From Stieleria maiorica (GTDB taxonomy: Bacteria > Planctomycetota > Planctomycetia > Pirellulales > Pirellulaceae): a DNA stretch of 64,000 nt. Where the stretch lies: the NCBI RefSeq assembly GCF_008035925.1, contig NZ_CP036264.1:2205409-2269408 (forward strand), written 5' to 3'. A model generated the notes under the pieces. That model had not been told where the DNA came from and searched no databases. It saw only the letters and a program-made list of their open reading frames with translations. Both the position numbers and the translations under genes were made by a program. Within the stretch, counting starts at the first letter, position 1. The number at the start of each line of letters is the position of its first letter. This document shows positions 1 through 64,000 of this stretch, piece after piece.

Positions 1-492
1 GCGGTCAAAGAACGATTGGTTGAAATCGGATTGGGGTATGAAGCGAGCAGCTTTCGCGCCGGTCTGGTGGCCTGTACCGGCAGCGGCGGATGCAAGTTTG
101 CCGCCGCGGAAACCAAAACCCAGGCCATGGCCCTGGCCGAACACCTGGAATCCCAATTCGAACTCGACAGCCCGATTAACATTCACCTGACCGGGTGCCA
201 CCACAGTTGTGCCCAGCACTACATCGGCGACATCGGGTTGCTGGGATGCAAGGTCGAAAAGGGCGACGACATGGTAGACGGGTACCACGTTCACCTGGGC
301 GGCGGCTGGGGTGATCGCCAGGGCATCGCACGGTTGATCTTTGAATCGGTCGCGTTCGAAGACATGCCCGAATTGATCTCGTTCATCGTCGGCGGCTACC
401 TGGAACAACGACGCGAGGGCGAGACGTTTGTTGAATTCACGTCCCGGTCGTCCGACTACGAACTGAAATCACTCGCCAGAGCCTTGGTCTGA
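1..492 (+). CDS. nirA: Ferredoxin-type nitrite/sulfite reductase, C-terminal part
   Basis: The reading frame is open from the first base, so the gene begins upstream and only its last 163 codons are seen. Two cysteine pairs typical of the siroheme/[4Fe-4S] site are present: ACTGSGGCKFA and TGCHHSC, separated by the usual stretch. The family reduces nitrite to ammonia or sulfite to sulfide with six electrons in the cytoplasm. The next gene, 111 bp downstream on the same strand, is a flavin reductase with an Fe-S motif that is a natural electron donor. Nitrite is preferred over sulfite only by general resemblance to NirA; sulfite reductase or a related siroheme enzyme cannot be excluded from this fragment. 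Confidence 0.8.
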   Translation, partial: AVKERLVEIGLGYEASSFRAGLVACTGSGGCKFAAAETKTQAMALAEHLESQFELDSPINIHLTGCHHSCAQHYIGDIGLLGCKVEKGDDMVDGYHVHLGGGWGDRQGIARLIFESVAFEDMPELISFIVGGYLEQRREGETFVEFTSRSSDYELKSLARALV

Positions 493-603
493 CGGAGGCA
501 TCGAGGCCCCGGAAACCTTCCCCCCACTGGTTTTCGACGCGACGCTGATCCAATTAGAAACACCTAGAAGTTCAATCATTCGACACGATCCCCATAGACT
601 GCC

Positions 604-2217
604 ATGAGCACCAGCTTCATTCCCGAAACGGCTCCCTTTAACGAAGAACAACGCGCCTGGTTGAACGGGTTTTTCGCAGGCATGATGGGCATGCAACCCG
701 GCGGCGATGCCTCGGCGGTGATGAACGCCGCCGGCGTGTCCGCGGGTTCCCTGCCCGGTGTCGCGGTGCAGGAAAACGAACCCGAGCCGGAAGAGGACTT
801 CCCCTGGCACGACGACTCGCTGCCGATCGTCGACCGCATGGCGTTGGCCGAAGGCAAACCGGTCGAGCGGCGTCTGATGGCGGCGATGGCACAGTTGGAT
901 TGCGGGTCGTGTGGTTATCTTTGCAAGACTTACAGCGAGGCGATCGCATCGGGAGAAGAAACCAACCTGACGCTGTGCAGCCCCGGTGGTAAAGAAACCT
1001 CCAAAATGATCAAGCAAGTGCTTAAGGAGTCTGGGGACGGGGGGGCTGCGCCGGCCAAACCAGCCAATGGCACCGCTGCGGGCGGCACGTCAGCGGCGGG
1101 ATTCAGCCGCAAGACACCGTATTCGGCAAAGCTGATCGAGTCGCGACCGCTCAACGGTGAGGGATCCGCTAAAGACACGCGCCACGTGGCGATTGATCTC
1201 GGTGATTCCGACATCCGCTACGAAGTCGGCGATGCCCTGGGGATTTATCCGACCAATTGCGGCGAGTTGGTCGAAGCGATTGTCGCTGCGATCGGAGCCG
1301 ATCCCAAGTTGTTGACCGTGACCCCGGGCGGGGAACCCAAGTCGCTGGCCAACGCGCTTTGCGAAGACTTTTGTCTGAAAGATCCCAGCGACGAATTGCT
1401 GGAATTAGCGCTCAGCCGTGTCTCGGACATCGCGATCAAAACAACGCTTAGCGAGATGCTCGAAGAGGGGGCACCCGACGGATTCGATGTGTTGGACGTC
1501 TTGCAATTGGCCGGTGCGGTTCCGATCAGCGCCACCGAGTTTCTGGAAACACTCTCGCCGCTGAATCCGCGGCTGTATTCGATCGCCAGCAGCCAGGCAT
1601 GCGTCGGAAATCAGGTCCACCTGACCGTCGGAAAGGTCACCTATGATCGCGACGGACGGTTGCGCAAAGGGGCGGCGAGTACGATGTTGGCCGATCGGCT
1701 GGAACCAGGCGCGACACTGCGTGTGTTCACCCAAGCCAATCACGGCGGATTCACCGTGCCGTCGGATCCCAACACCCCGATGATCATGGTCGGACCGGGA
1801 ACGGGCATCGCTCCGTTCTTGGCATTCCTGCAAGAACGCGATGCCACCAAGTCGCCGGGCAAGAACTGGTTGTTCTTCGGCGACCAACATGCCGCGACCG
1901 ATTTCTTGTACCAAGAAGAATTGCAAGCCTACCTCGACGCCGGTCTGCTGACGCGGTTGGACACGGCGTTCAGCCGCGACGGTGCGGAAAAGGTGTACGT
2001 CCAGGACCGGATGAAACAAAACGCCGCCGAGCTATGGACCTGGCTGCAGCAAGGGGCCCACTTCTATGTCTGTGGCGACGCCAGCCGCATGGCGGTCGAT
2101 GTCGACCGCACGCTCAAGGCCATCGTCGCGTCCGAAGGCGGCATGTCCGAGAAGGCCGCCGAGGACTATGTCGCGTCACTGAGCAAGGCCAAGCGATACG
2201 TGCGAGACGTTTATTGA
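604..2217 (+). CDS. NADPH-dependent flavin reductase (CysJ-like) with N-terminal Fe-S motif
   Basis: This 537-residue protein has the FAD/NADPH half of the sulfite reductase flavoprotein and cytochrome P450 reductase family. The FAD motif RLYSIASS and the GAAST loop are followed by the NADP-binding stretch VGPGTGIAPF, the YVCGDASRM motif and an aromatic C-terminus (YVRDVY). The FMN-binding flavodoxin domain of CysJ is absent. In its place residues about 95-130 hold Cys100, Cys103, Cys107 and Cys125 (CGSCGYLC), a pattern like the RnfB-type [4Fe-4S] domain. The likely role is passing electrons from NADPH through FAD and an Fe-S centre to the siroheme reductase encoded just upstream. The start is the ATG at 604; I see no strong ribosome-binding site. 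Confidence 0.85.
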   Translation: MSTSFIPETAPFNEEQRAWLNGFFAGMMGMQPGGDASAVMNAAGVSAGSLPGVAVQENEPEPEEDFPWHDDSLPIVDRMALAEGKPVERRLMAAMAQLDCGSCGYLCKTYSEAIASGEETNLTLCSPGGKETSKMIKQVLKESGDGGAAPAKPANGTAAGGTSAAGFSRKTPYSAKLIESRPLNGEGSAKDTRHVAIDLGDSDIRYEVGDALGIYPTNCGELVEAIVAAIGADPKLLTVTPGGEPKSLANALCEDFCLKDPSDELLELALSRVSDIAIKTTLSEMLEEGAPDGFDVLDVLQLAGAVPISATEFLETLSPLNPRLYSIASSQACVGNQVHLTVGKVTYDRDGRLRKGAASTMLADRLEPGATLRVFTQANHGGFTVPSDPNTPMIMVGPGTGIAPFLAFLQERDATKSPGKNWLFFGDQHAATDFLYQEELQAYLDAGLLTRLDTAFSRDGAEKVYVQDRMKQNAAELWTWLQQGAHFYVCGDASRMAVDVDRTLKAIVASEGGMSEKAAEDYVASLSKAKRYVRDVY

Positions 2218-2239
2218 TGCCGGCCGCATGATGACGCTC

Positions 2240-2319
2240 GTAGCGGAACTCGCGAAGAGTTTCGCACACCGCGGGTGAGCCGCGCGGGTGAGACCGAAAG
2301 CCTTGGCGGCTTCCGCTAC
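2240..2319. repeat. Palindromic repeat, family C, copy 1
   Basis: Two 25-bp arms (2240-2264 and 2295-2319) are near-perfect inverted copies: GTAGCGGAACTCGCGAAGAG on the left and CTTGGCGGCTTCCGCTAC at the end on the right. The same arms recur at 34553-34633 and, interrupted, at 4915-5096. It lies between the stops of two convergent genes and could act as a transcript-end hairpin. It has no terminal T run. Confidence 0.75.
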
Positions 2320-2338
2320 GGCTGGAACCGATCTAGCC

Positions 2339-2980
2339 TCAGTCGACCAATCCCAAGCGGACGGCGCGGACGGCGACGTCGGTGCGATCCGAGGCGCCGG
2401 TCTTTCGCAAGATATTCTGCACGTGCTCTTTGACGGTTTCGACACTGATGCCCAACGACTTGGCGATCTCGCGGTTGCTCAATCCGAATGCGATGTGACG
2501 CAGGACCTGCGCCTCGCGTGACGTGACCGGCAATTCCGGTGGCAGTTGGTTGGATCGGATCGTTTCGGACATCTTCTTCTTCACGTTATCCAGCCGTCCG
2601 CCCGGATAAGACGACCCGCTCTCACAGGCGTGGCTGAGCGTCTGCTCGATCTGCCCTGCCGAATCGCTCTTGAGCACATAATCATGCGCTCCGTTGGCGA
2701 CCGCACGGGCCAAATAGACCGGATAGTCGTACGCACTGATCAATACGACCGGCAAGTTGGGATGGGCCTGACGAATCGAGGTCAACAGCGTCAACCCGTC
2801 CATCTTTTTCATTTGGACATCGATTAAGACAACGTCGCACTTGTCTTCGTCCAGGTAGCGCAGCGCGCTCTCGCCATCGGCGACAGTCTTTGCGACGCTG
2901 ACCGCCGTCCCGACCAAGAGCTCCATCAGCCCGAGACGAGCGGCTTCATGGTCGTCTACGACCAGCGTTTTCAACGACAT
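2339..2980 (-). CDS. NarL/LuxR-family response regulator
   Basis: This is a 213-residue two-domain transcription regulator. The receiver domain (about 1-125) has the acidic pair DD at 9-10, the phospho-acceptor Asp54 (LIDVQM), and Lys104 (YVLKSD). The C-terminal LuxR-type helix-turn-helix (about 148-210) reads LPVTSREAQVLRHIAFGLSN and continues with the expected recognition helix (VETVKEHVQNILRKTGAS). No histidine kinase is adjacent, so the partner kinase is encoded elsewhere. The gene is divergent from the sigma-54 activator at 3245, and the two share a 264-bp upstream region with an AT-rich palindrome. All key residues appear intact. Confidence 0.92.
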   Translation of the reverse strand: MSLKTLVVDDHEAARLGLMELLVGTAVSVAKTVADGESALRYLDEDKCDVVLIDVQMKKMDGLTLLTSIRQAHPNLPVVLISAYDYPVYLARAVANGAHDYVLKSDSAGQIEQTLSHACESGSSYPGGRLDNVKKKMSETIRSNQLPPELPVTSREAQVLRHIAFGLSNREIAKSLGISVETVKEHVQNILRKTGASDRTDVAVRAVRLGLVD

Positions 2981-3058
2981 TTCGATCCTTGGTGCCTGTA
3001 ACTTGATTCACAACCGCCCCACACGATGCCCCAGGAGCGAATCTTCCTAAAAATGGCG

Positions 3059-3104
3059 TATTCTCGCCGGCGTGTGGGCCCAATATGAGAATATTTCGCA
3101 TATT
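3059..3104. promoter_or_regulatory. Candidate operator between divergent response regulators
   Basis: An AT-rich patch in otherwise GC-rich DNA holds AATATG (3082-3087) facing CATATT (3099-3104), and TATTCTC (3059-3065) facing GAGAATA (3087-3093). These interleaved inverted repeats sit between the starts at 2980 and 3245, where a shared or autoregulatory site would be expected. No promoter consensus was confirmed, and the role is inferred from position and symmetry only. Confidence 0.3.
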
Positions 3105-3244
3105 CCCCCACCCCTTCCCCCCGAAAGAGTCGGAAATTCACCGTTTGGCGTCCGCATTCGGTGCGCGGGTCTGCCCAAAACACCGCAATTCGGTTTTGCT
3201 CCGACGCTAACGGCGACCTAGGAAATCGTGCGAGAGGAACGCGA

Positions 3245-4747
3245 ATGAATCGCGCTCGGCTTTTGATCCCCAGCATGATCCCCCCCACGCCTGATATGAA
3301 AGACACCGCCTCCATTTTGCTCGTCGACGATGATTGGCATCTGGTCCAGTCGATGGCCGAATGGCTGCGAGAAATCGGGCACACGGTCCACGTCGCTGAT
3401 TGCTTGAGCGGGGCCAAGGCCAGCCTGGATCAGCATCGGTTTGACTTGGTGATCACAGACCTCCGCTTGCGCGACGAGGACGGATTCCAGCTGATCAGCC
3501 ACACGCGTCAGAAGCACCCGGAAACCACCGTGTTGGTGATGACCGGATACGCGACGCCCGACACCGCAATCGAAGCGATCAAGGCGGGTGCGTTCGATTT
3601 GCTGACCAAACCGCTAATCGACGACGAATTGAACTTGGCGATCAGCCGCGCGGTGTCGCAACGCGATATCGCGTTGGAGAACGAAAAACTGCGCAAGAAG
3701 CTGGACAGTCGAAGCGGGCTGGAGAACATTCTCAGCCACGACTATCGAATGATGAAGATCTTCGATGTGATCGACAGTGTGGCCGATGCCCGGGCGTCGA
3801 TCTTGATCACCGGAGAAAACGGAACCGGCAAAAGCATGATCGCGCGTGCGATTCATGAACGCAGTTCACGTCGGTCCAAACCGTTCGTCGAAGTGGCCTG
3901 CGGTGCCTTGCCGGACAACTTGCTGGAGAGCGAATTGTTCGGCCACGTCAAAGGCGCGTTCACCGGCGCCAGTGGCGACCGGGTCGGCAAGTTCCAACTG
4001 GCGGACAAGGGCACGTTGTTCCTGGACGAGATCGGGACGGCGACCGCCGCGATGCAAGTCAAACTGTTGCGGGTGCTGCAAGAATTTCAGTTCGAACCAC
4101 TCGGCGGCACGCACACCCACTCGGTCGACACGCGTGTCATCTTGGCGACCAACGAAGACCTTTCCCGCGCGGTCACCGAGGGTGCGTTCCGGCAAGATTT
4201 GTACTACCGGATCAACGTCGTCAACATCGTCCTGCCTTCGTTGCGTGAACGTGTCGGCGACATCCCCTTGTTGGTCGATCACTTTCTGCGCGAGGCCGCC
4301 GAAACGTGTGGCCGCGAAATCGAGGGGTTCGACCAACAGGCGATGGCGACACTGCAATCCTACCGTTGGCCCGGCAATGTCCGCCAACTGCAGAACGTCG
4401 TCGAGCGAGCCGTGTTGTTATCCCGCGACAGCCAACTGACGCTGGAAGACTTGCCGCCGGAAATCTTGGGCCGCGTCGCCGATCCGTTGGCGTCGGCGAT
4501 CCAGCCGGCCGCCGGCGAACACGTGGTCAAACCCTTTGCGATGACACCGGCCAGTTACCAGGACAAAAGTCTGCGTGAGGCGCTCGAAGGGCCCGAACGC
4601 GAGATCATCCTGCATTCGCTTCGCCGCCACAATTGGAACCGAGCCGCCACGGCAGACGCCTTGGACATCAACCGCACCACGCTGTACAAGAAAATGAAGC
4701 GGTTGGGGCTGGACGATCCAAGGCTGCAATTCGCGATGGATTCCTAG
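3245..4747 (+). CDS. Sigma-54-dependent response regulator (NtrC family)
   Basis: This 500-residue activator has all three NtrC domains. The receiver domain has DDD at 28-30, phospho-acceptor Asp72 and Lys122. The AAA+ domain has Walker A GENGTGKS (190-197), the sigma-54 contact loop GAFTGA (237-242) and Walker B FLDEIG (about 259-264). The C-terminal Fis-type helix-turn-helix contains WNRAATADALDINRTTLYKK. The ATG at 3245 is chosen because GAGAGGA lies 7 bp before it; ATG at 3296 would trim the protein to the start of the receiver domain but lacks a ribosome site. No kinase is adjacent. The stop codon lies inside a palindromic repeat (4744-4908). Confidence 0.92.
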   Translation: MNRARLLIPSMIPPTPDMKDTASILLVDDDWHLVQSMAEWLREIGHTVHVADCLSGAKASLDQHRFDLVITDLRLRDEDGFQLISHTRQKHPETTVLVMTGYATPDTAIEAIKAGAFDLLTKPLIDDELNLAISRAVSQRDIALENEKLRKKLDSRSGLENILSHDYRMMKIFDVIDSVADARASILITGENGTGKSMIARAIHERSSRRSKPFVEVACGALPDNLLESELFGHVKGAFTGASGDRVGKFQLADKGTLFLDEIGTATAAMQVKLLRVLQEFQFEPLGGTHTHSVDTRVILATNEDLSRAVTEGAFRQDLYYRINVVNIVLPSLRERVGDIPLLVDHFLREAAETCGREIEGFDQQAMATLQSYRWPGNVRQLQNVVERAVLLSRDSQLTLEDLPPEILGRVADPLASAIQPAAGEHVVKPFAMTPASYQDKSLREALEGPEREIILHSLRRHNWNRAATADALDINRTTLYKKMKRLGLDDPRLQFAMDS

Positions 4748-4908
4748 TATTCCGCCGCAGCTTGGTTTTCTGTTGGGCCGGACAGTCGCCGTCCTCTCCG
4801 AGGTCGGCGCATTGCAAAGCTTCGCTTTGTGGGCGCCGAGTTCGGAGAACACGGCGACTCTCCAAACGCATCGGCTACCCGCAAATTAAGCTGCGGCGGA
4901 ATACTAGG
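4744..4908. repeat. Nested palindromic element, family A copy 1 with outer arms
   Basis: Outer 21-bp perfect inverted arms lie at 4744-4764 and 4888-4908 (core TAGTATTCCGCCGCAGCTT). Inside are inner arms at 4785-4810 and 4833-4858 (GTCGCCGTCCTCTCCGAGG against its inverted partner ending AACACGGCGAC). The inner arms recur at 12647-12724 and 42722-42796. The left outer arm covers the TAG stop of the sigma-54 activator. Confidence 0.8.
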
Positions 4909-4914
4909 CGTGCC

Positions 4915-5096
4915 GTCGCGGAACTCGTCAAGGATTCGTCGAGTCAATTAAAGTTGCAAATCAATCCGCTCACGCTAGCCCGACGCGTGAGCGAGGGGCA
5001 ACGTGGCGTCCCTCGCTCACGCGTCGGCACTAGCATTGGGAGAGCAATCAACAAACCGCCAAGAGTCAGCACGAAAGCCTTGGCGGCTTCCGCTAC
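4915..5096. repeat. Family C palindrome split by a second palindrome (family D)
   Basis: The left arm of family C (from 4915, GCGGAACTCGTCAAGGATTC) and its right arm (5072-5096, ending CTTCCGCTAC) are 130 bp apart, whereas in other copies they are about 30 bp apart. Between them sits an independent palindrome with arms at 4974-4997 and 5010-5034 (core CGACGCGTGAGCGAGGG). The arrangement looks like insertion of one repeat into another. Together with the preceding element this fills the 368-bp gap between genes; no further gene is seen here. Confidence 0.7.
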
Positions 5097-5115
5097 CGAT
5101 TGGATGGACCCGGCC

Positions 5116-6183
5116 TTACGGGCGATCGCGGAACGGCCACTCGGGGCTGCCCTTGGGGTCTTCGCGATGCGGTGATTTGCCGAGCTCGAAATCCGACGGT
5201 TGCAGGTTCAGACCTTTCCAATAGGCGGCATCGTTGATGAAGCCGTAAAAGGTCGGGTAGTACGGATCGACGTAGGCGACATCGGCTTTCTCGGGCACCT
5301 CTTTGTCCAGCAGATAGTAGGTCGCATTGACCAGCATCCGGCGCAGATCCTCGCTGACCAAATCGACGCTCGCCCCGGTGGTCGTGCAAAACGCTTGTCC
5401 CTTGGTGCCCGCGGGCGAGACATAGGGGTGCAGCCAGGCCAGGGGCTGCATCGGATCATTCTTGGCGCCTTCGATGTTGGCCGAATTCGGATCCAGCGAT
5501 TCGGTCACCGCCCCACGCAACAGGATCGTGTCCCGGTCGGTCAGGTGGGTGACGCCATAGACGTCCGACGGGACGAAGATTTCGCCGACCGAATTGAGAA
5601 TCGGATGGTCTTTGGCCTGGTCGACGATGACGGCACGGGCGCCTTGGCGTTTGTGTTGGCCGTGGTGGCTGACCCATTGTTCGCCCAGGATTTTCAGGCC
5701 GAAATTGCTGTACGTCAGCTCGCCGCCGAACGACTGTTTGCCGTTGAAGGCGTGTGTCGCGGTGCGAATCCCGATCAACGGTTTGCCGTCGTCGATGAAC
5801 TTGGTGATGTGTGCCGCTTGTGATTCGCTGGGTGAACGGAATCGCGTGCCGATGATCATCAGATCCGCGTCGTCCAGTGCTTCCCAGCCGACGACACCGC
5901 GTTGATTGTTGGGATCGATGTAGCTGCCGTCGGCGGACATCGAAAACAACACCGTGCAACCAAAGCCGTGTTTGACGCTCAGAATCTTGGCGAGCATCGG
6001 CATCGATTCTTCGGTGCGATACTCTTCATCACCCGAAACCAACACGATTTTGCCGGCCGAGTCCCCTTGGGCGGGAAAGTGCAGCACACCCGACTGGGCG
6101 GCGGCGCTGTTGCCATGCAGCGAGACACTGATCAAGGGAACAAACAGCAGGCAGAAGGCGGAGACAAGCGTGCGGGAGATCAT
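5116..6183 (-). CDS. ThuA-like exported protein
   Basis: This 355-residue protein begins with a signal peptide (about residues 1-29, ending NSAAAQ) and continues as a ThuA-like, class I glutamine-amidotransferase-like fold. Recognisable stretches are KIVLVSGDEEYRTEESMP, ADLMIIGTRFR, IGIRTATHAF and the later SHHGQH. The family is named after trehalose utilisation and is common in planctomycetes beside sugar-degradation genes; its biochemical activity is mostly unknown. The start at 6183 is supported by the signal peptide. The gene follows the protease operon on the same strand after about 80 bp, but the gap makes co-transcription uncertain. Confidence 0.8.
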   Translation of the reverse strand: MISRTLVSAFCLLFVPLISVSLHGNSAAAQSGVLHFPAQGDSAGKIVLVSGDEEYRTEESMPMLAKILSVKHGFGCTVLFSMSADGSYIDPNNQRGVVGWEALDDADLMIIGTRFRSPSESQAAHITKFIDDGKPLIGIRTATHAFNGKQSFGGELTYSNFGLKILGEQWVSHHGQHKRQGARAVIVDQAKDHPILNSVGEIFVPSDVYGVTHLTDRDTILLRGAVTESLDPNSANIEGAKNDPMQPLAWLHPYVSPAGTKGQAFCTTTGASVDLVSEDLRRMLVNATYYLLDKEVPEKADVAYVDPYYPTFYGFINDAAYWKGLNLQPSDFELGKSPHREDPKGSPEWPFRDRP

Positions 6184-6265
6184 GTTGGAATATGGGGTTG
6201 AAGGGGGATCAGACGAGAGTCGAGTGCGCGATCATCGATCGCAGCCGGATCGCACAAAGTTTAAC

Positions 6266-8329
6266 TCAAATCGTTTGCAACAACCGGACCCAGCGCAGCA
6301 GGTCGTCGGCCTGGGTGTCGCCGCCCAAGGAGATCGGGTAGCCGGCGGTCGCCAGCGGCGCCAGCCAGGTCGGCCCGTCGTCCAGCGAGTCGATCGGGAG
6401 CATGATTTCCAGGGCGCGGTCGGGTTCGTTTTCTCGCAGCCGCACCGCGGGCGGTTTCGCATCGGCCGCAACGGCGATGCCGGCAAAGTTCTTGCGGTCC
6501 GACAGTGCGATCGCGATCACCATGGAATCGGCCGCCGACGCGGCAGTGTCTTTCAGGGCGCCGTTGGCTGCGACGGCACTGGCGCTGATCGGCACGCGTT
6601 GGGCCATCAAGGTCGTCATCCGGGAGATGACGTCAATCTCCTTCTGCTGCCAACGTTGTTCGTCTTCGCTGCAAATCGCGCAGACCACCACGCCGGCTCG
6701 GCCGGCCGCATCACGCCACGGCTGCAACGCTTCGGCGGGATCACGCTGCTCCGGAGCGAGCAACAACACCAGCATGGCCAATCCTTGCTCGGCCAACTGC
6801 TCGGCGGCCACCTGATCCGGTTTGGGCGCTACATAGGCGGCCAGGTTGGGGACATCGGGCAGCCGCAGTTGCTGGACGTCCCAGGGGTTTTCCGGTGCGT
6901 CGCCGGACCACTGCTCGATCGTTTTTTTGAGTGTCGGACCGGCGATCGGCGTGGGGGTCAGTTTAATTTCCACCGGCTCTCCGTCACGCTCAACGGCCAG
7001 CGTCAGTTCTTCGTCCGCGACCGCGGTGATCAACATGCGACCGATCGTGGCCACATCGTTGATTTCGGTCTGGTCAACTTTTTTGATCACATCGCCCGGT
7101 TCCAACTTGCCGTCGGCTGCGGTGTCGGGAACGACCGCGCGGACGACCACTTCGCTTTGGACTTCGGCCTCGTTGTCTGCTTCATTGCTGGCCTCGACTG
7201 CGTTCTCGCTCAGCCAGACCCCCAGTCGCTGGGGATTCAACGGCGGAATCGACTCGGCCAGCGTGACGGTGACCGTTCGCGTTTCACCGTCTCGTCGCAA
7301 CGTGATCTCGATCGACTCGTCGGCATCGTAGGGACCGAGTGCTTGTTTGATCTGTTGAAACATCCGCACGGGATTTCCGTTGATGGCAACGACGGAATCT
7401 CCCGGTTCGATGCCGGCCCTTTCGGCCGGAGATCGACTGCGAACCGCCGCCAACTCGGTGTCTTCGGCGTACGGGTCCTTGGCCTTGGGGACGATGCCGA
7501 TCAGCCCTTTGCGGATGTCTTGCCCGCTGCGCAATCGTTCCAGTTTGTTGGTCAGCACGGGGGTCGGGACGGCAAACGCGATCCCCGAGTCATACCAGCT
7601 GGTGTCGTCGGGCGCCCCGCCTTCGGCGACCGCCGGGACCAGCACACCGATCGCGTTACCGTACAGATCAACCAGGGGGCCGCCATAAAACGACGGCGAC
7701 ACGCGGGCATCGCTTTGCAGCATCGTGCCTTCCAATCGACCGGTGGCGCTCAAGATGCCGCTGCTGACCATCGGCGACCGATCACCGCCGTAGCGACCGA
7801 CGGCGACGACCGTCGATCCGACCGGCGTGTCGACCGCATCGGGGAATTCCAGCGGAATCAGTGGTGTGTTCGATTCGACGCGCAGCATCACCAGGCCGCG
7901 GTGATGGTCACGCGCGACGATCGTGGCCGCCAGCCGCGTCTGGTCGGGCAACACGACCAGGATGCTGGCCGACGGTCGCCGCACGATGATGTCCGATGCG
8001 ACGATCCATCCGTCGGCATCGACGACCACGCCACAGGACGGCGCGTCTTGCGCGACTTCGCTTTGCCGGTTGCCGCCGCCGGCGACTTCGGCCACACCGA
8101 TCACTTCGATCGACACGACCGACGGCAAGACCCGCTCGGCCGCGTTCCGCACCGCGCTCGCCATGGCTTGACGGTACTCCGCAGTGTCCTTTCGAGCAGT
8201 GTCGTTCTTCGCCGTGTCATTCTGCGCCGTGTCATTCTGCGCCGTGTCATTCTGCGCCGCGGCGCGGACGCTCGGCAGCAGACATGCCGCCGCCAACAGC
8301 AGGCAGCGGATCGAGTTCAAATTCAGCAC
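6266..8329 (-). CDS. HtrA-like pseudoprotease with two PDZ domains
   Basis: This 687-residue exported protein starts at GTG 8329, 12 bp after the previous stop. The signal peptide (about 1-25) is followed by five NDTA-type repeats (26-50). A trypsin-like domain (about 55-290) aligns with the HtrA encoded upstream, but all three catalytic positions are lost: His is Ile114 (VASDIIV), Asp is Gly145 (DHHRGLVMLR) and Ser is Tyr215 (SPSFYGGPLV). Two PDZ domains follow (about 295-385 and 390-480) with motifs SPAERAGIEPGDSVVAINGN and KLEPGDVIKKVDQTEI. The last 200 residues form a domain I do not recognise. It is the final gene of the operon and probably acts as a binding or regulatory subunit rather than an enzyme. 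Confidence 0.8.
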   Translation of the reverse strand: MLNLNSIRCLLLAAACLLPSVRAAAQNDTAQNDTAQNDTAKNDTARKDTAEYRQAMASAVRNAAERVLPSVVSIEVIGVAEVAGGGNRQSEVAQDAPSCGVVVDADGWIVASDIIVRRPSASILVVLPDQTRLAATIVARDHHRGLVMLRVESNTPLIPLEFPDAVDTPVGSTVVAVGRYGGDRSPMVSSGILSATGRLEGTMLQSDARVSPSFYGGPLVDLYGNAIGVLVPAVAEGGAPDDTSWYDSGIAFAVPTPVLTNKLERLRSGQDIRKGLIGIVPKAKDPYAEDTELAAVRSRSPAERAGIEPGDSVVAINGNPVRMFQQIKQALGPYDADESIEITLRRDGETRTVTVTLAESIPPLNPQRLGVWLSENAVEASNEADNEAEVQSEVVVRAVVPDTAADGKLEPGDVIKKVDQTEINDVATIGRMLITAVADEELTLAVERDGEPVEIKLTPTPIAGPTLKKTIEQWSGDAPENPWDVQQLRLPDVPNLAAYVAPKPDQVAAEQLAEQGLAMLVLLLAPEQRDPAEALQPWRDAAGRAGVVVCAICSEDEQRWQQKEIDVISRMTTLMAQRVPISASAVAANGALKDTAASAADSMVIAIALSDRKNFAGIAVAADAKPPAVRLRENEPDRALEIMLPIDSLDDGPTWLAPLATAGYPISLGGDTQADDLLRWVRLLQTI
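8190..8262. repeat. 15-bp in-frame tandem repeat
   Basis: About four to five copies of a 15-bp unit (ATTCTGCGCCGTGTC) lie inside the pseudoprotease gene and encode successive (Q/K/R)(N/K)DTA pentapeptides just after the signal peptide. The unit keeps the reading frame, so copy-number change would only lengthen or shorten a linker. Confidence 0.85.
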
Positions 8330-8341
8330 GCGACGGGGCTC

Positions 8342-9364
8342 CTAGGGTTGCAAACGAACGGGCAGCACATCGTTGCCGCGCTGGATCGTGATGGAAACCG
8401 CATCGCGGCGATCGATCCGACGCAGTAAATCGATCAGGGTTTGTTGGTCCCCGACACGCTGTCCATCGAGCAGCAAGATCAAGTCGTCGGCCCGCAATTT
8501 CGCTTCCGCCGCCGGCGAGTCGGACTGCACGGCATCAATGTAGGCCGGTGTCGATTCCAAGACGTTGGGCACCAGCACCAACCCCAACGTTGCCAGATTG
8601 TGCGACTGGTCGCGACGCAGCACGGGATTGTTTTCCTTGGGCACGGTCGTCGCACGACCGGCGATGATGTCGCCCAACGCCGTGCGCAGGGAATCGATCG
8701 GCAAGGCATAATTCAGCCAGACACCGGTGCCGCTGTCACGGAGCTCTTTGCCCAACATCCCGATCAGACGCCCATCGGCGTCGACGACCGCACCGCCGGC
8801 CGCCCCCGGATTGTTGGCGATCAAGTCCAGGATCAAGACCTTGCCACGGTAGGGCGTTTGAAACGTGCCGCGACGTGCGTCCAAATTGGTCACCCCGGCG
8901 ATGATCCCCTGCATCACGCTGGCCGGTTCGTTGCCCGCGGCGATGCCGAACAGGTTGCTGACCGCCAAGATCGGGTCACCCCATTGGGCGTTCAATTCTT
9001 TGTCGACTTTGAAGTACGGCAGATCGGACGCATCGACCTTCAACACCGCCAGTTCCAGCGAGGGTTCGATCCCGACGATCTTGGATTCGAAACGGCGACC
9101 GTCATCGAGTACGACGATCGGTTCGACATCCAACACATAACTCCATGCCGTTGCGATGTGACCTTCGGGCGAAACCAGAAAGCCGCTTTGATAGGCTTCC
9201 AGTCCCTTGATGCCGCCGGCGCCGTAGATTTTGACGACGCGTTGCTGGACATCACGTGCGTCGGGAGCGACCGGCGGTTGGGCCGAAGCGATCGGGAGAA
9301 CCGACAGGCAGACGAGCGACAGCAACGCCGCCGACGCGAAGGCGTAATTCGGTCGAAGCATCAT
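8342..9364 (-). CDS. HtrA-like pseudoprotease with one PDZ domain
   Basis: This 340-residue exported protein starts at ATG 9364, which overlaps the TGA of the preceding gene in an ATGA arrangement. The signal peptide covers about 1-28 (ending IASAQP). The trypsin-like domain keeps the fold landmarks SGFLVSPEGHIAT, but the catalytic His is replaced by Ser75 (ATAWSYVL), the Asp by Glu104 (PSLELAVLKV) and the Ser by Ala189 (NPGAAGGAV). One PDZ domain follows (about 250-340; LRADDLILLLDGQRVGDQQT). Loss of all three residues means it cannot use the usual serine-protease mechanism. Its place between an intact protease and a second inactive copy suggests a subunit or substrate adaptor. Confidence 0.82.
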   Translation of the reverse strand: MMLRPNYAFASAALLSLVCLSVLPIASAQPPVAPDARDVQQRVVKIYGAGGIKGLEAYQSGFLVSPEGHIATAWSYVLDVEPIVVLDDGRRFESKIVGIEPSLELAVLKVDASDLPYFKVDKELNAQWGDPILAVSNLFGIAAGNEPASVMQGIIAGVTNLDARRGTFQTPYRGKVLILDLIANNPGAAGGAVVDADGRLIGMLGKELRDSGTGVWLNYALPIDSLRTALGDIIAGRATTVPKENNPVLRRDQSHNLATLGLVLVPNVLESTPAYIDAVQSDSPAAEAKLRADDLILLLDGQRVGDQQTLIDLLRRIDRRDAVSITIQRGNDVLPVRLQP

Positions 9365-11262
9365 TGCGGTGCACTCTCGGTTTGGGTCCAGTCGCTGATC
9401 GAAACGTCCAGCGACACGTCCGTTCCGTACCGCAGTTCGAGCCCGCTGATGTCGTCTCCCTCGCGCCGGATCCACACCTCCGCCGGGTCCGAATCTCGAT
9501 CGGCGACCACTTCGATGCACTCGACCAGACCGGTCTCGGGGTGCGACAACCAGCGGACTTCCATTTCTCCGTACAGGCCGACCAGGCAATCGCGGAGCGG
9601 TCGCTGACCGCCCAGCGGCATCGTGCCTTGGTAATAGGCCTCGCCGAACTTCTCCGGGCCAAGTTTTAACATCGTGCGCCAAGCGTCGAGCGCGGGCAGG
9701 ATCCCGGCGATCGAATCGGTGTCGACCGCGTCAAACAGTTCCGACCGCCTGGTCGCCTGCATCGCGGTTTCGCCGACCAGGATCGCGTACTGATCGTCGG
9801 CCACCGAAAGCTTCACCTCGGCGTCGCCCGTCTTGCCGGTAATCGTCCAGGCCGTGGTTTTGGATTGATCCGTTTCGGCGAATTGGTTCGCAGGGAATTG
9901 GCTCCTCAATGACCGAATGAACCGATCTTGTTCGACTTGGTTGAAGTGATAGTTGGCAAACCCTCGACGCTGGACGATCAGATCGGCGACCGCTTCGGGG
10001 ATCGCCGGTTTGGCAGCGCCGTGTCCCGGCGGCAGCCGTTGGCGTTTCAAATCGGGGCGTTTTGGTTTTTCATCCCCACCTTGTTCAGCGTCTTGATCGT
10101 CGTCTTGTTTTTCGCCTTCTCCTTCACCGTTGTCTTCGTCATCGGGTTGGTCGGGGACCGGCGGCGGGGGCGGCAGGGCCGACGCCATCTTGGCCAGCAA
10201 TTCGTCTTGACGATGCACACTCATCAATCGCACCGGGACGCGGGTCGTGACTCCCTGGTTGCGAAACGCGACATTCACCCGCCAGCCACTGGGGAAGGTG
10301 CCCAAGACGTTTTGAACATCGTTGGCGGTCATCACCGGGCGGCCGTCGATTTCCAGGATTTGGGCGTTGTAACGCAGGCCGCGTCGGTAGGCGTCACTGG
10401 ACTCCAGAATATTGCTGACCACGACGCCGCCGTCGGGATCAGTGGTCACCGTCGCTCCCAGCGTGGCGTGATCGACGATCCGCCCGCTGCGAAGATAACC
10501 CAGAAAGTTCTTGGCCTGGTTGATCGAAATCGCGTACCCCACACCGACGTTGACTCGGCCGCGTTTTTCGAACGAGCAACGGCCGACGATCCCCAGCAAT
10601 TCACCTTGATCGTTGTAGATCGGTCCGCCGGAATTGCCGGGATTGATCGACGCGTCGGTTTGCAGGCAGTCGGCGTATTCCAACAGCGTCCCGGAAGGGT
10701 ATTGGTAACGTCCGACGCCGCTGAGGATTCCCCAGGTGACGGTGGGCTGCAAATTGGTGGCCAACAGGAACGGGTTGCCGATCACCATGCACCAGTCACC
10801 GGCACGGGCTTGGCGGCTATCGGCCAGCGTGGCGTAGGGGAAATCATCGCGGCCGAGCAATTGAATCATGGCCAGGTCGCCGACCGGATCCAGTCCCACC
10901 AAGACGGCGTCATAGACGCGACCGTCACTCAACCCGCACCGCATGAACGTTCCGGCCGGGCTGGTGACGTGAAAATTGGTCAGCGCATAGCCTTCCGGAG
11001 AGATCAGGACACCGCTGCCTCCTCCTCCGCCGCCGGGCACAAACACGCTGACAGCGCTCGGGCGGGCACGATCGACCGCTGCGATCCGTGCCCGTTCAGC
11101 CGCTTGCAACAGCGGGTCCAATTCGATGGGACCATCGACCGACGCGGCAAGTTGCACCCCGTCTTGGCCGCGTGCCCCGTTTCCCAAGCCAAATGCGGCG
11201 AGACAGACCGCGGTGAGCATCGCGATTGAACGCGGCAGTTTAAATTTCACTCGGCGGTTCAC
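9361..11262 (-). CDS. HtrA/DegP-type serine protease with intact triad
   Basis: This 633-residue exported protein starts at GTG 11262, overlapping the TGA of the previous gene by four bases. After the signal peptide (about 1-32) the trypsin-like domain carries His98 (LTNFHV), Asp129 (DPVGDLAMIQL) and Ser211 (INPGNSGGPIYN), the complete DegP-type triad. One PDZ domain spans about 275-355 (RRGLRYNAQILEIDGRPVMT). An acidic low-complexity linker rich in P, D and E (about 365-405) leads to a C-terminal domain of about 220 residues that I cannot name. It is probably a periplasmic or surface quality-control protease and the only catalytically competent member of the operon. Confidence 0.88.
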   Translation of the reverse strand: MNRRVKFKLPRSIAMLTAVCLAAFGLGNGARGQDGVQLAASVDGPIELDPLLQAAERARIAAVDRARPSAVSVFVPGGGGGGSGVLISPEGYALTNFHVTSPAGTFMRCGLSDGRVYDAVLVGLDPVGDLAMIQLLGRDDFPYATLADSRQARAGDWCMVIGNPFLLATNLQPTVTWGILSGVGRYQYPSGTLLEYADCLQTDASINPGNSGGPIYNDQGELLGIVGRCSFEKRGRVNVGVGYAISINQAKNFLGYLRSGRIVDHATLGATVTTDPDGGVVVSNILESSDAYRRGLRYNAQILEIDGRPVMTANDVQNVLGTFPSGWRVNVAFRNQGVTTRVPVRLMSVHRQDELLAKMASALPPPPPVPDQPDDEDNGEGEGEKQDDDQDAEQGGDEKPKRPDLKRQRLPPGHGAAKPAIPEAVADLIVQRRGFANYHFNQVEQDRFIRSLRSQFPANQFAETDQSKTTAWTITGKTGDAEVKLSVADDQYAILVGETAMQATRRSELFDAVDTDSIAGILPALDAWRTMLKLGPEKFGEAYYQGTMPLGGQRPLRDCLVGLYGEMEVRWLSHPETGLVECIEVVADRDSDPAEVWIRREGDDISGLELRYGTDVSLDVSISDWTQTESAPQ

Positions 11263-12458
11263 TTCATCAACCTGGGTTTAAAGAATCGGATCAGATCTCC
11301 GACGTCACCGTCATCGCCGGCCAAGGCTTCTAACCGCACGCGCCGAGCGCCGGCGACCGGGATGCGAAACCCTTTGCTTTCAGATTCGGCCAACGCCTGC
11401 TCCCACTGCACGACATCATCGACGACCAAGCGGATGATCACCGTACCGCCGGCGGTGACAAGTTTATCCCGTCCGACGCTGCCGGCCAGCGTTTGGAATC
11501 CCGGTTCGACGCGGTACTCCGCCGCGCCGCCGGCAACCATCACCAAGTCCTCGCCCTGGGCCGCCGGTCCGAACCAATCGCTGGTCAAATCGGCCGGCAA
11601 ATTCGTCGCCAGGTAGGGGGACATTCGGGTCGATGCGGCAGACGCTTGGGCCAACAGGATCCGTCCGCTGGCCCAGGTGATTCGTTTGATGCGTTCCAGA
11701 GGGATTGGGTGGCGGACTTGCCCCGGTAACACGATCTCCACCGCATCGGTCGCCTCACTGGGTTCCAGTCGCGACGCCAGAAAGATCGATCCATCGATGG
11801 TGGTGATCTTCACCGCGGACGAGGCTGCGGGGTCAGTGGCGGTTCGAAAGAAGACGCCTTCAAGTCGATCGCGTGGTGCTTCGATCGGGTCACCGTCCAA
11901 TTCGAACCGCAGCTGTTCAGCATCCAGGCCGACCACAACGCCTTCGATCGGATCCAGTTGGTCATTGCCGCGGCGGATGACCATTCGATCGCTGCGTGAT
12001 GGCTTGTCGACCAGCCCCAGCCACTGGGGGTCGGTTGCCGGTCCGCCGGGCCGAAATCGAATGGATTGCACCTGACCGATCGGCAGACGGAGTTCCGCCT
12101 GACGTTGCGGCTGCAGCGTGACCGCCGAATCATCCGCGGTGACATCTCGAGCGAAAATCGATGTCCCATCGATCAGGGTGACATTCGTCGCCGGCCCGGC
12201 CGAAGATTCGCGAGCGTCCGCCACTTGCAGCGACACGATCTGGTCAACGGCAAGCATGCGGTGAGAGGATTCACCATCGACCTGTAACTGCACCGAGGTC
12301 CCCGCCACACCGGCGTAGCGGCCACGGACCGTTTCACCCGAGGTCAACTCGATCTGTACCACCGCCGCCCGGCAAGTCGCGGAAAACGGTACGGCAAACG
12401 AGACACAGCCGAGGACGGCGACGAACGGAATCGCGGAAAACCACGGGGGACGTTTCAT
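11259..12458 (-). CDS. Exported NPCBM-like domain protein, first gene of the protease operon
   Basis: The 399-residue protein starts at ATG 12458, giving a signal peptide (about 1-32). Its N-terminal half has repeated beta-rich segments around LTSGETVRGRYAGV, LIDGTSIF and TTIDGSIFLASR that look like related copies. The C-terminal 130 residues (SDWFGPAAQGEDLVMVAG, later GGTVIIRLVVDD and GARRVRLEAL) resemble the NPCBM/NEW2 carbohydrate-binding fold found fused to glycosidases. Its stop overlaps the start of the HtrA gene, so the four genes are probably one transcript and translationally coupled. The NPCBM call is by pattern only, and a carbohydrate ligand is inference. Confidence 0.65.
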   Translation of the reverse strand: MKRPPWFSAIPFVAVLGCVSFAVPFSATCRAAVVQIELTSGETVRGRYAGVAGTSVQLQVDGESSHRMLAVDQIVSLQVADARESSAGPATNVTLIDGTSIFARDVTADDSAVTLQPQRQAELRLPIGQVQSIRFRPGGPATDPQWLGLVDKPSRSDRMVIRRGNDQLDPIEGVVVGLDAEQLRFELDGDPIEAPRDRLEGVFFRTATDPAASSAVKITTIDGSIFLASRLEPSEATDAVEIVLPGQVRHPIPLERIKRITWASGRILLAQASAASTRMSPYLATNLPADLTSDWFGPAAQGEDLVMVAGGAAEYRVEPGFQTLAGSVGRDKLVTAGGTVIIRLVVDDVVQWEQALAESESKGFRIPVAGARRVRLEALAGDDGDVGDLIRFFKPRLMK

Positions 12459-12646
12459 AAAGCGCGGGCGATTGAGACGTGGGGCGGGTGACGATCGACG
12501 GCGGGCTTGGATGGTAGAAAGCCACAACCGTCACAGTTTATCACAACACCGCGCCGAACGAATCACCAGTCAAGCCTGGCGATTGGCCCAATTGGCAGCG
12601 CATCACGAGTCTTCCAGCACAGATTCGCTTTTGATGGGGCTAGACA

Positions 12647-12724
12647 GTCGCCGTCCTCTCCGAGGTCGGCGGGGGGCATCGCCTCGCTTTTATTACGCAC
12701 GCCGAGTTCGGAGAACACGGCGAC
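12647..12724. repeat. Palindromic repeat, family A, copy 2
   Basis: Arms at 12647-12671 and 12700-12724 match those of the element at 4785-4858 (GTCGCCGTCCTCTCCGAGG) around a different loop. It lies in the 311-bp gap between the small lipoprotein stop and the start of the protease operon; nothing else was recognised in that gap. Confidence 0.8.
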
Positions 12725-12769
12725 CCTCCGAACGCCTCGTCAGGTGCGCGAATGGATCGGGCCGGATCC

Positions 12770-12979
12770 TTACGGGGTTTCTCCGACCGGCGTTTCGCTT
12801 GCCGCGGTCGTGTTGCCCGTCATGTTGCTGGTGGTATTGCTCGTGCTGGTGTTGCTGCTGGTCGCGGCCACCGACTCGGCGGTCTCCGGTGCCGGCGGTT
12901 TGGGAGGTTGGCAGCCGAGTGAGAACACCATCAGTGCCGCTGCGGCCGTGCCGAGAAAGGTTCGTGAAGCGTTGCTCAT
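12770..12979 (-). CDS. Small Thr/Ser-rich lipoprotein
   Basis: This 69-residue protein has a type II signal peptide ending LMVFSLGC, with the lipidated Cys at 23. The mature part is QPPKPPAPE followed by low-complexity sequence rich in Ser, Thr and Asn with a Met-Gly, probably an extended surface linker. GGAGAA lies 8 bp before the ATG at 12979. No function can be assigned. It is too small for most database domain models. Confidence 0.7.
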   Translation of the reverse strand: MSNASRTFLGTAAAALMVFSLGCQPPKPPAPETAESVAATSSNTSTSNTTSNMTGNTTAASETPVGETP

Positions 12980-13301
12980 TGGGGTTCTCCGAGAATCGAG
13001 TGATGGGGGGCGGGACCCTGTGCCCTCACCGCTGCGGCAAGACGACAGGGTTGAAGCAGAGTGATTCGGTTCAGCCGAGACATTCTTTGCAGACTTGCCA
13101 GGAATGACCATCCCCGGTCGGGTGACTTTTCGGTCCCGACGGGCCAATGGCAGCAAATTAACCATCGGTGACCCGATAACCGGCATGAACCGACCATTTC
13201 CGAAGGTATTTGGCGTCACGTTTTTGCCGCGGTTCACACCCCAGGGCCGATCTGCCGATCCGATTCCCACCCGCCCTTCCAATTTCACCCTGGGGAATCC
13301 C
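12980..13301. other. Divergent intergenic region, no gene seen
   Basis: This 322-bp stretch separates the starts of two small exported-protein genes transcribed in opposite directions, so promoters for both should lie here. I found no repeat, convincing promoter boxes or small open frame with a ribosome site. Confidence 0.5.
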
Positions 13302-13706
13302 ATGAAATCCAATCTTAAAAACGGGCTGCTGGGCACCGCATGTGCCGCAATGGCATTGGTCCTGTTGGCCGACAACGCACCTGCACAATTTCCGCTGCCC
13401 GAAATCGCCAAACCCGATGCGGTCGTCGCGAAACCCACCACCGACGATGCCGACGTCGTCGCCGCGCCGCACCTGATCGACGCCATCCCCAGCTCGTCCG
13501 ACCTGTCGACCGGCCCACGGACCGCCGCCGAGATCCGCCAAGCCCGAGCGCAATACCGTTCGCAACAGCGGATGGAGCGGATGGAGCGAAACCTGTGGGC
13601 TGGCTATGAGCCGCTGCGACCCAACTGGAACTCGATTCCGATGATGAGCAGCCGCTACCCGTACCGGCACACCGTCGTCGTGCCGCTGTACGTGTACCCT
13701 CGCTAG
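13302..13706 (+). CDS. Small exported protein of unknown function
   Basis: This 134-residue protein starts at ATG 13302 after a GGGGAA ribosome site. A signal peptide (about 1-29, ADNAPAQF) leads into a proline- and alanine-rich region and then a charged stretch RQARAQYRSQQRMERMERN that may be helical. The C-terminus is rich in Tyr, Arg and Pro (SSRYPYRHTVVVPLYVYPR). I do not recognise a family. It is divergent from the small lipoprotein. Confidence 0.65.
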   Translation: MKSNLKNGLLGTACAAMALVLLADNAPAQFPLPEIAKPDAVVAKPTTDDADVVAAPHLIDAIPSSSDLSTGPRTAAEIRQARAQYRSQQRMERMERNLWAGYEPLRPNWNSIPMMSSRYPYRHTVVVPLYVYPR

Positions 13707-13753
13707 GTGCCGCGTTTGCCCCTGCCCGGTGAAGGTCGTCCCGTTACGGGGCT

Positions 13754-13778
13754 CGTTCCCAGGCTCCGCCTGGGAACG
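13754..13778. repeat. Short hairpin repeat CGTTCCCAGG...
   Basis: A 25-bp hairpin with perfect arms (CGTTCCCAGG facing CCTGGGAACG around CTCCG). Degenerate relatives of its arms appear at about 13850-13872 and 49623-49648. The rest of the 514-bp gap up to 14220 contains G+C-rich sequence with further short dyads and no gene that I can support. Confidence 0.7.
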
Positions 13779-14220
13779 GAAATCTCCAGAGGCTCCGCCT
13801 CGTGCTCGCCCGCGGCGTGTGTGGGGGGAGCCACACCTTTAGCGCTTTCCAATGCGGAGCCCTGGAACGAGGCGTCTACGCCACTCAGCCCTTCCCTCGC
13901 TGCGATCGATCCTCCCTTCCAGGGAGGGTTTCTTCATTTGTTGCTGCCTCGGCCGCGCATCGCGCGCTTGCCTGACGTCTCGGCGACTTGAACGATTGTA
14001 TCACCTTGGATGTTTCGGGAATCACTGGCATTGGTAGCGACGACAACGCGGTCAAAGGTCGCTAGCAACCTGTTCCCCGCCAACACCGCTCAGTCCCACA
14101 TCACTCCGTGCCGATAGCTCACCCTGGGGCCGATAGCCGTACTGATCGAAAGGAATCGATCTCCTCCGCCGCCCCGTTTTGCAACCGTGACTTCCGCTCA
14201 ATCGCAGGCATCCCACGCAG

Positions 14221-14466
14221 ATGGACAAAGAGATCAACGTTCTGGCTTTGGTCAAAGGCGACGAAAAATTCATCTTCATGTTCGATGATGCCAATCGTGA
14301 CCAGACCCTACGCCAACTCGCCCGTTTTGCCGCCAATCCGGATTTGGATTTTTCCTGGTACGACGCCGCGATGTTGAGTCGCAAGATCCGCGATGCCGTG
14401 CCCGTCGACGACGACCTGTTGATCGACAACGAATTGGACAATCTGTCGGTGGAAGACTTCAGCTAG
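14221..14466 (+). CDS. Small acidic cytoplasmic protein upstream of xerD
   Basis: This 81-residue protein begins MDKEINVLALVKGDEKFIFM and ends in an acidic tail (DLLIDNELDNLSVEDFS). It has no signal peptide or membrane segment. Predicted pattern is beta strands followed by helices. The frame ends 158 bp before xerD on the same strand, but a long perfect inverted repeat lies between them. Function unknown; composition and coding character support a real gene. Confidence 0.65.
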   Translation: MDKEINVLALVKGDEKFIFMFDDANRDQTLRQLARFAANPDLDFSWYDAAMLSRKIRDAVPVDDDLLIDNELDNLSVEDFS

Positions 14467-14495
14467 TGCTGCGTCAACTTTTAACTTAGGGCGCC

Positions 14496-14573
14496 GCGGA
14501 AAAGGGGTCAGGTACCAAAAACCAAATGGCCCGAAGGGGGCTCCGCATTTTTGGTACCTGACCCCTTTTCCGC
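14496..14573. repeat. Perfect 26-bp inverted repeat with GGGGTCAGGTACC core
   Basis: Arms at 14496-14521 and 14548-14573 are perfect inverted copies containing AAAAGGGGTCAGGTACC, separated by 26 bp. The hairpin lies between the 81-residue gene and xerD. Sequences with this core are widely seen as REP-like elements in bacterial genomes; that link is from memory and untested here. Confidence 0.8.
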
Positions 14574-14624
14574 TCGACAAACGCAACCCGAACATTTGAT
14601 GCTGACAGAGCACTAGGAGCCTGC

Positions 14625-15527
14625 ATGCACTCAGCGATTGCACAGTTCTTGCGTTATCTGGTGACTGAACGCAACGCATCGGAGTTGACGATCAAATCCT
14701 ACCGCGAGGATCTGTTCAGCTTTGTCGAGTGGTTGGAAGCGACGCTCGGTCGCGTGCCGGATCCCGATTCGCTTTCGCCTGCGGAACTGCGATCATTTCA
14801 AGCGGCGCTCCAGCAAGCCGATTATGCACGATCGAGCATCGCGAGAAAGCTGGCGGCGTTGCGGAGCTTTTATAAGTTTGCGATGCGCGAAGGGCTGGCG
14901 TCCAGCAACCCGGCCAAGCCGCTGCGGAACCCTCGCCGACAACGCAAGTTGCCGCACGTGTTGACCGACGACGAAGTGGGACGGTTGTTGCTGGCCCCGC
15001 CGGGTGACAAAGTCGACGGCTTGCGCGATCGTGCGATCCTGGAAACGATGTATTCGGCGGGCTTGCGTGTCAGCGAACTGGTCGGATTGCAAGACGGTGA
15101 CATCGACACGCACGATCAAATCATTCGCGTCCGAGGAAAGGGCCGCAAGGAACGGATCTGCCCGCTCGGTTCGTTTGCCATCAAGGCCATCCAGGCGTAT
15201 GCCAAGCGCCGCTGCCGCAGCGACAAGACGCAATCGCTGGGCCGCAAAGCGCCGGTGTTCGTCAACCGGTTCGGCAACATCCTGACCACGCGCAGCGTGG
15301 GTCGGATGTTGGAGAAACACTTGGCCGTGGCCGGTCTGGACGCGCGAACCAGTCCGCACACGCTGCGCCACTCCTTCGCAACGCACCTGTTGGACCGCGG
15401 CGCGGACATCCGCAGCGTCCAAGAATTGCTCGGTCACAAAAGTCTGGCGACCACGCAAATCTACACCCACGTCAGCGCCGCCAGCTTGCGAATGGTCTAC
15501 GAACGGGCTCACCCACGCGCCAAGTGA
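14625..15527 (+). CDS. xerD: Tyrosine recombinase XerD
   Basis: This is a 300-residue site-specific recombinase of normal XerC/D length. The N-terminal SAM-like DNA-binding domain spans about 1-95. The catalytic domain carries Arg148 (SAGLRVSEL), Lys172 (GKGRKER), His245 and Arg248 (SPHTLRHSFATH), His271 (LLGHKS) and the nucleophile Tyr280 (TQIYTHV). It should resolve chromosome dimers at dif with a partner XerC. XerD is preferred over XerC by overall similarity and its isolated chromosomal setting; there is no sign of a surrounding integron or phage. It is convergent with the mini-operon ending at 15549. Confidence 0.92.
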   Translation: MHSAIAQFLRYLVTERNASELTIKSYREDLFSFVEWLEATLGRVPDPDSLSPAELRSFQAALQQADYARSSIARKLAALRSFYKFAMREGLASSNPAKPLRNPRRQRKLPHVLTDDEVGRLLLAPPGDKVDGLRDRAILETMYSAGLRVSELVGLQDGDIDTHDQIIRVRGKGRKERICPLGSFAIKAIQAYAKRRCRSDKTQSLGRKAPVFVNRFGNILTTRSVGRMLEKHLAVAGLDARTSPHTLRHSFATHLLDRGADIRSVQELLGHKSLATTQIYTHVSAASLRMVYERAHPRAK

Positions 15528-15548
15528 GCGCAAAGGGATGCTGTTCCA

Positions 15549-15662
15549 CTACGGCTTCTGAAAGAACGCCATGTAGGTGACCAGGGCGACCAGCCCCAGC
15601 GCGGCGACCACGCCGCCGGACAACAACGTCAGGGACAACAGGTTTTCAGGCCATTCAGGCAT
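15549..15662 (-). CDS. 37-residue single-span membrane protein
   Basis: Translation of the minus strand from ATG 15662 gives a short protein beginning MPEWPENLLSLT, with one hydrophobic helix (about 8-33: GGVVAALGLVALVTYMAFF) and the tail QKP. GGAGG lies 5 bp before the ATG. The ATG lies inside the last eight bases of the gene at 15655-15915, so the two are translationally coupled. Size and topology resemble small accessory subunits of membrane complexes, but I recognise no family. Confidence 0.6.
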   Translation of the reverse strand: MPEWPENLLSLTLLSGGVVAALGLVALVTYMAFFQKP

Positions 15663-15915
15663 GGGAGACCTCCAAGCGGTGTTCGGGTTCGAGGGACGAG
15701 GGGGCGTTCACGCTATCGCCACAGGAGAACGCTTGGGCACCGAAGCGTGCAAACAACTCGTCGAGCGCCGCGTCCAACTGTGACGTGTCGCTGAAGACGA
15801 TCTGTCGTCCGATCATGGATCCGCCCAATCGGGCCACACAACGAGCGACATCGAGTTCGTCAAAACGCGACGGATCGATGCCCACCAGTTCCAATACGGC
15901 AGGGATACCCTTCAC
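15655..15915 (-). CDS. Small protein of unknown function, middle gene of mini-operon
   Basis: This 86-residue protein starts at GTG 15915, preceded 8 bp upstream by a strong GGAGGAG site. It begins MKGIPAVLELVGIDPSRFDE and contains a helical middle (SQLDAALDELFARFGAQAFS) and a polar tail. The GTG overlaps the TGA of the preceding gene (GTGA), and its own end overlaps the next start. No signal peptide or known motif. The ribosome site and both overlaps argue that it is real. Confidence 0.6.
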   Translation of the reverse strand: MKGIPAVLELVGIDPSRFDELDVARCVARLGGSMIGRQIVFSDTSQLDAALDELFARFGAQAFSCGDSVNAPSSLEPEHRLEVSHA

Positions 15916-16160
15916 GATTGATTCTCCTCCAACAAACTTGCATCAGATGGGTGAGAGTCGAAGACGAAGACTTTGACGTTGTTGCAATCGTTGTGCCGAT
16001 CGTCGCGGAAGGCCTCTCCTCGCTGCTCGGCCCAGAACGCACCGCCATAATGAAAAATCGTCCTGCCAGGAGCGGGGGCTTCTTGATTCACCGCGTCAAG
16101 TTGTCGGTCGATCACGACAGTTTGTCGCCTGTGACGGGGCGTGCCGATGGCGACAAACAT
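15912..16160 (-). CDS. Small protein of unknown function, first gene of mini-operon
   Basis: From ATG 16160 this gives 82 residues beginning MFVAIGTPRHRRQTVVIDRQ, with GRTIFHYGGAFWAEQRGEAF in the middle and an acidic end (DSHPSDASLLEENQS). Only a weak GGAAA precedes the ATG; the frame stays open upstream to 16325, so the start is uncertain. Its TGA overlaps the GTG of the next gene. The 110 bp between 16160 and the ABC transporter start at 16270 would hold divergent promoters. Confidence 0.5.
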   Translation of the reverse strand: MFVAIGTPRHRRQTVVIDRQLDAVNQEAPAPGRTIFHYGGAFWAEQRGEAFRDDRHNDCNNVKVFVFDSHPSDASLLEENQS

Positions 16161-16269
16161 CGAATTTCCGTGCGCCGACCGAATTGCCCGATTGGCACGA
16201 CGCTTGCCATGCGATCGGTCCTGCAACCGCATCCCCCTTTCCCTAACCCAGCAACGAGGAAACGACTCC

Positions 16270-17010
16270 ATGGCGGACGCCCCGACGGATCTCCCTTGGA
16301 TGATCCACGCCGACGGTTTGTGCAAGTACTACGGCCAGTTTGCCGCGGCGGAGGACATCTCGTTGAAGGTCCCCCGCGGCCAGGTTTGCGCTTTCCTGGG
16401 CCCCAACGGGGCCGGAAAGTCGACGACGATGAAGATGCTGACGGGGTTTTTGTCGCCCGACGCCGGGACGGCGAAAATCGCCGGTCACGACGTGCACCAA
16501 GACCGGATCGAAGCGGCCCAGCGATTGGGTTACCTGCCCGAAAACGGACCGCTGTATTCCGAGATGACGCCCCACGCATTCCTCCGTTACGTCGGCCAGG
16601 CGCGGATGTTGTCGCCCGACCGTTTGCAAGAACGACTCGACTGGGTCCGCCGCCAATGTTCGCTCGACGACGTCTGGGGTAAAGCGATCGGAAAACTCTC
16701 CCGCGGCTATCGCCAGCGGGTCGGGATGGCGCAGGCATTGTTGCATGATCCCGACGTGTTGATCTTGGACGAACCGACCAGCGGGTTGGATCCCAATCAA
16801 GTGCACGGGGTCCGTGAGCTGATCGGTGAGTTGGGTGAAACCAAGACGGTGCTGTTGTCCACCCACATCTTGCAAGAAGTCCACGCCGTTTGCAGCCGCG
16901 TGGTGATGATCAACGAGGGGCGGTTGGTGTTCGACGGACCGACCGACCAGCTCGGCGAGCACAGTGATGCGATGGAAGAAAAATTCCGTGAATTGACCGT
17001 CGCCGCCTAA
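16270..17010 (+). CDS. ABC transporter ATP-binding protein, GldA type
   Basis: This 246-residue ATPase has Walker A GPNGAGKS (44-51), the signature LSRGYRQRV (143-151), Walker B LILDEPTSG (164-172) and the switch His in LLSTHILQE. The region YLPENGPLYSEMTP is typical of the ABC-2/GldA subfamily. ATG 16270 is chosen because GAGGAAA precedes it and the family consensus begins soon after. The next two genes encode the matching membrane/periplasmic components with short spacing (34 bp and 257 bp). In Bacteroidetes GldA works in gliding and secretion; in planctomycetes the substrate is unknown. Confidence 0.9.
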   Translation: MADAPTDLPWMIHADGLCKYYGQFAAAEDISLKVPRGQVCAFLGPNGAGKSTTMKMLTGFLSPDAGTAKIAGHDVHQDRIEAAQRLGYLPENGPLYSEMTPHAFLRYVGQARMLSPDRLQERLDWVRRQCSLDDVWGKAIGKLSRGYRQRVGMAQALLHDPDVLILDEPTSGLDPNQVHGVRELIGELGETKTVLLSTHILQEVHAVCSRVVMINEGRLVFDGPTDQLGEHSDAMEEKFRELTVAA

Positions 17011-17044
17011 CCTCCAAAAGAAGCGAATCGATTGAGAACCGACC

Positions 17045-19702
17045 ATGCAACTTCGACAACAAGTGATTCGGGCTATCTTTCAACGTAACTTTGCCGGCTA
17101 TTTCTCCGGCGTCCTCGGTTACCTGTTTATCGTCGTGTTCGTTGTGCTCGGTGGCGCCCTGGCGTTCAATGCCAGGTTCTTCACTGGCAACGAACCCACA
17201 CTGGACCAGTTGACCGAGTGGTACCCGTTGTTGCTGCTGTTTTTTGTTCCCGCGGTGACGATGAGTGTCTGGGCCGACGAACGAAAGTCGGGAACCGACG
17301 AGCTGCTGTTCACACTGCCGGCGACCGAATTGGAAATCCTGGTCGGCAAGTACTTGGCCGTCGTCGCGGTGTACAGCGTCGCGCTCGTTTTCTCCATGGC
17401 CCACGTGTTCGTTTTAATGTTCCTGGGCAATCCCGATTGGGGGCTGATCGCAACGACCTACTTCGGCTACTGGCTGGCCGGTGCGGCGATGTTGAGTGCG
17501 GGGATGCTGGCGTCGATGTTGACGGCCAACATGACGGTCGCGTTCGTGTTGGGAATCGTGATCTGTGCGTTGCCGGTGTTCGTCGGACAGATCGGCGCCA
17601 CGATCGGGCTTGGAGATCTGCTGGACCGATTCAGCTTGCGAGAACAGTTCCGCGATTTTGGCATGGGCGTGATCCCGCTGACCGCCTTGTTGTACTTTGC
17701 CGGTTTCACCGTCGTGATGTTGTATCTGAACCACACCCTGATGACTCGGCGTCATTGGCATACCCGCAGCGAGCCGGCGATCGGAGTTCAATATGCGGTG
17801 CGTGCGATCAGCGTCGCCGTCGTGTTGTCCTGTGTGACGACCTGGGCCGGTTACAGCGTGTTGCGCGTCGATGCCACCGGCGAGCGACTGTTCAGCCTTT
17901 CGCCCGCGACACACGACATCCTGGACCAGTTGGACACCGAGCGACCGATCGAAATCCAGGCCTTCATCAGCCCCGATGTCCCGCGTGAATACGTCGAAAC
18001 ACGAAAGCGGTTGGTCGGGCTGTTGCGACAGTTCGACGAACTGGGCGGGAAAGGTCTGGACGTGCGTTATGTCGACGTCCAGCCGTTCAGCCAACAGGCC
18101 GAGGAAGCCGAGCACTTTGGCATCGAACCGGTCCAAGTGATGACGGAGGTGGACGGTCGCCGCAGCGAGTCCGACGTCTACTTGGGGGCCGTGATCATCA
18201 GCAGCTATGACAAGGTCGTCGTCCCCTTCTTTGGCAAGGGGCTGCCGATTGAGTATGAACTGACACGGTCGATCCAAACCGTCGCCCATGAAAAACGCCA
18301 TACCGTCGGCGTGCTGCGAACCGATGCCAACTTGATGGGCGGATCACGAGATTGGCAGATCGTTCAGGAGCTGAAGAAACAATACAACGTCCAACAGGTG
18401 TCGCCGTCGTCGGCCATCGACACCACCGCGTTCGACGTTCTGTTGGCCGTGATGCCCTCGTCGCTGACCAGTGAAGAAATGGATCATCTGGTGGACTATG
18501 CCAAATCGGGCAGCCCGCTGTTGGTGTTCGACGATCCATTCCCGCTGTCGTTGGGCAGCAACGGGTTCGGCGTTACCGGTGCCCCGCGGCAACCCAAACG
18601 CTCGCCCCACTCGGGATTCATGGGGCAAGGCGGTCCGCCGCCGGAGCAAAAGGCCGATGGCGGCCGAGCGACTCGGTTGTTGGACGCGCTGGGAATCGAT
18701 TGGCAATACGACGCGTGTGTGTTTGACGTCAACAACCCGCACCCCGAATTCGCGATGCTGCCGGCCGAATACGTCTTCGTGACCCGCGGCGGCAGCGACA
18801 CCGAATCGTTCAACCCCGATGACGAAACGACCAAGGGGCTGCAGGAAGTGATCGCGCTGTATCCCGGCCGAGTGCAGCGTCGGGGCGGCGAGTCTGATTT
18901 TCGTCCGCTGTTGAACACCAGCAAACAATCCGGTGTGCTGCATTGGGAAGAGTTCGTCGACGAAGGCGGGTTCAACTTCTTTTCGATGCAGGGGACGGCC
19001 AACCCGCGGCGCAATCCGTTTCGAGTCATCGACTCCGCCGTGCACACGCTGGCCGCCCGCGTGACTCGCGAGTCGGATGATCACAACGTCAACGCCATCT
19101 TCGTCGCCGACGTCGACATGATTTCCGACTTCTTCTTCGAAGAGCGGAATCTCGGCAACCTGAGTACCCAATTCGACAACGTCACCTTCGTGCTGAATGC
19201 CGTCGATTCGCTGGTCGGTGACGACTCGTTCATCGAACTCCGCAGCCGGCGACCGGCTCATCGAACGCTGGTACGTGTCGAGCAACAAAAGCGACAGTTC
19301 CTGGAAGCGGCCAACCAGGCAGAACGGGAAGCGGATCAACAAGCCGACGAAGAGCTGGAGCTGCGTCGCCAGCAATTGGGCAAACGCGTCAAAGAGATTC
19401 AGGAGAACAATGACCTGGATCCGATCGCCAAGGCCCAGATGCTCGAACAGGCTCAACAGGCCGAGCAGAAGCGATTGTCGCTGGCGGAAGCCCAGATCGA
19501 ACAGCAAAAGAACGACGAGATCCGCAAGATCCGCGCGAGTACCAATCGCCAGATCAAATCGCTGGAGTCGACGATCCGGTTCTGGTCGGTCTGTCTTCCG
19601 GCCATCCCTGCGTTCGCCTTGGGCGCATTCGTCTTTGTCCAACGCAAACGAGATGAACGGACGAGCGTCGTCGATTCGCGCCGTCGCAAACCCGCCGCAT
19701 GA
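17045..19702 (+). CDS. ABC-2 permease fused to GldG-type domain (GldF-GldG fusion)
   Basis: This 885-residue protein joins two usually separate parts. Residues 1-245 contain about six membrane helices of an ABC-2 permease (GYLFIVVFVVLGGALAF, WYPLLLLFFVPAVTMSVW, ADERKSGTDELLFTLP). After another helix (about 258-280) comes a large extracytoplasmic GldG-type domain, with VDATGERLFSLSPATHDILD and FISPDVPREY near its start. A charged, Gln/Glu-rich coiled coil (about 735-840) precedes a final membrane helix and a basic tail. It should pair with the ATPase encoded just upstream. The substrate cannot be read from the sequence. Confidence 0.85.
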   Translation: MQLRQQVIRAIFQRNFAGYFSGVLGYLFIVVFVVLGGALAFNARFFTGNEPTLDQLTEWYPLLLLFFVPAVTMSVWADERKSGTDELLFTLPATELEILVGKYLAVVAVYSVALVFSMAHVFVLMFLGNPDWGLIATTYFGYWLAGAAMLSAGMLASMLTANMTVAFVLGIVICALPVFVGQIGATIGLGDLLDRFSLREQFRDFGMGVIPLTALLYFAGFTVVMLYLNHTLMTRRHWHTRSEPAIGVQYAVRAISVAVVLSCVTTWAGYSVLRVDATGERLFSLSPATHDILDQLDTERPIEIQAFISPDVPREYVETRKRLVGLLRQFDELGGKGLDVRYVDVQPFSQQAEEAEHFGIEPVQVMTEVDGRRSESDVYLGAVIISSYDKVVVPFFGKGLPIEYELTRSIQTVAHEKRHTVGVLRTDANLMGGSRDWQIVQELKKQYNVQQVSPSSAIDTTAFDVLLAVMPSSLTSEEMDHLVDYAKSGSPLLVFDDPFPLSLGSNGFGVTGAPRQPKRSPHSGFMGQGGPPPEQKADGGRATRLLDALGIDWQYDACVFDVNNPHPEFAMLPAEYVFVTRGGSDTESFNPDDETTKGLQEVIALYPGRVQRRGGESDFRPLLNTSKQSGVLHWEEFVDEGGFNFFSMQGTANPRRNPFRVIDSAVHTLAARVTRESDDHNVNAIFVADVDMISDFFFEERNLGNLSTQFDNVTFVLNAVDSLVGDDSFIELRSRRPAHRTLVRVEQQKRQFLEAANQAEREADQQADEELELRRQQLGKRVKEIQENNDLDPIAKAQMLEQAQQAEQKRLSLAEAQIEQQKNDEIRKIRASTNRQIKSLESTIRFWSVCLPAIPAFALGAFVFVQRKRDERTSVVDSRRRKPAA

Positions 19703-19798
19703 GCGTTCGAATAACGGTGATCCCAAGATTGCATGTTAAATAATTCCTCGAATCACTGGACCGCGCCAGTTTGAACATGAAACACCGTGAATCGCCGG

Positions 19799-19901
19799 CC
19801 CGATGTAGCTGTCTTCGCCAGAAGGTAGATCCCGTCCCGATGTAGCTACCTTCGCCAGAAGGTGGATCCCAGGCATGGTCCACGCTCTGGCGAGCGTAGC
19901 T
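19799..19901. repeat. Short direct and inverted repeats (GTAGCT...CTTCGCCAGAAGGT)
   Basis: Two 37-bp units begin at 19799 and 19836 (CCCGATGTAGCT, then CTTCGCCAGAAGGT). An inverted version of their core (TCTGGCGAGCGTAGCT) lies at 19886-19901. This occupies the 257-bp gap between the permease fusion and the DUF4340 gene and could fold the transcript. Confidence 0.75.
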
Positions 19902-19959
19902 ACGTCAGAGTGACGCTGTCCAGCTAACCAACGTCCCGAAAACTTCTCGATCAATTCCC

Positions 19960-22152
19960 ATGTCCACTGTAACTCAAAACCACACCCAACCGGGCAGCGA
20001 CAGTCGATCCGGTGGTCAAGCCAAAGAAACGATTGATGCGACGGCCCAAACGGTGAAACGTCACTGGCTCGCGATGGGATCTGAGACGCGTCGAACCGTT
20101 CTGTATGCCGGCGTGGCGCTGCTGTGCCTGCTGGCGACCGGTGCGATCGAACTGGCCACCCGGCCAGCGGTCATCGCCGAATACGGCAAGGTCGGCCAGG
20201 AGTTCTATCCCGAGTTCCGTGATCCCACGCTGGCCTCGGCACTGAACGTCGCGGTCATCGATCCCGATCAGGTCGAATCGAAACAGTTCAGCGTGCGGCG
20301 GACCGACAACGGCCAATGGGTGATCCCGTCACACCACAATTACCCGGCCGATGCAGCCGACCAACTGGCGCGGACCGCCGGCAGCGTGATCGGGATCAAA
20401 CGCGGAGCCATGGTCACCCGTTGGCAAGCCGATCATGCACGTTACGGCGTCGTCAACCCGAAAACCGATTCGCTGGAAGTCGGCCAGGTCGATGGCGTCG
20501 GCAAGCGACTGACCCTGCGCGGTGAAGACGATTCGGTGCTGGCCGATTACATCATCGGTAAAAAAGTCGAGGACCAGACCGACCAGTATTACGTCCGTCA
20601 TCCCGACGAAGACGAAGTTTATGTGGCGACGTTGAACATCGACCTGTCCACGAAGTTCGCCGATTGGATCGACACCGACCTGTTCGACATCAACAGCTCG
20701 GATGTCGTCAACGTCACGCTGAACGATTACCAGTTCGATGAACTGAAAGGCACCGTGACCGAGCGTCAGGTGACCTCGCTGCGTCGCGAAAGTTCCGTCG
20801 ATGATTGGCAGATGGAAGGGATCGACCAGGAAACCGAGCAGGTCAATCGCGATGCGATCCGCGACACCGTCAATGCCATCGCCAACCTGGAAATCGCCGG
20901 GGTGCGTCCCAAGCAAACCGGCCTGACTCCCGAGTTGCAACTCGATCGCAACGCGCTCGCCGCACAACGCGACGTCGACCGCCTGCAATCCGACTTGCTG
21001 TCGCGAGGATTCTTGCTGCAACCCGACCAGAACAATCGTGACACACTGAAGTTGATCGCCCGTGAAGGTGAACTGGCGACGGCGACCGATGACGGATTGG
21101 TGTACAACCTGTACTTCGGACGGGTCTTTACGGGCAGTCAAGAGGAGCTGGAAATCGGACTCGGCGGTGACGACCAGGACGCCTCATCCGACGCTCAAGT
21201 TGACGACGGATCAGGCGACGGATCGTCCGGTGAGGCACAGGATTCTAAATCGTCGGGCGACGATCCCGCGAAACCCGCCAGCGAGAAACCGGGCCGATAC
21301 GTTTTTGTCACCGCCAACTTCGATCCGCAATTCCTTGGCGATGAGCCTGCCAAGCCGACCGAGCCGGAGAAGCCACAGGAGTTGAAAGACGCCGAGGAGA
21401 AAGCGGAGGCGGATTCCGACGATTCGAAGTCGTCTGAGGAATCCGGTGAGGAAGCGTCCGAGGAGCAAGCCGAGGCCGAGAGACTTGAGACGCTGAAGGA
21501 GGAGTACGAGTCCAAGATGGAAGCGTATCGTTCGGACTTGGACGCGTGGGAATCCTATCAGGAGAAAATTACACAGGGCAAAGAGAAGGCCCAGACGCTG
21601 AACCGCCGTTTCGCCCAGTGGTATTACGTGATCCCCGGCGATGATTACGACAAATTGGCGTTGACGCGAAGTGACTTGGTGGAAGCGAAAACGCAAGCGT
21701 CGGAATCAGAATCGGAGCCGGAGATGGAAGCCGGTTCAGAAGCATCTTCGTCACGTGATGACGCCGCGGCGGCCAACCTCGAGGCCGCGGAAAAGTTCTT
21801 GTCGGAAAACCAATCGAAGGAAGGAATCACGACGACCGAAAGCGGTCTGCAATATGAAGTGCTGGAAGAGGGCGAAGGTGAATCGCCGAGCGATGAAAGT
21901 CGTGTAAACGTCTACTACAAGGGCACGCTGATCGACGGCACCGTGTTCGACCAGTCCGGAGACACGCCGGCCCAATTCGGCGTCAATCAAGTGATCGCCG
22001 GTTGGACCGAAGCACTGAAACTGATGAAACCGGGCGCGAAATGGAAATTGTACATCCCACCGAAATTGGCCTACGGCGAGAGTGGATCGGGCGACAAGAT
22101 CGGTCCCAACGCCTTGTTGATCTTTGAGGTCGAGTTGGTTTCGGTGGAGTGA
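19960..22152 (+). CDS. DUF4340 protein fused to a C-terminal FKBP peptidyl-prolyl isomerase
   Basis: This 730-residue protein has one membrane helix (about 47-66, VLYAGVALLCLLATGAIEL), then a DUF4340-type region (about 75-400) common beside GldG-like proteins. A very acidic, low-complexity linker follows (about 400-600). Residues about 605-730 are an FKBP domain: VYYKGTLIDGTVFDQS, NQVIAGWTEALKLMKPG, KLAYGESGSG and LLIFEVELV. The residues that line the FKBP12 pocket (Tyr, Phe-Asp, Phe, Val-Ile, Trp, Tyr) are all kept, so it should be active. It is the third gene of the ABC set and may help fold or present cell-surface proteins. Two hairpin terminators follow. Confidence 0.85.
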   Translation: MSTVTQNHTQPGSDSRSGGQAKETIDATAQTVKRHWLAMGSETRRTVLYAGVALLCLLATGAIELATRPAVIAEYGKVGQEFYPEFRDPTLASALNVAVIDPDQVESKQFSVRRTDNGQWVIPSHHNYPADAADQLARTAGSVIGIKRGAMVTRWQADHARYGVVNPKTDSLEVGQVDGVGKRLTLRGEDDSVLADYIIGKKVEDQTDQYYVRHPDEDEVYVATLNIDLSTKFADWIDTDLFDINSSDVVNVTLNDYQFDELKGTVTERQVTSLRRESSVDDWQMEGIDQETEQVNRDAIRDTVNAIANLEIAGVRPKQTGLTPELQLDRNALAAQRDVDRLQSDLLSRGFLLQPDQNNRDTLKLIAREGELATATDDGLVYNLYFGRVFTGSQEELEIGLGGDDQDASSDAQVDDGSGDGSSGEAQDSKSSGDDPAKPASEKPGRYVFVTANFDPQFLGDEPAKPTEPEKPQELKDAEEKAEADSDDSKSSEESGEEASEEQAEAERLETLKEEYESKMEAYRSDLDAWESYQEKITQGKEKAQTLNRRFAQWYYVIPGDDYDKLALTRSDLVEAKTQASESESEPEMEAGSEASSSRDDAAAANLEAAEKFLSENQSKEGITTTESGLQYEVLEEGEGESPSDESRVNVYYKGTLIDGTVFDQSGDTPAQFGVNQVIAGWTEALKLMKPGAKWKLYIPPKLAYGESGSGDKIGPNALLIFEVELVSVE

Positions 22153-22227
22153 TTTGTCAGTCGCTATTGGTCGTTTTCGTTCCTCGTTGAAAAAGGAGGA
22201 TGATTGATCGACGTTTTGGTTGAGGTT

Positions 22228-22254
22228 GGCACGGTGTCGCCGTGCCGTGTTTTT
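22228..22254 (+). terminator. Rho-independent terminator 1
   Basis: GGCACGG (22228-22234) pairs with CCGTGCC (22240-22246) and is followed by GTGTTTTT. It lies 76 bp after the DUF4340-FKBP stop. Confidence 0.75.
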
Positions 22255-22263
22255 CCCCTCGAA

Positions 22264-22294
22264 GGCCGCGGTTCACGCCGCGGCCTCGCTTTTT
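22264..22294 (+). terminator. Rho-independent terminator 2
   Basis: GGCCGCGG (22264-22271) pairs with CCGCGGCC (22278-22285), followed by CGCT and a T run to 22294. It backs up the preceding terminator and separates the convergent PDZ gene. Confidence 0.7.
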
Positions 22295-22333
22295 GCGCCG
22301 TCTCCCGTCGCCAAATCGACTACAACCGTCGGC

Positions 22334-22822
22334 TCAAAAGTGGACGCTGCCGCGTACCAGTCGCACGTCGACATTGATCAACCGACCGCTGCGTCGATCG
22401 CTGACCAAGAGTCGGACCCAGCCAGAGCGACTGGCCGACCACTGCAGCGCGGTGTCGATGCGTCGCGTTCCGTGCGGCAACACACCGATGCGTCGGCCGT
22501 TGACGGCAACGATCCGATCGCCCACCTCCAAGCCCACCCTGGCCGCCGGTGTGCCTGGATAAACATTTGTCAGCAACAATCCCGTCGTGCCGTAACGGCC
22601 ATACACGCCCAGATACCAACCGCCGACAACGGGATTGCCAGAACCTTGTCCCGGTTTGGGTTCGACAAACCCGCCGCCTTGGATCGCCGCTGGCGACAAA
22701 GTCGATGGTGTCCCCGCCTCAACCTGACTCGTCGCAGGCACGTTGCCTGGATCGTCATCGGCAAACGCCGGCAATCCCCAAAGAAGCCACGCCCCGATCA
22801 CCACCGCATGCAAATGGTTCAT
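22334..22822 (-). CDS. Exported PDZ-domain protein
   Basis: The 162-residue protein starts at ATG 22822 after a GAGGA site, with a signal peptide (about 1-22, WLLWGLPAFADD). A PDZ domain covers about 65-160: GWYLGVYGRYGTTGLLLTNV, then VGLEVGDRIVAVNGRRIGVL. No protease domain is present. Stand-alone PDZ proteins in planctomycetes are of unknown role, perhaps binding exposed C-termini in the periplasm. It is convergent with the DUF4340-FKBP gene. Confidence 0.75.
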   Translation of the reverse strand: MNHLHAVVIGAWLLWGLPAFADDDPGNVPATSQVEAGTPSTLSPAAIQGGGFVEPKPGQGSGNPVVGGWYLGVYGRYGTTGLLLTNVYPGTPAARVGLEVGDRIVAVNGRRIGVLPHGTRRIDTALQWSASRSGWVRLLVSDRRSGRLINVDVRLVRGSVHF

Positions 22823-22968
22823 CTTGGATGTCCTCGGACGCTCCTGGGTGCCAGTGAGAAGGCCCAGTGCCACCGACAGGCAAGGTGCGGCAGCCGAGTT
22901 GGCACCCCGACCGGCCGCCGCAAATTGCCGCTGCAAGAATCGTTCCCAATTTCGATGCGTTGGGGTAC

Positions 22969-23490
22969 GACGTCCTTTCCAGGAGAGTCGTACTGGTGGT
23001 GTGTGGGGGTGAAAGCGGAGCTTTCAGTGCGACGACCCGGAAGGGACGTCGTACAGGGGGGGGATGTACGACGTCCTTTCTAGGTCGTCGCGCGGCGTCC
23101 TACGGACGACCGGCCGGAAGGGACGTCGTACTTGTGGTGTGTGAGGGGGAAAGCGGAGCTTTCAGTGCGACGACCCGGAAGGGACGTCGTACAGGGGGGG
23201 GATGTACGACGTCCTTTCTAGGTCGTCGCGCGGCGTCCTACGGACGACCGGCCGGAAGGGACGTCGTACTGGTAGTGTGTGAGGGGGAAAGTGGAGCTTT
23301 CAGTGCGACGACCCGGAAGGGACGTCGTACAGGGGGGGATGTACGACGTCCTTTCTAGGTCGTCGCGCGGCGTCCTACGGACGACCGGCCGGAAGGAACG
23401 TCGTACTGGTAGTGTGTGAGGGGGAAAGCGGAGCTTTCAGTGCGACGACCCGGAAGGGACGTCGTACGGGGAAGATGCCCGGAAGGGACG
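22969..23490. repeat. Tandem array of a 137-138-bp palindrome-containing unit
   Basis: The motif TACGACGTCCTTTC begins units at 22969 (shortened), 23067, 23205 and 23342, giving periods of 138 and 137 bp. Each unit contains TACGACGTCC facing GGACGTCGTA, so it can fold, and the inner part (AAAGCGGAGCTTTC) is itself a palindrome. Copies are nearly identical. This fills most of the 690-bp gap between the PDZ gene and the DUF1501 stop. The open frame across it encodes only repeats and is not taken as a gene. Single relatives occur near 58750, 62861 and 37871. Confidence 0.9.
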
Positions 23491-23509
23491 TCGTACGGGG
23501 CCGGGTGTG

Positions 23510-25012
23510 CTACGCCAACACGTCCTTGACGACGTGCCCGTGGACGTTGGTCAGCCGGCGTTCCAGCCCGTTGTGATAGTACGTCAATCGTTCGTGATCG
23601 AGTCCCATCAGGTGCAACAACGTGGCGTTGAAGTCGTAGACCGTGGTGGTGTTGGCGGCGGCTTTGAATCCGAATTCGTCGCTTTCGCCATAGCTGATGC
23701 CTTTCTTTACCCCGGCACCGGCCAGGAAGCACGTGAACGCGTCGGGGTTGTGGTCACGTCCGGTTCCGTTGCCTTGCAAGAACGGCATCCGTCCGAATTC
23801 GGTCGCCCAAACGACCAACGTGTTTTCCAGCATGCCACGCTGTTTCAAATCGGCGAACAAGGCCGCGGTCGGCTGGTCCATGATCTCCGCCTGCATCGCG
23901 TGGGTTTCCAGGATGTTGGCGTGTGAGTCCCAGTTGGTGATGCCGTTGCCGCCGGCCGGGTCGCTGCCGTTGAACAGCTGCACGACGCGGACGCCTTTTT
24001 CGAGCAACCGACGGGCCAGGATGCAGTTGCGGGCATATTGCCCCCGCAGCTTGCTGCCGCCTTCGACTCCATAGGCCTTCAGCGTTTCCGCCGTTTCGCC
24101 GGAGATGTCCATCACCTCGGGCACCGTCGTCTGAATCTTGCCGGCCAGTTCATAGCTGGCGATCCGTCCGGCCAGGTCGGCGTCGTCGGGGTATTGTTCC
24201 AGGTGTTTGGCGTTCAGCCTGGCCAACAGATCCACGCTCATGCGGTCTTCTTTGGCGGACAGCACGTCGGGACGGTTCAAGTTGTTCGGCGGCGCGGCGG
24301 CGCTGAAATCGGTGCCCTGGAACGCGGCCGGCAAGAAACCGTTGCCAAAGTTGTTCTTGCCGCTTCGTGCCAGACCGCGTGGGTCATTGATCGCGACAAA
24401 GGCCGGCAGTTCCTGGTTCTCGGTGCCCAAGGCATACGTGACCCAAGCCCCGAACGACGGAAAGCCTTCCATCGTGAACCCGGTGTTCATGAAGTTCTCG
24501 CCCTGCGGGTGAGCACTGGTGTCGGTGGTCAGCGAATGGATGAAGGCGAAATCGTCGACGTGCTGGGCCAAGTGCGGTACCAGTTCGGAAACCATTTTGC
24601 CGGTTTCCCCGCGCGGTTTGAATTCCCAAAACGGTTTGGCGATGTTTCCTGTCGGGCCTTCGAAGGTCACTTCGGGGATCCCCGGCGGCTTTTGGCCGTG
24701 CAGGTCATACAGCGCGGGTTTGTAATCGAACGTGTCGACGTGGCTGACCGCCCCGGGGCAATAGATCACCAGGACCTGTTTGGCGGGCACGTCGAAGTGG
24801 CCGGGCCGTGCGGCATAGGGTTGGCTGGGATCGATCTCCGGACGAATCGGTGTCTTTCCGCTAAAGGTGTTGACGTCGGCGGCCAACAGTCCGTCGCTGC
24901 TGAGCAAGCTGGTCAGCGCCAATGCGCTGGTCGAAAGACCGGCGGTGTGCAAGAAGCCGCGGCGATCGAGAAGACGACGCCCCAGCGGGGAGAGTTTTTC
25001 TGGGTTTGTCAT
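23510..25012 (-). CDS. DUF1501 protein with Tat-type signal
   Basis: This 500-residue protein starts with a twin-arginine-type leader (DRRGFLHTAGLSTSALALTS). The DUF1501 body contains VLVIYCPGAVSHVDTFDYKP, MNTGFTMEGFPSFGAWVTY, LVVWATEFGRMP and the typical end TYYHNGLERRLTNVHGHVVK. DUF1501 proteins are related to the alkaline-phosphatase/sulfatase fold and in planctomycetes nearly always sit beside a PSD1/DUF1549/DUF1553 gene, as here (25192, 180 bp away). The biochemical role is not established. It is probably exported folded with the cytochrome-motif partner. Confidence 0.9.
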   Translation of the reverse strand: MTNPEKLSPLGRRLLDRRGFLHTAGLSTSALALTSLLSSDGLLAADVNTFSGKTPIRPEIDPSQPYAARPGHFDVPAKQVLVIYCPGAVSHVDTFDYKPALYDLHGQKPPGIPEVTFEGPTGNIAKPFWEFKPRGETGKMVSELVPHLAQHVDDFAFIHSLTTDTSAHPQGENFMNTGFTMEGFPSFGAWVTYALGTENQELPAFVAINDPRGLARSGKNNFGNGFLPAAFQGTDFSAAAPPNNLNRPDVLSAKEDRMSVDLLARLNAKHLEQYPDDADLAGRIASYELAGKIQTTVPEVMDISGETAETLKAYGVEGGSKLRGQYARNCILARRLLEKGVRVVQLFNGSDPAGGNGITNWDSHANILETHAMQAEIMDQPTAALFADLKQRGMLENTLVVWATEFGRMPFLQGNGTGRDHNPDAFTCFLAGAGVKKGISYGESDEFGFKAAANTTTVYDFNATLLHLMGLDHERLTYYHNGLERRLTNVHGHVVKDVLA

Positions 25013-25044
25013 GGTCTAAGTGCGGTGTTAGGGGAGTAGGCCTG

Positions 25045-25130
25045 GGGACCAGCGGTGCCGTTGGGGAGGGCCCGTAGGCTCGCGCCAAACGGCTGATCAT
25101 CGTTTGACATCAGCCGGTTCGCGCCAGCGT
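25045..25130. repeat. Palindromic repeat, family E, copy 1 (partial)
   Basis: GCCCGTAGGCTCGCGCCAAAC and AACGGCTGATC are followed by an inverted partial copy (CAGCCGGTTCGCGCCAGCGT). The same words occur at 28189-28305, 40045-40160 and 49393-49466. It lies between the DUF1501 and PSD1 genes. Confidence 0.65.
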
Positions 25131-25191
25131 CCGGGCGGCCTCAACTTAGCGGTATTGGGTTAAAGCTTGGACACCCACAGGCGTACTGGGG

Positions 25192-28002
25192 TCAGGGCAG
25201 GAAGGCGATTTCGTTGGTGTTCAGTAGGGTACGGCAGACGAGCGAAAGACTCGTCTGTGTGGCCATTTCCAAACAGGCGTCCAATTCGTCCGTTTCGGGC
25301 TGGCGCGAAAGCAACAGTTCAAAGCAGCGGATGATCGCCGACTTCAATTCGTCGCCGGATTCTCGTTCCGCTCGCTCGGCGATCAATTCGGATTGCGCGA
25401 TCACAAAATCGCTGTTCATCAAATTCAACGCCTGCAGCGGCGTCGTCGACACGGGACGTTTATCGCGGACTTGACCGCAGTCGGGGAAATCAAACGCCGT
25501 GAACATCTGGTCGTCGACGCGACGCATGCGTTCTTGGTACAGCATCCGCCGCCAGGTTTCCGGACCGTAGTTCTTGACCACTTCCCACTGGGCATAGGTC
25601 TTCTTTTCGTTGTGAATGCGATAACTGCGTCCGCCGATCGTGCGGTCCAGCGATCCCGAGGCCTGCAGAATCGAATCGCGAATCACCTCCGCTTCGACCC
25701 GTTTGGGCGGGAATCGCCACAGCAGCGATGAACCGGCGTCCTTGGCCAGCCCCTCCGGTCGCGGAGCACTCGATTGACGGAACGCCGCGGACATCACCAT
25801 CTGGCGGATCATCGCTTTGGTCGACCACGCCGCGTCGGCGGAATCGGTCGGGTGGACGAAATCGGCGGCCAACCAATCCAACAGTTCGGGATGCGTCGGC
25901 GCCGCGCCGGCTTTTCCAAAATCGCTGGTCGTCGTCACGATTCCCGCGCCGAAGACGTGGTGCCAGAGACGGTTGACCATCACGCGTGCGGTCAACGGGT
26001 TTTCATCGCTGGTGATCCATTGGGCAAATTCGGCGCGACGTTTAGATCCCGGTGCTTGTTGGGTCAGTCCCAAGTCGCCGCCGAAGATGGCCGGCCCCGC
26101 CGGGTCGACTTCGTCACGCGGATTTTCCGGGCTGCCGCGAAGCAGTACATGGGTGACGTCGGGGCGGATGAAACGGCCGACAAAACTCGGGCGCGGCCCC
26201 TCTTCGCTTAATAAATCGATTTGATTCTGAATCTTCTTCAACGCCGGTTTGCGTTCCGGATGGTCTTTGTCCAATTGGGTGTTGGTGTGCCAGGTCCCGA
26301 CCCATGGTTGCCAGCTGCCGTCGCTTTTCATGATGTCGACGTCGTATTCGTAGCGTGGCAGGTACGGTTTTTTGTCCAAGTAATCGGTGTCGAAGTAGTA
26401 CTCGCGGTTGCTGCTCAGTCGGATCCGGCTGATCGTTTCGGGCTGTTCGAAGTCCAACCGGACATAGGGCTGTTTGTCGGCGTCCTTTTCCGCTTTGGCC
26501 CGCCAGGTCATCGTTCCGTATTCGCCGTCGTTGACGCGTCGGATCGGGTTGCGGCCTTCGAATCCGTCTTCGGGGAATCCGGAGACCTTGGTGCCACGTC
26601 GCTTGTGGGCCAGATTTTCACCGTAGTTTTCCGGGCCGAACACCTCCAGTTCGTCCAAGCCGACGTTGGCCATTTTGAATCGCACGCGGATCGCGGTGGT
26701 GGTGATCGGTTTGAAGTGCATTTCGCGAAATGCGCCCCAGTTTTCTTCCCAGCTTCCCGCTTGGCGTAGGACGCCGCGTTGCTTGGCGATTTCTTTCCAG
26801 ATCGCTTCGCCGCGTTGACGGCGGGGATGGTCGGCGGCGAATTCCGGGTAACGACTTCCGAATTCGACGTCTTGGAACACGCCGGTCATCGAGTAGTAGT
26901 CTTGGATCGTGATCGGATCGAATTTGTGGTTGTGACAGCGGGCGCACCCGATCGTCACGCCCATCACCGAGGCACCAACGGTCTGCATGATCTCGTCCAT
27001 GCGGTCGGCGCGTGCTTGTCGAATCGCCGCCGGTTCGCGGCCGACCGTCGCGGCGGGCACGTGCGGCCCGGCGACCAGGAAGCCGGTCGCTTCGCCCGCG
27101 CCCATCGAATCGCCGGCGATCTGCTCTTGGACAAACACGTCGTACGGTTTGTCTTCGTTGAACGATCGGACCACGTAGTCGCGATAGATCCAGGCGTTCT
27201 TGCGATACAGGTTGGCTTCCGACCCGTTGGTTTCCGCCCAGCGGATCACGTCCAACCAGTGTTGCGCCCAGCGTTCACCGAAGTGCGGGGATTGCAACAG
27301 CCGATCGACCAATTCGGTGTAGGCTTGTTCGGAATCGATCTTGGACGCTTCGATGAACGCTTCGGTTTGCTCCGGTGTCGGTGCGATCCCGGTCAACACG
27401 ATCGAGACGCGACGGATCAACGAACGCGGGTCGGCCGGTTCTGAATACGACAGGCCTTGCTCGGTCAAAGATCGCAGCAGGAACGCATCGATGACCGTCA
27501 GGGGCCTGGGCGCGGTAACGGCACCTTTGATTTCCGGAACCTCCGGCCGCACGACGCTTTGGAATGCCCAGTGGTCGGATTGCTCGCTCGCGATGTCCTC
27601 CATTTGCCCGGGAATGACGGCACCGGCTTCGATCCAACGCGTCAACAAATCGATCTCTTCGGCGGGCAGCTTGTCGTCATCCGGCGGCATCGCCATGTCT
27701 TCATCGACATGATTGATCACCTCGACCAGGTAGCTCTTGTCCGGTTTGCCGGGAACGACGGCCGGCAACCCCGAATCGCCTCCGCGCAGCATGCGGGCAC
27801 GCAGGTCCAACCGCAGCCCCGATTCTTGTTCGTCTTCGCCGTGACAATACAAACAGCGTTCTTCGAGGATCGGCAGGATCTGTTCCTCGAAATCGATCTC
27901 TTCGCCTGGCAAGGCCTGGGGAAGGAACATCAAACAAAGGAGCAAGACGCGTCGAAGCATGGGGACGTGTTTCCAATCGGATGTGGATAGGAACATGGAC
28001 AT
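25192..28002 (-). CDS. PSD1/DUF1549/DUF1553 cytochrome-motif protein with discoidin-like insertion
   Basis: The 936-residue exported protein begins with a signal peptide (ATG 28002, or 27960 if MLRRVLLLCLMF is the true start). A cytochrome c-like PSD1 domain has CLYCH at 50-54, a possible haem site. DUF1549 (about 160-375) includes SLIRRVSIVLTGIAPTP and a second CARCH at 353-357. DUF1553 (about 650-920) contains NPLTARVMVNRLWHHVFGAG and RPVSTTPLQALNLMNSDFV. Between them, about 430-575, is a module resembling F5/8 type C (discoidin) domains (TTAIRVRFKMANVGLDELEVF, QPYVRLDFEQPETISRIRL). It pairs with the DUF1501 gene downstream. Function unproven; electron transfer coupled to polysaccharide processing is inference. 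Confidence 0.88.
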   Translation of the reverse strand: MSMFLSTSDWKHVPMLRRVLLLCLMFLPQALPGEEIDFEEQILPILEERCLYCHGEDEQESGLRLDLRARMLRGGDSGLPAVVPGKPDKSYLVEVINHVDEDMAMPPDDDKLPAEEIDLLTRWIEAGAVIPGQMEDIASEQSDHWAFQSVVRPEVPEIKGAVTAPRPLTVIDAFLLRSLTEQGLSYSEPADPRSLIRRVSIVLTGIAPTPEQTEAFIEASKIDSEQAYTELVDRLLQSPHFGERWAQHWLDVIRWAETNGSEANLYRKNAWIYRDYVVRSFNEDKPYDVFVQEQIAGDSMGAGEATGFLVAGPHVPAATVGREPAAIRQARADRMDEIMQTVGASVMGVTIGCARCHNHKFDPITIQDYYSMTGVFQDVEFGSRYPEFAADHPRRQRGEAIWKEIAKQRGVLRQAGSWEENWGAFREMHFKPITTTAIRVRFKMANVGLDELEVFGPENYGENLAHKRRGTKVSGFPEDGFEGRNPIRRVNDGEYGTMTWRAKAEKDADKQPYVRLDFEQPETISRIRLSSNREYYFDTDYLDKKPYLPRYEYDVDIMKSDGSWQPWVGTWHTNTQLDKDHPERKPALKKIQNQIDLLSEEGPRPSFVGRFIRPDVTHVLLRGSPENPRDEVDPAGPAIFGGDLGLTQQAPGSKRRAEFAQWITSDENPLTARVMVNRLWHHVFGAGIVTTTSDFGKAGAAPTHPELLDWLAADFVHPTDSADAAWSTKAMIRQMVMSAAFRQSSAPRPEGLAKDAGSSLLWRFPPKRVEAEVIRDSILQASGSLDRTIGGRSYRIHNEKKTYAQWEVVKNYGPETWRRMLYQERMRRVDDQMFTAFDFPDCGQVRDKRPVSTTPLQALNLMNSDFVIAQSELIAERAERESGDELKSAIIRCFELLLSRQPETDELDACLEMATQTSLSLVCRTLLNTNEIAFLP

Positions 28003-28060
28003 GGTATTTCTCTGAATCGACTTTAGCCGCCGCGTTTGCGGCCTGTTAAATTCTTCCGAT

Positions 28061-28184
28061 CACAAACTGAACCGTCGGCGCTAGCCTCGGGCCTTACAAT
28101 CACAAACTGAGCCGTTGGCGCTAGCCTCGGGCCTTACAATTCTCTATTCGCAATCCAAGGCCCGCGGCTAGCGCCGTCGGCTCA
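28061..28184. repeat. Repeat with one arm tandemly duplicated, family F copy 1
   Basis: A 40-bp unit (CACAAACTGA...CTAGCCTCGGGCCTTACAAT) occurs twice in tandem at 28061-28100 and 28101-28140. An inverted copy of its core (AAGGCCCGCGGCTAGCGCCG) follows at 28157-28184. The same palindrome with single arms is at 52672-52750. Confidence 0.8.
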
Positions 28185-28188
28185 TTAA

Positions 28189-28305
28189 GTAGGTGCCATT
28201 GGGCGCGAGCCTACGGGCCCAACGGCAATCTCTTGTTGTTTCAATGCCCGTGCGCTCGCGCGAAACGGCTGATCCCACGTGGGATCGAATTAAATCAACA
28301 CGCGG
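28189..28305. repeat. Palindromic repeat, family E, copy 2
   Basis: GGCGCGAGCCTACGGGC is inverted as GCCCGTGCGCTCGCGCGAAAC, followed by CGGCTGATCCCACGTG and ATCGAATTAAATCAACA. The last two blocks are kept almost exactly at 40125-40156, well outside the hairpin, so the repeat unit is longer than the palindrome. Confidence 0.75.
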
Positions 28306-28365
28306 TGCAGCGTGTGGTCGCTGGCGACGTCGTTTCTGTTTCGGACCGAATGATCGGTCCGTGAT

Positions 28366-28389
28366 AAAAAGGCCCGTTGGGATCGGGCC
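28366..28389 (-). terminator. Rho-independent terminator after the sulfatase
   Basis: Read on the minus strand, GGCCCG (28389-28384) pairs with CGGGCC (28376-28371) and is followed by five T. It begins 2 bp after the sulfatase stop, implying that the genes downstream (25192 and 23510) have their own promoter or depend on read-through. Confidence 0.75.
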
Positions 28390-28391
28390 GC

Positions 28392-30002
28392 CTATAACGC
28401 CGCTTTCCAACCGGCGTCGAGTTGTTCGGTGAGTGTGCGGACCAATTCGGGATGTTCGCCGGCGATATTTTTCGATTCCGCCGGGTCACTCTGGTGGTCG
28501 AACAGTTCAACATACACCGGATCGGATTGCGGGTTGCGGTGATCGCGCCAGACGACCAATCGGTAGCGGTCGGTCCGCATCGTGTAACCCATCAGATGTT
28601 GTTCAAACAGTTCGCGATTCCACTTCGGTCCCATCTGCTTGATGATCCGCTGTTCGACTTGTTCGATTAACGGTCCGAACCAGGTTTCCCGCATGCCTTG
28701 CGAAAGCGGGTTGGCCGCCCATTCGCGGAGCGCCGGGTTGGGGTACTGGCTGAACGCGGCTTTTTTCCATTCTTTGTCGGGGGCGTCCAACAGCGGAGCG
28801 AAGCTGTGGCCTTCGACGTGACCGGGAATCGGCAAGCCGGCCAGTTCGCACAGCGTCGGATACATGTCGACCAACTCGACCAGCGCGTCGGTCGGGCGGC
28901 CGCGTGATTTCATCCCCGGTGTCCAGATCATCAGCGGAACGCGGGTGGCGATTTCATAATTCGTCGCTTTGCCCCAGACGCCCATGTCGCCGAGGTGCCA
29001 GCCGTGGTCACCCCAAACGATGATGATGGTGTTGTCGCGGACGCCGGCATCTTCCAACGCTTGAACCATCAATCCGATTTGGGCGTCGACGTAGCTGACG
29101 CAGGCAAGGTAGGCGTGTTTGAGCGTCCGCGACAGTTCCGGCCCCAGCGGACCGATCTTAGGAATCCCCGCACGGGTCCGCAATTCGAACGAAGCGTGCA
29201 GCCCCATCGCGGCACCACCCTCGGGAGCGTCGGTGTGGGTCGCCATCGGTATGTCGGTAGGATCGTACAGTTCCCAGTAGCGTTGTGGCGCGGTCCAGTT
29301 GAGGTGCGGTTTCTTGAACCCGAGTCCCAGGAAGAAGGGTTTATCGCCGGCCGCCATCTCCTTCATCGTCTCGATCGCAAGTCGCGTGTTGTAGCCGTCG
29401 GAGTAGGCGGTGTCGGGGACGTCGGCGTTTTCATAGGCCGGCCCGCTGCCCAGCCCGCGACGTGCCGCCTCGCCGTACTTGGCCAGCATCTCCTTCATGT
29501 TGTCGCTTTTGATCTTGTTATTTTCCGCCAGCGCGTAGCCGCCGACCGGTTTCTTGATCCCTTTGATCGATTGGATCGGGCTGCGGCTCCACGAGTTCTG
29601 TTCGTCGGTATCGCCCTGGTGAAAGATCTTGCCACAGTAGGCGGTTTCGTAACCGTGTGCGATGAAGTGCTGGGGCAGCGTGACGATGTCCGGTTGCAGC
29701 TCTCGCAGCGACACGTAGTTGTGAAACAGACCCGTCGATTCGGGCCGGGCACCGGTCATCAGACTCGCCCGCGATGGTCGACAGATCGCCTGTTGGCAAT
29801 AGGCTCGGTTAAACAGCAGCCCGTCTTCGGCCAAGGCGTCCAAGTTCGGCGAGACGGCGATGTCGGAACCGTAACATCCGAGTTCCGGACGCAGATCGTC
29901 AACGGCGATGAACAGCACATTGGGCTTGTCGGCGCCGCGGCCGGTGCAGGACAGCAGCACAAGGCACGCGATGGCGAAGCTGGGGCGAAGCATAAAGGTC
30001 AC
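28392..30002 (-). CDS. Sulfatase, iduronate-2-sulfatase type
   Basis: This 536-residue exported sulfatase has a signal peptide (about 1-24; start ATG 30002, or MLRPS at 29993). NVLFIAVDDLRPELGCYG gives the metal-binding Asp pair. Cys74 in CRPSRASLMTG is the residue converted to formylglycine. Later HGYETAYCGKIFH, IIVWGDHGWHLGDMGVWGK and the C-terminal subdomain fit the iduronate-2-sulfatase-like group (S1_7). It should release sulfate from sulfated sugars or polysaccharides outside the cytoplasm and needs a formylglycine-generating enzyme encoded elsewhere. Confidence 0.92.
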   Translation of the reverse strand: MTFMLRPSFAIACLVLLSCTGRGADKPNVLFIAVDDLRPELGCYGSDIAVSPNLDALAEDGLLFNRAYCQQAICRPSRASLMTGARPESTGLFHNYVSLRELQPDIVTLPQHFIAHGYETAYCGKIFHQGDTDEQNSWSRSPIQSIKGIKKPVGGYALAENNKIKSDNMKEMLAKYGEAARRGLGSGPAYENADVPDTAYSDGYNTRLAIETMKEMAAGDKPFFLGLGFKKPHLNWTAPQRYWELYDPTDIPMATHTDAPEGGAAMGLHASFELRTRAGIPKIGPLGPELSRTLKHAYLACVSYVDAQIGLMVQALEDAGVRDNTIIIVWGDHGWHLGDMGVWGKATNYEIATRVPLMIWTPGMKSRGRPTDALVELVDMYPTLCELAGLPIPGHVEGHSFAPLLDAPDKEWKKAAFSQYPNPALREWAANPLSQGMRETWFGPLIEQVEQRIIKQMGPKWNRELFEQHLMGYTMRTDRYRLVVWRDHRNPQSDPVYVELFDHQSDPAESKNIAGEHPELVRTLTEQLDAGWKAAL

Positions 30003-30071
30003 TGGGATCGGGATGGGAAGGATGAATTTGAAATTTGGCTTTCAGGGTGTCGGAATCTACGGATTATTCTT

Positions 30072-30240
30072 CTAAGTACACTGGCTCCCCTCGCCCCGTT
30101 TCGGGGAGAGGGGTCGGGGGTGAGGGGCGGCAAGACCAAGCAGTTTGCGGACTCAAACTGGCGGCTGTTGTTTCGAGACGACCTCCTCATCCCCAGCCCT
30201 TCTCCCCCGCAAAGCCGGGGGAGAAGGGAGCCAGGGTAAG
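30072..30240. repeat. Two hairpin repeats, CTCCCCTCGCCCC and CTTCTCCCCC types
   Basis: GGCTCCCCTCGCCCCGTTTC folds with GGGGAGAGGGG and the partial copy after it (about 30079-30125). A second hairpin near 30196-30236 has CCCTTCTCCCCCGCAAAGCC against GGGGGAGAAGGGAGCC. The second type is shared with 47405-47444 and 52317-52356. Both lie in the 255-bp gap between FecR-LamG and sulfatase genes. Confidence 0.75.
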
Positions 30241-30257
30241 GATCGTCGGCCGCGTCG

Positions 30258-31961
30258 TTAGTACCCCAATGGCTTTCCTTGTTCGTAAAGTGATTGGATA
30301 TCGTGGGGCGTGAGCGCAACGTCGAAGATCGCCAGTTCGTCGATCGCGCCGTTCAGGTTGCGGACGGCAAACCATGGTGAATCGCGAAGCGGTTGTCCCC
30401 AGTTTCCGATTTCGGCCGTTCCGATCCGCAGCGTCTGGACGTGGAATTGATCAACGATCGGTTCGCTGCTGACCTGCTCGCCATTGACGAATTGATTGAC
30501 CTGTCTGCCCTGGGGGTCATAGACGGCCGCCAGATGCAGCCACTTGCCGCTCTTGGACACATCCCAGATCGGATCGGTGTAGTAGATCCGGTGCAACCGC
30601 GCATCCTCGGCCGGTCCCAGTCCGGATCCCGGCGTGTCGTCGACCATGATGGAAAACATCATCCGCCCGTCTTCGTGAATCTGCCAATGCGGTTCACCGT
30701 TTTCATAACCGTCGCCCATGAACAGCGAGTTGTAGCGATGTTCCAGGCTATCGATTCGGACCCAACACGCGAACGTGAACGCGGCAAACTCGCCGTCGAT
30801 CCGAGTCCGCACCCGCGCCCCCGGACGGTCGAATTCCAAGCCGGTCGACGCAGGGCCGAATCGTCCGTCGGCGGGCGTGACGGGGCCGACCAGGATGCCG
30901 TCGCGCTGGCTTCCCGTGGCGGCGCGGTTGGGAATGAAACGGTCTGACTGCGACTGGGCGATCGGGTAATAAGCGATCAGCCGCGGATCCTCGCTCAACT
31001 GCTGCGAATGCGTTTTCCATTGTTGAAACTGTTGGGCTTGTGCGTCTTCGCGTCGACGTTGCAGGTCGCGGACCGTGCTGAGCCCTTCCAGCGATTCCGA
31101 ATCGGATTGGGATCCCTTCAGCCATTGCCGCTGTCCGGTCACCAGGTGGTCGCCGTGATTTCGCCCGCCCCGCAGTTCGACTTCGCCGTCAATCACTTCG
31201 ACACGCGCTCGGTCGGGCGACACCTCCACGGCGAATTCGGTGCCCAGGTCGATGATTTCCGAGTCCGCGGCTTTGACGATAAACCCGCGTGCCGCCGGTG
31301 GAACGCTCGCCCGCAGGCGGCCCCGGATCACGCGAACCGACCAGTCGGATTCGACATCCAACTCCGCCGGGCCGTCGACGATCAACGTCGCACCACAGAA
31401 AAAGTCGATCTCGGCGACGCCTGCATCAAACCGCAGCCGTCCGTTGGGCAACACGTCGCCTTCGCGGTACATGACCGATCCGTTTGACCAGCGCAGATCG
31501 ACCGATCGACTCAGCGTCGCGTGGCCGGCGAGCAACGATTCGGCAGGCTCGTCGACTTGCTCGGGCTGAACGACTTGCTGGGGCCGGAGATCGACCGCGA
31601 TCGGATCGCTGGGGTCATTGATGCGACCGAACCAATACGCGGCACCACTGGCCAACAATAAAATCGATGCCGCGATCGCCCACCGCTGCCACCCCCACGC
31701 CGCCGGATCGTCCAATCCGACGCCACGTGTCGGTGCGGATGTTCCCTGGGCCGGCGCCTCACGCGTCGACCGATCGCGATCCACCAACTCATCTGATTCG
31801 GCGGCGATTTCTGTCAGCGATTCGTACAGCCCGACCGATCGCAAGTATTCGATGCGGACATCTTCGTGTTGCTCCAGGGCATCCTGCAGCCGCTCGAAAT
31901 CGTCGTCCGAAATTGTCTGATCGAGTGCTTGAAAAATCAGGTTGCGAAGATGGTCGTCCAT
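30258..31961 (-). CDS. FecR-domain membrane protein with LamG domain
   Basis: The 567-residue protein starts at ATG 31961, 1 bp after the sigma-factor stop. The N-terminal about 90 residues are cytoplasmic and acidic (MDDHLRNLIFQALDQTISDD), resembling an anti-sigma region. One membrane helix covers 92-112 (WAIAASILLLASGAAYWFG). A FecR-type domain (about 140-265; GVAEIDFFCGATLIVDGPAE, DLGTEFAVEVSP) and a LamG/concanavalin-like domain (about 370-560; FTFACWVRIDSLEHRYNS, GAIDELAIFDVAL) lie outside. The layout suggests that an extracellular ligand, perhaps a glycan, controls the adjacent sigma factor. Confidence 0.87.
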   Translation of the reverse strand: MDDHLRNLIFQALDQTISDDDFERLQDALEQHEDVRIEYLRSVGLYESLTEIAAESDELVDRDRSTREAPAQGTSAPTRGVGLDDPAAWGWQRWAIAASILLLASGAAYWFGRINDPSDPIAVDLRPQQVVQPEQVDEPAESLLAGHATLSRSVDLRWSNGSVMYREGDVLPNGRLRFDAGVAEIDFFCGATLIVDGPAELDVESDWSVRVIRGRLRASVPPAARGFIVKAADSEIIDLGTEFAVEVSPDRARVEVIDGEVELRGGRNHGDHLVTGQRQWLKGSQSDSESLEGLSTVRDLQRRREDAQAQQFQQWKTHSQQLSEDPRLIAYYPIAQSQSDRFIPNRAATGSQRDGILVGPVTPADGRFGPASTGLEFDRPGARVRTRIDGEFAAFTFACWVRIDSLEHRYNSLFMGDGYENGEPHWQIHEDGRMMFSIMVDDTPGSGLGPAEDARLHRIYYTDPIWDVSKSGKWLHLAAVYDPQGRQVNQFVNGEQVSSEPIVDQFHVQTLRIGTAEIGNWGQPLRDSPWFAVRNLNGAIDELAIFDVALTPHDIQSLYEQGKPLGY

Positions 31962-31962
31962 C

Positions 31963-32568
31963 TCATCCCTCCTCCAGCAGCCGTAGTTGGACACAGTCCG
32001 CCAACCGTTTTCGCAACGCGTTGACCTTGCTGTACAACCGCCGCACCTTGATTCCGGTTTCCTCGGCAATCTTCGCGACCGACTCACCGGGGGCGTGAAC
32101 GCTCAGGACCAAGCGGCGTTCCCTGTCCTCCAGTTCCTTCAGGCAGGCCTCGATCGCGTTCCGCTCGCGCTCGCGTTGACTCAGGTCACGCATCGCGGTC
32201 TGCGCCAATTGCTCGATCACACCTTCGCGGAACACCAAGCGGTCTCGGCCGCGGTCGCGTTGCCAGCTGAGCACCTTGTAGCGGGCGATCACGCAAGCCC
32301 AACGAATAAACTCCTCGGCCGCGTCTTCGGCAGTCTCGGGCGTGAACGATTCATATTTTTTCCAACACTCCAGCGCCGTCTCCTGCATCACGTCGTCCAC
32401 GCCTTGGCCCGATGGCAGCAACGAGCGCGCGAATCGGCGAATCGATTGGTCGTGCCGCGCCAGCAAGCTGACGAATTCGCTATACCGCGCTTCACGCGCC
32501 GACGGCGTTGTTTGGTCTGCCGACGACGTCTCGGGATTAGGCTGTGCACTGGGGTTCATGCCCGTCAT
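31963..32568 (-). CDS. ECF-type RNA polymerase sigma factor
   Basis: This 201-residue sigma factor has region 2 (about 30-100; VDDVMQETALECWKK, FIRWACVIARYKVLSWQRD) and region 4 (about 135-195; ERERNAIEACLKELEDRERR, SVAKIAEETGIKVRRLYSKV). Region 3 is missing, as in ECF sigma factors. ATG 32568 or 32559 may start translation. The FecR-LamG gene follows after 1 bp, the usual arrangement of a planctomycete ECF sigma with its membrane partner. Candidate targets are the co-oriented sulfatase, PSD1 and DUF1501 genes. Confidence 0.9.
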   Translation of the reverse strand: MTGMNPSAQPNPETSSADQTTPSAREARYSEFVSLLARHDQSIRRFARSLLPSGQGVDDVMQETALECWKKYESFTPETAEDAAEEFIRWACVIARYKVLSWQRDRGRDRLVFREGVIEQLAQTAMRDLSQRERERNAIEACLKELEDRERRLVLSVHAPGESVAKIAEETGIKVRRLYSKVNALRKRLADCVQLRLLEEG

Positions 32569-33168
32569 CTTCTTCGTGGGGAGGCAATCTCGCTGGACAA
32601 CACCGCTTCGCTGGAAAGTACCCCACCCATCAAACGGCGTGGCCCATCCCTCCGGCGTCGCTATCGGCGCCAGAGGTTGGTCCCTGCTGGGGGGCCGCGC
32701 TTTGGCGAGCGTCGCAGGTCACAGTTTTGCTGTCCGTCTACGTTATTCCTCCAGTCTGGCGATTTACCGTCTGGGGTGTGCAGGTTTGTCAAGAAATGCC
32801 AACCTCGTCCCAGCAGGGGGCGTGGGGCGATTCGGTCATGGTTCGTAATGCGTTTTCATTACTTCCCCCCGGTTGTTCCGGACGTGGGCTAAATCGTTTC
32901 CCTCTCCTTTATTGCTGCGGCAAGCGTGGACCTGGGGTTACGCCCGGATTCACTGGGGCTTATCCGGTCCTACCTCAGGCTAAGTTGTAGATCGCCGTTG
33001 ACGAACCGAGCGGAGTGATCATTGATGGCGCACGGAACAAAAGCAACTGAACCCATCAGTAATACAATCGACGTCCCGGGGGAGAGAATTACGATCGATT
33101 GCGCGATGCCCCCGTCGCCCCGTCCACGCGTTGGCGAGCGTCGCGAGGTCTTTTGAACGTTCTCCGGA
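32569..33168. other. 600-bp intergenic region, no gene seen
   Basis: This stretch separates the DUF1552 stop from the start of the ECF sigma gene, both on the minus strand, so a promoter for the sigma operon should lie in its right-hand part near 32570-32800. I found no long palindrome, tandem repeat or small gene with a ribosome site. Confidence 0.5.
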
Positions 33169-34512
33169 CTACAGCCCCGCCAGACGCGTTTCGGCGTCGC
33201 CGAAGGCGTCTTGGCGGACGCCCATCCGATCCATGATCGACAGGTACATGCTGCACAGTTTCCGGTCGGCATCGTCTTTGCCGACGTAATCCAGCACGCG
33301 GCCGGTTTCCAGCGTGCCGCCCAGTCCGCCGGTCAGCAGCACGGGGACCTTGCTGGAATCGTGGGCGTTGCCGGACCACATGCTGGAAATGAACAACAAA
33401 CACGCGTTGTCCAGCACCGTGCCGCCGGCTTCGGGCATGGCGTCAAGCCGCTTGGCCAGGTAGGCGTACTGGCTGCAGTAGTACCGCGAAATACGCTCGT
33501 ACGCGTCCGAAAGGTCATTGTGGGACGCCGAGTGGTGCGTGCTTTCGACGTCCAGGAAGGGATAGAACAATCCCGACAGATCGCGGTTCAGCAGCAGCGA
33601 TGCGACACGTGATTTATCGCTCTGGAATCCGATCGCCACGATGTCGCACATCAGCCGCATGTGCTCACGAATGTCCTCCGGCAATCCGTCATCGGGTCGC
33701 TGCATTTCCGCGAGGGGTTTACCGCGGTCGCCGGCCCGCTGGCGTGCTTTCTCTCGCGCCGCCCGCATCGACGCCGCACGCTTTTCCACTTCGCGGACAC
33801 TGCTCAAGTATTCGTCCAACTTCAATTGATCGCTCTTGCTGACCCGTCGACTCAACGACGCCGCTTCTTCACCGACACGATCCAAGATACTTTCGTCACG
33901 ACGGTTGCCACGATTGTCGAACAGACTGTCAAAGGCCAGCGACGGGTACACTTCCATCGGCACCGGCGAGGTCTTGTTTTGCCACGAGATGTGCGAGCTG
34001 TAGGCCATCGAAAAATTGGTTTCGTGATAGCCCGTGACGGGTTGTTCGCACCCCAGCACCAAACTGGGGACGACCGTTTCCTGTTGGAAATGATTGGCCA
34101 GGACTTGGTCCATGCTGATGTCGCCACGCAGCTCGGATCCCTTTTGCAGGGGTGCCCCGGAAAGGATGTTGCCGGTCTGGCCGGGATGGATACCGACGTG
34201 CGTCGCGTTCTGATTGAACAGGCCGGTGATGAAGTTCATTTTCCCCTTGAGAGGCTCCATCGGCGCCAGGCTTTTGCCCAGTTCCATCGCGCTGCCGCTG
34301 CCCTTGGCCCACCAATGATCGCGATTGATGCCACATCCCATGAACACCGCCGCAAAACGTTTCGGTGCGGCGACCGGATCGTCCCCCACGACTGTCTCGG
34401 AGCCCCAGACGGGGATGGATTCCAGCCACGGCAGCGCCATCGTGACGCCGACGCCTCGCAACACCGTGCGACGGGACAAGGCAGGAGAGTGGGAGGTGGT
34501 GGAAGTTTTCAT
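33169..34512 (-). CDS. DUF1552 protein with Tat-type signal
   Basis: The 447-residue protein starts at ATG 34512 with a twin-arginine leader (LSRRTVLRGVGVTMALPWLE). The DUF1552 body has KRFAAVFMGCGINRDHWWAK, PQKGSELRGDISMDQVLAN-like text, SKSDQLKLDEYLSSVREVEK and SSMWSGNAHDSSKVPVLLTG. The family resembles DUF1501 in layout and nearly always sits beside a DUF1592/DUF1588/DUF1587 cytochrome-motif gene, as here upstream (34664). Molecular function is unknown. Confidence 0.88.
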   Translation of the reverse strand: MKTSTTSHSPALSRRTVLRGVGVTMALPWLESIPVWGSETVVGDDPVAAPKRFAAVFMGCGINRDHWWAKGSGSAMELGKSLAPMEPLKGKMNFITGLFNQNATHVGIHPGQTGNILSGAPLQKGSELRGDISMDQVLANHFQQETVVPSLVLGCEQPVTGYHETNFSMAYSSHISWQNKTSPVPMEVYPSLAFDSLFDNRGNRRDESILDRVGEEAASLSRRVSKSDQLKLDEYLSSVREVEKRAASMRAAREKARQRAGDRGKPLAEMQRPDDGLPEDIREHMRLMCDIVAIGFQSDKSRVASLLLNRDLSGLFYPFLDVESTHHSASHNDLSDAYERISRYYCSQYAYLAKRLDAMPEAGGTVLDNACLLFISSMWSGNAHDSSKVPVLLTGGLGGTLETGRVLDYVGKDDADRKLCSMYLSIMDRMGVRQDAFGDAETRLAGL

Positions 34513-34552
34513 CGGATCGGAAGTGTTCAAGGTGGGATTGGCTACCGATCGG

Positions 34553-34633
34553 GTAGCGGAACTCGCCAAGAGTTTCGTTTCGGTGCGAGAGGGAAGCTGG
34601 GGGGAAGCCGAAAGCCTTGGCGGCTTCCGCTAC
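34553..34633. repeat. Palindromic repeat, family C, copy 3
   Basis: Arms at 34553-34577 (GTAGCGGAACTCGCCAAGAG) and 34609-34633 (ending GGCGGCTTCCGCTAC) match the copy at 2240-2319. It lies within the 151-bp gap of the DUF1592-DUF1552 gene pair, so any shared transcript would carry its hairpin. Confidence 0.8.
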
Positions 34634-34663
34634 GGTTGAAGTGTGGACGCCTAATTCACTCGG

Positions 34664-37660
34664 TCATAAATCTGCATTCACGCGTTTGTTTCCGAACGCC
34701 GGACTGGTGACGATCCTTTCGATCGCATTGCGGATGCGGAATCCTTCGACCGCAAGTGATTCATTCATTTCGGCGATCGCCGCCTCATCCGACAACTCTA
34801 ACGAGCGTCCGAGGGCATAGGCGAGCAATTTGCGAGAAAAATGGTCGACAAAGTCGGCTTGTCGGGCGCGGCGGATGTAATCACGCAGCCCCTCAATTCC
34901 GTCTCCTTGGCTGTCGTCGGGGAACCGGACGTGGCTGTCAACTTTGCGTCCGCCGAGATCCGTTTCCCGCCGCTCACCGATCGGGCCGTAATGTTCGAAC
35001 ACCAACCCGAACGAATCGATTTTGTCATGGCAGGCGGCACAGCTGGGATCGGCACGGTGTCGCTGGAGCGCTTCACGCAGCGTCAGTTCGCCCAGCTGGG
35101 ACTCGTCGCTGGGCAGCTCCGGCACGGTCGCCGGCGGGGCGGGAATGTGTTCGCCGAGCACGTGTTTGACCAACCAGTTGCCTCGTTGGACGGGACTGGT
35201 TCGCAGCCCCGGCGAGTTCTTCGTCAGGAACACCGCCATCGGCATCAACCCGCCACGGCCGAAACGATGCGCCCCGTCGACGCGTTTCCAGCCATCGTCA
35301 GACCAGTCGTCGCCGTTGCCATTCAACAGCTCTGTGGGGATCTGGTAGTGTTCGGCCAACCTCCGATCGACGAAGGTGTAATCGGCGTACAACAGATCGA
35401 GCAGCGAACCGTCGCGTCGCACGATGTCGGAGAACATCCGGATCGGTTCTTCATACATCGACTGGCGCAGAGCGTCGGTGAACTGGGGAAAGCGATTGCG
35501 ATCGACGCCGTTGTGTTGTTGGAACTGTCGAAAGCTCAGCCAGCTGCCGACGAATTCATTGATGAATCCCTGGGCGCGTCGGTCGCTGAGCATGCGGGCG
35601 ACCTGGGACTTCAACACGTCGTGCTGATGCAGTCGCCCCGAACCGGCCAGATCCAGCAGTTGCTGATCCGGCATGCTGGCCCAAAGAAAATAGCTCAACC
35701 GACTGGCAAGGGCGTAGCCGTCGAGCGGCTGGATGTCCTGGTCGGTTTCATCCTCGACGCGTTCCAGCGGAAGATCCAATCGGTAACAGAAATTGGGTGA
35801 CATCAGGATCGCCACGACACATTCGCGGATCGCGTCCTCGTGATCGAGCCCGTCGACCTGACGTCGCTGTTGATAAAACGATCGAATGCTCTGCTGTTGT
35901 TCTTGCGTCAACGGACGGCGATAGGCTCGGCCGGCCAGTCGGACCACGGCGTCCAATTGCACGGGTTCCGATTCCAGTTTCAATTGTTCCAACTGCCGAA
36001 ACGTTCGCGACATGTCTTCAAAATAGAATGCGATCGCCTCCAAGGCTTGCGGGTTGCCGCCGACGCGTTCCGCTTTCGACAGATACGCATCGGCAAGCGC
36101 ACTGACTTTTTCCTCCGACGTACTGTCCTTGTCTTCGGCGCGAAAGCGATCGAATTGTGAATCACGCATGAAGCGAGAATCGGTGCGGTCGAACCAAATG
36201 AATCCGGCGTACTGACGCATCGGTGCCGAAGTCACAAAATCCAGCTCCAACCACAATCGATCCAACTCTTGCCGCTCGGCGTCGCTCAACACAAGTTCGT
36301 ACAGCGGTCCGTCGTCGCGGAAGTATCCCATTTGGCTGTGGAATCCGGCGCTCAAGAAACGCCCCGTCCGCCCCTTTTCCTCTTTGGGGTCCAAGTAGAC
36401 GCGAGCCCGCTCGGAGACGACAAACGTGTCGGGGAAAACCGAGCAAAACCGGTCCATCGCTTGTTCGAAGTGAGCTTGTTGAACGTCTTCGTCGGGAACG
36501 GTCATCGCAGCGGCTTCGGGTGAATCCGCCGGAAGCTCCAGTGCAGCGATCACCTTGCCCAGTTCGGAAACCTCGCCGGCAAAGCGTCTGCGGTTGGCGA
36601 CGAATTGTCGGTTCTTCCACAGCACCAACGGCTGAGAGCCCTTGTGGACTTCGGGGGTCGTCAGGTTCTCGACTTTCGGAACCAATCGCTGACGCAGATT
36701 GACGATGAAGTCTTGCATTTGACCGCACTGCGTTTCGGCTTGCCGTGCGGCATCCGCTTCCTCTGCCGAGGGCAGCTTGCGCCACATGATCCGAAGCGTC
36801 GCCAAAGGACCGATCTCTGCCGTCTGGTCGGACGATTCATCGGCGTTGAGGACGTCCCATAGTGTTTGCATGTAGCGAATGCTCAGTCCCTGTTGGGCTG
36901 CAAATCGTTCCAACGACACCGGCGGATCGACCGCGGACGACTGCTGGTGTTGGAATTGCCAGAGGGCGAAAAAGAAATCGGCGTATTCCAAACGTTGGCG
37001 ACGATAAAAGTCGATGATTCGGTTGACACAGAACTTGTCGCGATCGGTTTCGGTGATCACCGGATGGGGCGCAAACTCGATGCCCGTCGGCGTCAGCACC
37101 AGATGCTGGGAAAGATGCCGCGCCGCTTCCAGGTACTTTTTCAACAACGAAGGCGACATGGCCAACGATTCGCCCGAGTTGTCGAACCCTTCTTGGTTGG
37201 CCGGATCGATCGGGAACGAATTGGCCGGCTGCAGGTCGTGTCCCGTCAGATCTCGAATCGTGTAGTTGTATTCGGCGTTGCTCAACCGCCGCGCGAGCAC
37301 GATTCCCGGATCACCGGCCCGCCGCTCGGACTCGTTGCGACGCACTTTGGCGATCCACTCGATGACACCCTTGCGAGCTTCGGGCGTCGGATGTGTTTCT
37401 GCATCGTCCGGTGGCATGTCACCCGCTTCCAGTCGGTCCATCACGACCATCCACTTCCGGAAATGGTCGATGACCGACGTGATATCACGGTCCGAATCCA
37501 GGTCCAAATCGCCTTCGGCCGTGTCGGCATTGTGACAGGACACGCAGTGGGTCTGTAGAAACGGACGGATCGTTCCGGAAAACGCGTGCTCAAGTTCATC
37601 GGCCCCCGAAGCGACCGATGCCGAACAGACTAGCGTGAGGGCAATAAGCAGAAATCGCAT
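34664..37660 (-). CDS. DUF1592-type cytochrome-motif protein
   Basis: This 998-residue exported protein starts at ATG 37660 (signal peptide RFLLIALTLVCSASVASGA). A PSD1-like haem motif CVSCH sits at 39-43. Then come DUF1587 (RLSNAEYNYTIRDLTGHDLQ), DUF1595 (VRLAGRAYRRPLTQEQQQSI), DUF1592 (ASRLSYFLWASMPDQQLLDL), DUF1588 (FLTKNSPGLRTSPVQRGNWL) and DUF1585 (VDHFSRKLLAYALGRSLELS). This is the standard five-module order. It pairs with the DUF1552 gene on its 3' side. The function of the family is not established; one covalently bound haem is predicted. Confidence 0.88.
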   Translation of the reverse strand: MRFLLIALTLVCSASVASGADELEHAFSGTIRPFLQTHCVSCHNADTAEGDLDLDSDRDITSVIDHFRKWMVVMDRLEAGDMPPDDAETHPTPEARKGVIEWIAKVRRNESERRAGDPGIVLARRLSNAEYNYTIRDLTGHDLQPANSFPIDPANQEGFDNSGESLAMSPSLLKKYLEAARHLSQHLVLTPTGIEFAPHPVITETDRDKFCVNRIIDFYRRQRLEYADFFFALWQFQHQQSSAVDPPVSLERFAAQQGLSIRYMQTLWDVLNADESSDQTAEIGPLATLRIMWRKLPSAEEADAARQAETQCGQMQDFIVNLRQRLVPKVENLTTPEVHKGSQPLVLWKNRQFVANRRRFAGEVSELGKVIAALELPADSPEAAAMTVPDEDVQQAHFEQAMDRFCSVFPDTFVVSERARVYLDPKEEKGRTGRFLSAGFHSQMGYFRDDGPLYELVLSDAERQELDRLWLELDFVTSAPMRQYAGFIWFDRTDSRFMRDSQFDRFRAEDKDSTSEEKVSALADAYLSKAERVGGNPQALEAIAFYFEDMSRTFRQLEQLKLESEPVQLDAVVRLAGRAYRRPLTQEQQQSIRSFYQQRRQVDGLDHEDAIRECVVAILMSPNFCYRLDLPLERVEDETDQDIQPLDGYALASRLSYFLWASMPDQQLLDLAGSGRLHQHDVLKSQVARMLSDRRAQGFINEFVGSWLSFRQFQQHNGVDRNRFPQFTDALRQSMYEEPIRMFSDIVRRDGSLLDLLYADYTFVDRRLAEHYQIPTELLNGNGDDWSDDGWKRVDGAHRFGRGGLMPMAVFLTKNSPGLRTSPVQRGNWLVKHVLGEHIPAPPATVPELPSDESQLGELTLREALQRHRADPSCAACHDKIDSFGLVFEHYGPIGERRETDLGGRKVDSHVRFPDDSQGDGIEGLRDYIRRARQADFVDHFSRKLLAYALGRSLELSDEAAIAEMNESLAVEGFRIRNAIERIVTSPAFGNKRVNADL

Positions 37661-37870
37661 CGATCGGCGAGGAAATGGAAAGCAGGCGGGGGGAAGGCAG
37701 GCGGGAGCAACGAGCGGCTTGCAGGCGGGCGGGGCGCGGGGGTGCGAACCGACCGTCAACCGATCCTTTCGATGGGTTGAGGTCACCCTTTCGTTGCGTC
37801 CCCATTCTAACCCTTTCGGCTCTCATTCGGGATCCAGACTTTGCCCTGATCATCAAGTTTCTGTAAAACA

Positions 37871-38085
37871 CCCCGGTCGCTGCGAAGCAGCGAGAGGCGA
37901 CGGCCCGGAAGGGCCATCGTACCTGGGGCAGTGAGGATGTGCGGCGAAAGCCTGGACACCAGCGCACGTTGGTGTTTAGCCTTTAGGCGATTCCCCGGTC
38001 GCTGCGAAGCAGCGAGAGGCGACGGCCCGGAAGGGCCATCGTACCTGGAGCAGTGAGGATGTGCGGCGAAAGCCTGGACACCAGC
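37871..38085. repeat. Direct duplication of a roughly 95-bp REP-like block
   Basis: CCCCGGTCGCTGCGAAGCAG through GCGGCGAAAGCCTGGACACC occurs at 37871 and again at 37993, period 122 bp, with one mismatch noted. Each block includes GGCCCGGAAGGGCCATCGTA, also present near 62910. The region fills most of the 472-bp divergent gap between DUF1592 and KDPG aldolase genes. Confidence 0.85.
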
Positions 38086-38132
38086 GAGCCTGTCTTTTCT
38101 CTACTGAAGTGAACGTTGGAGTGCATGGATTG

Positions 38133-38783
38133 ATGGTCGAATTCCCCAACGAGATTCTCCATCGACTGAAAACGACCGGCGTGGTCGCCGGGTTCTCGGT
38201 CGAAAACGTGGCGCATGCCGTTCCGCTGGCCAAGGCGTTGATCGCCGGTGGGATCACCGCGATCGAATTGACGCTTCGCACGCCCGCGGCGATGGCGGGG
38301 CTGATCGAAATTTGTGGCCAGGTCCCTGAAATGCTGGTCGGCGTCGGCACCATCCTGACTCCGGCGTCGGTCCGCGAAGTCAAAGCCGCGGGCGCGGATT
38401 TCGGAGTTGCTCCGGGCATGAATCCGCGTGTGATCCGGGCCGCCCAAGATATCGCGCTGCCGTTTGCGCCGGGGATCGCCACCCCATCGGACTTGGAAGC
38501 CGCCATCGAATTGGGCTGTCGCTTCGTCAAGTTCTTCCCGGCCGAAGCGATGGGAGGCGTCCGCTACCTGCGCAGCATGTCGGCCCCTTACAAACATCTG
38601 GGCATCCAGTATTTTCCGCTCGGCGGTTTGAACGCCGACAACATGTCGGAGTATTTGGCCGAGCCGAATGTTGCCGCGATCGGTGGTTCTTGGATCGTCA
38701 AACAGGAACTGGTCGAACGCGAGGACTGGGACGGGATCAGCGCCCGCGCGGCCGAGGTCATCGAGAAACTACAGCAGGATTGA
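38133..38783 (+). CDS. eda: KDPG / 4-hydroxy-2-oxoglutarate aldolase
   Basis: This 216-residue aldolase splits 2-keto-3-deoxy-6-phosphogluconate into pyruvate and glyceraldehyde 3-phosphate. The Schiff-base Lys lies in CRFVKFFPAEAMGG, the catalytic Glu in AIELTLRTP, and GVGTILTPASV and GIQYFPLGGLNADN are typical. ATG 38133 (MVEFPNEIL) is preceded 11 bp by GGAG; GTG 38121 is an alternative. The stop is 4 bp before the sugar kinase, so the two form a KDG-to-pyruvate module for uronate or pectin/alginate sugars. Confidence 0.92.
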   Translation: MVEFPNEILHRLKTTGVVAGFSVENVAHAVPLAKALIAGGITAIELTLRTPAAMAGLIEICGQVPEMLVGVGTILTPASVREVKAAGADFGVAPGMNPRVIRAAQDIALPFAPGIATPSDLEAAIELGCRFVKFFPAEAMGGVRYLRSMSAPYKHLGIQYFPLGGLNADNMSEYLAEPNVAAIGGSWIVKQELVEREDWDGISARAAEVIEKLQQD

Positions 38784-38787
38784 GAAC

Positions 38788-39879
38788 ATGAATCAGGTCG
38801 TTGTGACGTTCGGAGAAATCATGGGGCGGTTGGCGGCGCCGGACCACTTGCGGCTGCGCCAGACGCGGCAACTGGACGTTACCTACGCCGGCGCCGAAGC
38901 CAGCGTCGCCGAATCGATCAGCAACCTGGGCGGTGTGGCACGCTACGTCACGGCGCTGCCCAAACACGCGTTGGCCGATGCGACGATCGATTCGATCCGT
39001 GCCCTCGGCGTCGATGTCCAACATGTCTTGCGAACCGACGAAGGCCGACTGGGGCTGTATTTTTTGGAAACCGGTGCCAACCAACGCCCCAGCAACGTCA
39101 TCTATGACCGCGCCGATTCGGCGATCGCGATCACGCCGGCCGATCGCTATGACTGGGGGCCGATCTTTCAAGACGCCGGCTGGTTGCACCTGACCGGGAT
39201 CACGCCGGCACTGTCGGCCAATGCCGCCGACGCGACGCTCCTTGCCGCGCAAAAAGCAAAGGCCGTCGGCGCGACGGTGTCGATCGATTTGAACTTTCGA
39301 AAAAAACTGTGGCGCTGGGACTCCGGCAAAGCGCCGCGTGATTTGGCCGAAGCGACCATGCGTGAAATTCTGCCCCACGTCGACGTGGTGATCGCCAACG
39401 AAGAAGATTGCCACGACGTGCTGGGGATCCGCGCCGGCCAGACCGATGTCCATGCGGGGGCACTGGACACGTCGCGTTATCCCGACGTGGCGCGGCAGGT
39501 TGTCAGCCAGTTTGCCAATGTCTCCAAAGTTGCCATCACGCTCCGCGAAAGCCTGTCGGCGACGCACAACAACTGGGGAGCGATGCTACTGGATGCCGCC
39601 GCCGACCAAGTCTGCTTTGCACCGCTGGATGCGGAGGGGAACTACCGGGCGTACGAAATCAAAAACATCGTCGACCGCGTCGGCGGCGGTGACTCCTTTG
39701 CCGCCGGGCTGATCTTTGCGCTGACGACGCCGGAGCTAGGTGAACCGGAGACGGCGCTAAAATTCGCCGTCGCCGCGTCGTGTCTGAAACATTCCATCAA
39801 AGGCGATTTCAATTATTCCACACGGAGCGAAGTCGAAGCGCTGATGGGCGGCGCCGCCTCCGGTCGCGTCGTCCGCTGA
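38788..39879 (+). CDS. kdgK: 2-Keto-3-deoxygluconate kinase (PfkB family)
   Basis: The 363-residue kinase starts at ATG 38788, 4 bp after the aldolase stop, with AGGATTGAG as ribosome site. PfkB landmarks are VVTFGEIMGRLAAP, YAGAEASVAESISNLGG, the mid-protein SIDLNFRKKLW, and the anion-hole/base motif DRVGGGDSFAAGLIFAL containing the catalytic Asp. It should phosphorylate 2-keto-3-deoxygluconate to feed the adjacent aldolase. Other PfkB substrates are possible, but the pairing makes KDG most likely. Confidence 0.88.
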   Translation: MNQVVVTFGEIMGRLAAPDHLRLRQTRQLDVTYAGAEASVAESISNLGGVARYVTALPKHALADATIDSIRALGVDVQHVLRTDEGRLGLYFLETGANQRPSNVIYDRADSAIAITPADRYDWGPIFQDAGWLHLTGITPALSANAADATLLAAQKAKAVGATVSIDLNFRKKLWRWDSGKAPRDLAEATMREILPHVDVVIANEEDCHDVLGIRAGQTDVHAGALDTSRYPDVARQVVSQFANVSKVAITLRESLSATHNNWGAMLLDAAADQVCFAPLDAEGNYRAYEIKNIVDRVGGGDSFAAGLIFALTTPELGEPETALKFAVAASCLKHSIKGDFNYSTRSEVEALMGGAASGRVVR

Positions 39880-39931
39880 CCGCCTGGATTCTGTCGCCCC
39901 AGGTCGTTCGGGACCTACGGAAACCTGGAGC

Positions 39932-40215
39932 GCAAAATGCCAGCGGGAAGCGTTAGCGAGCGGCCCCTGTGACGACGCTGACGGTAGAGAAGAGGCAGAA
40001 TGATGCGGGGCAAAATGCCAGCGGAAAGCGTAACGACCTGTTGATCTAATCAGCCGTTTGGCGCGAGCCTACGGGCGATAGTGCATTTTCTTGGTATTGG
40101 AGGCCCGTACGCTTGCGCGAAACGGCTGATCCCACGTGTGATCGAATTAAATCAACAGGCCGGTAAGCGAGCGGCCCGTGTGACGAGGCTGACGGTATTA
40201 AAGAGGCGGAATGAT
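39932..40215. repeat. Clustered direct repeats and family E palindrome copy 3
   Basis: GCAAAATGCCAGCGG recurs at 39933 and 40010, and a 49-bp block (GCGAGCGGCCC...AAGAGGC.GAATGAT) occurs at 39955-40003 and 40167-40215. Between them, 40045-40160, lies family E: AGCCGTTTGGCGCGAGCCTA facing GCTTGCGCGAAACGGCTG, followed by the conserved ATCGAATTAAATCAACA. Together they fill the 435-bp gap after kdgK. Confidence 0.75.
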
Positions 40216-40314
40216 AGAGACGATTGTGGATTGGCCAACTTTCCAATCGCGAGATAAGCTCTCTTAGAAGGGCCACCAACGCTCGGTCTTGGCCCAGTTC
40301 TTGGTCCTAATCCG

Positions 40315-40938
40315 GTGAGTCGATTCATGCAGTGCGACCCGTGCGGCGGCGAACTCATCGCCATCCCCAACCGTGAGTCTTTTCAGTGTTCGAACTGTCA
40401 GCGGTACGCGTTCGCTACGGAGCTTGACGACCCGGCCGCGCCGATTGAACTAACGGGCGACGGCGTCGGCGTGTGCTGTCCGAAATGCCAGGTTGGTCTC
40501 CAGTTCGCTGTCTTGCACGATCGCTGGCGTGTCTGCTTCTGTACCGCTTGTCGGGGTTATGTCATCGATAGCGGTTGCCTGGGGGTGATCGTTCACGAAT
40601 TGCGAGCCCACTATCGCGGACCTGATGCCGATCCCGTGCCACTCAACCAAGACGAACTTGCGGAGCAACGAGACTGCCCGGCATGTGCGCAGCAAATGGA
40701 AACGCATCCATATTACGGTCCCGGCACGGCGGTCATTAATAGTTGCTCTGATTGCAAGGTGACCTGGATGGATCACCGTGAATTGGCATCGATCATCCGA
40801 ACGCCGGGTTTCCGCCACCATCCTGATTCATCACTGATCCCGGTCAAGTTGAACCCTAACCCGAAAGAAATCCAAGACCGATCGGTGGAAACGGCGGGCA
40901 AGATCATTGTCCATGCGGCGACGGGATTCATCTTCTAG
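40315..40938 (+). CDS. Triple zinc-ribbon protein
   Basis: The 207-residue cytoplasmic protein has three zinc-ribbon-like units. They are CDPC...CSNC (6-27), CCPKC...CTAC (about 58-84) and CPACAQQMETHPYYGPG with CSDC (about 122-150). The last is followed by KVTWMDHRELASII, the pattern of the TFIIB-type zinc-ribbon family. Translation may start at GTG 40315 or ATG 40327. The family is thought to bind metal or nucleic acid, but no specific role is known. The genes on both sides are unrelated. Confidence 0.72.
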   Translation: MSRFMQCDPCGGELIAIPNRESFQCSNCQRYAFATELDDPAAPIELTGDGVGVCCPKCQVGLQFAVLHDRWRVCFCTACRGYVIDSGCLGVIVHELRAHYRGPDADPVPLNQDELAEQRDCPACAQQMETHPYYGPGTAVINSCSDCKVTWMDHRELASIIRTPGFRHHPDSSLIPVKLNPNPKEIQDRSVETAGKIIVHAATGFIF

Positions 40939-41078
40939 ATGCGAGAAAAGTTTGGTGGCCGGCGCTACACGGCTTGTTCCAGTGCTTCTCCGCATGCATC
41001 GCACGCCTCTGCGTCGTTGTGTCGCGAAATCCGAGCGGCCAACGTAGACGCTCGATGGGACTGACCTCGACAGTCCAT

Positions 41079-42518
41079 CTAAAAATCACGAAACGGGCCG
41101 CGCGGCTCCGAGGCATCCATTTGCGATTGCCACCGGTCAAAGCGCTGCTTCATGTTGCGGGCGACCTCGGGGAAACGCTCGGACAGGTCGGTCGATTCGC
41201 CGACGTCGTTTTGCAAGTCGTACAATTGACCGCGTTGATCATCCAACTGCAGCCATTTCCAGTTTCCGACGCGGGCGGCGCGGTGGCCGCGCCGCCGCCA
41301 AAACATCTCCGTCCGCGGTGAATCCTGAACGCCGCGCAGGGTCGGCCACCAATCGTATCCATCCAATTGGACTCCGTCGGGCGCTGGTGCTCCCGCGGCG
41401 GCCGCAAGACTTGGCAGGAGTTCTAGCGACGTCAGAAACTGGTCGTTGGTCGCACCCGCCGGAACGCCGCCATCGGGCCAACGGACCAGACAGGGAACGC
41501 GAAGGCCGCCTTCCCACATCGTCGCCTTCCGGCCTTTGAGTGGCGCGTTGTCCGCGCCGCCGCTGCCCCCGTTGTCGCTGAAGAAGATCACGATCGTGTT
41601 GTCGAGACACTGCTTTTGTTGCAACCGGTCCAACAGCTTTCCGATCGACGCGTCCATGCACGTCACCGCCGCACGGTAATCGCGCCGGCGGGCCTCCGGC
41701 GTCGTCACCGTCGCCTTGGATGCGTAACGATGCTTGTCGGTCGTGCGATACTCGACGTCGACATTCGGATACAGCTCTTTAAACTCATCCGGTGCCTGAA
41801 CCGAGCTGCGGATCGCGGGCTCCAGGGCCGACGAATTGTGCGGGGCGTTGAAGGGGAGATACAGAAAGAACGGCTCTTTGCCCGCCCATTGATCGAGAAA
41901 CCGCAACGCTTCACGTTCGAATAGATACGTGCAATAGGTCCCCTTGTCCTCGACCGTCGGTGACTCGTTACGGAACATGCTGGGCACCCCGTATCGCTCG
42001 TGTGTGTAGTAGTCGATTCCGGTGTTGACGAAGCCATAAAAGTCGTCGAAGCCGCGCGAGGTCGGCAGAAAACGCTTCAAGCTGCCCAGATCCCATTTGC
42101 CGTAGATCGCGGTTCGGTAGCCCGATTGCTTCAACACGTCGGCGATCGTGATCTCTCGCACGTCCATCCCACCGATGCGTTCGAACGTGACCGCGTATTC
42201 TTCCGCGTTGTAGCGATAGCCGTAGTCGGGGGCTTCGTTGCGGATCATGTCATAGATCCCGTTTCGCTGCGGATAGCGACCGGTCAGCAAGCCGGACCGG
42301 GACGGTGTGCACGCCGGCCAGGTGACATAAAAATTCGTCAACCGGGTCCCTTCGCCTGCGATCCGATCCAGATTGGGCGTGAGGATGCCGTTGCCGAGCA
42401 ATCCGAGGTCGTTGTAGCCCTGGTCATCGGAGACGATCAGCAAGACGTTCGGACGTGCCGCCGCCGAAAGGTTGCACAACAGAAAGCCGAGCAGGAGCGT
42501 AAGTGAGAGACGTATCAT
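41079..42518 (-). CDS. Arylsulfatase-type sulfatase
   Basis: The 479-residue exported enzyme starts at ATG 42518 (signal peptide IRLSLTLLLGFLLCNLSAAA). PNVLLIVSDDQGYNDLGLLG supplies metal ligands, Cys70 in CTPSRSGLLTGRYP is the formylglycine site, and GYRTAIYGKWDLG plus VIFFSDNGGSGGADNAPLKG complete the active-site pattern. It belongs to a different sulfatase subgroup from the one at 28392. The substrate is unknown; sulfated polysaccharides are likely from the gene setting. Confidence 0.92.
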   Translation of the reverse strand: MIRLSLTLLLGFLLCNLSAAARPNVLLIVSDDQGYNDLGLLGNGILTPNLDRIAGEGTRLTNFYVTWPACTPSRSGLLTGRYPQRNGIYDMIRNEAPDYGYRYNAEEYAVTFERIGGMDVREITIADVLKQSGYRTAIYGKWDLGSLKRFLPTSRGFDDFYGFVNTGIDYYTHERYGVPSMFRNESPTVEDKGTYCTYLFEREALRFLDQWAGKEPFFLYLPFNAPHNSSALEPAIRSSVQAPDEFKELYPNVDVEYRTTDKHRYASKATVTTPEARRRDYRAAVTCMDASIGKLLDRLQQKQCLDNTIVIFFSDNGGSGGADNAPLKGRKATMWEGGLRVPCLVRWPDGGVPAGATNDQFLTSLELLPSLAAAAGAPAPDGVQLDGYDWWPTLRGVQDSPRTEMFWRRRGHRAARVGNWKWLQLDDQRGQLYDLQNDVGESTDLSERFPEVARNMKQRFDRWQSQMDASEPRGPFRDF

Positions 42519-42721
42519 CGTGCCGTGATGGTTGGTGGGAAGGTGGAGGGAGTCGAGCAGCATGGCGTGCGAGATTCACGCGAGCATGAAGAACCCGCCG
42601 CGTGAATGGACGATTCTACCGCCGGCGCCGTTTGATTTCGTGGGCGTCCAGAGCAATTGTCACCATTGCTCCGCGAACGATTATGAAAATCGTTCCACAA
42701 TCGGCCGCCGTCTCGCGGACA

Positions 42722-42796
42722 GTCGCCGTCCTCTCCGAGGTCGGCGCGGGGGAAAGCTTCGCTTTTACGGGGGCCGAGTTCGGAGAACACGGCGAC
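42722..42796. repeat. Palindromic repeat, family A, copy 3
   Basis: Inner arms GTCGCCGTCCTCTCCGAGG (from 42723) and its inverted partner ending AACACGGCGAC (to 42796) repeat those at 4785-4858 and 12647-12724. The sequence after it (CGTCGGCAACCGGAAAATTG) also resembles the flank of copy 1, so the unit extends past the palindrome. It lies in the 323-bp gap between DUF1501 and sulfatase genes. Confidence 0.8.
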
Positions 42797-42841
42797 TGTA
42801 GCAACACGTCGGCAACCGGAAAATTGAGTTGTGGTCGACGA

Positions 42842-44287
42842 CTACGAAAGAATGTCTTTGATCACATGGCCGTGAACATCGGTCAAACGACGCTCGATGC
42901 CGTTGTGGTAATAGGTCAACCGCGTGTGATCGATGCCCAGCAAGTGCAGCGCGGTGGCGTGTAGATCATAGCTGTAGGTCGGCGACTGGATCGCTTTGAA
43001 GCCGAGTTCGTCGGTCGCCCCATAGCCGACGCCGCCCTTGATACCACCCCCGGCCATCCATGCCGTGAAGGCGCCGGCGTTGTGATCGCGTCCGAACCCC
43101 TTTCCCTGGGAAGCCGGTTGTCGCCCGAATTCGGTCGTGCAAATCACCAGCGTTTCGTCCAGCATGCCCTGCTGTTTTAGATCCTTTAGAAGCGCCGAGG
43201 CGCCGCCGTCCAGCACCGCGCCCCAATACCCATGGTCGCGCGGCAGGTCTTCGTGGCTGTCCCAATTGGGACGGATCTTTTTGGCCGTCGTGTTTTCCGC
43301 CCCGCAGTAAACTTGCACAAACCGCACGCCGCGTTGGACCAGACGTCGCGCCAATAAGCATTGCTTGCCGAACGGGCCGATCTCGGGATGTTCGGTCTGA
43401 TAGAGCTCTCGAATCGATGGCGTCTCCTGGCTCAAATCCGTGGCTTCGGGGGCACTCAGTTGTAATCGCGCCGCCATCTCATAGGCTTTGATCCGGGCTT
43501 CCAGCTGCGTGTTGGCCGAGCGTGTTTGGAGGTGGATCTGGTTGAGTCGTTGCAAGAAGTCCAACCCCGCACGATCCGACGGTGGCGTCACTTCGACGAA
43601 TCCCCGCGGGGGAAACAGATCCGCGATGGGGTGTTGCGGATCGGTCGTGTCGAGCGTCGTGGCCTGGAATTGAGCCGGCAGGAACCCGGCACCCCAATTG
43701 ATGATCCCACCGGGCGGCAAGCCGCGTGGATCGGGCAACACCACAAACGCGGGCAAATCGTCGGCTTCGCTGCCCAGTCCATACGTCACCCAGGATCCCA
43801 TGCTGGGAAACCCCGGCAGCGTGAATCCCGTATTCATCATGAAACAGGCCGGCCCATGCAGCGCCGTCTTGCTGTGCATCGAGTACAGGAAGGCCATGTC
43901 GTCGATACAGGTCGCCAATCGCGGAAACAGATCACTGATCCACAGACCGGATTGGCCGTGGCGGCGAAATTTCCAGTGGCTGCCGCGGCAGTTGCCCGGT
44001 TTGGATGCGAAGAACTGCAAGGTCCCGTCGGAGTCGAACGGGGTTCCGTCGCGACGCGCCAGTTCCGGCTTGTAGTCGAACGTGTCGACTTGACTCAGCC
44101 CGCCGGGACAAAAGATCTGGATGACACGTTTCGCTTTGGCCGTATGATGCAACCCGGCATGACCTTCACCGGCAAGCATCGCGGACAGCGCCAACGAGCC
44201 GAATCCGCCGGCGGCCGAGCGCAGGAAGTCACGTCGCGATGCTTGCGCGGCAACGGGATGGCGGTGACGATGTTCGTTAATCGACAT
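42842..44287 (-). CDS. DUF1501 protein, second copy
   Basis: The 481-residue protein starts at ATG 44287, which overlaps the end of the PSD1 gene by 11 bp. The leader ASRRDFLRSAAGGFGSLALS is of Tat type. Core motifs are VIQIFCPGGLSQVDTFDYKP, MMNTGFTLPGFPSMGSWVTY, LVICTTEFGRQPASQGKGFG and TYYHNGIERRLTDVHGHVIK. It is clearly homologous to the copy at 23510 but diverged, so the two pairs are old paralogues rather than a recent duplication. Confidence 0.9.
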   Translation of the reverse strand: MSINEHRHRHPVAAQASRRDFLRSAAGGFGSLALSAMLAGEGHAGLHHTAKAKRVIQIFCPGGLSQVDTFDYKPELARRDGTPFDSDGTLQFFASKPGNCRGSHWKFRRHGQSGLWISDLFPRLATCIDDMAFLYSMHSKTALHGPACFMMNTGFTLPGFPSMGSWVTYGLGSEADDLPAFVVLPDPRGLPPGGIINWGAGFLPAQFQATTLDTTDPQHPIADLFPPRGFVEVTPPSDRAGLDFLQRLNQIHLQTRSANTQLEARIKAYEMAARLQLSAPEATDLSQETPSIRELYQTEHPEIGPFGKQCLLARRLVQRGVRFVQVYCGAENTTAKKIRPNWDSHEDLPRDHGYWGAVLDGGASALLKDLKQQGMLDETLVICTTEFGRQPASQGKGFGRDHNAGAFTAWMAGGGIKGGVGYGATDELGFKAIQSPTYSYDLHATALHLLGIDHTRLTYYHNGIERRLTDVHGHVIKDILS

Positions 44288-47200
44288 ACACAAACTCGTT
44301 CAGATTGAACAGCGAGCGGCACAGCGCGAACAGACTTTCTCGCCGGACGAATTCGCCAGCCAAATCGGCTTCCCGCGACGAAGGCGACCTTGCCAGGGCA
44401 AGCCTGAACGCTCGCTCGACTTGCTGTGACACATCAGCACCGGCTGCACATTCAATTCGCCGGGCGAAGTATCGCGCTTGTCGAAGCATGAAATCGTTGT
44501 TGTAAAGCGCCAGTGATTGAAGCGGCGTTGTGGTCGTGATCCGCTTGGGCGTCATGTTGGCCGGGTCCGGGCAATCCAAGGTCGTCAGAAACCGGTCCGG
44601 TGTCGTTCGCACGATGAAGCGATAGATGCTGCGACGCCACAGCGACGCATCGTCGGCGGGCTTGTAGGTGTAGATCGGGGCGTAGGCGTCTTGATAGTCA
44701 AAGTCTTCGAATCCCGGGCCGCCGCGACGAAGGTTCAAGTTTCCGCTGGCGAACAAGACCGCATCGCGAATCAGCTCCGCCTCCAGCCGTCTGGGATTCT
44801 GTCGCCACAACAGCCGATTGTCGGTATCGATTCGCAGCGCCGCCGCGTGCCCTTCGCTGACCGGTTTGCTTACCCGGCTGGATTGTCGATACGTCCGACT
44901 GGTCACGATCAATCGGTGCATCGCCTTGAGCGACCAATCCCGACGGACCAGTTCCTCGGCCAGCCAATCCAGCAATTCGGGATGCGAGGGGCGAGAGCCT
45001 CCGAAGCCGAAGTCGCTGGGCGTGTCGACCAGGCCATCACCGAAATGCCAGTGCCAAAGTCGATTGACGATCACCCGCCGAGTCAGCGGGTTGTGAGGGT
45101 TGGTGATCCACCGCGCCAGTGCGGCGCGCCGCTGGCCGTCATCGGTTTTGGCCGTGCCCAGTTTCGGATCCAGCATCGCCAAGGCGGACACGGCGGCCGG
45201 AGCCAGAGCATCACCGCTGGGAGATTCCGGATCGCCGCGCGACAGCAATCGCACCTCCGGCATCTCCCCAGCGGCAATGACGCCGTAAAAACGCGGCGGC
45301 GGCCCTAGGGTGTCAAGTTCCGCCGTCACCGCCTTGCGTGCCGAATGGAGCGTCGCGATCTGTCGCGCCAACTGATCGTCGCGCTCGGGCGGGGTTTGCA
45401 AACGGATCCGCGGGTCGCCGAACCCGATTTGGTCGTGGCTGAACCCGTTGCCGCCGTCGGTGGCGACCAGCGTCAAAAAACGCACCGACCGATCAAGTTT
45501 CAAATCGATTTCTTGCAGCCCGTCGTCACGTCCGAGGTTTCGAAATTCCGCCAGCTTCTGACCGTCGGCAAAGACCCAGGCGTCGGCGTGATGGGAACCC
45601 GCTGCGCCGAAGTACCCCAACCGCGCGGTAAACCGAAGCGGGGCAGACGCTGCTTGCCCAGGCGTGTCGTTCGCACCCGACAAACGTCTGCGGATCGCGG
45701 CGACGTCAAACGTGATCCCTGCGTTGGCGTGCAATCCCAACAGGCTGCGTCCGTCCTGGGTAAAGTCGATTCCGTCCAGGGCCGGTGAATGTTGGCTGGC
45801 GACCGGACCGTTGCGGATCATGTCCCACGCGTTGCCCGATGTGCCGGGCAAGCCGCGGATCGTCACGCCGGTCGAACTGACCGGGATCTCCGCGCGTCCC
45901 CCGTCGCCATCGGGGATGAATACGCCATCGACGAATTCAAATTCCGATTCGGAAAACCGGTTGGTCACGACGTTGCCGAGTTTTCCGAAGTCGCGCGTCT
46001 GAACCTTTGCCGTGCGGGGATCGATGCCTTGGCGAAACACGCCGGTCATCGATCCATTGCCGCCTCCGACGATGTCTGCCAGATCGATCCCGTCGCCTTC
46101 CAGGCGTCGGAGCTGAAAATCGATCTCGTTACGACGCGCGATCATTCGTTGTTTCTGCGTTTCATATTCCTGTAGCGACGATTCGCTGACCAGGCGCTCT
46201 TCCCTTTGCAAACCGGCGAAGACGGATTGAAGTTGGTAGTACTCGCGCTGGGAGATCGGATCGAGTTTGTGATCATGACAGCGGGCGCAGTTCACGGTCA
46301 ACGCCATCGTGGTGGCCATGACCTGGGTGGACATGTCGTCCAGATCCAGCGCCCGGGCAGACCGCCGCAGTTGGGCGCTTTTGGTTTCCACGTGACCGAC
46401 GTAGTCCCAGGGGCCGGCCGAAAGGAAACCGGTGGCGATGACGGACGGATCGTGGTCGGGCCACAAGACGTCACCGGCGATCTGTTCTTGCAGGAACCGG
46501 TCGTACGGCTTGTCGTCGTTGAACGATTCGATCACGTAGTCACGATAACGCCACGCCGTGTCGCGGCGCATGTCGCGTTCAAACCCGTGCGTGTCGGCGT
46601 AGTGTGCCAGGTCCAGCCAGTGTCGTGCGTAACGCTCGCCGTAATGCGGCGACGCCAACAACCGGTCGACCAATTTTTCATAGGCCTGGGGATCGGGATC
46701 GTTGACGAACGCATCCACCTCTTCCGGCGTCGGCGGCAATCCGACCAAATCAAAGCTGACACGGCGAATCAACGTGCGGCGGTCGGCCGGTGGGCTCATC
46801 CGAAGTTCGTGTTCGGCAAGCTTGGCGCGAATGAAACCGTCGATGGTCGAGGGCGTTTTCGGTGAGCTTTCGTGAGGGACATCGATCGGCTGGAAAGCCC
46901 ACCAGGACGCATCCGCCATCGACCGTTCTCTGACGACCACATCGCCCGGCCATGTCGCTCCTTGGGCGATCCAACGGCCCAGCAGCGCGACGTCGCCCGC
47001 GCCCAGCGGGGCCGCGTCCTTGGGCATCGCGGCCGGCGAATCGTCCTGTGGTGTGACCAATTCCAGCAGACCACTCGTCTCCGGGTCGCCCGGGATCACG
47101 TAATCGCCCGACCGCAGGTCGTCGATCGTCTCCAACGAAATCCCGCCCTCGTTGTTTTCCGGCGAGTGACAGCGGACACAGTGCTGTTGCAGGATCGGCG

Positions 47201-47312
47201 CGATCTGCGATGCAAAGTCGACCGACGAATCGGCGGCCTGGAGTGGACAGCAGATCGCCAGCATTAAGACGACGCTGAGGACGGCGGGTGAAGGCGGGAG
47301 GGACATGCGCAT
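44277..47312 (-). CDS. PSD1/DUF1549/DUF1553 cytochrome-motif protein with NPCBM-like insertion
   Basis: This 1011-residue exported protein starts at ATG 47312 or 47306 ([20 protein letters not shown]). PSD1 has CVRCH at 45-49. DUF1549 (about 155-370) includes [20 protein letters not shown] and a second CARCH at 342-346. DUF1553 (about 715-1000) includes [20 protein letters not shown] and [19 protein letters not shown]. Between them (about 440-640) lies a beta-rich module resembling [56 protein letters not shown]. The DUF1501 gene overlaps its 3' end, so both are translated from one message. Confidence 0.88.
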
Positions 47313-47319
47313 CAAGTTG

Positions 47320-47513
47320 AGACGTGGAACTGATCGAACCCGCGAAGTCACCCTCGCTTTCAGGGCATTGGTGTCTACACAAATCGGTCCGTAATTGAGG
47401 GCATGGCTCCCTTCTCCCCCACAAAGCCGGGGGAGAAGGGAGCCATTGTAAGTTGTGTAGGCATCAACACTTCCGGGGACGATTCGGCTCAACTTGATGC
47501 GTATGGGAGGGGC
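47320..47513. repeat. Roughly 195-bp dispersed repeat, copy 1
   Basis: Sequence from about 47320 to 47513 matches 52243-52437: TTGGTGTC.ACA, AAATCGGTCCG, a 40-bp hairpin (47405-47444), then CCATTGTA.GTTGTGT and finally ACTTGATGCGTATGGGA. The hairpin arms are GGCTCCCTTCTCCCCC and GGGGGAGAAGGGAGCC. It lies just upstream of the second PSD1 gene. Confidence 0.8.
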
Positions 47514-47568
47514 ATCCGGTGGGGCGTGCGTGCATTGGGGGAAAAAGATTCTGGGGCAGGATGATGAT

Positions 47569-47613
47569 GGGGACTCCCACTCAGGGGACTCCCACTCAGG
47601 GGACTCCCACTCA
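47569..47613. repeat. Three perfect 15-bp tandem repeats
   Basis: GGGGACTCCCACTCA is repeated three times without change, at 47569, 47584 and 47599. It lies between the ALDH stop and the upstream region of the PSD1 gene. The identity of the copies suggests recent slippage. Confidence 0.95.
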
Positions 47614-47673
47614 GCAGCGCAATTTTCTTACCTCCAAAATTTTCCTACCCCCACCGCTCGACGCTCCGTCGGC

Positions 47674-49167
47674 TCACAGCGGCCGGACGACCGAGGTGCT
47701 GCGGTAGTAATCCATCAGCGTTTCGACCGACAGCACGCCGCCGCCCATGCCGCTCAGGTTCACACCGCCGTAGGGGACACCGTGGGCGAACACGTTGTGG
47801 GCGTTGATCCAACTGTTGCCGGCGATCATCGATTCGGCGACACGCGCCGCGCGAGTCAGGTCCGTCGTCCACACGCTGTTGGCGAGCCCGTAATTGGTAT
47901 GGTTGGCCATCTCGATGGCTTCGCTTTCGGTTTTGAACGGTGCCAAATACGCGACCGGTCCGAAGATCTCTTCTTGCGCCGCGGTGTTGTCCAGCGATCC
48001 GGCCAGCAATGCCGGTTTGACGAAATGCCCGCTGTATCCTTCGACTTCGGCGGCACCACCGGCCAGCAAACACTGGGCGCCTTCGGCTTGCCCTTTTTCC
48101 AAGTAGCCGAGCACACGCTCGCGTTGCTTGGCGTTGACGACCGGTCCCATCTGGGTTTGCCCATCGAGCTGGTAACCGATTTTGACTTGGGAGAGCTGAT
48201 CGACGCATTGATTGACAAAGTCATCATAGATGTCTTGATGGACCAACCAACGCGTCGCATCACAGCAGACCTGTCCGGTGTGGAACGTAATCGCACCGGC
48301 CAGCTTCTGTGCGGTCTGGGCCACATCGACGTCGTCAAACACCACCGCGGCGCCCTTGCCACCGAGTTCCAATTTGACCGGGACCAGGTTGCGTCCACAG
48401 GCTTCGCCGACCAGCCGCCCGACTTCGGGAGAACCGGTGAACGACATGCGTTTGATCCGCGGGTTGGCCGAGAGCGCCGCGCCGACGGTTGCTCCGCCGC
48501 CGGTGACCACGTTGATCACGCCGTCGGGGATGCCGACTTCTTTCGCCAGTTCGGCCAGATAGATCGCCGACAGCGGAGTGTCTTCGGCCGGTTTGATCAC
48601 CACGGTGTTGCCGGCCGCCAATGCGGGAGCGATTCCCCAGCCGATCAACAGGAACGGGAAATTCCAAGGGAAGATAAACGCGCACGCACCCCAGGGTTGC
48701 CGCACGGTCCAGGCCTCGTGGCCTTTGACGGCCAGCGTGGTGCGGTGGTTGATGTGCTGGGCCATGTCGGCGAAGTAGCGGATCGTGTCGACGAAGTTTC
48801 GCACATCGCCTTGCGCCTGTGATTGGACCTTGCCCGCGTCCATGGCTTCGATCTGGCCGATAATGGGAATCCGTTTCTCGACCGCATCGGCCAACCGGTG
48901 CAACAGCGCAGCCCGCTCGTTGACCGGCATGGTCGCCCAGGCGGTTTTTTTGAACGCGGTTTCGGCGATGCCAACGGCCTGGTCCACTTGATCGGCGGTC
49001 AACTCCACGACTTCGGCCAACGTTTCGCCGCTGCCGGGATCGGTGGTCGCGATGCTGCTGTCATTCTCCGAGCCCATGGTTTTGCCGCCGACGAAACTGG
49101 CCAAGCGGCCACGCTGCAAAAACGCATCGACTTCGGGCAATAGCGAGGGTTTCACAACAGTGCTCAT
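47674..49167 (-). CDS. NAD(P)-dependent aldehyde dehydrogenase
   Basis: This 497-residue enzyme is full length for the ALDH superfamily. WGACAFIFPWNFPFLLIGWG and VVIKPAEDTPLSA bind the nucleotide. LELGGKGAAVVFDDVD holds the general-base Glu, and TFHTGQVCCDATRWLVHQ holds the catalytic Cys. EEIFGPVAYLAPF and the C-terminal GVPYGGVNLSGMGGG are also normal. AGAGG precedes the ATG at 49167. Similarity is to betaine-aldehyde/phenylacetaldehyde-type enzymes; the substrate cannot be fixed. It may oxidise sugar-derived aldehydes given the neighbours. Confidence 0.92.
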   Translation of the reverse strand: MSTVVKPSLLPEVDAFLQRGRLASFVGGKTMGSENDSSIATTDPGSGETLAEVVELTADQVDQAVGIAETAFKKTAWATMPVNERAALLHRLADAVEKRIPIIGQIEAMDAGKVQSQAQGDVRNFVDTIRYFADMAQHINHRTTLAVKGHEAWTVRQPWGACAFIFPWNFPFLLIGWGIAPALAAGNTVVIKPAEDTPLSAIYLAELAKEVGIPDGVINVVTGGGATVGAALSANPRIKRMSFTGSPEVGRLVGEACGRNLVPVKLELGGKGAAVVFDDVDVAQTAQKLAGAITFHTGQVCCDATRWLVHQDIYDDFVNQCVDQLSQVKIGYQLDGQTQMGPVVNAKQRERVLGYLEKGQAEGAQCLLAGGAAEVEGYSGHFVKPALLAGSLDNTAAQEEIFGPVAYLAPFKTESEAIEMANHTNYGLANSVWTTDLTRAARVAESMIAGNSWINAHNVFAHGVPYGGVNLSGMGGGVLSVETLMDYYRSTSVVRPL

Positions 49168-49898
49168 CGGGGGCCTCTTTCCGGCAGGAAGATTTCGAAA
49201 CGAAGGTAGGTAAAGCGTGAGGTTCTTGAGACGGCATCCATCCGCCTTGGCAACGGGAGATCAACGTCAAGTCATGCATGTTAACACGTCGATCAGTGCG
49301 GCGGGGAATGTTCGCATGGATCACCGCTAGGACCTCTTCGCAGCGTGTCTTGCGATTTCGGCGTTTTCGATTCCGCTGCTACTCTCTTGGGATCAGCCGT
49401 TTGGCGCCAGCCTACGGGCCCCATCGACGTTTGGGGCCCGAACGCTTGCGCGATTCGGCTGATGTCAGCCGTATTTCATCGCCCCATGGCTGCTGTGAGT
49501 CGACCGTCCGACGCGGAATGATTTCACTGGCATAGCGAACCACCGCAAAATCCCGATTTTGCGCCGCCCCGGCCGCACCACGGGTTGACCGGCCGCGTGT
49601 GGCGAGAGCCACCGTTGCAGTGCGTTCCCCGGCGGAGCCATGGAACGAGTTGGCGAACTCTGACGCGATGGCGGGCGTCGTGGCGGTGACGTTTTTTGAC
49701 TCATCGGCAAAATCTGCCTGTCGTTAACGGCTTTCAAGTCGTCGCCAGCCGCCCTGCAAGGGTGAACTGCTTGACAATGCCGGGTCGGTGATCGACGATC
49801 ATAAGTGTTCAGGATGGCGTCAGCGCTACCCCAGGTAGGCAGTCGCCGTCTCCCTTTGTTGTTTTTCACTCCCGTTGCCGAATCATTTCAATTTGATC
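49168..49898. other. Divergent intergenic region with family E repeat copy 4
   Basis: This 731-bp gap separates the starts of ALDH and the small lipoprotein. At 49393-49466 it holds family E: AGCCGTTTGGCGCCAGCCTA facing AACGCTTGCGCGATTCGGCT. At 49623-49648 is a degenerate CGTTCC...GGAACG dyad. Promoters for both flanking genes should lie here, but no convincing boxes or small genes were found. Confidence 0.6.
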
Positions 49899-50090
49899 AT
49901 GACACGCAAACTCTCTCTCACTCTGTTCGGTCTGTTGTTCGCCTCCGCCATTTCGTTCACCGGCTGTGGTGGTGGTGGTGAAGCAGAATTTACCCCCAGC
50001 GAAGCCCCGACCGCAGAGGAAGAGGCCGAGGCCGATGCCTATGAAAAGGCCATGATGGAAGCAGAACAGGAAACGGCTTCCCAGCGATAA
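49899..50090 (+). CDS. Small acidic lipoprotein
   Basis: This 63-residue protein has a type II signal peptide (MTRKLSLTLFGLLFASAISF then TGC, lipidated Cys at 23). The mature part starts GGGGEAEF and is very acidic with a helical end (AEEEAEADAYEKAMMEAEQE). Small lipoproteins of this kind often sit beside DUF1559 prepilin-like genes in planctomycetes, and one follows at 50792. A strong hairpin follows at 50112-50151. Function unknown. Confidence 0.72.
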   Translation: MTRKLSLTLFGLLFASAISFTGCGGGGEAEFTPSEAPTAEEEAEADAYEKAMMEAEQETASQR

Positions 50091-50111
50091 GCCCAGACAG
50101 CTAGATTCTCT

Positions 50112-50151
50112 TTGCCAGGGTCATCTTTTCACCGGTCAACGACCCTGGCAA
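50112..50151 (+). terminator. Hairpin after the small lipoprotein gene
   Basis: TTGCCAGGGTC (50112-50122) pairs perfectly with GACCCTGGCAA (50141-50151) around an 18-base loop containing TTTT. There is no T run after it, so it may be a stabilising 3' hairpin or a factor-assisted terminator. Confidence 0.5.
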
Positions 50152-50791
50152 TCGGACGACAGATCACGCATGCGTGGAAGCCTGATCTCATTTTGGGGGT
50201 CAAACGCTCCACGCGTCACCGGCCCTCATTGCGGGACGGGGTTCCGGCCTGCGATCTCACATCGGGCTGCCGGCCGGCTTCTCCCACACGCTTACCTCGT
50301 GCGGGCTCCCAGCGCGTCGTCGATCCGCTCGACCTCGATGCCCACGGCTGGTCGACATCGCCGATCGGCTCTGCATGGCGTCTCCACTGTCAGTCGGTCT
50401 CTCCACTGTCAGTCTGCGACCATTCGTCGCGGGGCCCGCTCGCGCCGCGTGCTCAGCCATCCAACGGATGGGGGGATTGCGGTGCTTCAAATTCCCTAAA
50501 ATCCCCTCAATTTGACGGCGGTTTGTTGGCAGGTGGGCCGCGTTATCGCGTGGCGTTTGTTGATCGTGGCTGACTTGGCGGCGGGCTATCGTCGCGGATC
50601 CCCCCCTAAAAGTTCACCGTAAGGGGGAGAATGTGGTTGAATCTGGGATTCAGCTGCCATAAACTCCGAAGCTGCGATCCGAAGTTGTCCGATGGGGGTT
50701 ATGCCCGCTCGGGCGCCCACGTGGGCTCAGTTCGCTGCCCGGTGCGACGGGTCAATGTCGCAGATCTTTTCCTATTTTTCTGGAGTTTTTC
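50152..50791. other. 640-bp leader region of the DUF1559 gene, no gene seen
   Basis: The region contains one short direct repeat (TCTCCACTGTCAGTC at about 50383 and 50400) and otherwise unremarkable GC-rich sequence. The promoter and 5' leader of the DUF1559 gene should lie in its right-hand part. A CTGGAG ribosome site occurs at about 50780, 6 bp before the start codon. Confidence 0.5.
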
Positions 50792-52051
50792 ATGATTAAA
50801 AGCCGTGATCGGCGGGCTGGATTTACGCTCGTCGAACTTTTGGTGGTGATCGCCATCATTGGAATCCTGGTCGGCTTGTTGTTGCCGGCCGTGCAGGCGG
50901 CTCGCGAGGCGGCTCGCCGGATGAGTTGCAGTAATAACTTCAAGCAAATCGGCTTGGGACTGCACAACTATCACTCGACGTACAAGAACCTGCCGATGAA
51001 CGCCGGTGGGACGTACAACACGGGTATTCCCAATAGCGGAAACCTTCACAACGACCACTGGTTGAGTTGGATGGTTGGGGTGTTGCCCTTTATCGAGCAG
51101 CAAGGCTTGTGGCAACAGATCTCCAATCCCTTCAACCGGGACCGCGCCGGCAACCCGATCACGCCGATCTTTGCACCGATGGGGCCGCGGCCGTGGAACG
51201 AGAACTATCAGCCCTGGCTGACTCAGGTTCCCAGCTATCGTTGCCCGAGTGACCCGACGCAACCGGTTTCCAACCGCGTCGCGTTCACCAACTACTCGGC
51301 CTGTATCGGGGACGCGATTTTCGAGCAGCAGCACAGTGGTGTGCAAAGCAATGGTCAACCCAGTACCAGTGGAACCTGGGGTGATGAAGCGGTATCACGC
51401 TGGGCTCGCGGTGTCTTCCGCGCCCGTCACTTCACCAAGTTCCGTGACATCAAAGATGGTCTTTCCAACACCATCATGTGTGGCGAGAACGTCGTTGGTG
51501 ACCGAACCAACTTGGCCAAGGGCACGTTGATCGTTCGTCAAAACGATGTTTGGGACTTGCCGCCCAACCAGGGCCTCCAGTTCATGGATCCCGAGCGTCC
51601 GCAGTACGTCAACACCGACACCTCCACCGGTGGTCTTCCGCCTTGTACCGGTTGCTGCGGTAGCGGCATGGGACCGAACCCCTGCTTCGATCAGTCGGCC
51701 AACCACCAGCGTGGTCGTCGCTGGTCCGATGGTCGTCCGATGTTTAGCGTGTTCACGACGATCAGTCCGCCGAACAGCTATAACTTGCAGCGATGGCACG
51801 GTGGCGGTGGTGTCATGTGTGCTTCCAGCTTCCACCAAGGTGGTGCCCACGTCTTGATGGCTGACGGTGCGGTGGTCTTCATCACCGATTCGATCGAATC
51901 GGGTGACCAAGGACACGTGCCGATCGGTCGTGACAACGGCGACGGTCGTGGTGCCGATGGTGGTGCGGGACGCGAAAGCCCCTACGGTCTGTGGGGAGCT
52001 CTCGGTACCAAGGCCAGCGCCGAAACGATCGAAGAGCAGTTGAACCAGTAA
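50792..52051 (+). CDS. DUF1559 protein with prepilin-type N-terminus
   Basis: This 419-residue protein starts with a type IV pilin-like leader: a basic segment, then GFTLVELLVVIAIIGILVGL, cleaved before Phe. SNNFKQIGLGLHNYHSTYKN and the C-terminal FHQGGAHVLMADGAVVFITD (the H-x9-DG type motif) define DUF1559. A Cys-rich insert (PPCTGCCGSGMGPNPCFDQS) lies near residue 285. These pseudopilin-like proteins are greatly expanded in planctomycetes and are presumed surface-exposed, but no pilus has been linked to most of them. A strong terminator follows. Confidence 0.92.
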   Translation: MIKSRDRRAGFTLVELLVVIAIIGILVGLLLPAVQAAREAARRMSCSNNFKQIGLGLHNYHSTYKNLPMNAGGTYNTGIPNSGNLHNDHWLSWMVGVLPFIEQQGLWQQISNPFNRDRAGNPITPIFAPMGPRPWNENYQPWLTQVPSYRCPSDPTQPVSNRVAFTNYSACIGDAIFEQQHSGVQSNGQPSTSGTWGDEAVSRWARGVFRARHFTKFRDIKDGLSNTIMCGENVVGDRTNLAKGTLIVRQNDVWDLPPNQGLQFMDPERPQYVNTDTSTGGLPPCTGCCGSGMGPNPCFDQSANHQRGRRWSDGRPMFSVFTTISPPNSYNLQRWHGGGGVMCASSFHQGGAHVLMADGAVVFITDSIESGDQGHVPIGRDNGDGRGADGGAGRESPYGLWGALGTKASAETIEEQLNQ

Positions 52052-52084
52052 GCGGTTATCAGCTTCTGCGTGAAAACGAATGTG

Positions 52085-52119
52085 GCGGGCGTGGTCAATC
52101 GACCACGCCCGCTTTTTTT
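52085..52119 (+). terminator. Rho-independent terminator after DUF1559
   Basis: GCGGGCGTGGTC (52085-52096) pairs perfectly with GACCACGCCCGC (52101-52112) around AATC and is followed by seven T. It is the strongest terminator in the window and marks the DUF1559 gene as monocistronic at its 3' end. Confidence 0.93.
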
Positions 52120-52242
52120 GTGGAGAGAACTTATCGATGTGTTAGCCCGCGGCGCGAGAGTTCGTGCGGTTTTTGGAAGAAACCCTCCTGGCAGGAGGGG
52201 CGAGCGCAGCGAGGGGCATTGGCGCCAAGTTAAGGCGGGGAA

Positions 52243-52437
52243 CTATCGAATACGCGACGTCACCTTCCCTTCCAGCGCGTTGGTGTCGACAGAAATCGGT
52301 CCGCAATTTAGAGCATGGCTCCCTTCTCCCCCACAAAGCCGGGGGAGAAGGGAGCCATTGTACGTTGTGTGGACTGTACGTTGTGTTGACATCAATGCTT
52401 CCAAAGTGGGTTTCGCCTTGACTTGATGCGTATGGGA
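52243..52437. repeat. Roughly 195-bp dispersed repeat, copy 2
   Basis: This matches 47320-47513, including the 40-bp hairpin (52317-52356) and the end ACTTGATGCGTATGGGA. A short GTACGTTGTGT duplication (about 52360 and 52377) sits after the hairpin here only. The rest of the 887-bp gap between DUF1559 and the TPR lipoprotein holds the palindrome at 52640-52764 and no gene. Confidence 0.8.
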
Positions 52438-52639
52438 TCGAGCACAGCGAGGGGAGGTCGAACGACGAATCGCGGGTCTAATTTCGCCGCTTTGCGGTGA
52501 TCAACAAGCAGCAAAGAAAACCCTCTCCTCGCGACGCTCGACTCTCCCAGAGAGAGAGTGACGAAAACCCTCGACGATTAACCACTTAAAAACCGCACGA
52601 CCTCGCGAGCAGGAGGCGGGGCAGATCCGCTCGCTTGCC

Positions 52640-52764
52640 GGGCTGTCGATTTAATCGCAACCGAAACAAGAGTGAGCCGATGGCGCTAGCCACGGGCCTC
52701 GAAGGGCGATGCTGGCACCGCTAGGCCCGCGGCTAGCGCCGTCGGCTCACTAAATCGACAGCCC
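52640..52764. repeat. Nested palindrome, family F copy 2 with outer arms
   Basis: Inner arms at 52672-52699 (GTGAGCCGATGGCGCTAGCC) and 52723-52750 (ending GCCGTCGGCTCAC) match the block at 28061-28184. Outer arms GGGCTGTCGATTTA (52640-52653) and TAAATCGACAGCCC (52751-52764) are a perfect inverted pair absent from that copy. Confidence 0.8.
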
Positions 52765-52938
52765 GTTGCGCTTCGCGCTTGGTCAATGAACAAGCCGCCA
52801 ATCGCTGTGTTGCCTGCCGAATCGGCGAAAGTCTTGGCGATTTCCGCGACGGCTCTTTCCGCATATTGACCTGGGGTAGAATACCTAGATCTCATCCTGC
52901 GATTCGTTTTCTTTCTCCCCTGCGCCCGCGCCGTCTTG

Positions 52939-55900
52939 ATGCCAGTGACTGACCCTCGGCACACCGCCCTGTTGCTCACGTTTGTGTGTTTGTTCGCCGG
53001 GTGCGACCGCTCGCCGGTCGAAACGCCCCAACCACAGCCGAGCGATTCAACCCAAACGACTTCTACCGCGCCGCCGCCCGCGGAAGTCAAACCGTCCCCC
53101 AAGCCGAAGCCGTACGACCGCGACCAAACCATCGATGCTGCGATGGCGTTGGTCCAGGCCGGCAAGCCAGATGCCGCGGCCGCCGAATTTCGCAAGGTCT
53201 TGATGGCCGATCCGAACGACGCGGAAGTTCTGTTCCGGCTGGCGAATCTGAGTGCCCAGGGCGGTAACCTGCGTGACGCGGTCGAGTTCCTGGACGCGAT
53301 CCCCGAGGACCATCCCGAAGCCGGGCTGCCGTCGCTGGGGCAGGCCGCCGATTGGTACCTGCAGTTGCAGCAGTACGACAAAGCCGAATCGCGATACCGG
53401 CGGGTGCTGGAGCTGGCCGGCGATGTGCCCGTCGCACACCGACAACTCGCTTACCTGTACAACCGCCAAGCCCGCCGGCATGAAGCAGCCGTTCATTTGC
53501 GGGCGTTGTGTCGGCTGGGCAACATTCAAGAAGACGAACTGCACGCGTTGATGGTTTTGGGGCACGCGATTTTTGACGATCCTAACAAGCCCCCGCCGCG
53601 TCCCCGTCCCAATTATCCGATCGGGCCGGCCGCCACGGCGCGGATGCTGTTCACCGCCAACCGCAACGTTGAAGCACTTGAAACGCTCGACGAATCGGTT
53701 CGCGCCGGTGACGTCGTTCCTTCGATCATGGCGTTCTACGGGCTGTTGGCGATCGAAGCGCAAGACACTGAACGGTTTGGATGGTGGCTGGGGCAATTCG
53801 ATCCGTCGGTTCAGGAGTTCGCCGAATACTGGGCGGCGATCGGCGCCCACTTGGTTTCGCAGCGACAATTCGATGCAGCGGTCCGAGCGCTCGGCGAAGC
53901 GTTGGTGCGTGACCCGACCAACGTGGGCGCGATGCGACGGATCAACCAGGCGTTAACGGCACTGGGCGAAACCGAGCAAGCGGACCGTTGGCTGAAACGC
54001 TACGACACGATCCGAGACGTCGTGTCGGCCAGCAACGCGATCGGAAAATCCCCCTCTTCCGATGCGACCAGTGTCGAATCCTACGCCACCATCGCCGACG
54101 GTCTGGACCAGTTGCACCGCCCGTTGGAAGCAGCGACGTGGCGGATCTTTGGCGCGTTTCATCGCAAGGCGTCACGCGAGGAAATCGAATCGCTGAACCA
54201 GCGTCGCGCCGCGCTGTTCCGCTCCGACGATGCGTTTCCCAGCCCCCAGGAATCCGTTTGCGGCATCGACCTGGGGCAGTACCCGCTGCCGGAACTGGAG
54301 ATCCCGACGTCGATCGCCGACTCGCCACCGCCGATCACTCCATCAATCGACCAGTTCCCCACGCCGAAGTTTGATGACGTCGCCGATGCGGTTGGACTGG
54401 ACCACACCTACCTGGTCGCCAGCGAGCAGCAGCCCTATCGATTTGCGCTTTATCAGTCGCTCGGCGGCGGGATCGCCGTGATCGACTATGACTTGGACGG
54501 CGCCGTCGATCTTCACTTGGCCCAGGGAGGCGCGGACACGCCGGCCCTGGTCGGAGAGCTGTCGAATCAGTTGGTCCGCAACGTCGATGGCCGGCTTGTC
54601 GATCATACCGAGATCGCCGGCGCGAGCGACAAACGCTACTCGATCGGACTGGGCAGCGGCGATTGGAACCAAGACGGGCTGCCCGACCTGGCCGTCGCCA
54701 ATATCGGCAACAAGGTGTTGCTGATCAACAACGGCGACGGCACCTTCCAGTCTCGCGTCTTTGATCCGGACCCGGACCACGAGGTGTTGACCAGTTCGAT
54801 TGCGTTTGGCGACGTCACCGGCGATTCACTTCCCGATCTGTTCTCGCTGCACTACGTCGAAGACCCGACGATGGTGGATCGACCAGACATGAATGAAAAA
54901 GGCGAGATCCTGACGATTTCACCGGGGGCGTTTCAACCCGGCATCGACTCCATCGCCGTCAACGACGGCCGCGGTGGCATGCGGCACGAACCGGTCAGCG
55001 ACTCGCAAGGCGACGCCAGCACGGGATTGGGCGTTGTGATCGCCGATTGGGACGGCCAGGTCGGCAACGAAGTCTTCGTCGGCAACGACATCCGTGCCAA
55101 TCAGCTTTGGACGCGGTCCGCGGAAGGCGATCGTTGGACCAACGTCGCCGCCGTCCGCGGCTGTGCGCTGGGGATCGGCGGCGTGGAGACGGCGTCGATG
55201 GGAATCGCCGTGGCCGACTTCGATGGCAATGGAATGCAGGACATTCATATCGCCAACTTTTATTTGGAACCGGTCAGCTTGTTCATGAACCAAGGTGGCG
55301 TGTTCGAGGATCGATGCGTGCAGTATCGGTTGCACCGCGACAGTTCCGACGTGCTGGGATTCGGGTGCCAGGCACTCGATTACGACCTGGACGGGCGGCC
55401 TGATTTGGCCGTCACCAATGGAAACATCGAAAAGGCGCCAGGCGAACCGCTGCTGCAGTCGCCGCAGTTCTTTGTCAATCTGGGCCGCCAGTTCCAGTTG
55501 ACCGCGGTTGACGATGCGTCCGGCTACTGGGACGGAAAGTACCTCGGACGCGGGATGGCCCGATTGGATTTCAACGCCGATGGTCGGCCGGACATGGTGA
55601 TCTCTCACATCAATGCACCGACGGCGTTGATGGTCAATCGCACCGAAACGCCCAACCACTTCTTGACGCTCGAGCTTGTGGGCACGCAGTCCGAGCGTGA
55701 TGCGATCGGTGCCAAGGTCGAAGTCCGGCAGGGGCCGCGGGTGTGGACCAATTGGATCGTCGGTGGTGATGGCTACCTGTGCCACAACGAATCCACCGTG
55801 TCGTTCGGGCTGGGGGCATCGGCCGACGACGTGCGCGTCGTTGTCACCTGGCCCAATGGTAAGCGGCAAGTGTTCGAGCCGATTGCAGTCGATCAACGTT

Positions 55901-55962
55901 TGCTGTTGATCGAAGGCGAAGCCGAACCGACATCGCGAATCGGCACGGCGAAAGGCCGTTGA
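52939..55962 (+). CDS. TPR / FG-GAP (VCBS) / ASPIC-UnbV lipoprotein
   Basis: The 1007-residue protein starts at ATG 52939 with a lipoprotein signal (LLTFVCLFAGC, Cys22) and a Pro/Thr-rich linker. Residues about 65-390 hold tetratricopeptide repeats (ALVQAGKPDAAAAEFRKVLM, VRALGEALVRDPTNVGAMRR). From about 475 come FG-GAP/VCBS-like calcium-type repeats (AVIDYDLDGAVDLHLAQGG, GSGDWNQDGLPDLAVANIG, AVADFDGNGMQDIHIANFY). The end (about 905-990, IGAKVEVRQGPRVWTNWIVG) is an ASPIC/UnbV domain. The layout suggests an outer-surface propeller that binds other proteins or glycans. Exact role unknown. Confidence 0.88.
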   Translation: MPVTDPRHTALLLTFVCLFAGCDRSPVETPQPQPSDSTQTTSTAPPPAEVKPSPKPKPYDRDQTIDAAMALVQAGKPDAAAAEFRKVLMADPNDAEVLFRLANLSAQGGNLRDAVEFLDAIPEDHPEAGLPSLGQAADWYLQLQQYDKAESRYRRVLELAGDVPVAHRQLAYLYNRQARRHEAAVHLRALCRLGNIQEDELHALMVLGHAIFDDPNKPPPRPRPNYPIGPAATARMLFTANRNVEALETLDESVRAGDVVPSIMAFYGLLAIEAQDTERFGWWLGQFDPSVQEFAEYWAAIGAHLVSQRQFDAAVRALGEALVRDPTNVGAMRRINQALTALGETEQADRWLKRYDTIRDVVSASNAIGKSPSSDATSVESYATIADGLDQLHRPLEAATWRIFGAFHRKASREEIESLNQRRAALFRSDDAFPSPQESVCGIDLGQYPLPELEIPTSIADSPPPITPSIDQFPTPKFDDVADAVGLDHTYLVASEQQPYRFALYQSLGGGIAVIDYDLDGAVDLHLAQGGADTPALVGELSNQLVRNVDGRLVDHTEIAGASDKRYSIGLGSGDWNQDGLPDLAVANIGNKVLLINNGDGTFQSRVFDPDPDHEVLTSSIAFGDVTGDSLPDLFSLHYVEDPTMVDRPDMNEKGEILTISPGAFQPGIDSIAVNDGRGGMRHEPVSDSQGDASTGLGVVIADWDGQVGNEVFVGNDIRANQLWTRSAEGDRWTNVAAVRGCALGIGGVETASMGIAVADFDGNGMQDIHIANFYLEPVSLFMNQGGVFEDRCVQYRLHRDSSDVLGFGCQALDYDLDGRPDLAVTNGNIEKAPGEPLLQSPQFFVNLGRQFQLTAVDDASGYWDGKYLGRGMARLDFNADGRPDMVISHINAPTALMVNRTETPNHFLTLELVGTQSERDAIGAKVEVRQGPRVWTNWIVGGDGYLCHNESTVSFGLGASADDVRVVVTWPNGKRQVFEPIAVDQRLLLIEGEAEPTSRIGTAKGR

Positions 55963-56293
55963 GCACCGTTGGTGTCCAGCCTTTAGACGCTCTTTCGGGG
56001 CGCCTTCGGCGGGCAGCGTGTTCCCTGCGACCGGTTGCGTGAAGGTTCGATGATCACCTCGTGAATCCGCCTTTGTTGCGATCTGCACGGCTTGGCAGAT
56101 CCGTTACAACAGCAAGTCTCGAATCACCTCTCCTTGCCGGCAAGCGTCGAACCATCCAGCGGCGGCGGGAGCATCGTCGCTACGACTCCGCCCGGATCGC
56201 GGCGCCCGCCCCGCTGGTTTTTTCACAGGAGGTTTGTCGTCGAGGGGGGAAGCGTTACTTTGCCGGCCGCGCTGAACCGCCACCAGATCAATA

Positions 56294-56366
56294 CCCACGG
56301 ATGACAGCGCGAACCCACGGATGCGATACGCTCGGGGATCCGTGGGTTCGCGCAGCCATCCGTGGG
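56294..56366. repeat. 29-bp-arm palindrome, family H, copy 1
   Basis: Arms at 56294-56322 and 56338-56366 are inverted with two mismatches. Each arm contains CCCACGGATG twice, so the whole is a palindrome built of four copies of that word. It recurs at 62672-62744. It lies in the 519-bp gap between the TPR lipoprotein and S9 peptidase stops, which are convergent. No gene is seen in the rest of that gap. Confidence 0.88.
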
Positions 56367-56481
56367 CTTTTTCGATTCCGCGCCAGACGTTGACCTTGAA
56401 CGCATCACCTCAAGCGATGGGCCATCCGGGGGGAAGGACTTCAATCGTTTGGTGGTCCGCGTCTTCACTTGGCGACTATGG

Positions 56482-58554
56482 TTATCGCGGGCCGCGTGGC
56501 AGGTGATCGACCAGGTAGCGGGCGATCAGCATGCGGACGTGCAACTCCGATCCCCTGCCTTCGCGCAGTCCATGGTCGCGGTTGGGATAGACCATGTAAT
56601 CAAATCGCTTGCCGAGTTCGATCAGCCGGTCCACCAGGCCTTCGATGATCTGGATGTGTGTGTTGGTTTCGCCCGACCCCGTGACGATCAGCAAATCGCC
56701 CTTCAGACCGTCGGCAAAGTTGATCGGGGCCGACCGCTCGTATCCGTCCGGGTTGACCCGGCGGTCTCGCATGTAGATCTCCTGAAACCAGGCGTTGTAC
56801 AAGTGGGGCTGCGGTTTGGGGACCACGGCGATTCCGACGTGGTAGTCGTCGGGTTTGCGGAACATGGCGTTCAAGGTGTTGGACCCACCGCCGCTCCAGC
56901 CCCAAATCCCCACTCGCGACAGATCGACATAGTCACGCATGCGAGCCAACTCCTTCAGCCCCACCGCTTGGTCTTCGGTGGAAAGCGGTCCCAGGCTGCC
57001 GAAGATGGATCGCCGCCACGCGGCCCCCTTGGGTGCCGGCGTGCCACGGTTGTCGATCGAAACGACAAGGTATCCGAGGTCGGCGATGACCCGATGAAAG
57101 TGATTCTGGGCGGCGCCCCACTGGTCGAGCACCGTTTGGGCGTAGGGCTCTCCGTAGACGTAAACGAAAACGGGATACTTTTTGGACGCGTCAAAGTCCT
57201 TGGGTTTGATCATCCAGGCGTCCATCGAGACGTTCTGGCCGACGTCCAGCTGGATGAATTCTGCCGGCCGCTCCATCATCGCCTTGGCTCGCCCGCGCAG
57301 CTGGCGGTTTTCTTCCAGTACGCGGACCACGCGATGGCCCTTCATTTCGACCAGGTCCGTCACAGGCGGCTGGTCGATCGTCGAATAGCTGTGAAAGGCC
57401 CACTTGGCATCGGGGGAGAAGTCGTAGTCGTGTGTCCCGGGTTGATCGGTGGGAGTGATTCGCTGGAGCGTGCCTGAACCATCCAGGGGAACGCGATACA
57501 AGTATTTTCGTGGCCCATCGTCGGGCGCGGCATAAAAGTAATACCAGCCGCCCGGCTCATCGACGATCGCCCGATCGATCACGTCGTACTCACCCGGCGT
57601 CAACAGCGCCAGCGGCTTTCCGCTTCGCGAGTAAAGGAATGCGTGACGCCAGCCGTCTTTTTCGCTGAGCACGATGAACGATTGGCCGTCGCGTACCCAA
57701 GTCAGCCCGGAGTTCTTGCCCTGGCTGCCGACCGCCCAGGCCGAATCGGTCTCGCGAAAGATCTCTTTCACTTCGCCATCGACGCCGGCGAGCAAGAAAA
57801 CACGCTCGTCGCGAAAACGACTCAGTTTTTCGACCAGCACTTCGTGAGAGTTTCCGGCCCACTCGACCTGTCCCAGATAGATGCCGTCTCCGCTGGGCCC
57901 AATCGAAAGCCACTTCGTTTCGCCACCGTCGACTGCGGCCACACCGACACGCAGTGCATTGATCGTTTCACCGACCCGCGCGAACCGCCGATTCGTGACG
58001 GACGGATAGGAGGGATCGTCGGGCACGAGCATCGGACGGGTGGGGACGTCAGTGGCGTCCGATTCGACGAAGACAACGCGCGTCCCGTTGGGGCTCCATC
58101 CAACATCATGAAACGAAACGTCTCGGTCTGGTGAGACGTGAACCAATGCGGTGTGTTGACCACTTTCCTGATCGTGCACGAAAATACTTTGATCGCGAAC
58201 TTCCAGCCGATGCCTGCCATCGGGTGACGCCATGCGGCGGCGAGGGCGCGATTTCGTCTTCGGCGATTCAATCTCGGTCTGCTGGCCGCTGATCAGGTCA
58301 ACTTTCACCAAACTCTCTTGGCCCGTATCGGAATCCTGACGACGAATTGTGTATCCCGAACTGTCATCCAGCCATTCGCCCTGGAACTCCTCAGCCCGGA
58401 ATTCCCTGTCCTCGTAGATCGCCCTCAACCGAGGTTCGGCTTCGGCGACCCAGGTCGAATCGCCGGGAGGATGTGCGGCGAGTTCACCGAGTGTGAACGC
58501 GGTCAATGACATCAGTGAGAGAATCGCGACCGGGAATCCATGTCTGGGGTGCAT
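56482..58554 (-). CDS. S9-family (dipeptidyl peptidase IV-like) exported peptidase
   Basis: The 690-residue protein starts at ATG 58554 with a signal peptide (about 1-26, AILSLMSLTAFTLGELAAHP). An N-terminal beta-propeller (about 40-430; YTIRRQDSDTGQESLVKVDL, DVGWSPNGTRVVFVESDATD) precedes an alpha/beta-hydrolase domain. The nucleophile is Ser554 (GIWGWSGGGSN) and the His is 661 (YPNRDHGLREG). The residue at the catalytic Asp position is Glu629 (VTGSGETNTHIQ); spacing matches DPP IV. It should cleave peptides outside the cytoplasm if Glu can replace Asp. The frame is open upstream to 58746, but the signal peptide fixes this start. Confidence 0.88.
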   Translation of the reverse strand: MHPRHGFPVAILSLMSLTAFTLGELAAHPPGDSTWVAEAEPRLRAIYEDREFRAEEFQGEWLDDSSGYTIRRQDSDTGQESLVKVDLISGQQTEIESPKTKSRPRRRMASPDGRHRLEVRDQSIFVHDQESGQHTALVHVSPDRDVSFHDVGWSPNGTRVVFVESDATDVPTRPMLVPDDPSYPSVTNRRFARVGETINALRVGVAAVDGGETKWLSIGPSGDGIYLGQVEWAGNSHEVLVEKLSRFRDERVFLLAGVDGEVKEIFRETDSAWAVGSQGKNSGLTWVRDGQSFIVLSEKDGWRHAFLYSRSGKPLALLTPGEYDVIDRAIVDEPGGWYYFYAAPDDGPRKYLYRVPLDGSGTLQRITPTDQPGTHDYDFSPDAKWAFHSYSTIDQPPVTDLVEMKGHRVVRVLEENRQLRGRAKAMMERPAEFIQLDVGQNVSMDAWMIKPKDFDASKKYPVFVYVYGEPYAQTVLDQWGAAQNHFHRVIADLGYLVVSIDNRGTPAPKGAAWRRSIFGSLGPLSTEDQAVGLKELARMRDYVDLSRVGIWGWSGGGSNTLNAMFRKPDDYHVGIAVVPKPQPHLYNAWFQEIYMRDRRVNPDGYERSAPINFADGLKGDLLIVTGSGETNTHIQIIEGLVDRLIELGKRFDYMVYPNRDHGLREGRGSELHVRMLIARYLVDHLPRGPR

Positions 58555-58749
58555 CTGAGGTTGCTCGCGGGTTGGCCCGATGGTTGGTGTGACGCAAGCT
58601 ATCTTAGGCGGGATGCGAGACGCGATCTTGTCCCTGTGCACGTGATTGCAGGTGAGTTGCGCACAAGTCGGGCGCCGGGAGAGACCGTGCTTCATCTTCC
58701 GGACGCAACGGGCGGCGAGACGCTTCGCGGATCGGTTGTCCGACATGCC

Positions 58750-58905
58750 TTCTAGGTCGTCGCGCGAAGTCCCACGGACGACCGCCCGGAAGGGCCGTCG
58801 TACGGGGGTGCTCGATGGCGAGCATCGGGCGACCGCCCAGAAGGGCCGTCGTACGGGGGACGCTCCATGGCGAGCATCGGGCGACGATGCGGAATCGCCG
58901 TCGAA
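58750..58905. repeat. REP-like repeats, related to the 138-bp array
   Basis: TCTAGGTCGTCGCGCGAAGT is followed by two tandem blocks of about 51 bp beginning at 58779 and 58830 (CGACCGCCC.GAAGGGCCGTC, then ATGGCGAGCATCGGG). The first words are shared with the array at 22969-23490. It lies upstream of the S9 peptidase and beside the tRNA terminator. Confidence 0.75.
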
Positions 58906-58932
58906 CTTGCGACAGCCGCCGGCGGAGAAACG

Positions 58933-58955
58933 AAAAAAGCCCGTGAAACACGGGC
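58933..58955 (-). terminator. Rho-independent terminator of tRNA-Leu
   Basis: Read on the minus strand, GCCCGTG (58955-58949) pairs with CACGGGC (58945-58939) around TTT and is followed by six T. It starts 9 bases after the tRNA 3' end. Confidence 0.9.
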
Positions 58956-58964
58956 TTCTTCGAA

Positions 58965-59049
<85 letters not shown>

Positions 59050-59234
59050 GTCAAACTGGGAGCGGCAGTTTCCGAGAATCAGCGGTCGGAGTCAAGCTGT
59101 GGTGGGAAGGTTTTTCGTCGCCCCCCGGCTTGCCGGCGTGAAACGCTCGGCCGTGAAACCGGCCGGTTTTTCGTCTTGCGTTGACACGGAACCCGTCGGC
59201 TTTCTAGTGTCCGCACCAGCGGTGCGAATGCTCT

Positions 59235-61424
59235 GTGCCCGTGTTGCCCCCCACTTCGATTGACAGGATGTTGCTCGAGTCCCCTACCGCTCCGTCTAGC
59301 CGGCTTGGATCGGCATCCGATTCGGATGCGATCAGGCACCACGCTGCGCCCCGCGGTGCTGCGTCGTCAACGGCCGAAGCGGAATCTGCGGTCGGGAACG
59401 TGTTACCGGAGGCATCGGGCGTACCCGCGTGTGATCGGAGTAAATCTATTCGCCGTAAAGCGATTTGGTACGGGCAACTGCTGTTACCCGTCCTGCTGGT
59501 TTGCCTTTCCACCGGCTGCTCGACGGCCCGCTACCTGACGGCTCGGTCGGTGCGCGATAACCCGTTGGCTGCCCAGCTGCGGTTGATGAATCGCAAAGGG
59601 CCGCAAATCAGCGAGCGGACCTGGAACACGCTCAGACGCTATGGGCTGCGCGACGGATATGACCAAGATGCCCACGTGTGTTTGCGAAAAATCCAAACCA
59701 CGCTGCGAGACAATCGTGACCCGGAGCTGATTCATGCGCTCGCGGAGTTGTCTTATGTCGAAGGCAAAAAAGCGGAATCCAAGGGCGACCAAAGTGACGC
59801 GTTGGGCTACTTCGGCGTCGCTCTGACCAATAGTTACGACTATCTGTTTGACGAAAATCTGTCGGAAACCCGCAACCAATACGATCCGCAATTCCGCGCG
59901 ACCTGTGACCTGTACAACGAATCGCTGGAAGACACGCTGCGGCTGCTGTGCGAAGAACACCATATCAAGCCGGGACAAACCTACCGCGTCAAAACTCCCG
60001 ATCGCGAATTCGTGATCCAAACCCAATTGCGCGGCAACTGGAATGCTGACGAATTCGATCACTATGAGTTCGTCAGCGATTACGAGATCGCGACACTGCG
60101 AAGCAAACACACGACGTTCGGTTTGGGCGTGCCGATGATCGCTGTCCGCAAGAGTAACGAGAACGACGACCCGCGAGAAAAATACTACCCCGAAGGACTC
60201 AGCTACAGCGTCACCGCGATGATGCGTTGTGCCAAACCCGCGCACGGCGGATACGGCGACTCCAACACCTGTGTGTTGGAGTTCTTCGACCCGCTTTCGG
60301 CCAACCAAGTCAAACTGGCCAATCACTGGGTGCCGTTGGAAACCGACCTGACCACACCCCTGGCGTTCTTTCTCGATACGCCACGGTTTCGCGAACGTAA
60401 TCACGAGACCGAAGGACTGCTCAATCCCGCCGGTGCCGCAAAAAACCGTGGGTTGTACATGCTGGAGCCCTACGACCCCGACCGGATTCCCGTGCTGATG
60501 GTACACGGCCTGTGGTCCAGTCCACGAACATGGATGGACATGTTCAATGACCTGCGAAGTTTTCCTGAGATTCGAGAACGCTACCAGTTCTGGTTTTACC
60601 TGTACCCGTCCGGCCAACCGTTTTGGTTGAGTGCAACGCAACTACGGTCCGACTTGCACCAGCTGCGTCAAACGTTTGATCCCGCCCACCGAGACGTGCC
60701 GATGGACCAAATGGTGTTGGTCGGACACAGCATGGGCGGATTGATCAGCCGCATGCAGACGATCGATAGCGGTGACGATTTCTGGCGGATCGTCAGCGAC
60801 CAACCGACGGAAAAATTGAGAGGTGATGCCGAGCAACGGAATAAACTTGTCAGCACACTGTTCTTCAAACCGAATCATTCCGTTAGCCGTGTGATCACGA
60901 TCGGGACTCCGCACCGCGGCAGCAAGTTCGCCAACGAGCTGACGCGCTGGTTGGCACGCAAATTTATTAAGCTGCCAACCATGAACGTGACCACCGGAGA
61001 ACATCTGGTGAAGAACAATCCCGATCTGTTCCGCGACACCGATCTGCTGACCATGGCCAACGCCATCGATTCGCTGGCTCCGGAGTCACCGATCTTTCCG
61101 GTCATGCTGGAGGCCAAGTACTCACCCCAGGTGAAGTACCACAACATCATCGGCGTTCTGCAAGACCCGACGTTGTTGCAAAAGAAAGCGGGACGTGGCG
61201 ATGGAATCGTGGCCTACGACAGTGCCACGATGGAAGACACTGAAAGCGAACTGATCGTCGATGCCGAACACACCAAAATTCACATGACCGGGCAGGCGAT
61301 TTTCGAAGTCCGCCGCATCCTGCTGGAGCACCTTCGCGACGTCGATTCGGCCGACCGTGTTGCCTTGGTGCCCGAAGTGGTGCCCGAAAAACAAGTGGTC
61401 CGGAAGGTAGGGTTCGAGGAATAG
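59235..61424 (+). CDS. Alpha/beta-hydrolase (lipase/esterase-like) lipoprotein
   Basis: The longest frame gives 729 residues from GTG 59235. A lipobox (LLLPVLLVCLSTGC) lies at about residue 95, so translation probably starts later; GTG 59400 would place the lipidated Cys at 40. After a helical domain of unknown role comes an alpha/beta-hydrolase domain (about 415-690): VLMVHGLWSSPRTWMDMFND, then the nucleophile elbow MVLVGHSMGGLISRM and ITIGTPHRGSKFANELTRWL. It is probably an envelope-anchored esterase or lipase. The substrate is not evident. The tRNA-Leu upstream is divergent. Confidence 0.82.
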   Translation: MPVLPPTSIDRMLLESPTAPSSRLGSASDSDAIRHHAAPRGAASSTAEAESAVGNVLPEASGVPACDRSKSIRRKAIWYGQLLLPVLLVCLSTGCSTARYLTARSVRDNPLAAQLRLMNRKGPQISERTWNTLRRYGLRDGYDQDAHVCLRKIQTTLRDNRDPELIHALAELSYVEGKKAESKGDQSDALGYFGVALTNSYDYLFDENLSETRNQYDPQFRATCDLYNESLEDTLRLLCEEHHIKPGQTYRVKTPDREFVIQTQLRGNWNADEFDHYEFVSDYEIATLRSKHTTFGLGVPMIAVRKSNENDDPREKYYPEGLSYSVTAMMRCAKPAHGGYGDSNTCVLEFFDPLSANQVKLANHWVPLETDLTTPLAFFLDTPRFRERNHETEGLLNPAGAAKNRGLYMLEPYDPDRIPVLMVHGLWSSPRTWMDMFNDLRSFPEIRERYQFWFYLYPSGQPFWLSATQLRSDLHQLRQTFDPAHRDVPMDQMVLVGHSMGGLISRMQTIDSGDDFWRIVSDQPTEKLRGDAEQRNKLVSTLFFKPNHSVSRVITIGTPHRGSKFANELTRWLARKFIKLPTMNVTTGEHLVKNNPDLFRDTDLLTMANAIDSLAPESPIFPVMLEAKYSPQVKYHNIIGVLQDPTLLQKKAGRGDGIVAYDSATMEDTESELIVDAEHTKIHMTGQAIFEVRRILLEHLRDVDSADRVALVPEVVPEKQVVRKVGFEE

Positions 61425-61536
61425 GGGGCAGCCAGAAGCTTGCCGCGAATCCATTCGCGGAAGTGGGGAGGGGGAATGCAGCCTCACGCTGCAACGCGAG
61501 GGATCTTTTGAGTATGTCGCGGCGCTGCCGCAGCCA

Positions 61537-61917
61537 TTAGGAGGCCGAGACAAAGCTGGACAGGGGAGCTCGGCTGGGCTTTTTCTTGGATCGCTGGGCG
61601 ACCAGTTCAACCTTGCTGCCGTCGGCGGCGACCGAGCCGCTGAAGACCTGGGGTTCCGACGACGGACGTGACTGCGCCCGCTTCGACTGGATCCGGTCCG
61701 ATGCGTTTTGGTGGGCAAAGGCGAATTCGCGCTCGGACAATTCGTACTCGACTTCCTGATCCGCTGGCTCGGCCGTCAATTCGCCGCGGAGAATGCGGAC
61801 GTCACGAGGAGCACTCACACCGATTCGAACTCGATTTCCTTCCACGCGAACGATCGTCAGAGTGATGTCGTCGCCAATTTTGATCTGTTGATCAGCTTTA
61901 CGAGAGAGAACTAACAT
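61537..61917 (-). CDS. csrA: Carbon storage regulator CsrA with long C-terminal extension
   Basis: The 126-residue protein starts at ATG 61917 after AAAGGAA. The first about 60 residues are canonical CsrA: MLVLSRKADQQIKIGDDITL and GNRVRIGVSAPRDVRILRGE, with the RNA-contact residues near both ends of the beta sheet kept. CsrA is normally 60-70 residues; here about 65 more follow, basic and Ser-rich with SKRAQSRPSSE and QRSKKKPSRAP. The dimer binds GGA motifs in mRNA leaders to control translation. The tail may add RNA or protein contacts. The neighbour at 62256 is divergent. Confidence 0.92.
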   Translation of the reverse strand: MLVLSRKADQQIKIGDDITLTIVRVEGNRVRIGVSAPRDVRILRGELTAEPADQEVEYELSEREFAFAHQNASDRIQSKRAQSRPSSEPQVFSGSVAADGSKVELVAQRSKKKPSRAPLSSFVSAS

Positions 61918-62255
61918 GGCAGGTTCCTTTGCCGGTTTCGGCGAGAGAGGGTAGAAAACTCGTCCAAGGCTGTCACATCCTTGTCCGCGAAAGTGTAGCA
62001 ATGCAGCAACCGTGCCAATCAACGCATGGAAATCCGCGGATTGATCGTAAGTTGTTTTTTGAAAATCACTTACGGCGCCAGGGGCGGATCCGGGCCTGCG
62101 TACCCCGGTCACAGAAATGGAAGACTTTACACCGATTTGAAAGATTGACGCCCAGCGCAGGTGCGTTAAACTCCTCTGTTGTTGAGAATCAGTTTCAACA
62201 TCACGCACTTCTGACGTCCCACCGCCCCCCTCCGCGTCAAGCTTTCTGGATTCTG

Positions 62256-62540
62256 ATGAATTCGACGATTCTGAATGTCTTTCCCAGCGACTCCGGCGAC
62301 CAGCGACTTGTGCTGGCACAAGAAACCGATGCGGCCGGCACGATCACCCTGGTGCTCCGCCAGGAGAGCCGCTCGCCCCACGTCGGCTGGTTCGTGCAGA
62401 GTCGAATCGCGATCGAACCGAATCAGGTCGCGGCGTTGAAGATGACGCTGACGAGCAATTTGGTGAAAGAGGTGAAAGAAACGACGTCGCCGGAGGATGC
62501 TCCCGCGGTGATCAGTTTCCGCACCGCGATGGCCGGCTAG
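62256..62540 (+). CDS. Small protein of unknown function divergent from csrA
   Basis: The 94-residue protein starts at ATG 62256 (MNSTILNVFPSDSGDQRLVL) and has alternating strands and one helix, ending TTSPEDAPAVISFRTAMAG. It has no signal peptide or membrane segment. A region like AAGTITLVLRQESRSPHVGW followed by FVQSRIAIEPNQVAALKMTL looks like a compact beta sheet with one helix. The frame could extend upstream, but this ATG fits best. The 338 bp shared with csrA should hold both promoters. Confidence 0.65.
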   Translation: MNSTILNVFPSDSGDQRLVLAQETDAAGTITLVLRQESRSPHVGWFVQSRIAIEPNQVAALKMTLTSNLVKEVKETTSPEDAPAVISFRTAMAG

Positions 62541-62671
62541 CTGCCCTGGGATTCGCTTCGCGCCCCGGCCGTGTCACGGCCGCGATCTGCTACCAATCGA
62601 GTTGGGCCGGCGGAGTTGGTCACGTAGCGGCCGGTTTGTTTGGGAGGTTCGAGAGCCGTATCGAAGATTAC

Positions 62672-62744
62672 CCCACGGATGGCAGGGCGTCCCCACGGAT
62701 GTCAACCAGCCTGTAATCCGTGGGGACGCGCTGCCATCCGTGGG
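62672..62744. repeat. 29-bp-arm palindrome, family H, copy 2
   Basis: Arms at 62672-62700 and 62716-62744 are near-perfect inverted copies made of CCCACGGATGGCAG and GTCCCCACGGAT words, matching 56294-56366. At 62861-62927 a single REP-like block (TACGACGTCCTTTCTAGGGC ... GGAAGGGCCATCGTAC) related to the 22969 array follows. These fill most of the 496-bp gap between two convergent stops, with no gene seen. Confidence 0.85.
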
Positions 62745-63036
62745 TTCCTTTGTTGTGACAGGTTGGGACTCGATGAGAGGGACCGTCCAGCTTAGGGCAG
62801 AGGCGAAACGCGACGAATCCAAATGATCTGGCCGATTGGGTAAGACGTGGTCGGTGGATGGGTGTACGACGTCCTTTCTAGGGCGTCGCACTGAGCCCCG
62901 CGCGCGACGGCCCGGAAGGGCCATCGTACCCCAAGAAAAGCATCGCCCTAAGCTGGACGGTCGCTAAAGTGATGCCCCTATCGTTGGTGTGAAACGCCTG
63001 TCGACGCGCCATGTCGACGGCGTGGGCTCAAAACGA

Positions 63037-64000
63037 TCAGTCGTCGAGTTTGGATTCGAGTTTCTTCAGCTGGTCGCGCAGCCGTTGGATCTCAGCTTTC
63101 ACATCGTCCGAATCGTCCGCGACAGTTGGTGGGGGCGATGGTGCCGACGGCGGCGGCAAGACGGCTTCGGCGGCCGGTTCCGCTTGCGGATTGTCAGCCG
63201 TTGCGGCTTTCGACTCCGCAGGCGTTGGTGATGACGCATTCGATTGGCCGAACATGCCGCCGAGGACCGAGCCGAGGCCGCCGACCAGCGAACCGCCGGC
63301 GTTGCCATTTGCGGGTGTCGCAGTTTCTGGACTGTCGTCGCTTTGAAGTGAAAGCGTGGCCGTGGCGAGTCGATTGTCACGGATCAGTTGGAGTTCGGCC
63401 GGGGAATCGGCAGGCACGGTCGCTAGCAACGCGTACAATCCGGCGGTGTCGGAAACCATCTTGCCGTTGATCGCGACAATCCGGTCTTCCGTTTTCAGGC
63501 CTGCCGCGTCTGCCGGCGACCCGGGCTGGACTTGGGTCACGTGGACACCGCGGCGGCCGCGAACGTCACGAACTTCCGCGCCGATCTTCGGCTCGGCCGC
63601 CATTTTGGGTGCGGTTCCGGTGCTTGTTGCAGGAGCCGCGCCGGCTGTTTCGGTGGGCGAAAGCGGTTGCGGCCGCACCGTCGCCGCAACGGGAGGGTAA
63701 GCCGGGCGATCGGAGGGTTCAGCCGCGCCCTTGCCGGGTTGAGCGACCAGGGTGATGTCCAAGTCGCTGACTTGGCCGCCGCGTCCGATCCGCAGTCGAA
63801 CGCTGTCGCCGGGCGAATGTTTGCCGACTTCGCCGACCAATGCGGCGACGCTGGGCGTGGGGACACCGTCGATGGCAAAGATAAAGTCGCCGACACGCAG
63901 CCCTTCGTGGTTGGCGCGGGCGTGGTTGGCGAATTCCGTGATTTGAACGGCCGGGTAGCCCGGGTTGGCGGACACGCCCTTGATGCCGATCGAGGCGGCG
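63037..64000 (-). CDS. PDZ-domain protein, 5' end outside window
   Basis: The frame is open to the right edge, so the N-terminus is missing; about 320 residues are visible. Two PDZ domains are seen, the first near the edge (ANHEGLRVGDFIFAIDGVPT) and the second after a Pro/Thr/Ala linker (GSPADAAGLKTEDRIVAING). A Gly-rich patch (GGSLVGGLGSVLGGMFGQ), a Pro-rich linker and a short C-terminal coiled coil (DVKAEIQRLRDQLKKLESKL) follow. No protease domain is visible in this part. The coil suggests oligomer formation. Confidence 0.8.
   Translation of the reverse strand, partial: AASIGIKGVSANPGYPAVQITEFANHARANHEGLRVGDFIFAIDGVPTPSVAALVGEVGKHSPGDSVRLRIGRGGQVSDLDITLVAQPGKGAAEPSDRPAYPPVAATVRPQPLSPTETAGAAPATSTGTAPKMAAEPKIGAEVRDVRGRRGVHVTQVQPGSPADAAGLKTEDRIVAINGKMVSDTAGLYALLATVPADSPAELQLIRDNRLATATLSLQSDDSPETATPANGNAGGSLVGGLGSVLGGMFGQSNASSPTPAESKAATADNPQAEPAAEAVLPPPSAPSPPPTVADDSDDVKAEIQRLRDQLKKLESKLDD

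Follow-up and report, generated by a model that had tools for sequence, protein, structure and literature searches.

An operon encoding one active and two inactive HtrA-type proteins

The window analysed here, a stretch of 64,000 nucleotides from Stieleria maiorica (NZ_CP036264.1, positions 2,205,409 to 2,269,408), carries four minus-strand genes that we number 1 to 4 from upstream to downstream (Table 1). A sequence-only reading had described these genes as closely joined, and this was borne out: genes 1 and 2 share a GTGA overlap at 11259-11262, genes 2 and 3 share an ATGA overlap at 9361-9364, and a 12-nt gap at 8330-8341 precedes gene 4. That reading had also found a complete catalytic triad in gene 2 and none in genes 3 and 4. 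Our re-reading agreed at every site, with His98/Asp129/Ser211 in gene 2, Ser75/Glu104/Ala189 in gene 3 and Ile114/Gly145/Tyr215 in gene 4. The only gene 3-type match in this genome at E<=1e-35 is the window's own, and thus no second paralogous operon was found at that threshold.

Table 1. Genes, domains and triad-site codons of the operon (window coordinates)
Feature	Position	Strand	Description or basis
Gene 1, NPCBM protein, 399 aa	11259..12458	-	N-terminal hydrophobic segment; Pfam PF08305
Gene 1 NPCBM domain, residues 306-397	about 11268-11543	-	PF08305
Gene 2, active HtrA, 633 aa, GTG start	9361..11262	-	Trypsin_2, one PDZ, C-terminal domain at about residues 420-630
Gene 2 His98 codon	10969..10971	-	Triad alignment
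Gene 2 Asp129 codon	10876..10878	-	Triad alignment
Gene 2 Ser211 codon (GNSGG)	10630..10632	-	Triad alignment
Gene 3, pseudoprotease, 340 aa	8342..9364	-	N-terminal hydrophobic segment, Trypsin_2, one PDZ
Gene 3 Ala189 codon, at catalytic Ser site (GAAGG)	8798..8800	-	Triad alignment
Gene 4, pseudoprotease, 687 aa, GTG start	6266..8329	-	Trypsin_2, two PDZ, C-terminal pseudo alpha/beta-hydrolase
Gene 4 Tyr215 codon, at catalytic Ser site	7685..7687	-	Triad alignment
Gene 4 alpha/beta-hydrolase-like C-terminal domain, about residues 484-687	6269..6880	-	Homology searches

Domains and predicted folds

Pfam detected Trypsin_2 in all three HtrA-type proteins (E = 1.8e-29 for gene 2, 1.6e-21 for gene 3 and 9e-20 for gene 4), together with PDZ domains above the cut-off, one each in genes 2 and 3 and two in gene 4. 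The view that the triad-less copies keep their fold landmarks and PDZ domains is therefore upheld. The gene 2 PDZ domain follows the protease domain and scores 25.9 bits with PF00595 (cut-off 23.2). AlphaFold and Foldseek gave an HtrA fold for gene 2 and also for gene 4 (mean pLDDT 89.2; match to DegP24, E = 2.8e-30), and the predicted trypsin fold of gene 3 is assigned by its Pfam sequence profile; a search for a missing trypsin fold among the inactive copies thus ended with a fold prediction for one and a profile match for the other. Against NCBIfam, gene 2 scored 192 bits with the "Do family serine endopeptidase" model, below its cut-off of 416.2. None of the HtrA-type proteins reached the cut-offs of the DegP and DegS models, and the best scores with the MamE and MamO equivalogs were 106.6 and 47.7 bits against a cut-off of 800.

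Gene 1 matches NPCBM (PF08305) at 32.8 bits, above the cut-off of 23.9, and by virtue of this domain, the sole basis for the idea, it may act as a glycan or wall sensor. Its N-terminal half contains weak internal repeats; six segment pairs were compared, among which B-D alone was clear (1 of 500 shuffles scored equally high).

The C-terminus of gene 4 is homologous to the alpha/beta-hydrolase fold (LC-Est1C, E = 1.4e-11). In an alignment of 28 relatives, which does not include the window's own protein, the nucleophile Ser of the GxSxG elbow is missing from all 28 (Gln in 16, Glu in 8, Gly in 3 and His in 1). Judged from these relatives, the gene 4 tail appears to be a second dead enzyme domain, lacking the hydrolase serine. 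For the C-terminal domain of gene 2, 12 of the 23 members compared gave a weak match at E<=0.1 to DUF4292, which we take to be LolA-like, the best reaching E = 4.4e-4; sequence searches of the PDB gave nothing convincing for this domain, and LolA itself (PF03548) had no matches in 25 genomes (S. maiorica and 24 relatives). Whole-model Foldseek lists were filled by HtrA chains, so the C-terminal domains of genes 2 and 4 were barely probed by them.

The arrangement is old and under purifying selection

The four-gene order was sought in relatives and recurs in Pirellulaceae as well as in other orders and families of Planctomycetota. Genes 1-2-3-4 follow one another in 96 of 118 loci of a first set and 67 of 80 loci of relatives in a second, both sets having been picked by a match to the genes. 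The full His/Asp/Ser triad was present in gene 2 in 108 of 108 set-A rows and in gene 3 in none of 112 rows, where the His site is mostly Ser or Gly and the Ser site mostly Ala. At the nucleophile site of gene 4, Tyr occupies 113 of 114 set-A rows and 75 of 76 set-B rows, and gene 4 carries an NYGG/WYDSGIGFA signature. We also looked for triads retained in genes 3 or 4, and no such row occurred among those examined. Because both the active/dead/dead pattern and the gene order recur inside Pirellulaceae and beyond it, the arrangement is not due to chance. Spacing is tight as well: in 171 of 180 loci the earliest possible start of gene 3 lies no further than 30 nt from the gene 2 stop, and 136 of 181 loci show the same closeness between genes 3 and 4.

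Genes 2, 3 and 4 each form one clade with 99-100% SH-aLRT support that spans several Planctomycetota families, and a second version of the operon makes up the same sub-clade in all three gene trees. A deeper, diverged trio in one genome (G154) is likewise active/dead/dead, with HDS, RGF and NNT at the triad sites. Of 246 genomes sampled across the phylum, 40 had gene 3 at E<=1e-55, and every one of these was among the 41 genomes with gene 4 at E<=1e-78, a comparison made by eye with a gene 4 cut-off set after the table had been seen. In the family sample at E<=1e-40, seven genomes had gene 4 without gene 3 and one had the reverse. In G314, a genome of the same order, genes 2 and 3 were not found at the thresholds used. 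The trio is an old set, inherited jointly across several families of Planctomycetota.

Triad loss by itself could suggest that the operon carries genes 3 and 4 along as duplicates in decay. For the four closest pairs (L186-L189, dS 0.34-1.14), however, dN/dS was 0.07-0.10 for gene 3, below the 0.11-0.13 of the active gene 2, and 0.12-0.14 for gene 4. Purifying selection acts on genes 3 and 4. These ratios, together with replacements that are fixed across families, lead us to reject decay, which is also contradicted by the retention of the genes where they are unlinked (see below); we give it almost no credence.

A different reading is that genes 3 and 4 have had their protease folds repurposed for other biochemistry, such as binding metal, lipid, glycan or another ligand. 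The Tyr of gene 4 is near-invariant, whereas plain loss would drift, and gene 3 carries conserved WSYV and WLNYA-type motifs, which presumably stand in place of HtrA motifs. There is also a precedent in MamO, whose protease domain has been turned to metal (PMC4794232). The trio, however, scores far under the cut-off for the MamO family, and we regard repurposing as improbable.

Split operons, fusions and loci without gene 2

Keeping two inactive copies strictly coupled to an active one was the core of the sequence-only reading. Six genomes with a split operon retain all of genes 2-4: in two (G253, G235) the three genes lie at three separate places, and in four (G028, G083, G059, G098) gene 4 is apart. 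Linkage is not strict throughout: three genera carry gene 4 away from the other genes, with its partners still present in the genomes checked. Three assemblies (G034, G035, G089) have gene 4 less than 1 kb from a contig start. Genes 2 and 3 are fused in four families (L150/L303, L285, L288, L290), and genes 3 and 4 are fused in L301 (identical to L152), in L302 and in L304. Neither long antisense ORFs nor the long "fused" ORFs of L279, L280, L286 and L287, which are just open alternative frames, were counted as fusions.

Other loci lack the active gene nearby. In genus g51 (three genomes), no recognisable gene 2 was found around the 3+4 fusion in the fetched surroundings, wider flanks included (L152, L302, L304, L325-L330). 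The main locus of G134 has no gene 2 near genes 3 and 4, again with wider flanks included (L133, L322, L323); this genome also has a complete second operon (L324). The g51 and G134 loci count against a mixed assembly and the G154 trio counts for it. The claim of coupling stands on gene order, congruent clades, purifying selection, retention when apart and both kinds of fusion, and is weakened by the g51 and G134 loci. Functional coupling of the two inactive copies with the active copy is well supported, and linkage and fusions alike can come from co-regulation.

These same loci bear on whether the inactive copies work alone, as PDZ-bearing chaperones or adaptors in the periplasm that would capture clients or hand them over, co-expressed with the protease but forming no stable mixed oligomer with it. 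Such a role would suit the PDZ domains kept in genes 3 and 4, the additional domains of gene 4, its separate location in some genera and the g51 fusion without a nearby gene 2. The 2+3 fusions in four families, the 3+4 fusions and the retention of genes 2-4 when apart favour tighter coupling instead, and we consider stand-alone adaptors unlikely, though the strongest of the competing explanations.

A MoxR-DUF58-BatA-VWA cluster accompanies the trio in relatives

In relatives, the trio unit extends upstream and comes after a cluster of MoxR, DUF58, BatA and VWA genes; after the Bat-like genes come two genes for coiled-coil-like proteins and another exported gene, then the NPCBM gene and the HtrA trio. 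In S. maiorica this cluster lies elsewhere in the genome (L310), unlinked to genes 1-4. There, Pfam and NCBIfam identified MoxR, DUF58, a BatA N-terminal anchor and VWA in one cluster, and none of the seven cluster proteins carried the Pfam names BatB, BatC, BatD or BatE. Similarity to L310 revealed the same cluster in L311, L312, L313 and L318; in L315, MoxR and DUF58 sit between genes 1 and 2, and in L314 and L320 MoxR falls outside the fetched stretch. The VWA family is far more widespread than the trio, occurring at E<=1e-40 in 220 of 246 phylum-sample genomes, mostly without it.

A proposed mixed HtrA assembly

Together, these results lead us to propose, with a probability of roughly 60%, that the operon encodes a periplasmic module of three HtrA paralogues, a mixed assembly with two pseudoprotease partners that serves a Bat-like membrane machine, powered by MoxR, as its proteolytic arm. 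Its physical assembly, the roles of the dead subunits and the place in a Bat-like machine are the parts that we infer. In this proposal, genes 2-4 would be exported to the periplasm along with the NPCBM protein of gene 1; gene 2 would be the catalytic subunit, and genes 3 and 4 purpose-built pseudoprotease subunits. The three products may associate as a mixed trimer, as stacked trimers or as some larger oligomer. Through their PDZ domains and remodelled clefts, the dead subunits could bind clients or signals, and they could turn proteolysis by gene 2 on or off, with envelope stress or envelope protein maturation as the likely field of action. In broader terms, the active and the two dead copies probably work jointly in the cell envelope, alongside a membrane system that ATP drives.

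A more speculative extension would make this an ATP-coupled periplasmic protease, in which the cytosolic MoxR AAA+ ATPase would act, via the BatA/VWA membrane proteins and exported coiled-coil proteins, on a hetero-oligomeric HtrA with a single catalytic subunit beside its two dead ones. Envelope proteolysis would then be switched by signals or work that ATP drives across the membrane. Deg/HtrA proteases have otherwise been called ATP-independent (abstract of PMC3473262), and we hold this extension to be rather doubtful.

Literature searches limited to open-licence PMC papers turned up no title or abstract opening that describes the trio or its MoxR link. We regard as new both the pseudo-hydrolase domain of gene 4 and the linkage to MoxR-DUF58-BatA-VWA in relatives. 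The tie between the trio and MoxR/BatA/VWA offers a proteolytic hypothesis for the Bat-like system, and the role of pseudoproteases for HtrA becomes directly testable in culturable planctomycetes.

Comparison with known systems

The HtrA proteases DegP, DegQ and DegS are known as homo-oligomers. These S1C proteases have the fold and PDZ domains in common with genes 2 and 4, and the intact triad with gene 2, whereas two of the three planctomycete paralogues are dead. Plant Deg7 and yeast Nma111 are single genes whose product joins an active HtrA domain to a degenerate second protease domain. They resemble the 2+3 fusions described here; by far most of the fetched loci, by contrast, have separate paralogues.

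Bat and MoxR-VWA loci have several parts in common with the planctomycete relatives, namely a MoxR AAA+ protein, DUF58, a BatA-type protein with two anchors and a VWA protein (PMC3557215, PMC5700661, as far as the excerpts go). In the same excerpts, the loci include BatB, BatD, TPR and SH3 parts and HtrA goes unmentioned, whereas the planctomycete relatives have the NPCBM gene and the HtrA trio. The function of the Bat system is called elusive or unclear in these texts (PMC3557215, PMC5700661).

The closest precedent is MamE/MamO of magnetosomes, which, like the trio, joins an active HtrA with an inactive HtrA-type partner. MamO is required, without catalysis of its own, for MamE-dependent proteolysis, and no MamE-MamO interaction was detected (PMC4794232). 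Magnetosome HtrA-type pseudoproteases arose independently in three taxa, and the authors read the active/inactive pairing as selection for such pairs (PMC4794232). The strain described there has one inactive partner and the planctomycete trio two; MamO has a TauE domain, a di-histidine that binds metal and, as its nucleophile by prediction, Thr (PMC4794232), whereas the trio lost its triads differently; and only here does gene 4 end in a pseudo-hydrolase and are the relatives' loci linked to MoxR/BatA/VWA. An active/inactive HtrA pairing previously known from magnetosomes here takes the form of a system of three parts, old and inherited together, whose two dead partners are each fixed differently, one of them bearing a second dead enzyme domain.

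Catalytic residues and domain architecture of the four genes

The sequence-only reading had proposed that an NPCBM protein (gene 1), an active HtrA protease (gene 2) and two triad-less HtrA paralogues (genes 3 and 4; genes 2-4 are referred to here as the trio) form one operon; re-reading the sequence confirmed its gene calls, overlaps and triad-site residues exactly. Pfam places an NPCBM domain in gene 1 and Trypsin_2 in genes 2-4, with one PDZ domain in gene 2, one in gene 3 and two in gene 4. We compared the active sites in loci from family and phylum genomes (set A) and in 80 loci of named relatives (set B). Gene 2 carries His/Asp/Ser in 108/108 rows of set A and 73/75 of set B, the two exceptional rows having no aligned residue at the His site, or at the His and Asp sites. 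A full triad was found in none of the 112 gene 3 rows of set A (109 stand-alone genes plus three halves of fusions) and in none of the 80 of set B. Two gene 3 rows giving HDS plus another triplet proved to be fusions of genes 2 and 3, in which the gene 3 model also matched the active half. At these sites gene 3 most often has Ser/Glu/Ala when it belongs to the main operon and Gly/Gln/Ala when it belongs to a second, paralogous one. Serine occupies the gene 3 nucleophile site in two set A rows, both without the His, and among further gene 3 halves L288 has the His but Gly/Gln, and L303 has Gly/Gln/Ser. The gene 4 nucleophile site holds Tyr in 113/114 rows (Phe in one) and 75/76 (Val in one). 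The alignments contain a WLNYA-type motif in gene 3 and WYDSGIGFA in gene 4.

AlphaFold modelled gene 4 from 60 rows with a mean pLDDT of 89.2 and gene 2 from 61 rows with one of 81.3; the protease and PDZ parts of both models match structures of DegP, DegQ and DegS. The C-terminus of gene 4 is homologous to esterases (LC-Est1C, E 1.4e-11; a PHB-depolymerase family esterase, 2.8e-10; 28-relative profile against PDB sequences) and also matches Pfam hydrolase families. The nucleophile-elbow Ser is present there in 0/28 relatives (Q16, E8, G3, H1), and no elbow can be recognised in the subclade to which the window's protein belongs. With a dead protease domain and a hydrolase domain whose elbow Ser is missing from the relatives, gene 4 looks like a double pseudo-enzyme. 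In the gene 2 model, the C-terminus has 11 strands and three longer helices, an arrangement reminiscent of LolA; weak Pfam matches to DUF4292 occur in 12/23, and direct tests of the LolA likeness came out negative or without a clear result.

Putative export of the four products was judged by hydropathy rules. Under a crude 19-residue rule the window proteins of genes 1 and 3 pass and those of genes 2 and 4 fail, each of the latter having a shorter hydrophobic stretch at its start; when the rule was relaxed to 12 residues within the first 130, the proteins of the named relatives passed for gene 1 in 64/68, gene 2 in 63/65, gene 3 in 75/75 and gene 4 in 65/66.

Further features were seen in and around these genes. 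The N-terminal half of gene 1 resembles repeated small units, with only B-D clearly alike among six segment pairs (1/500 shuffles as high). Just past the hydrophobic start of gene 4 lie 15-nt tandem repeats reading QNDTA, absent from 20 aligned relatives and possibly a variable linker. An 824-aa open frame antisense to gene 4 is probably a by-product of high G+C.

Coordinates of the operon and of associated features
Feature	Location	Strand	Remark
Genes 1-4	window 6266..12458	minus	four-gene operon
Gene 1 repeat-like half	P0001 (gene 1 protein) residues 31-270; window about 11649-12368		
QNDTA repeats	window about 8180-8254	minus	gene 4
824-aa open frame	window 5954-8428	plus	antisense to gene 4
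MoxR-DUF58-BatA-VWA-CC1-CC2-g0 block, own genome	G000:C1:4661236-4673985 (L310:1237-13986)		outside window; separate block, 2.4 Mb from genes 1-4
Trypsin-like tandem pair, own genome	L154:5525-7932 (about 7.4245-7.4269 Mb)		
Trypsin-like tandem pair, G134	L322:15890-18243		
803-aa protein, own genome	L155:5665-8076 (about 9.5017-9.5041 Mb)		
Diverged HtrA trio, G154	L331:3114-6202		another family of the phylum

Distribution and gene order

Among 149 same-family genomes, gene 3 was matched (E<=1e-40) in 133, gene 4 (E<=1e-30) in 139 and both in 132, where 133 and 132 are counts by eye and some matches may represent the second version of the operon. Gene 4 occurs without gene 3 in G005, G034, G035, G039, G051 (gene 3 at 3.6e-39, just outside the threshold), G089 and G093, and gene 3 without gene 4 in G050. 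The first locus set comprised 100 family regions and 20 from elsewhere in the phylum, or 118 after exclusion of two non-orthologous own-genome regions. The order 1-2-3-4 on one strand was found in 96/118, a count conditional on a hit because the regions were picked for holding one. The remaining 22 are six with gene 4 alone (five relocated, one truncated by a contig end), six 2-3-4 with gene 1 unrecognised, two 1-2-3, two 3-4, one 2-3, one gene 3 alone and four fusions or order artefacts. The named-relative loci, which overlap the first set in some species, show 1-2-3-4 in 67/80, the other 13 being partial and mostly on short or cut contigs. The window's genome is one contig of 9.9 Mb; its gene 3 shares 94% identity with that of Rhodopirellula sp. 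JC639 and 88-93% with those of SM50, TBK1r and Stieleria sedimenti.

Across 246 phylum genomes, gene 3 (E<=1e-55) was found in 40, all within the 41 having gene 4 (E<=1e-78), an overlap compared by eye with a gene 4 cut-off chosen after viewing the table; the 41st, G338, carries its gene 4 on a contig of 5.4 kb, and the 206 genomes outside the 40 were negative for gene 3 at 1e-55. Next in the gene 4 ranking is G154 (1.8e-77), where gene 3 was not matched at E<=1e-35. Its locus contains three diverged HtrA genes closely packed in tandem, with HDS followed by RGF (Arg/Gly/Phe) and NNT (Asn/Asn/Thr) at the triad sites, so the active/dead/dead pattern extends beyond the thresholds used. Gene 3 was found in 9/9 further same-order families tried; in G314, of the same order, genes 2 and 3 were not found at the thresholds used. 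A contig labelled Candidatus Nealsonbacteria (L237) has a gene 3 with 51% identity to that of the window and is probably a mis-binned planctomycete contig.

The second operon (L136, L137, L139-L144, L146, L147, L149-L152) has the same active/dead/dead pattern; its gene 3 has Gly/Gln and mostly Ala, and its gene 4 is shorter and without the hydrolase domain. By eye, a VWA gene lies about 10 kb from it in G003, G012, G027, G058 and G100. Other protease arrangements were also observed. The own genome and G134 each carry a trypsin-like tandem pair, in which a gene with an intact triad is closely followed by one whose triad positions read Ser/Asp/Cys. An 803-aa protein of the own genome has at least two trypsin-like domains, one with a triad and one without, and is encoded convergently with an active HtrA-like gene.

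Conservation of the trio

Genes 3 and 4 adjoin in 38/40 phylum genomes. G235 and G253 have the three genes of the trio at three different sites, and gene 4 is located elsewhere in genus g29 (four genomes sampled). Such genomes bear on whether the trio is maintained by function or merely hitch-hikes: all six checked genomes with separated genes (G028, G083, G059, G098, G235 and G253) keep genes 2-4, which favours function. Fusion of genes 2 and 3 into a single open frame is seen in two loci of one genus (L150, L303) and in one locus of each of three other families (L285, L288, L290); genes 3 and 4 are fused in L301, L302 and L304, all of one genus. All fusions retain the active/dead or dead/dead pattern, respectively, and are the best indirect sign of neighbours working side by side. 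The 3+4 fusion loci of genus g51 (L152 = L301, L302, L304) have no gene 2 in the fetched flanks, widened for G051 and G096 (L325-L330), and for locus L133 of G134, which holds genes 3-4, gene 2 was not found in L322 or L323, though L324 shows that this genome also has a complete second operon. The g51 and L133 loci count against coupling of the trio. The proposed coupling of dead and active copies is thus supported in part: their retention, also when separated, and the fusions speak for it, and the loci where gene 2 was not found nearby speak against it.

Nei-Gojobori dN/dS against the four nearest relatives (L186-L189, dS 0.34-1.14) was 0.07-0.10 (gene 3), 0.11-0.13 (gene 2), 0.12-0.14 (gene 4) and 0.19-0.22 (gene 1); for the same genes in turn, another three, more saturated pairs gave 0.05-0.11, 0.07-0.13, 0.12-0.23 and 0.11-0.29. 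In a tree of 85 protease domains, with ten other HtrA-like domains from the same genome (quick method, SH-aLRT only, no bootstrap), genes 2, 3 and 4 each form one clade (SH-aLRT 100, 99 and 100), and an identical six-row sub-clade, the paralogous operon plus families f20 and f58, recurs in all three. Thus, the three lines split before the sampled families, and they have largely been inherited together since.

A MoxR-DUF58-BatA-VWA block upstream of the operon in relatives

Two further genes lie 5' of gene 1 in 56/91 main-operon loci. In the examples checked, both show a hydrophobic segment at the N-terminus, and one looks coiled-coil by composition; their orthologues in the window genome are at 4.671-4.674 Mb, away from the operon. 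Joined by coordinates (L311 with L078, L312 with L266, L313 with L088 and L318 with L121), L311, L312, L313 and L318 read MoxR-DUF58-BatA-VWA-CC1-CC2-g0 followed by genes 1-4. L315 has MoxR and DUF58 between genes 1 and 2, L314 and L320 have the later part of the block, and the fetched stretches L316, L317, L319 and L321 have none of it. In the own-genome cluster, Pfam/NCBIfam identified MoxR AAA_3 (3e-64), DUF58 (1.4e-49), a BatA N-terminus (3.6e-12) and VWA (1e-5), and no clear family for CC1, CC2 or g0. By crude hydropathy, MoxR and DUF58 have no membrane segment, CC2 and g0 have a single N-terminal one, and BatA, VWA and CC1 each have several. At least 21 of the 40 phylum-sample genomes, compared by eye, have the VWA protein no more than 17 kb from gene 3. 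Because the VWA family is present in 220/246 genomes, the trio represents an addition to a single branch of this family.

Proposed function and comparison with known systems

From this anatomy, we put the probability that genes 2-4 form a functional unit at roughly 0.85. In a periplasmic HtrA assembly, genes 3 and 4 would act as pseudoprotease subunits that regulate gene 2 or bind clients, and this assembly may serve a MoxR-driven, Bat-like membrane system. The same anatomy makes physical association of the three products fairly probable, and gives about even odds that the trio is the effector arm of the MoxR/VWA system.

The MamE/MamO study reports that an inactive HtrA-type protein can be needed for its active partner's proteolysis, and that physical interaction was not detected (PMC4794232). 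Bat protein function is called elusive or unclear in two papers on these proteins (PMC3557215, PMC5700661). A survey of PDZ proteins places many in planctomycetes, and the words 'inactive' and 'NPCBM' are absent from its main text (PMC6411480). Pairing of active and pseudo HtrA proteins is already known, whereas the present case is a trio with two dead lineages; what goes beyond the known pairing is the apparent double pseudo-enzyme, gene 4, and the MoxR/BatA/VWA setting.
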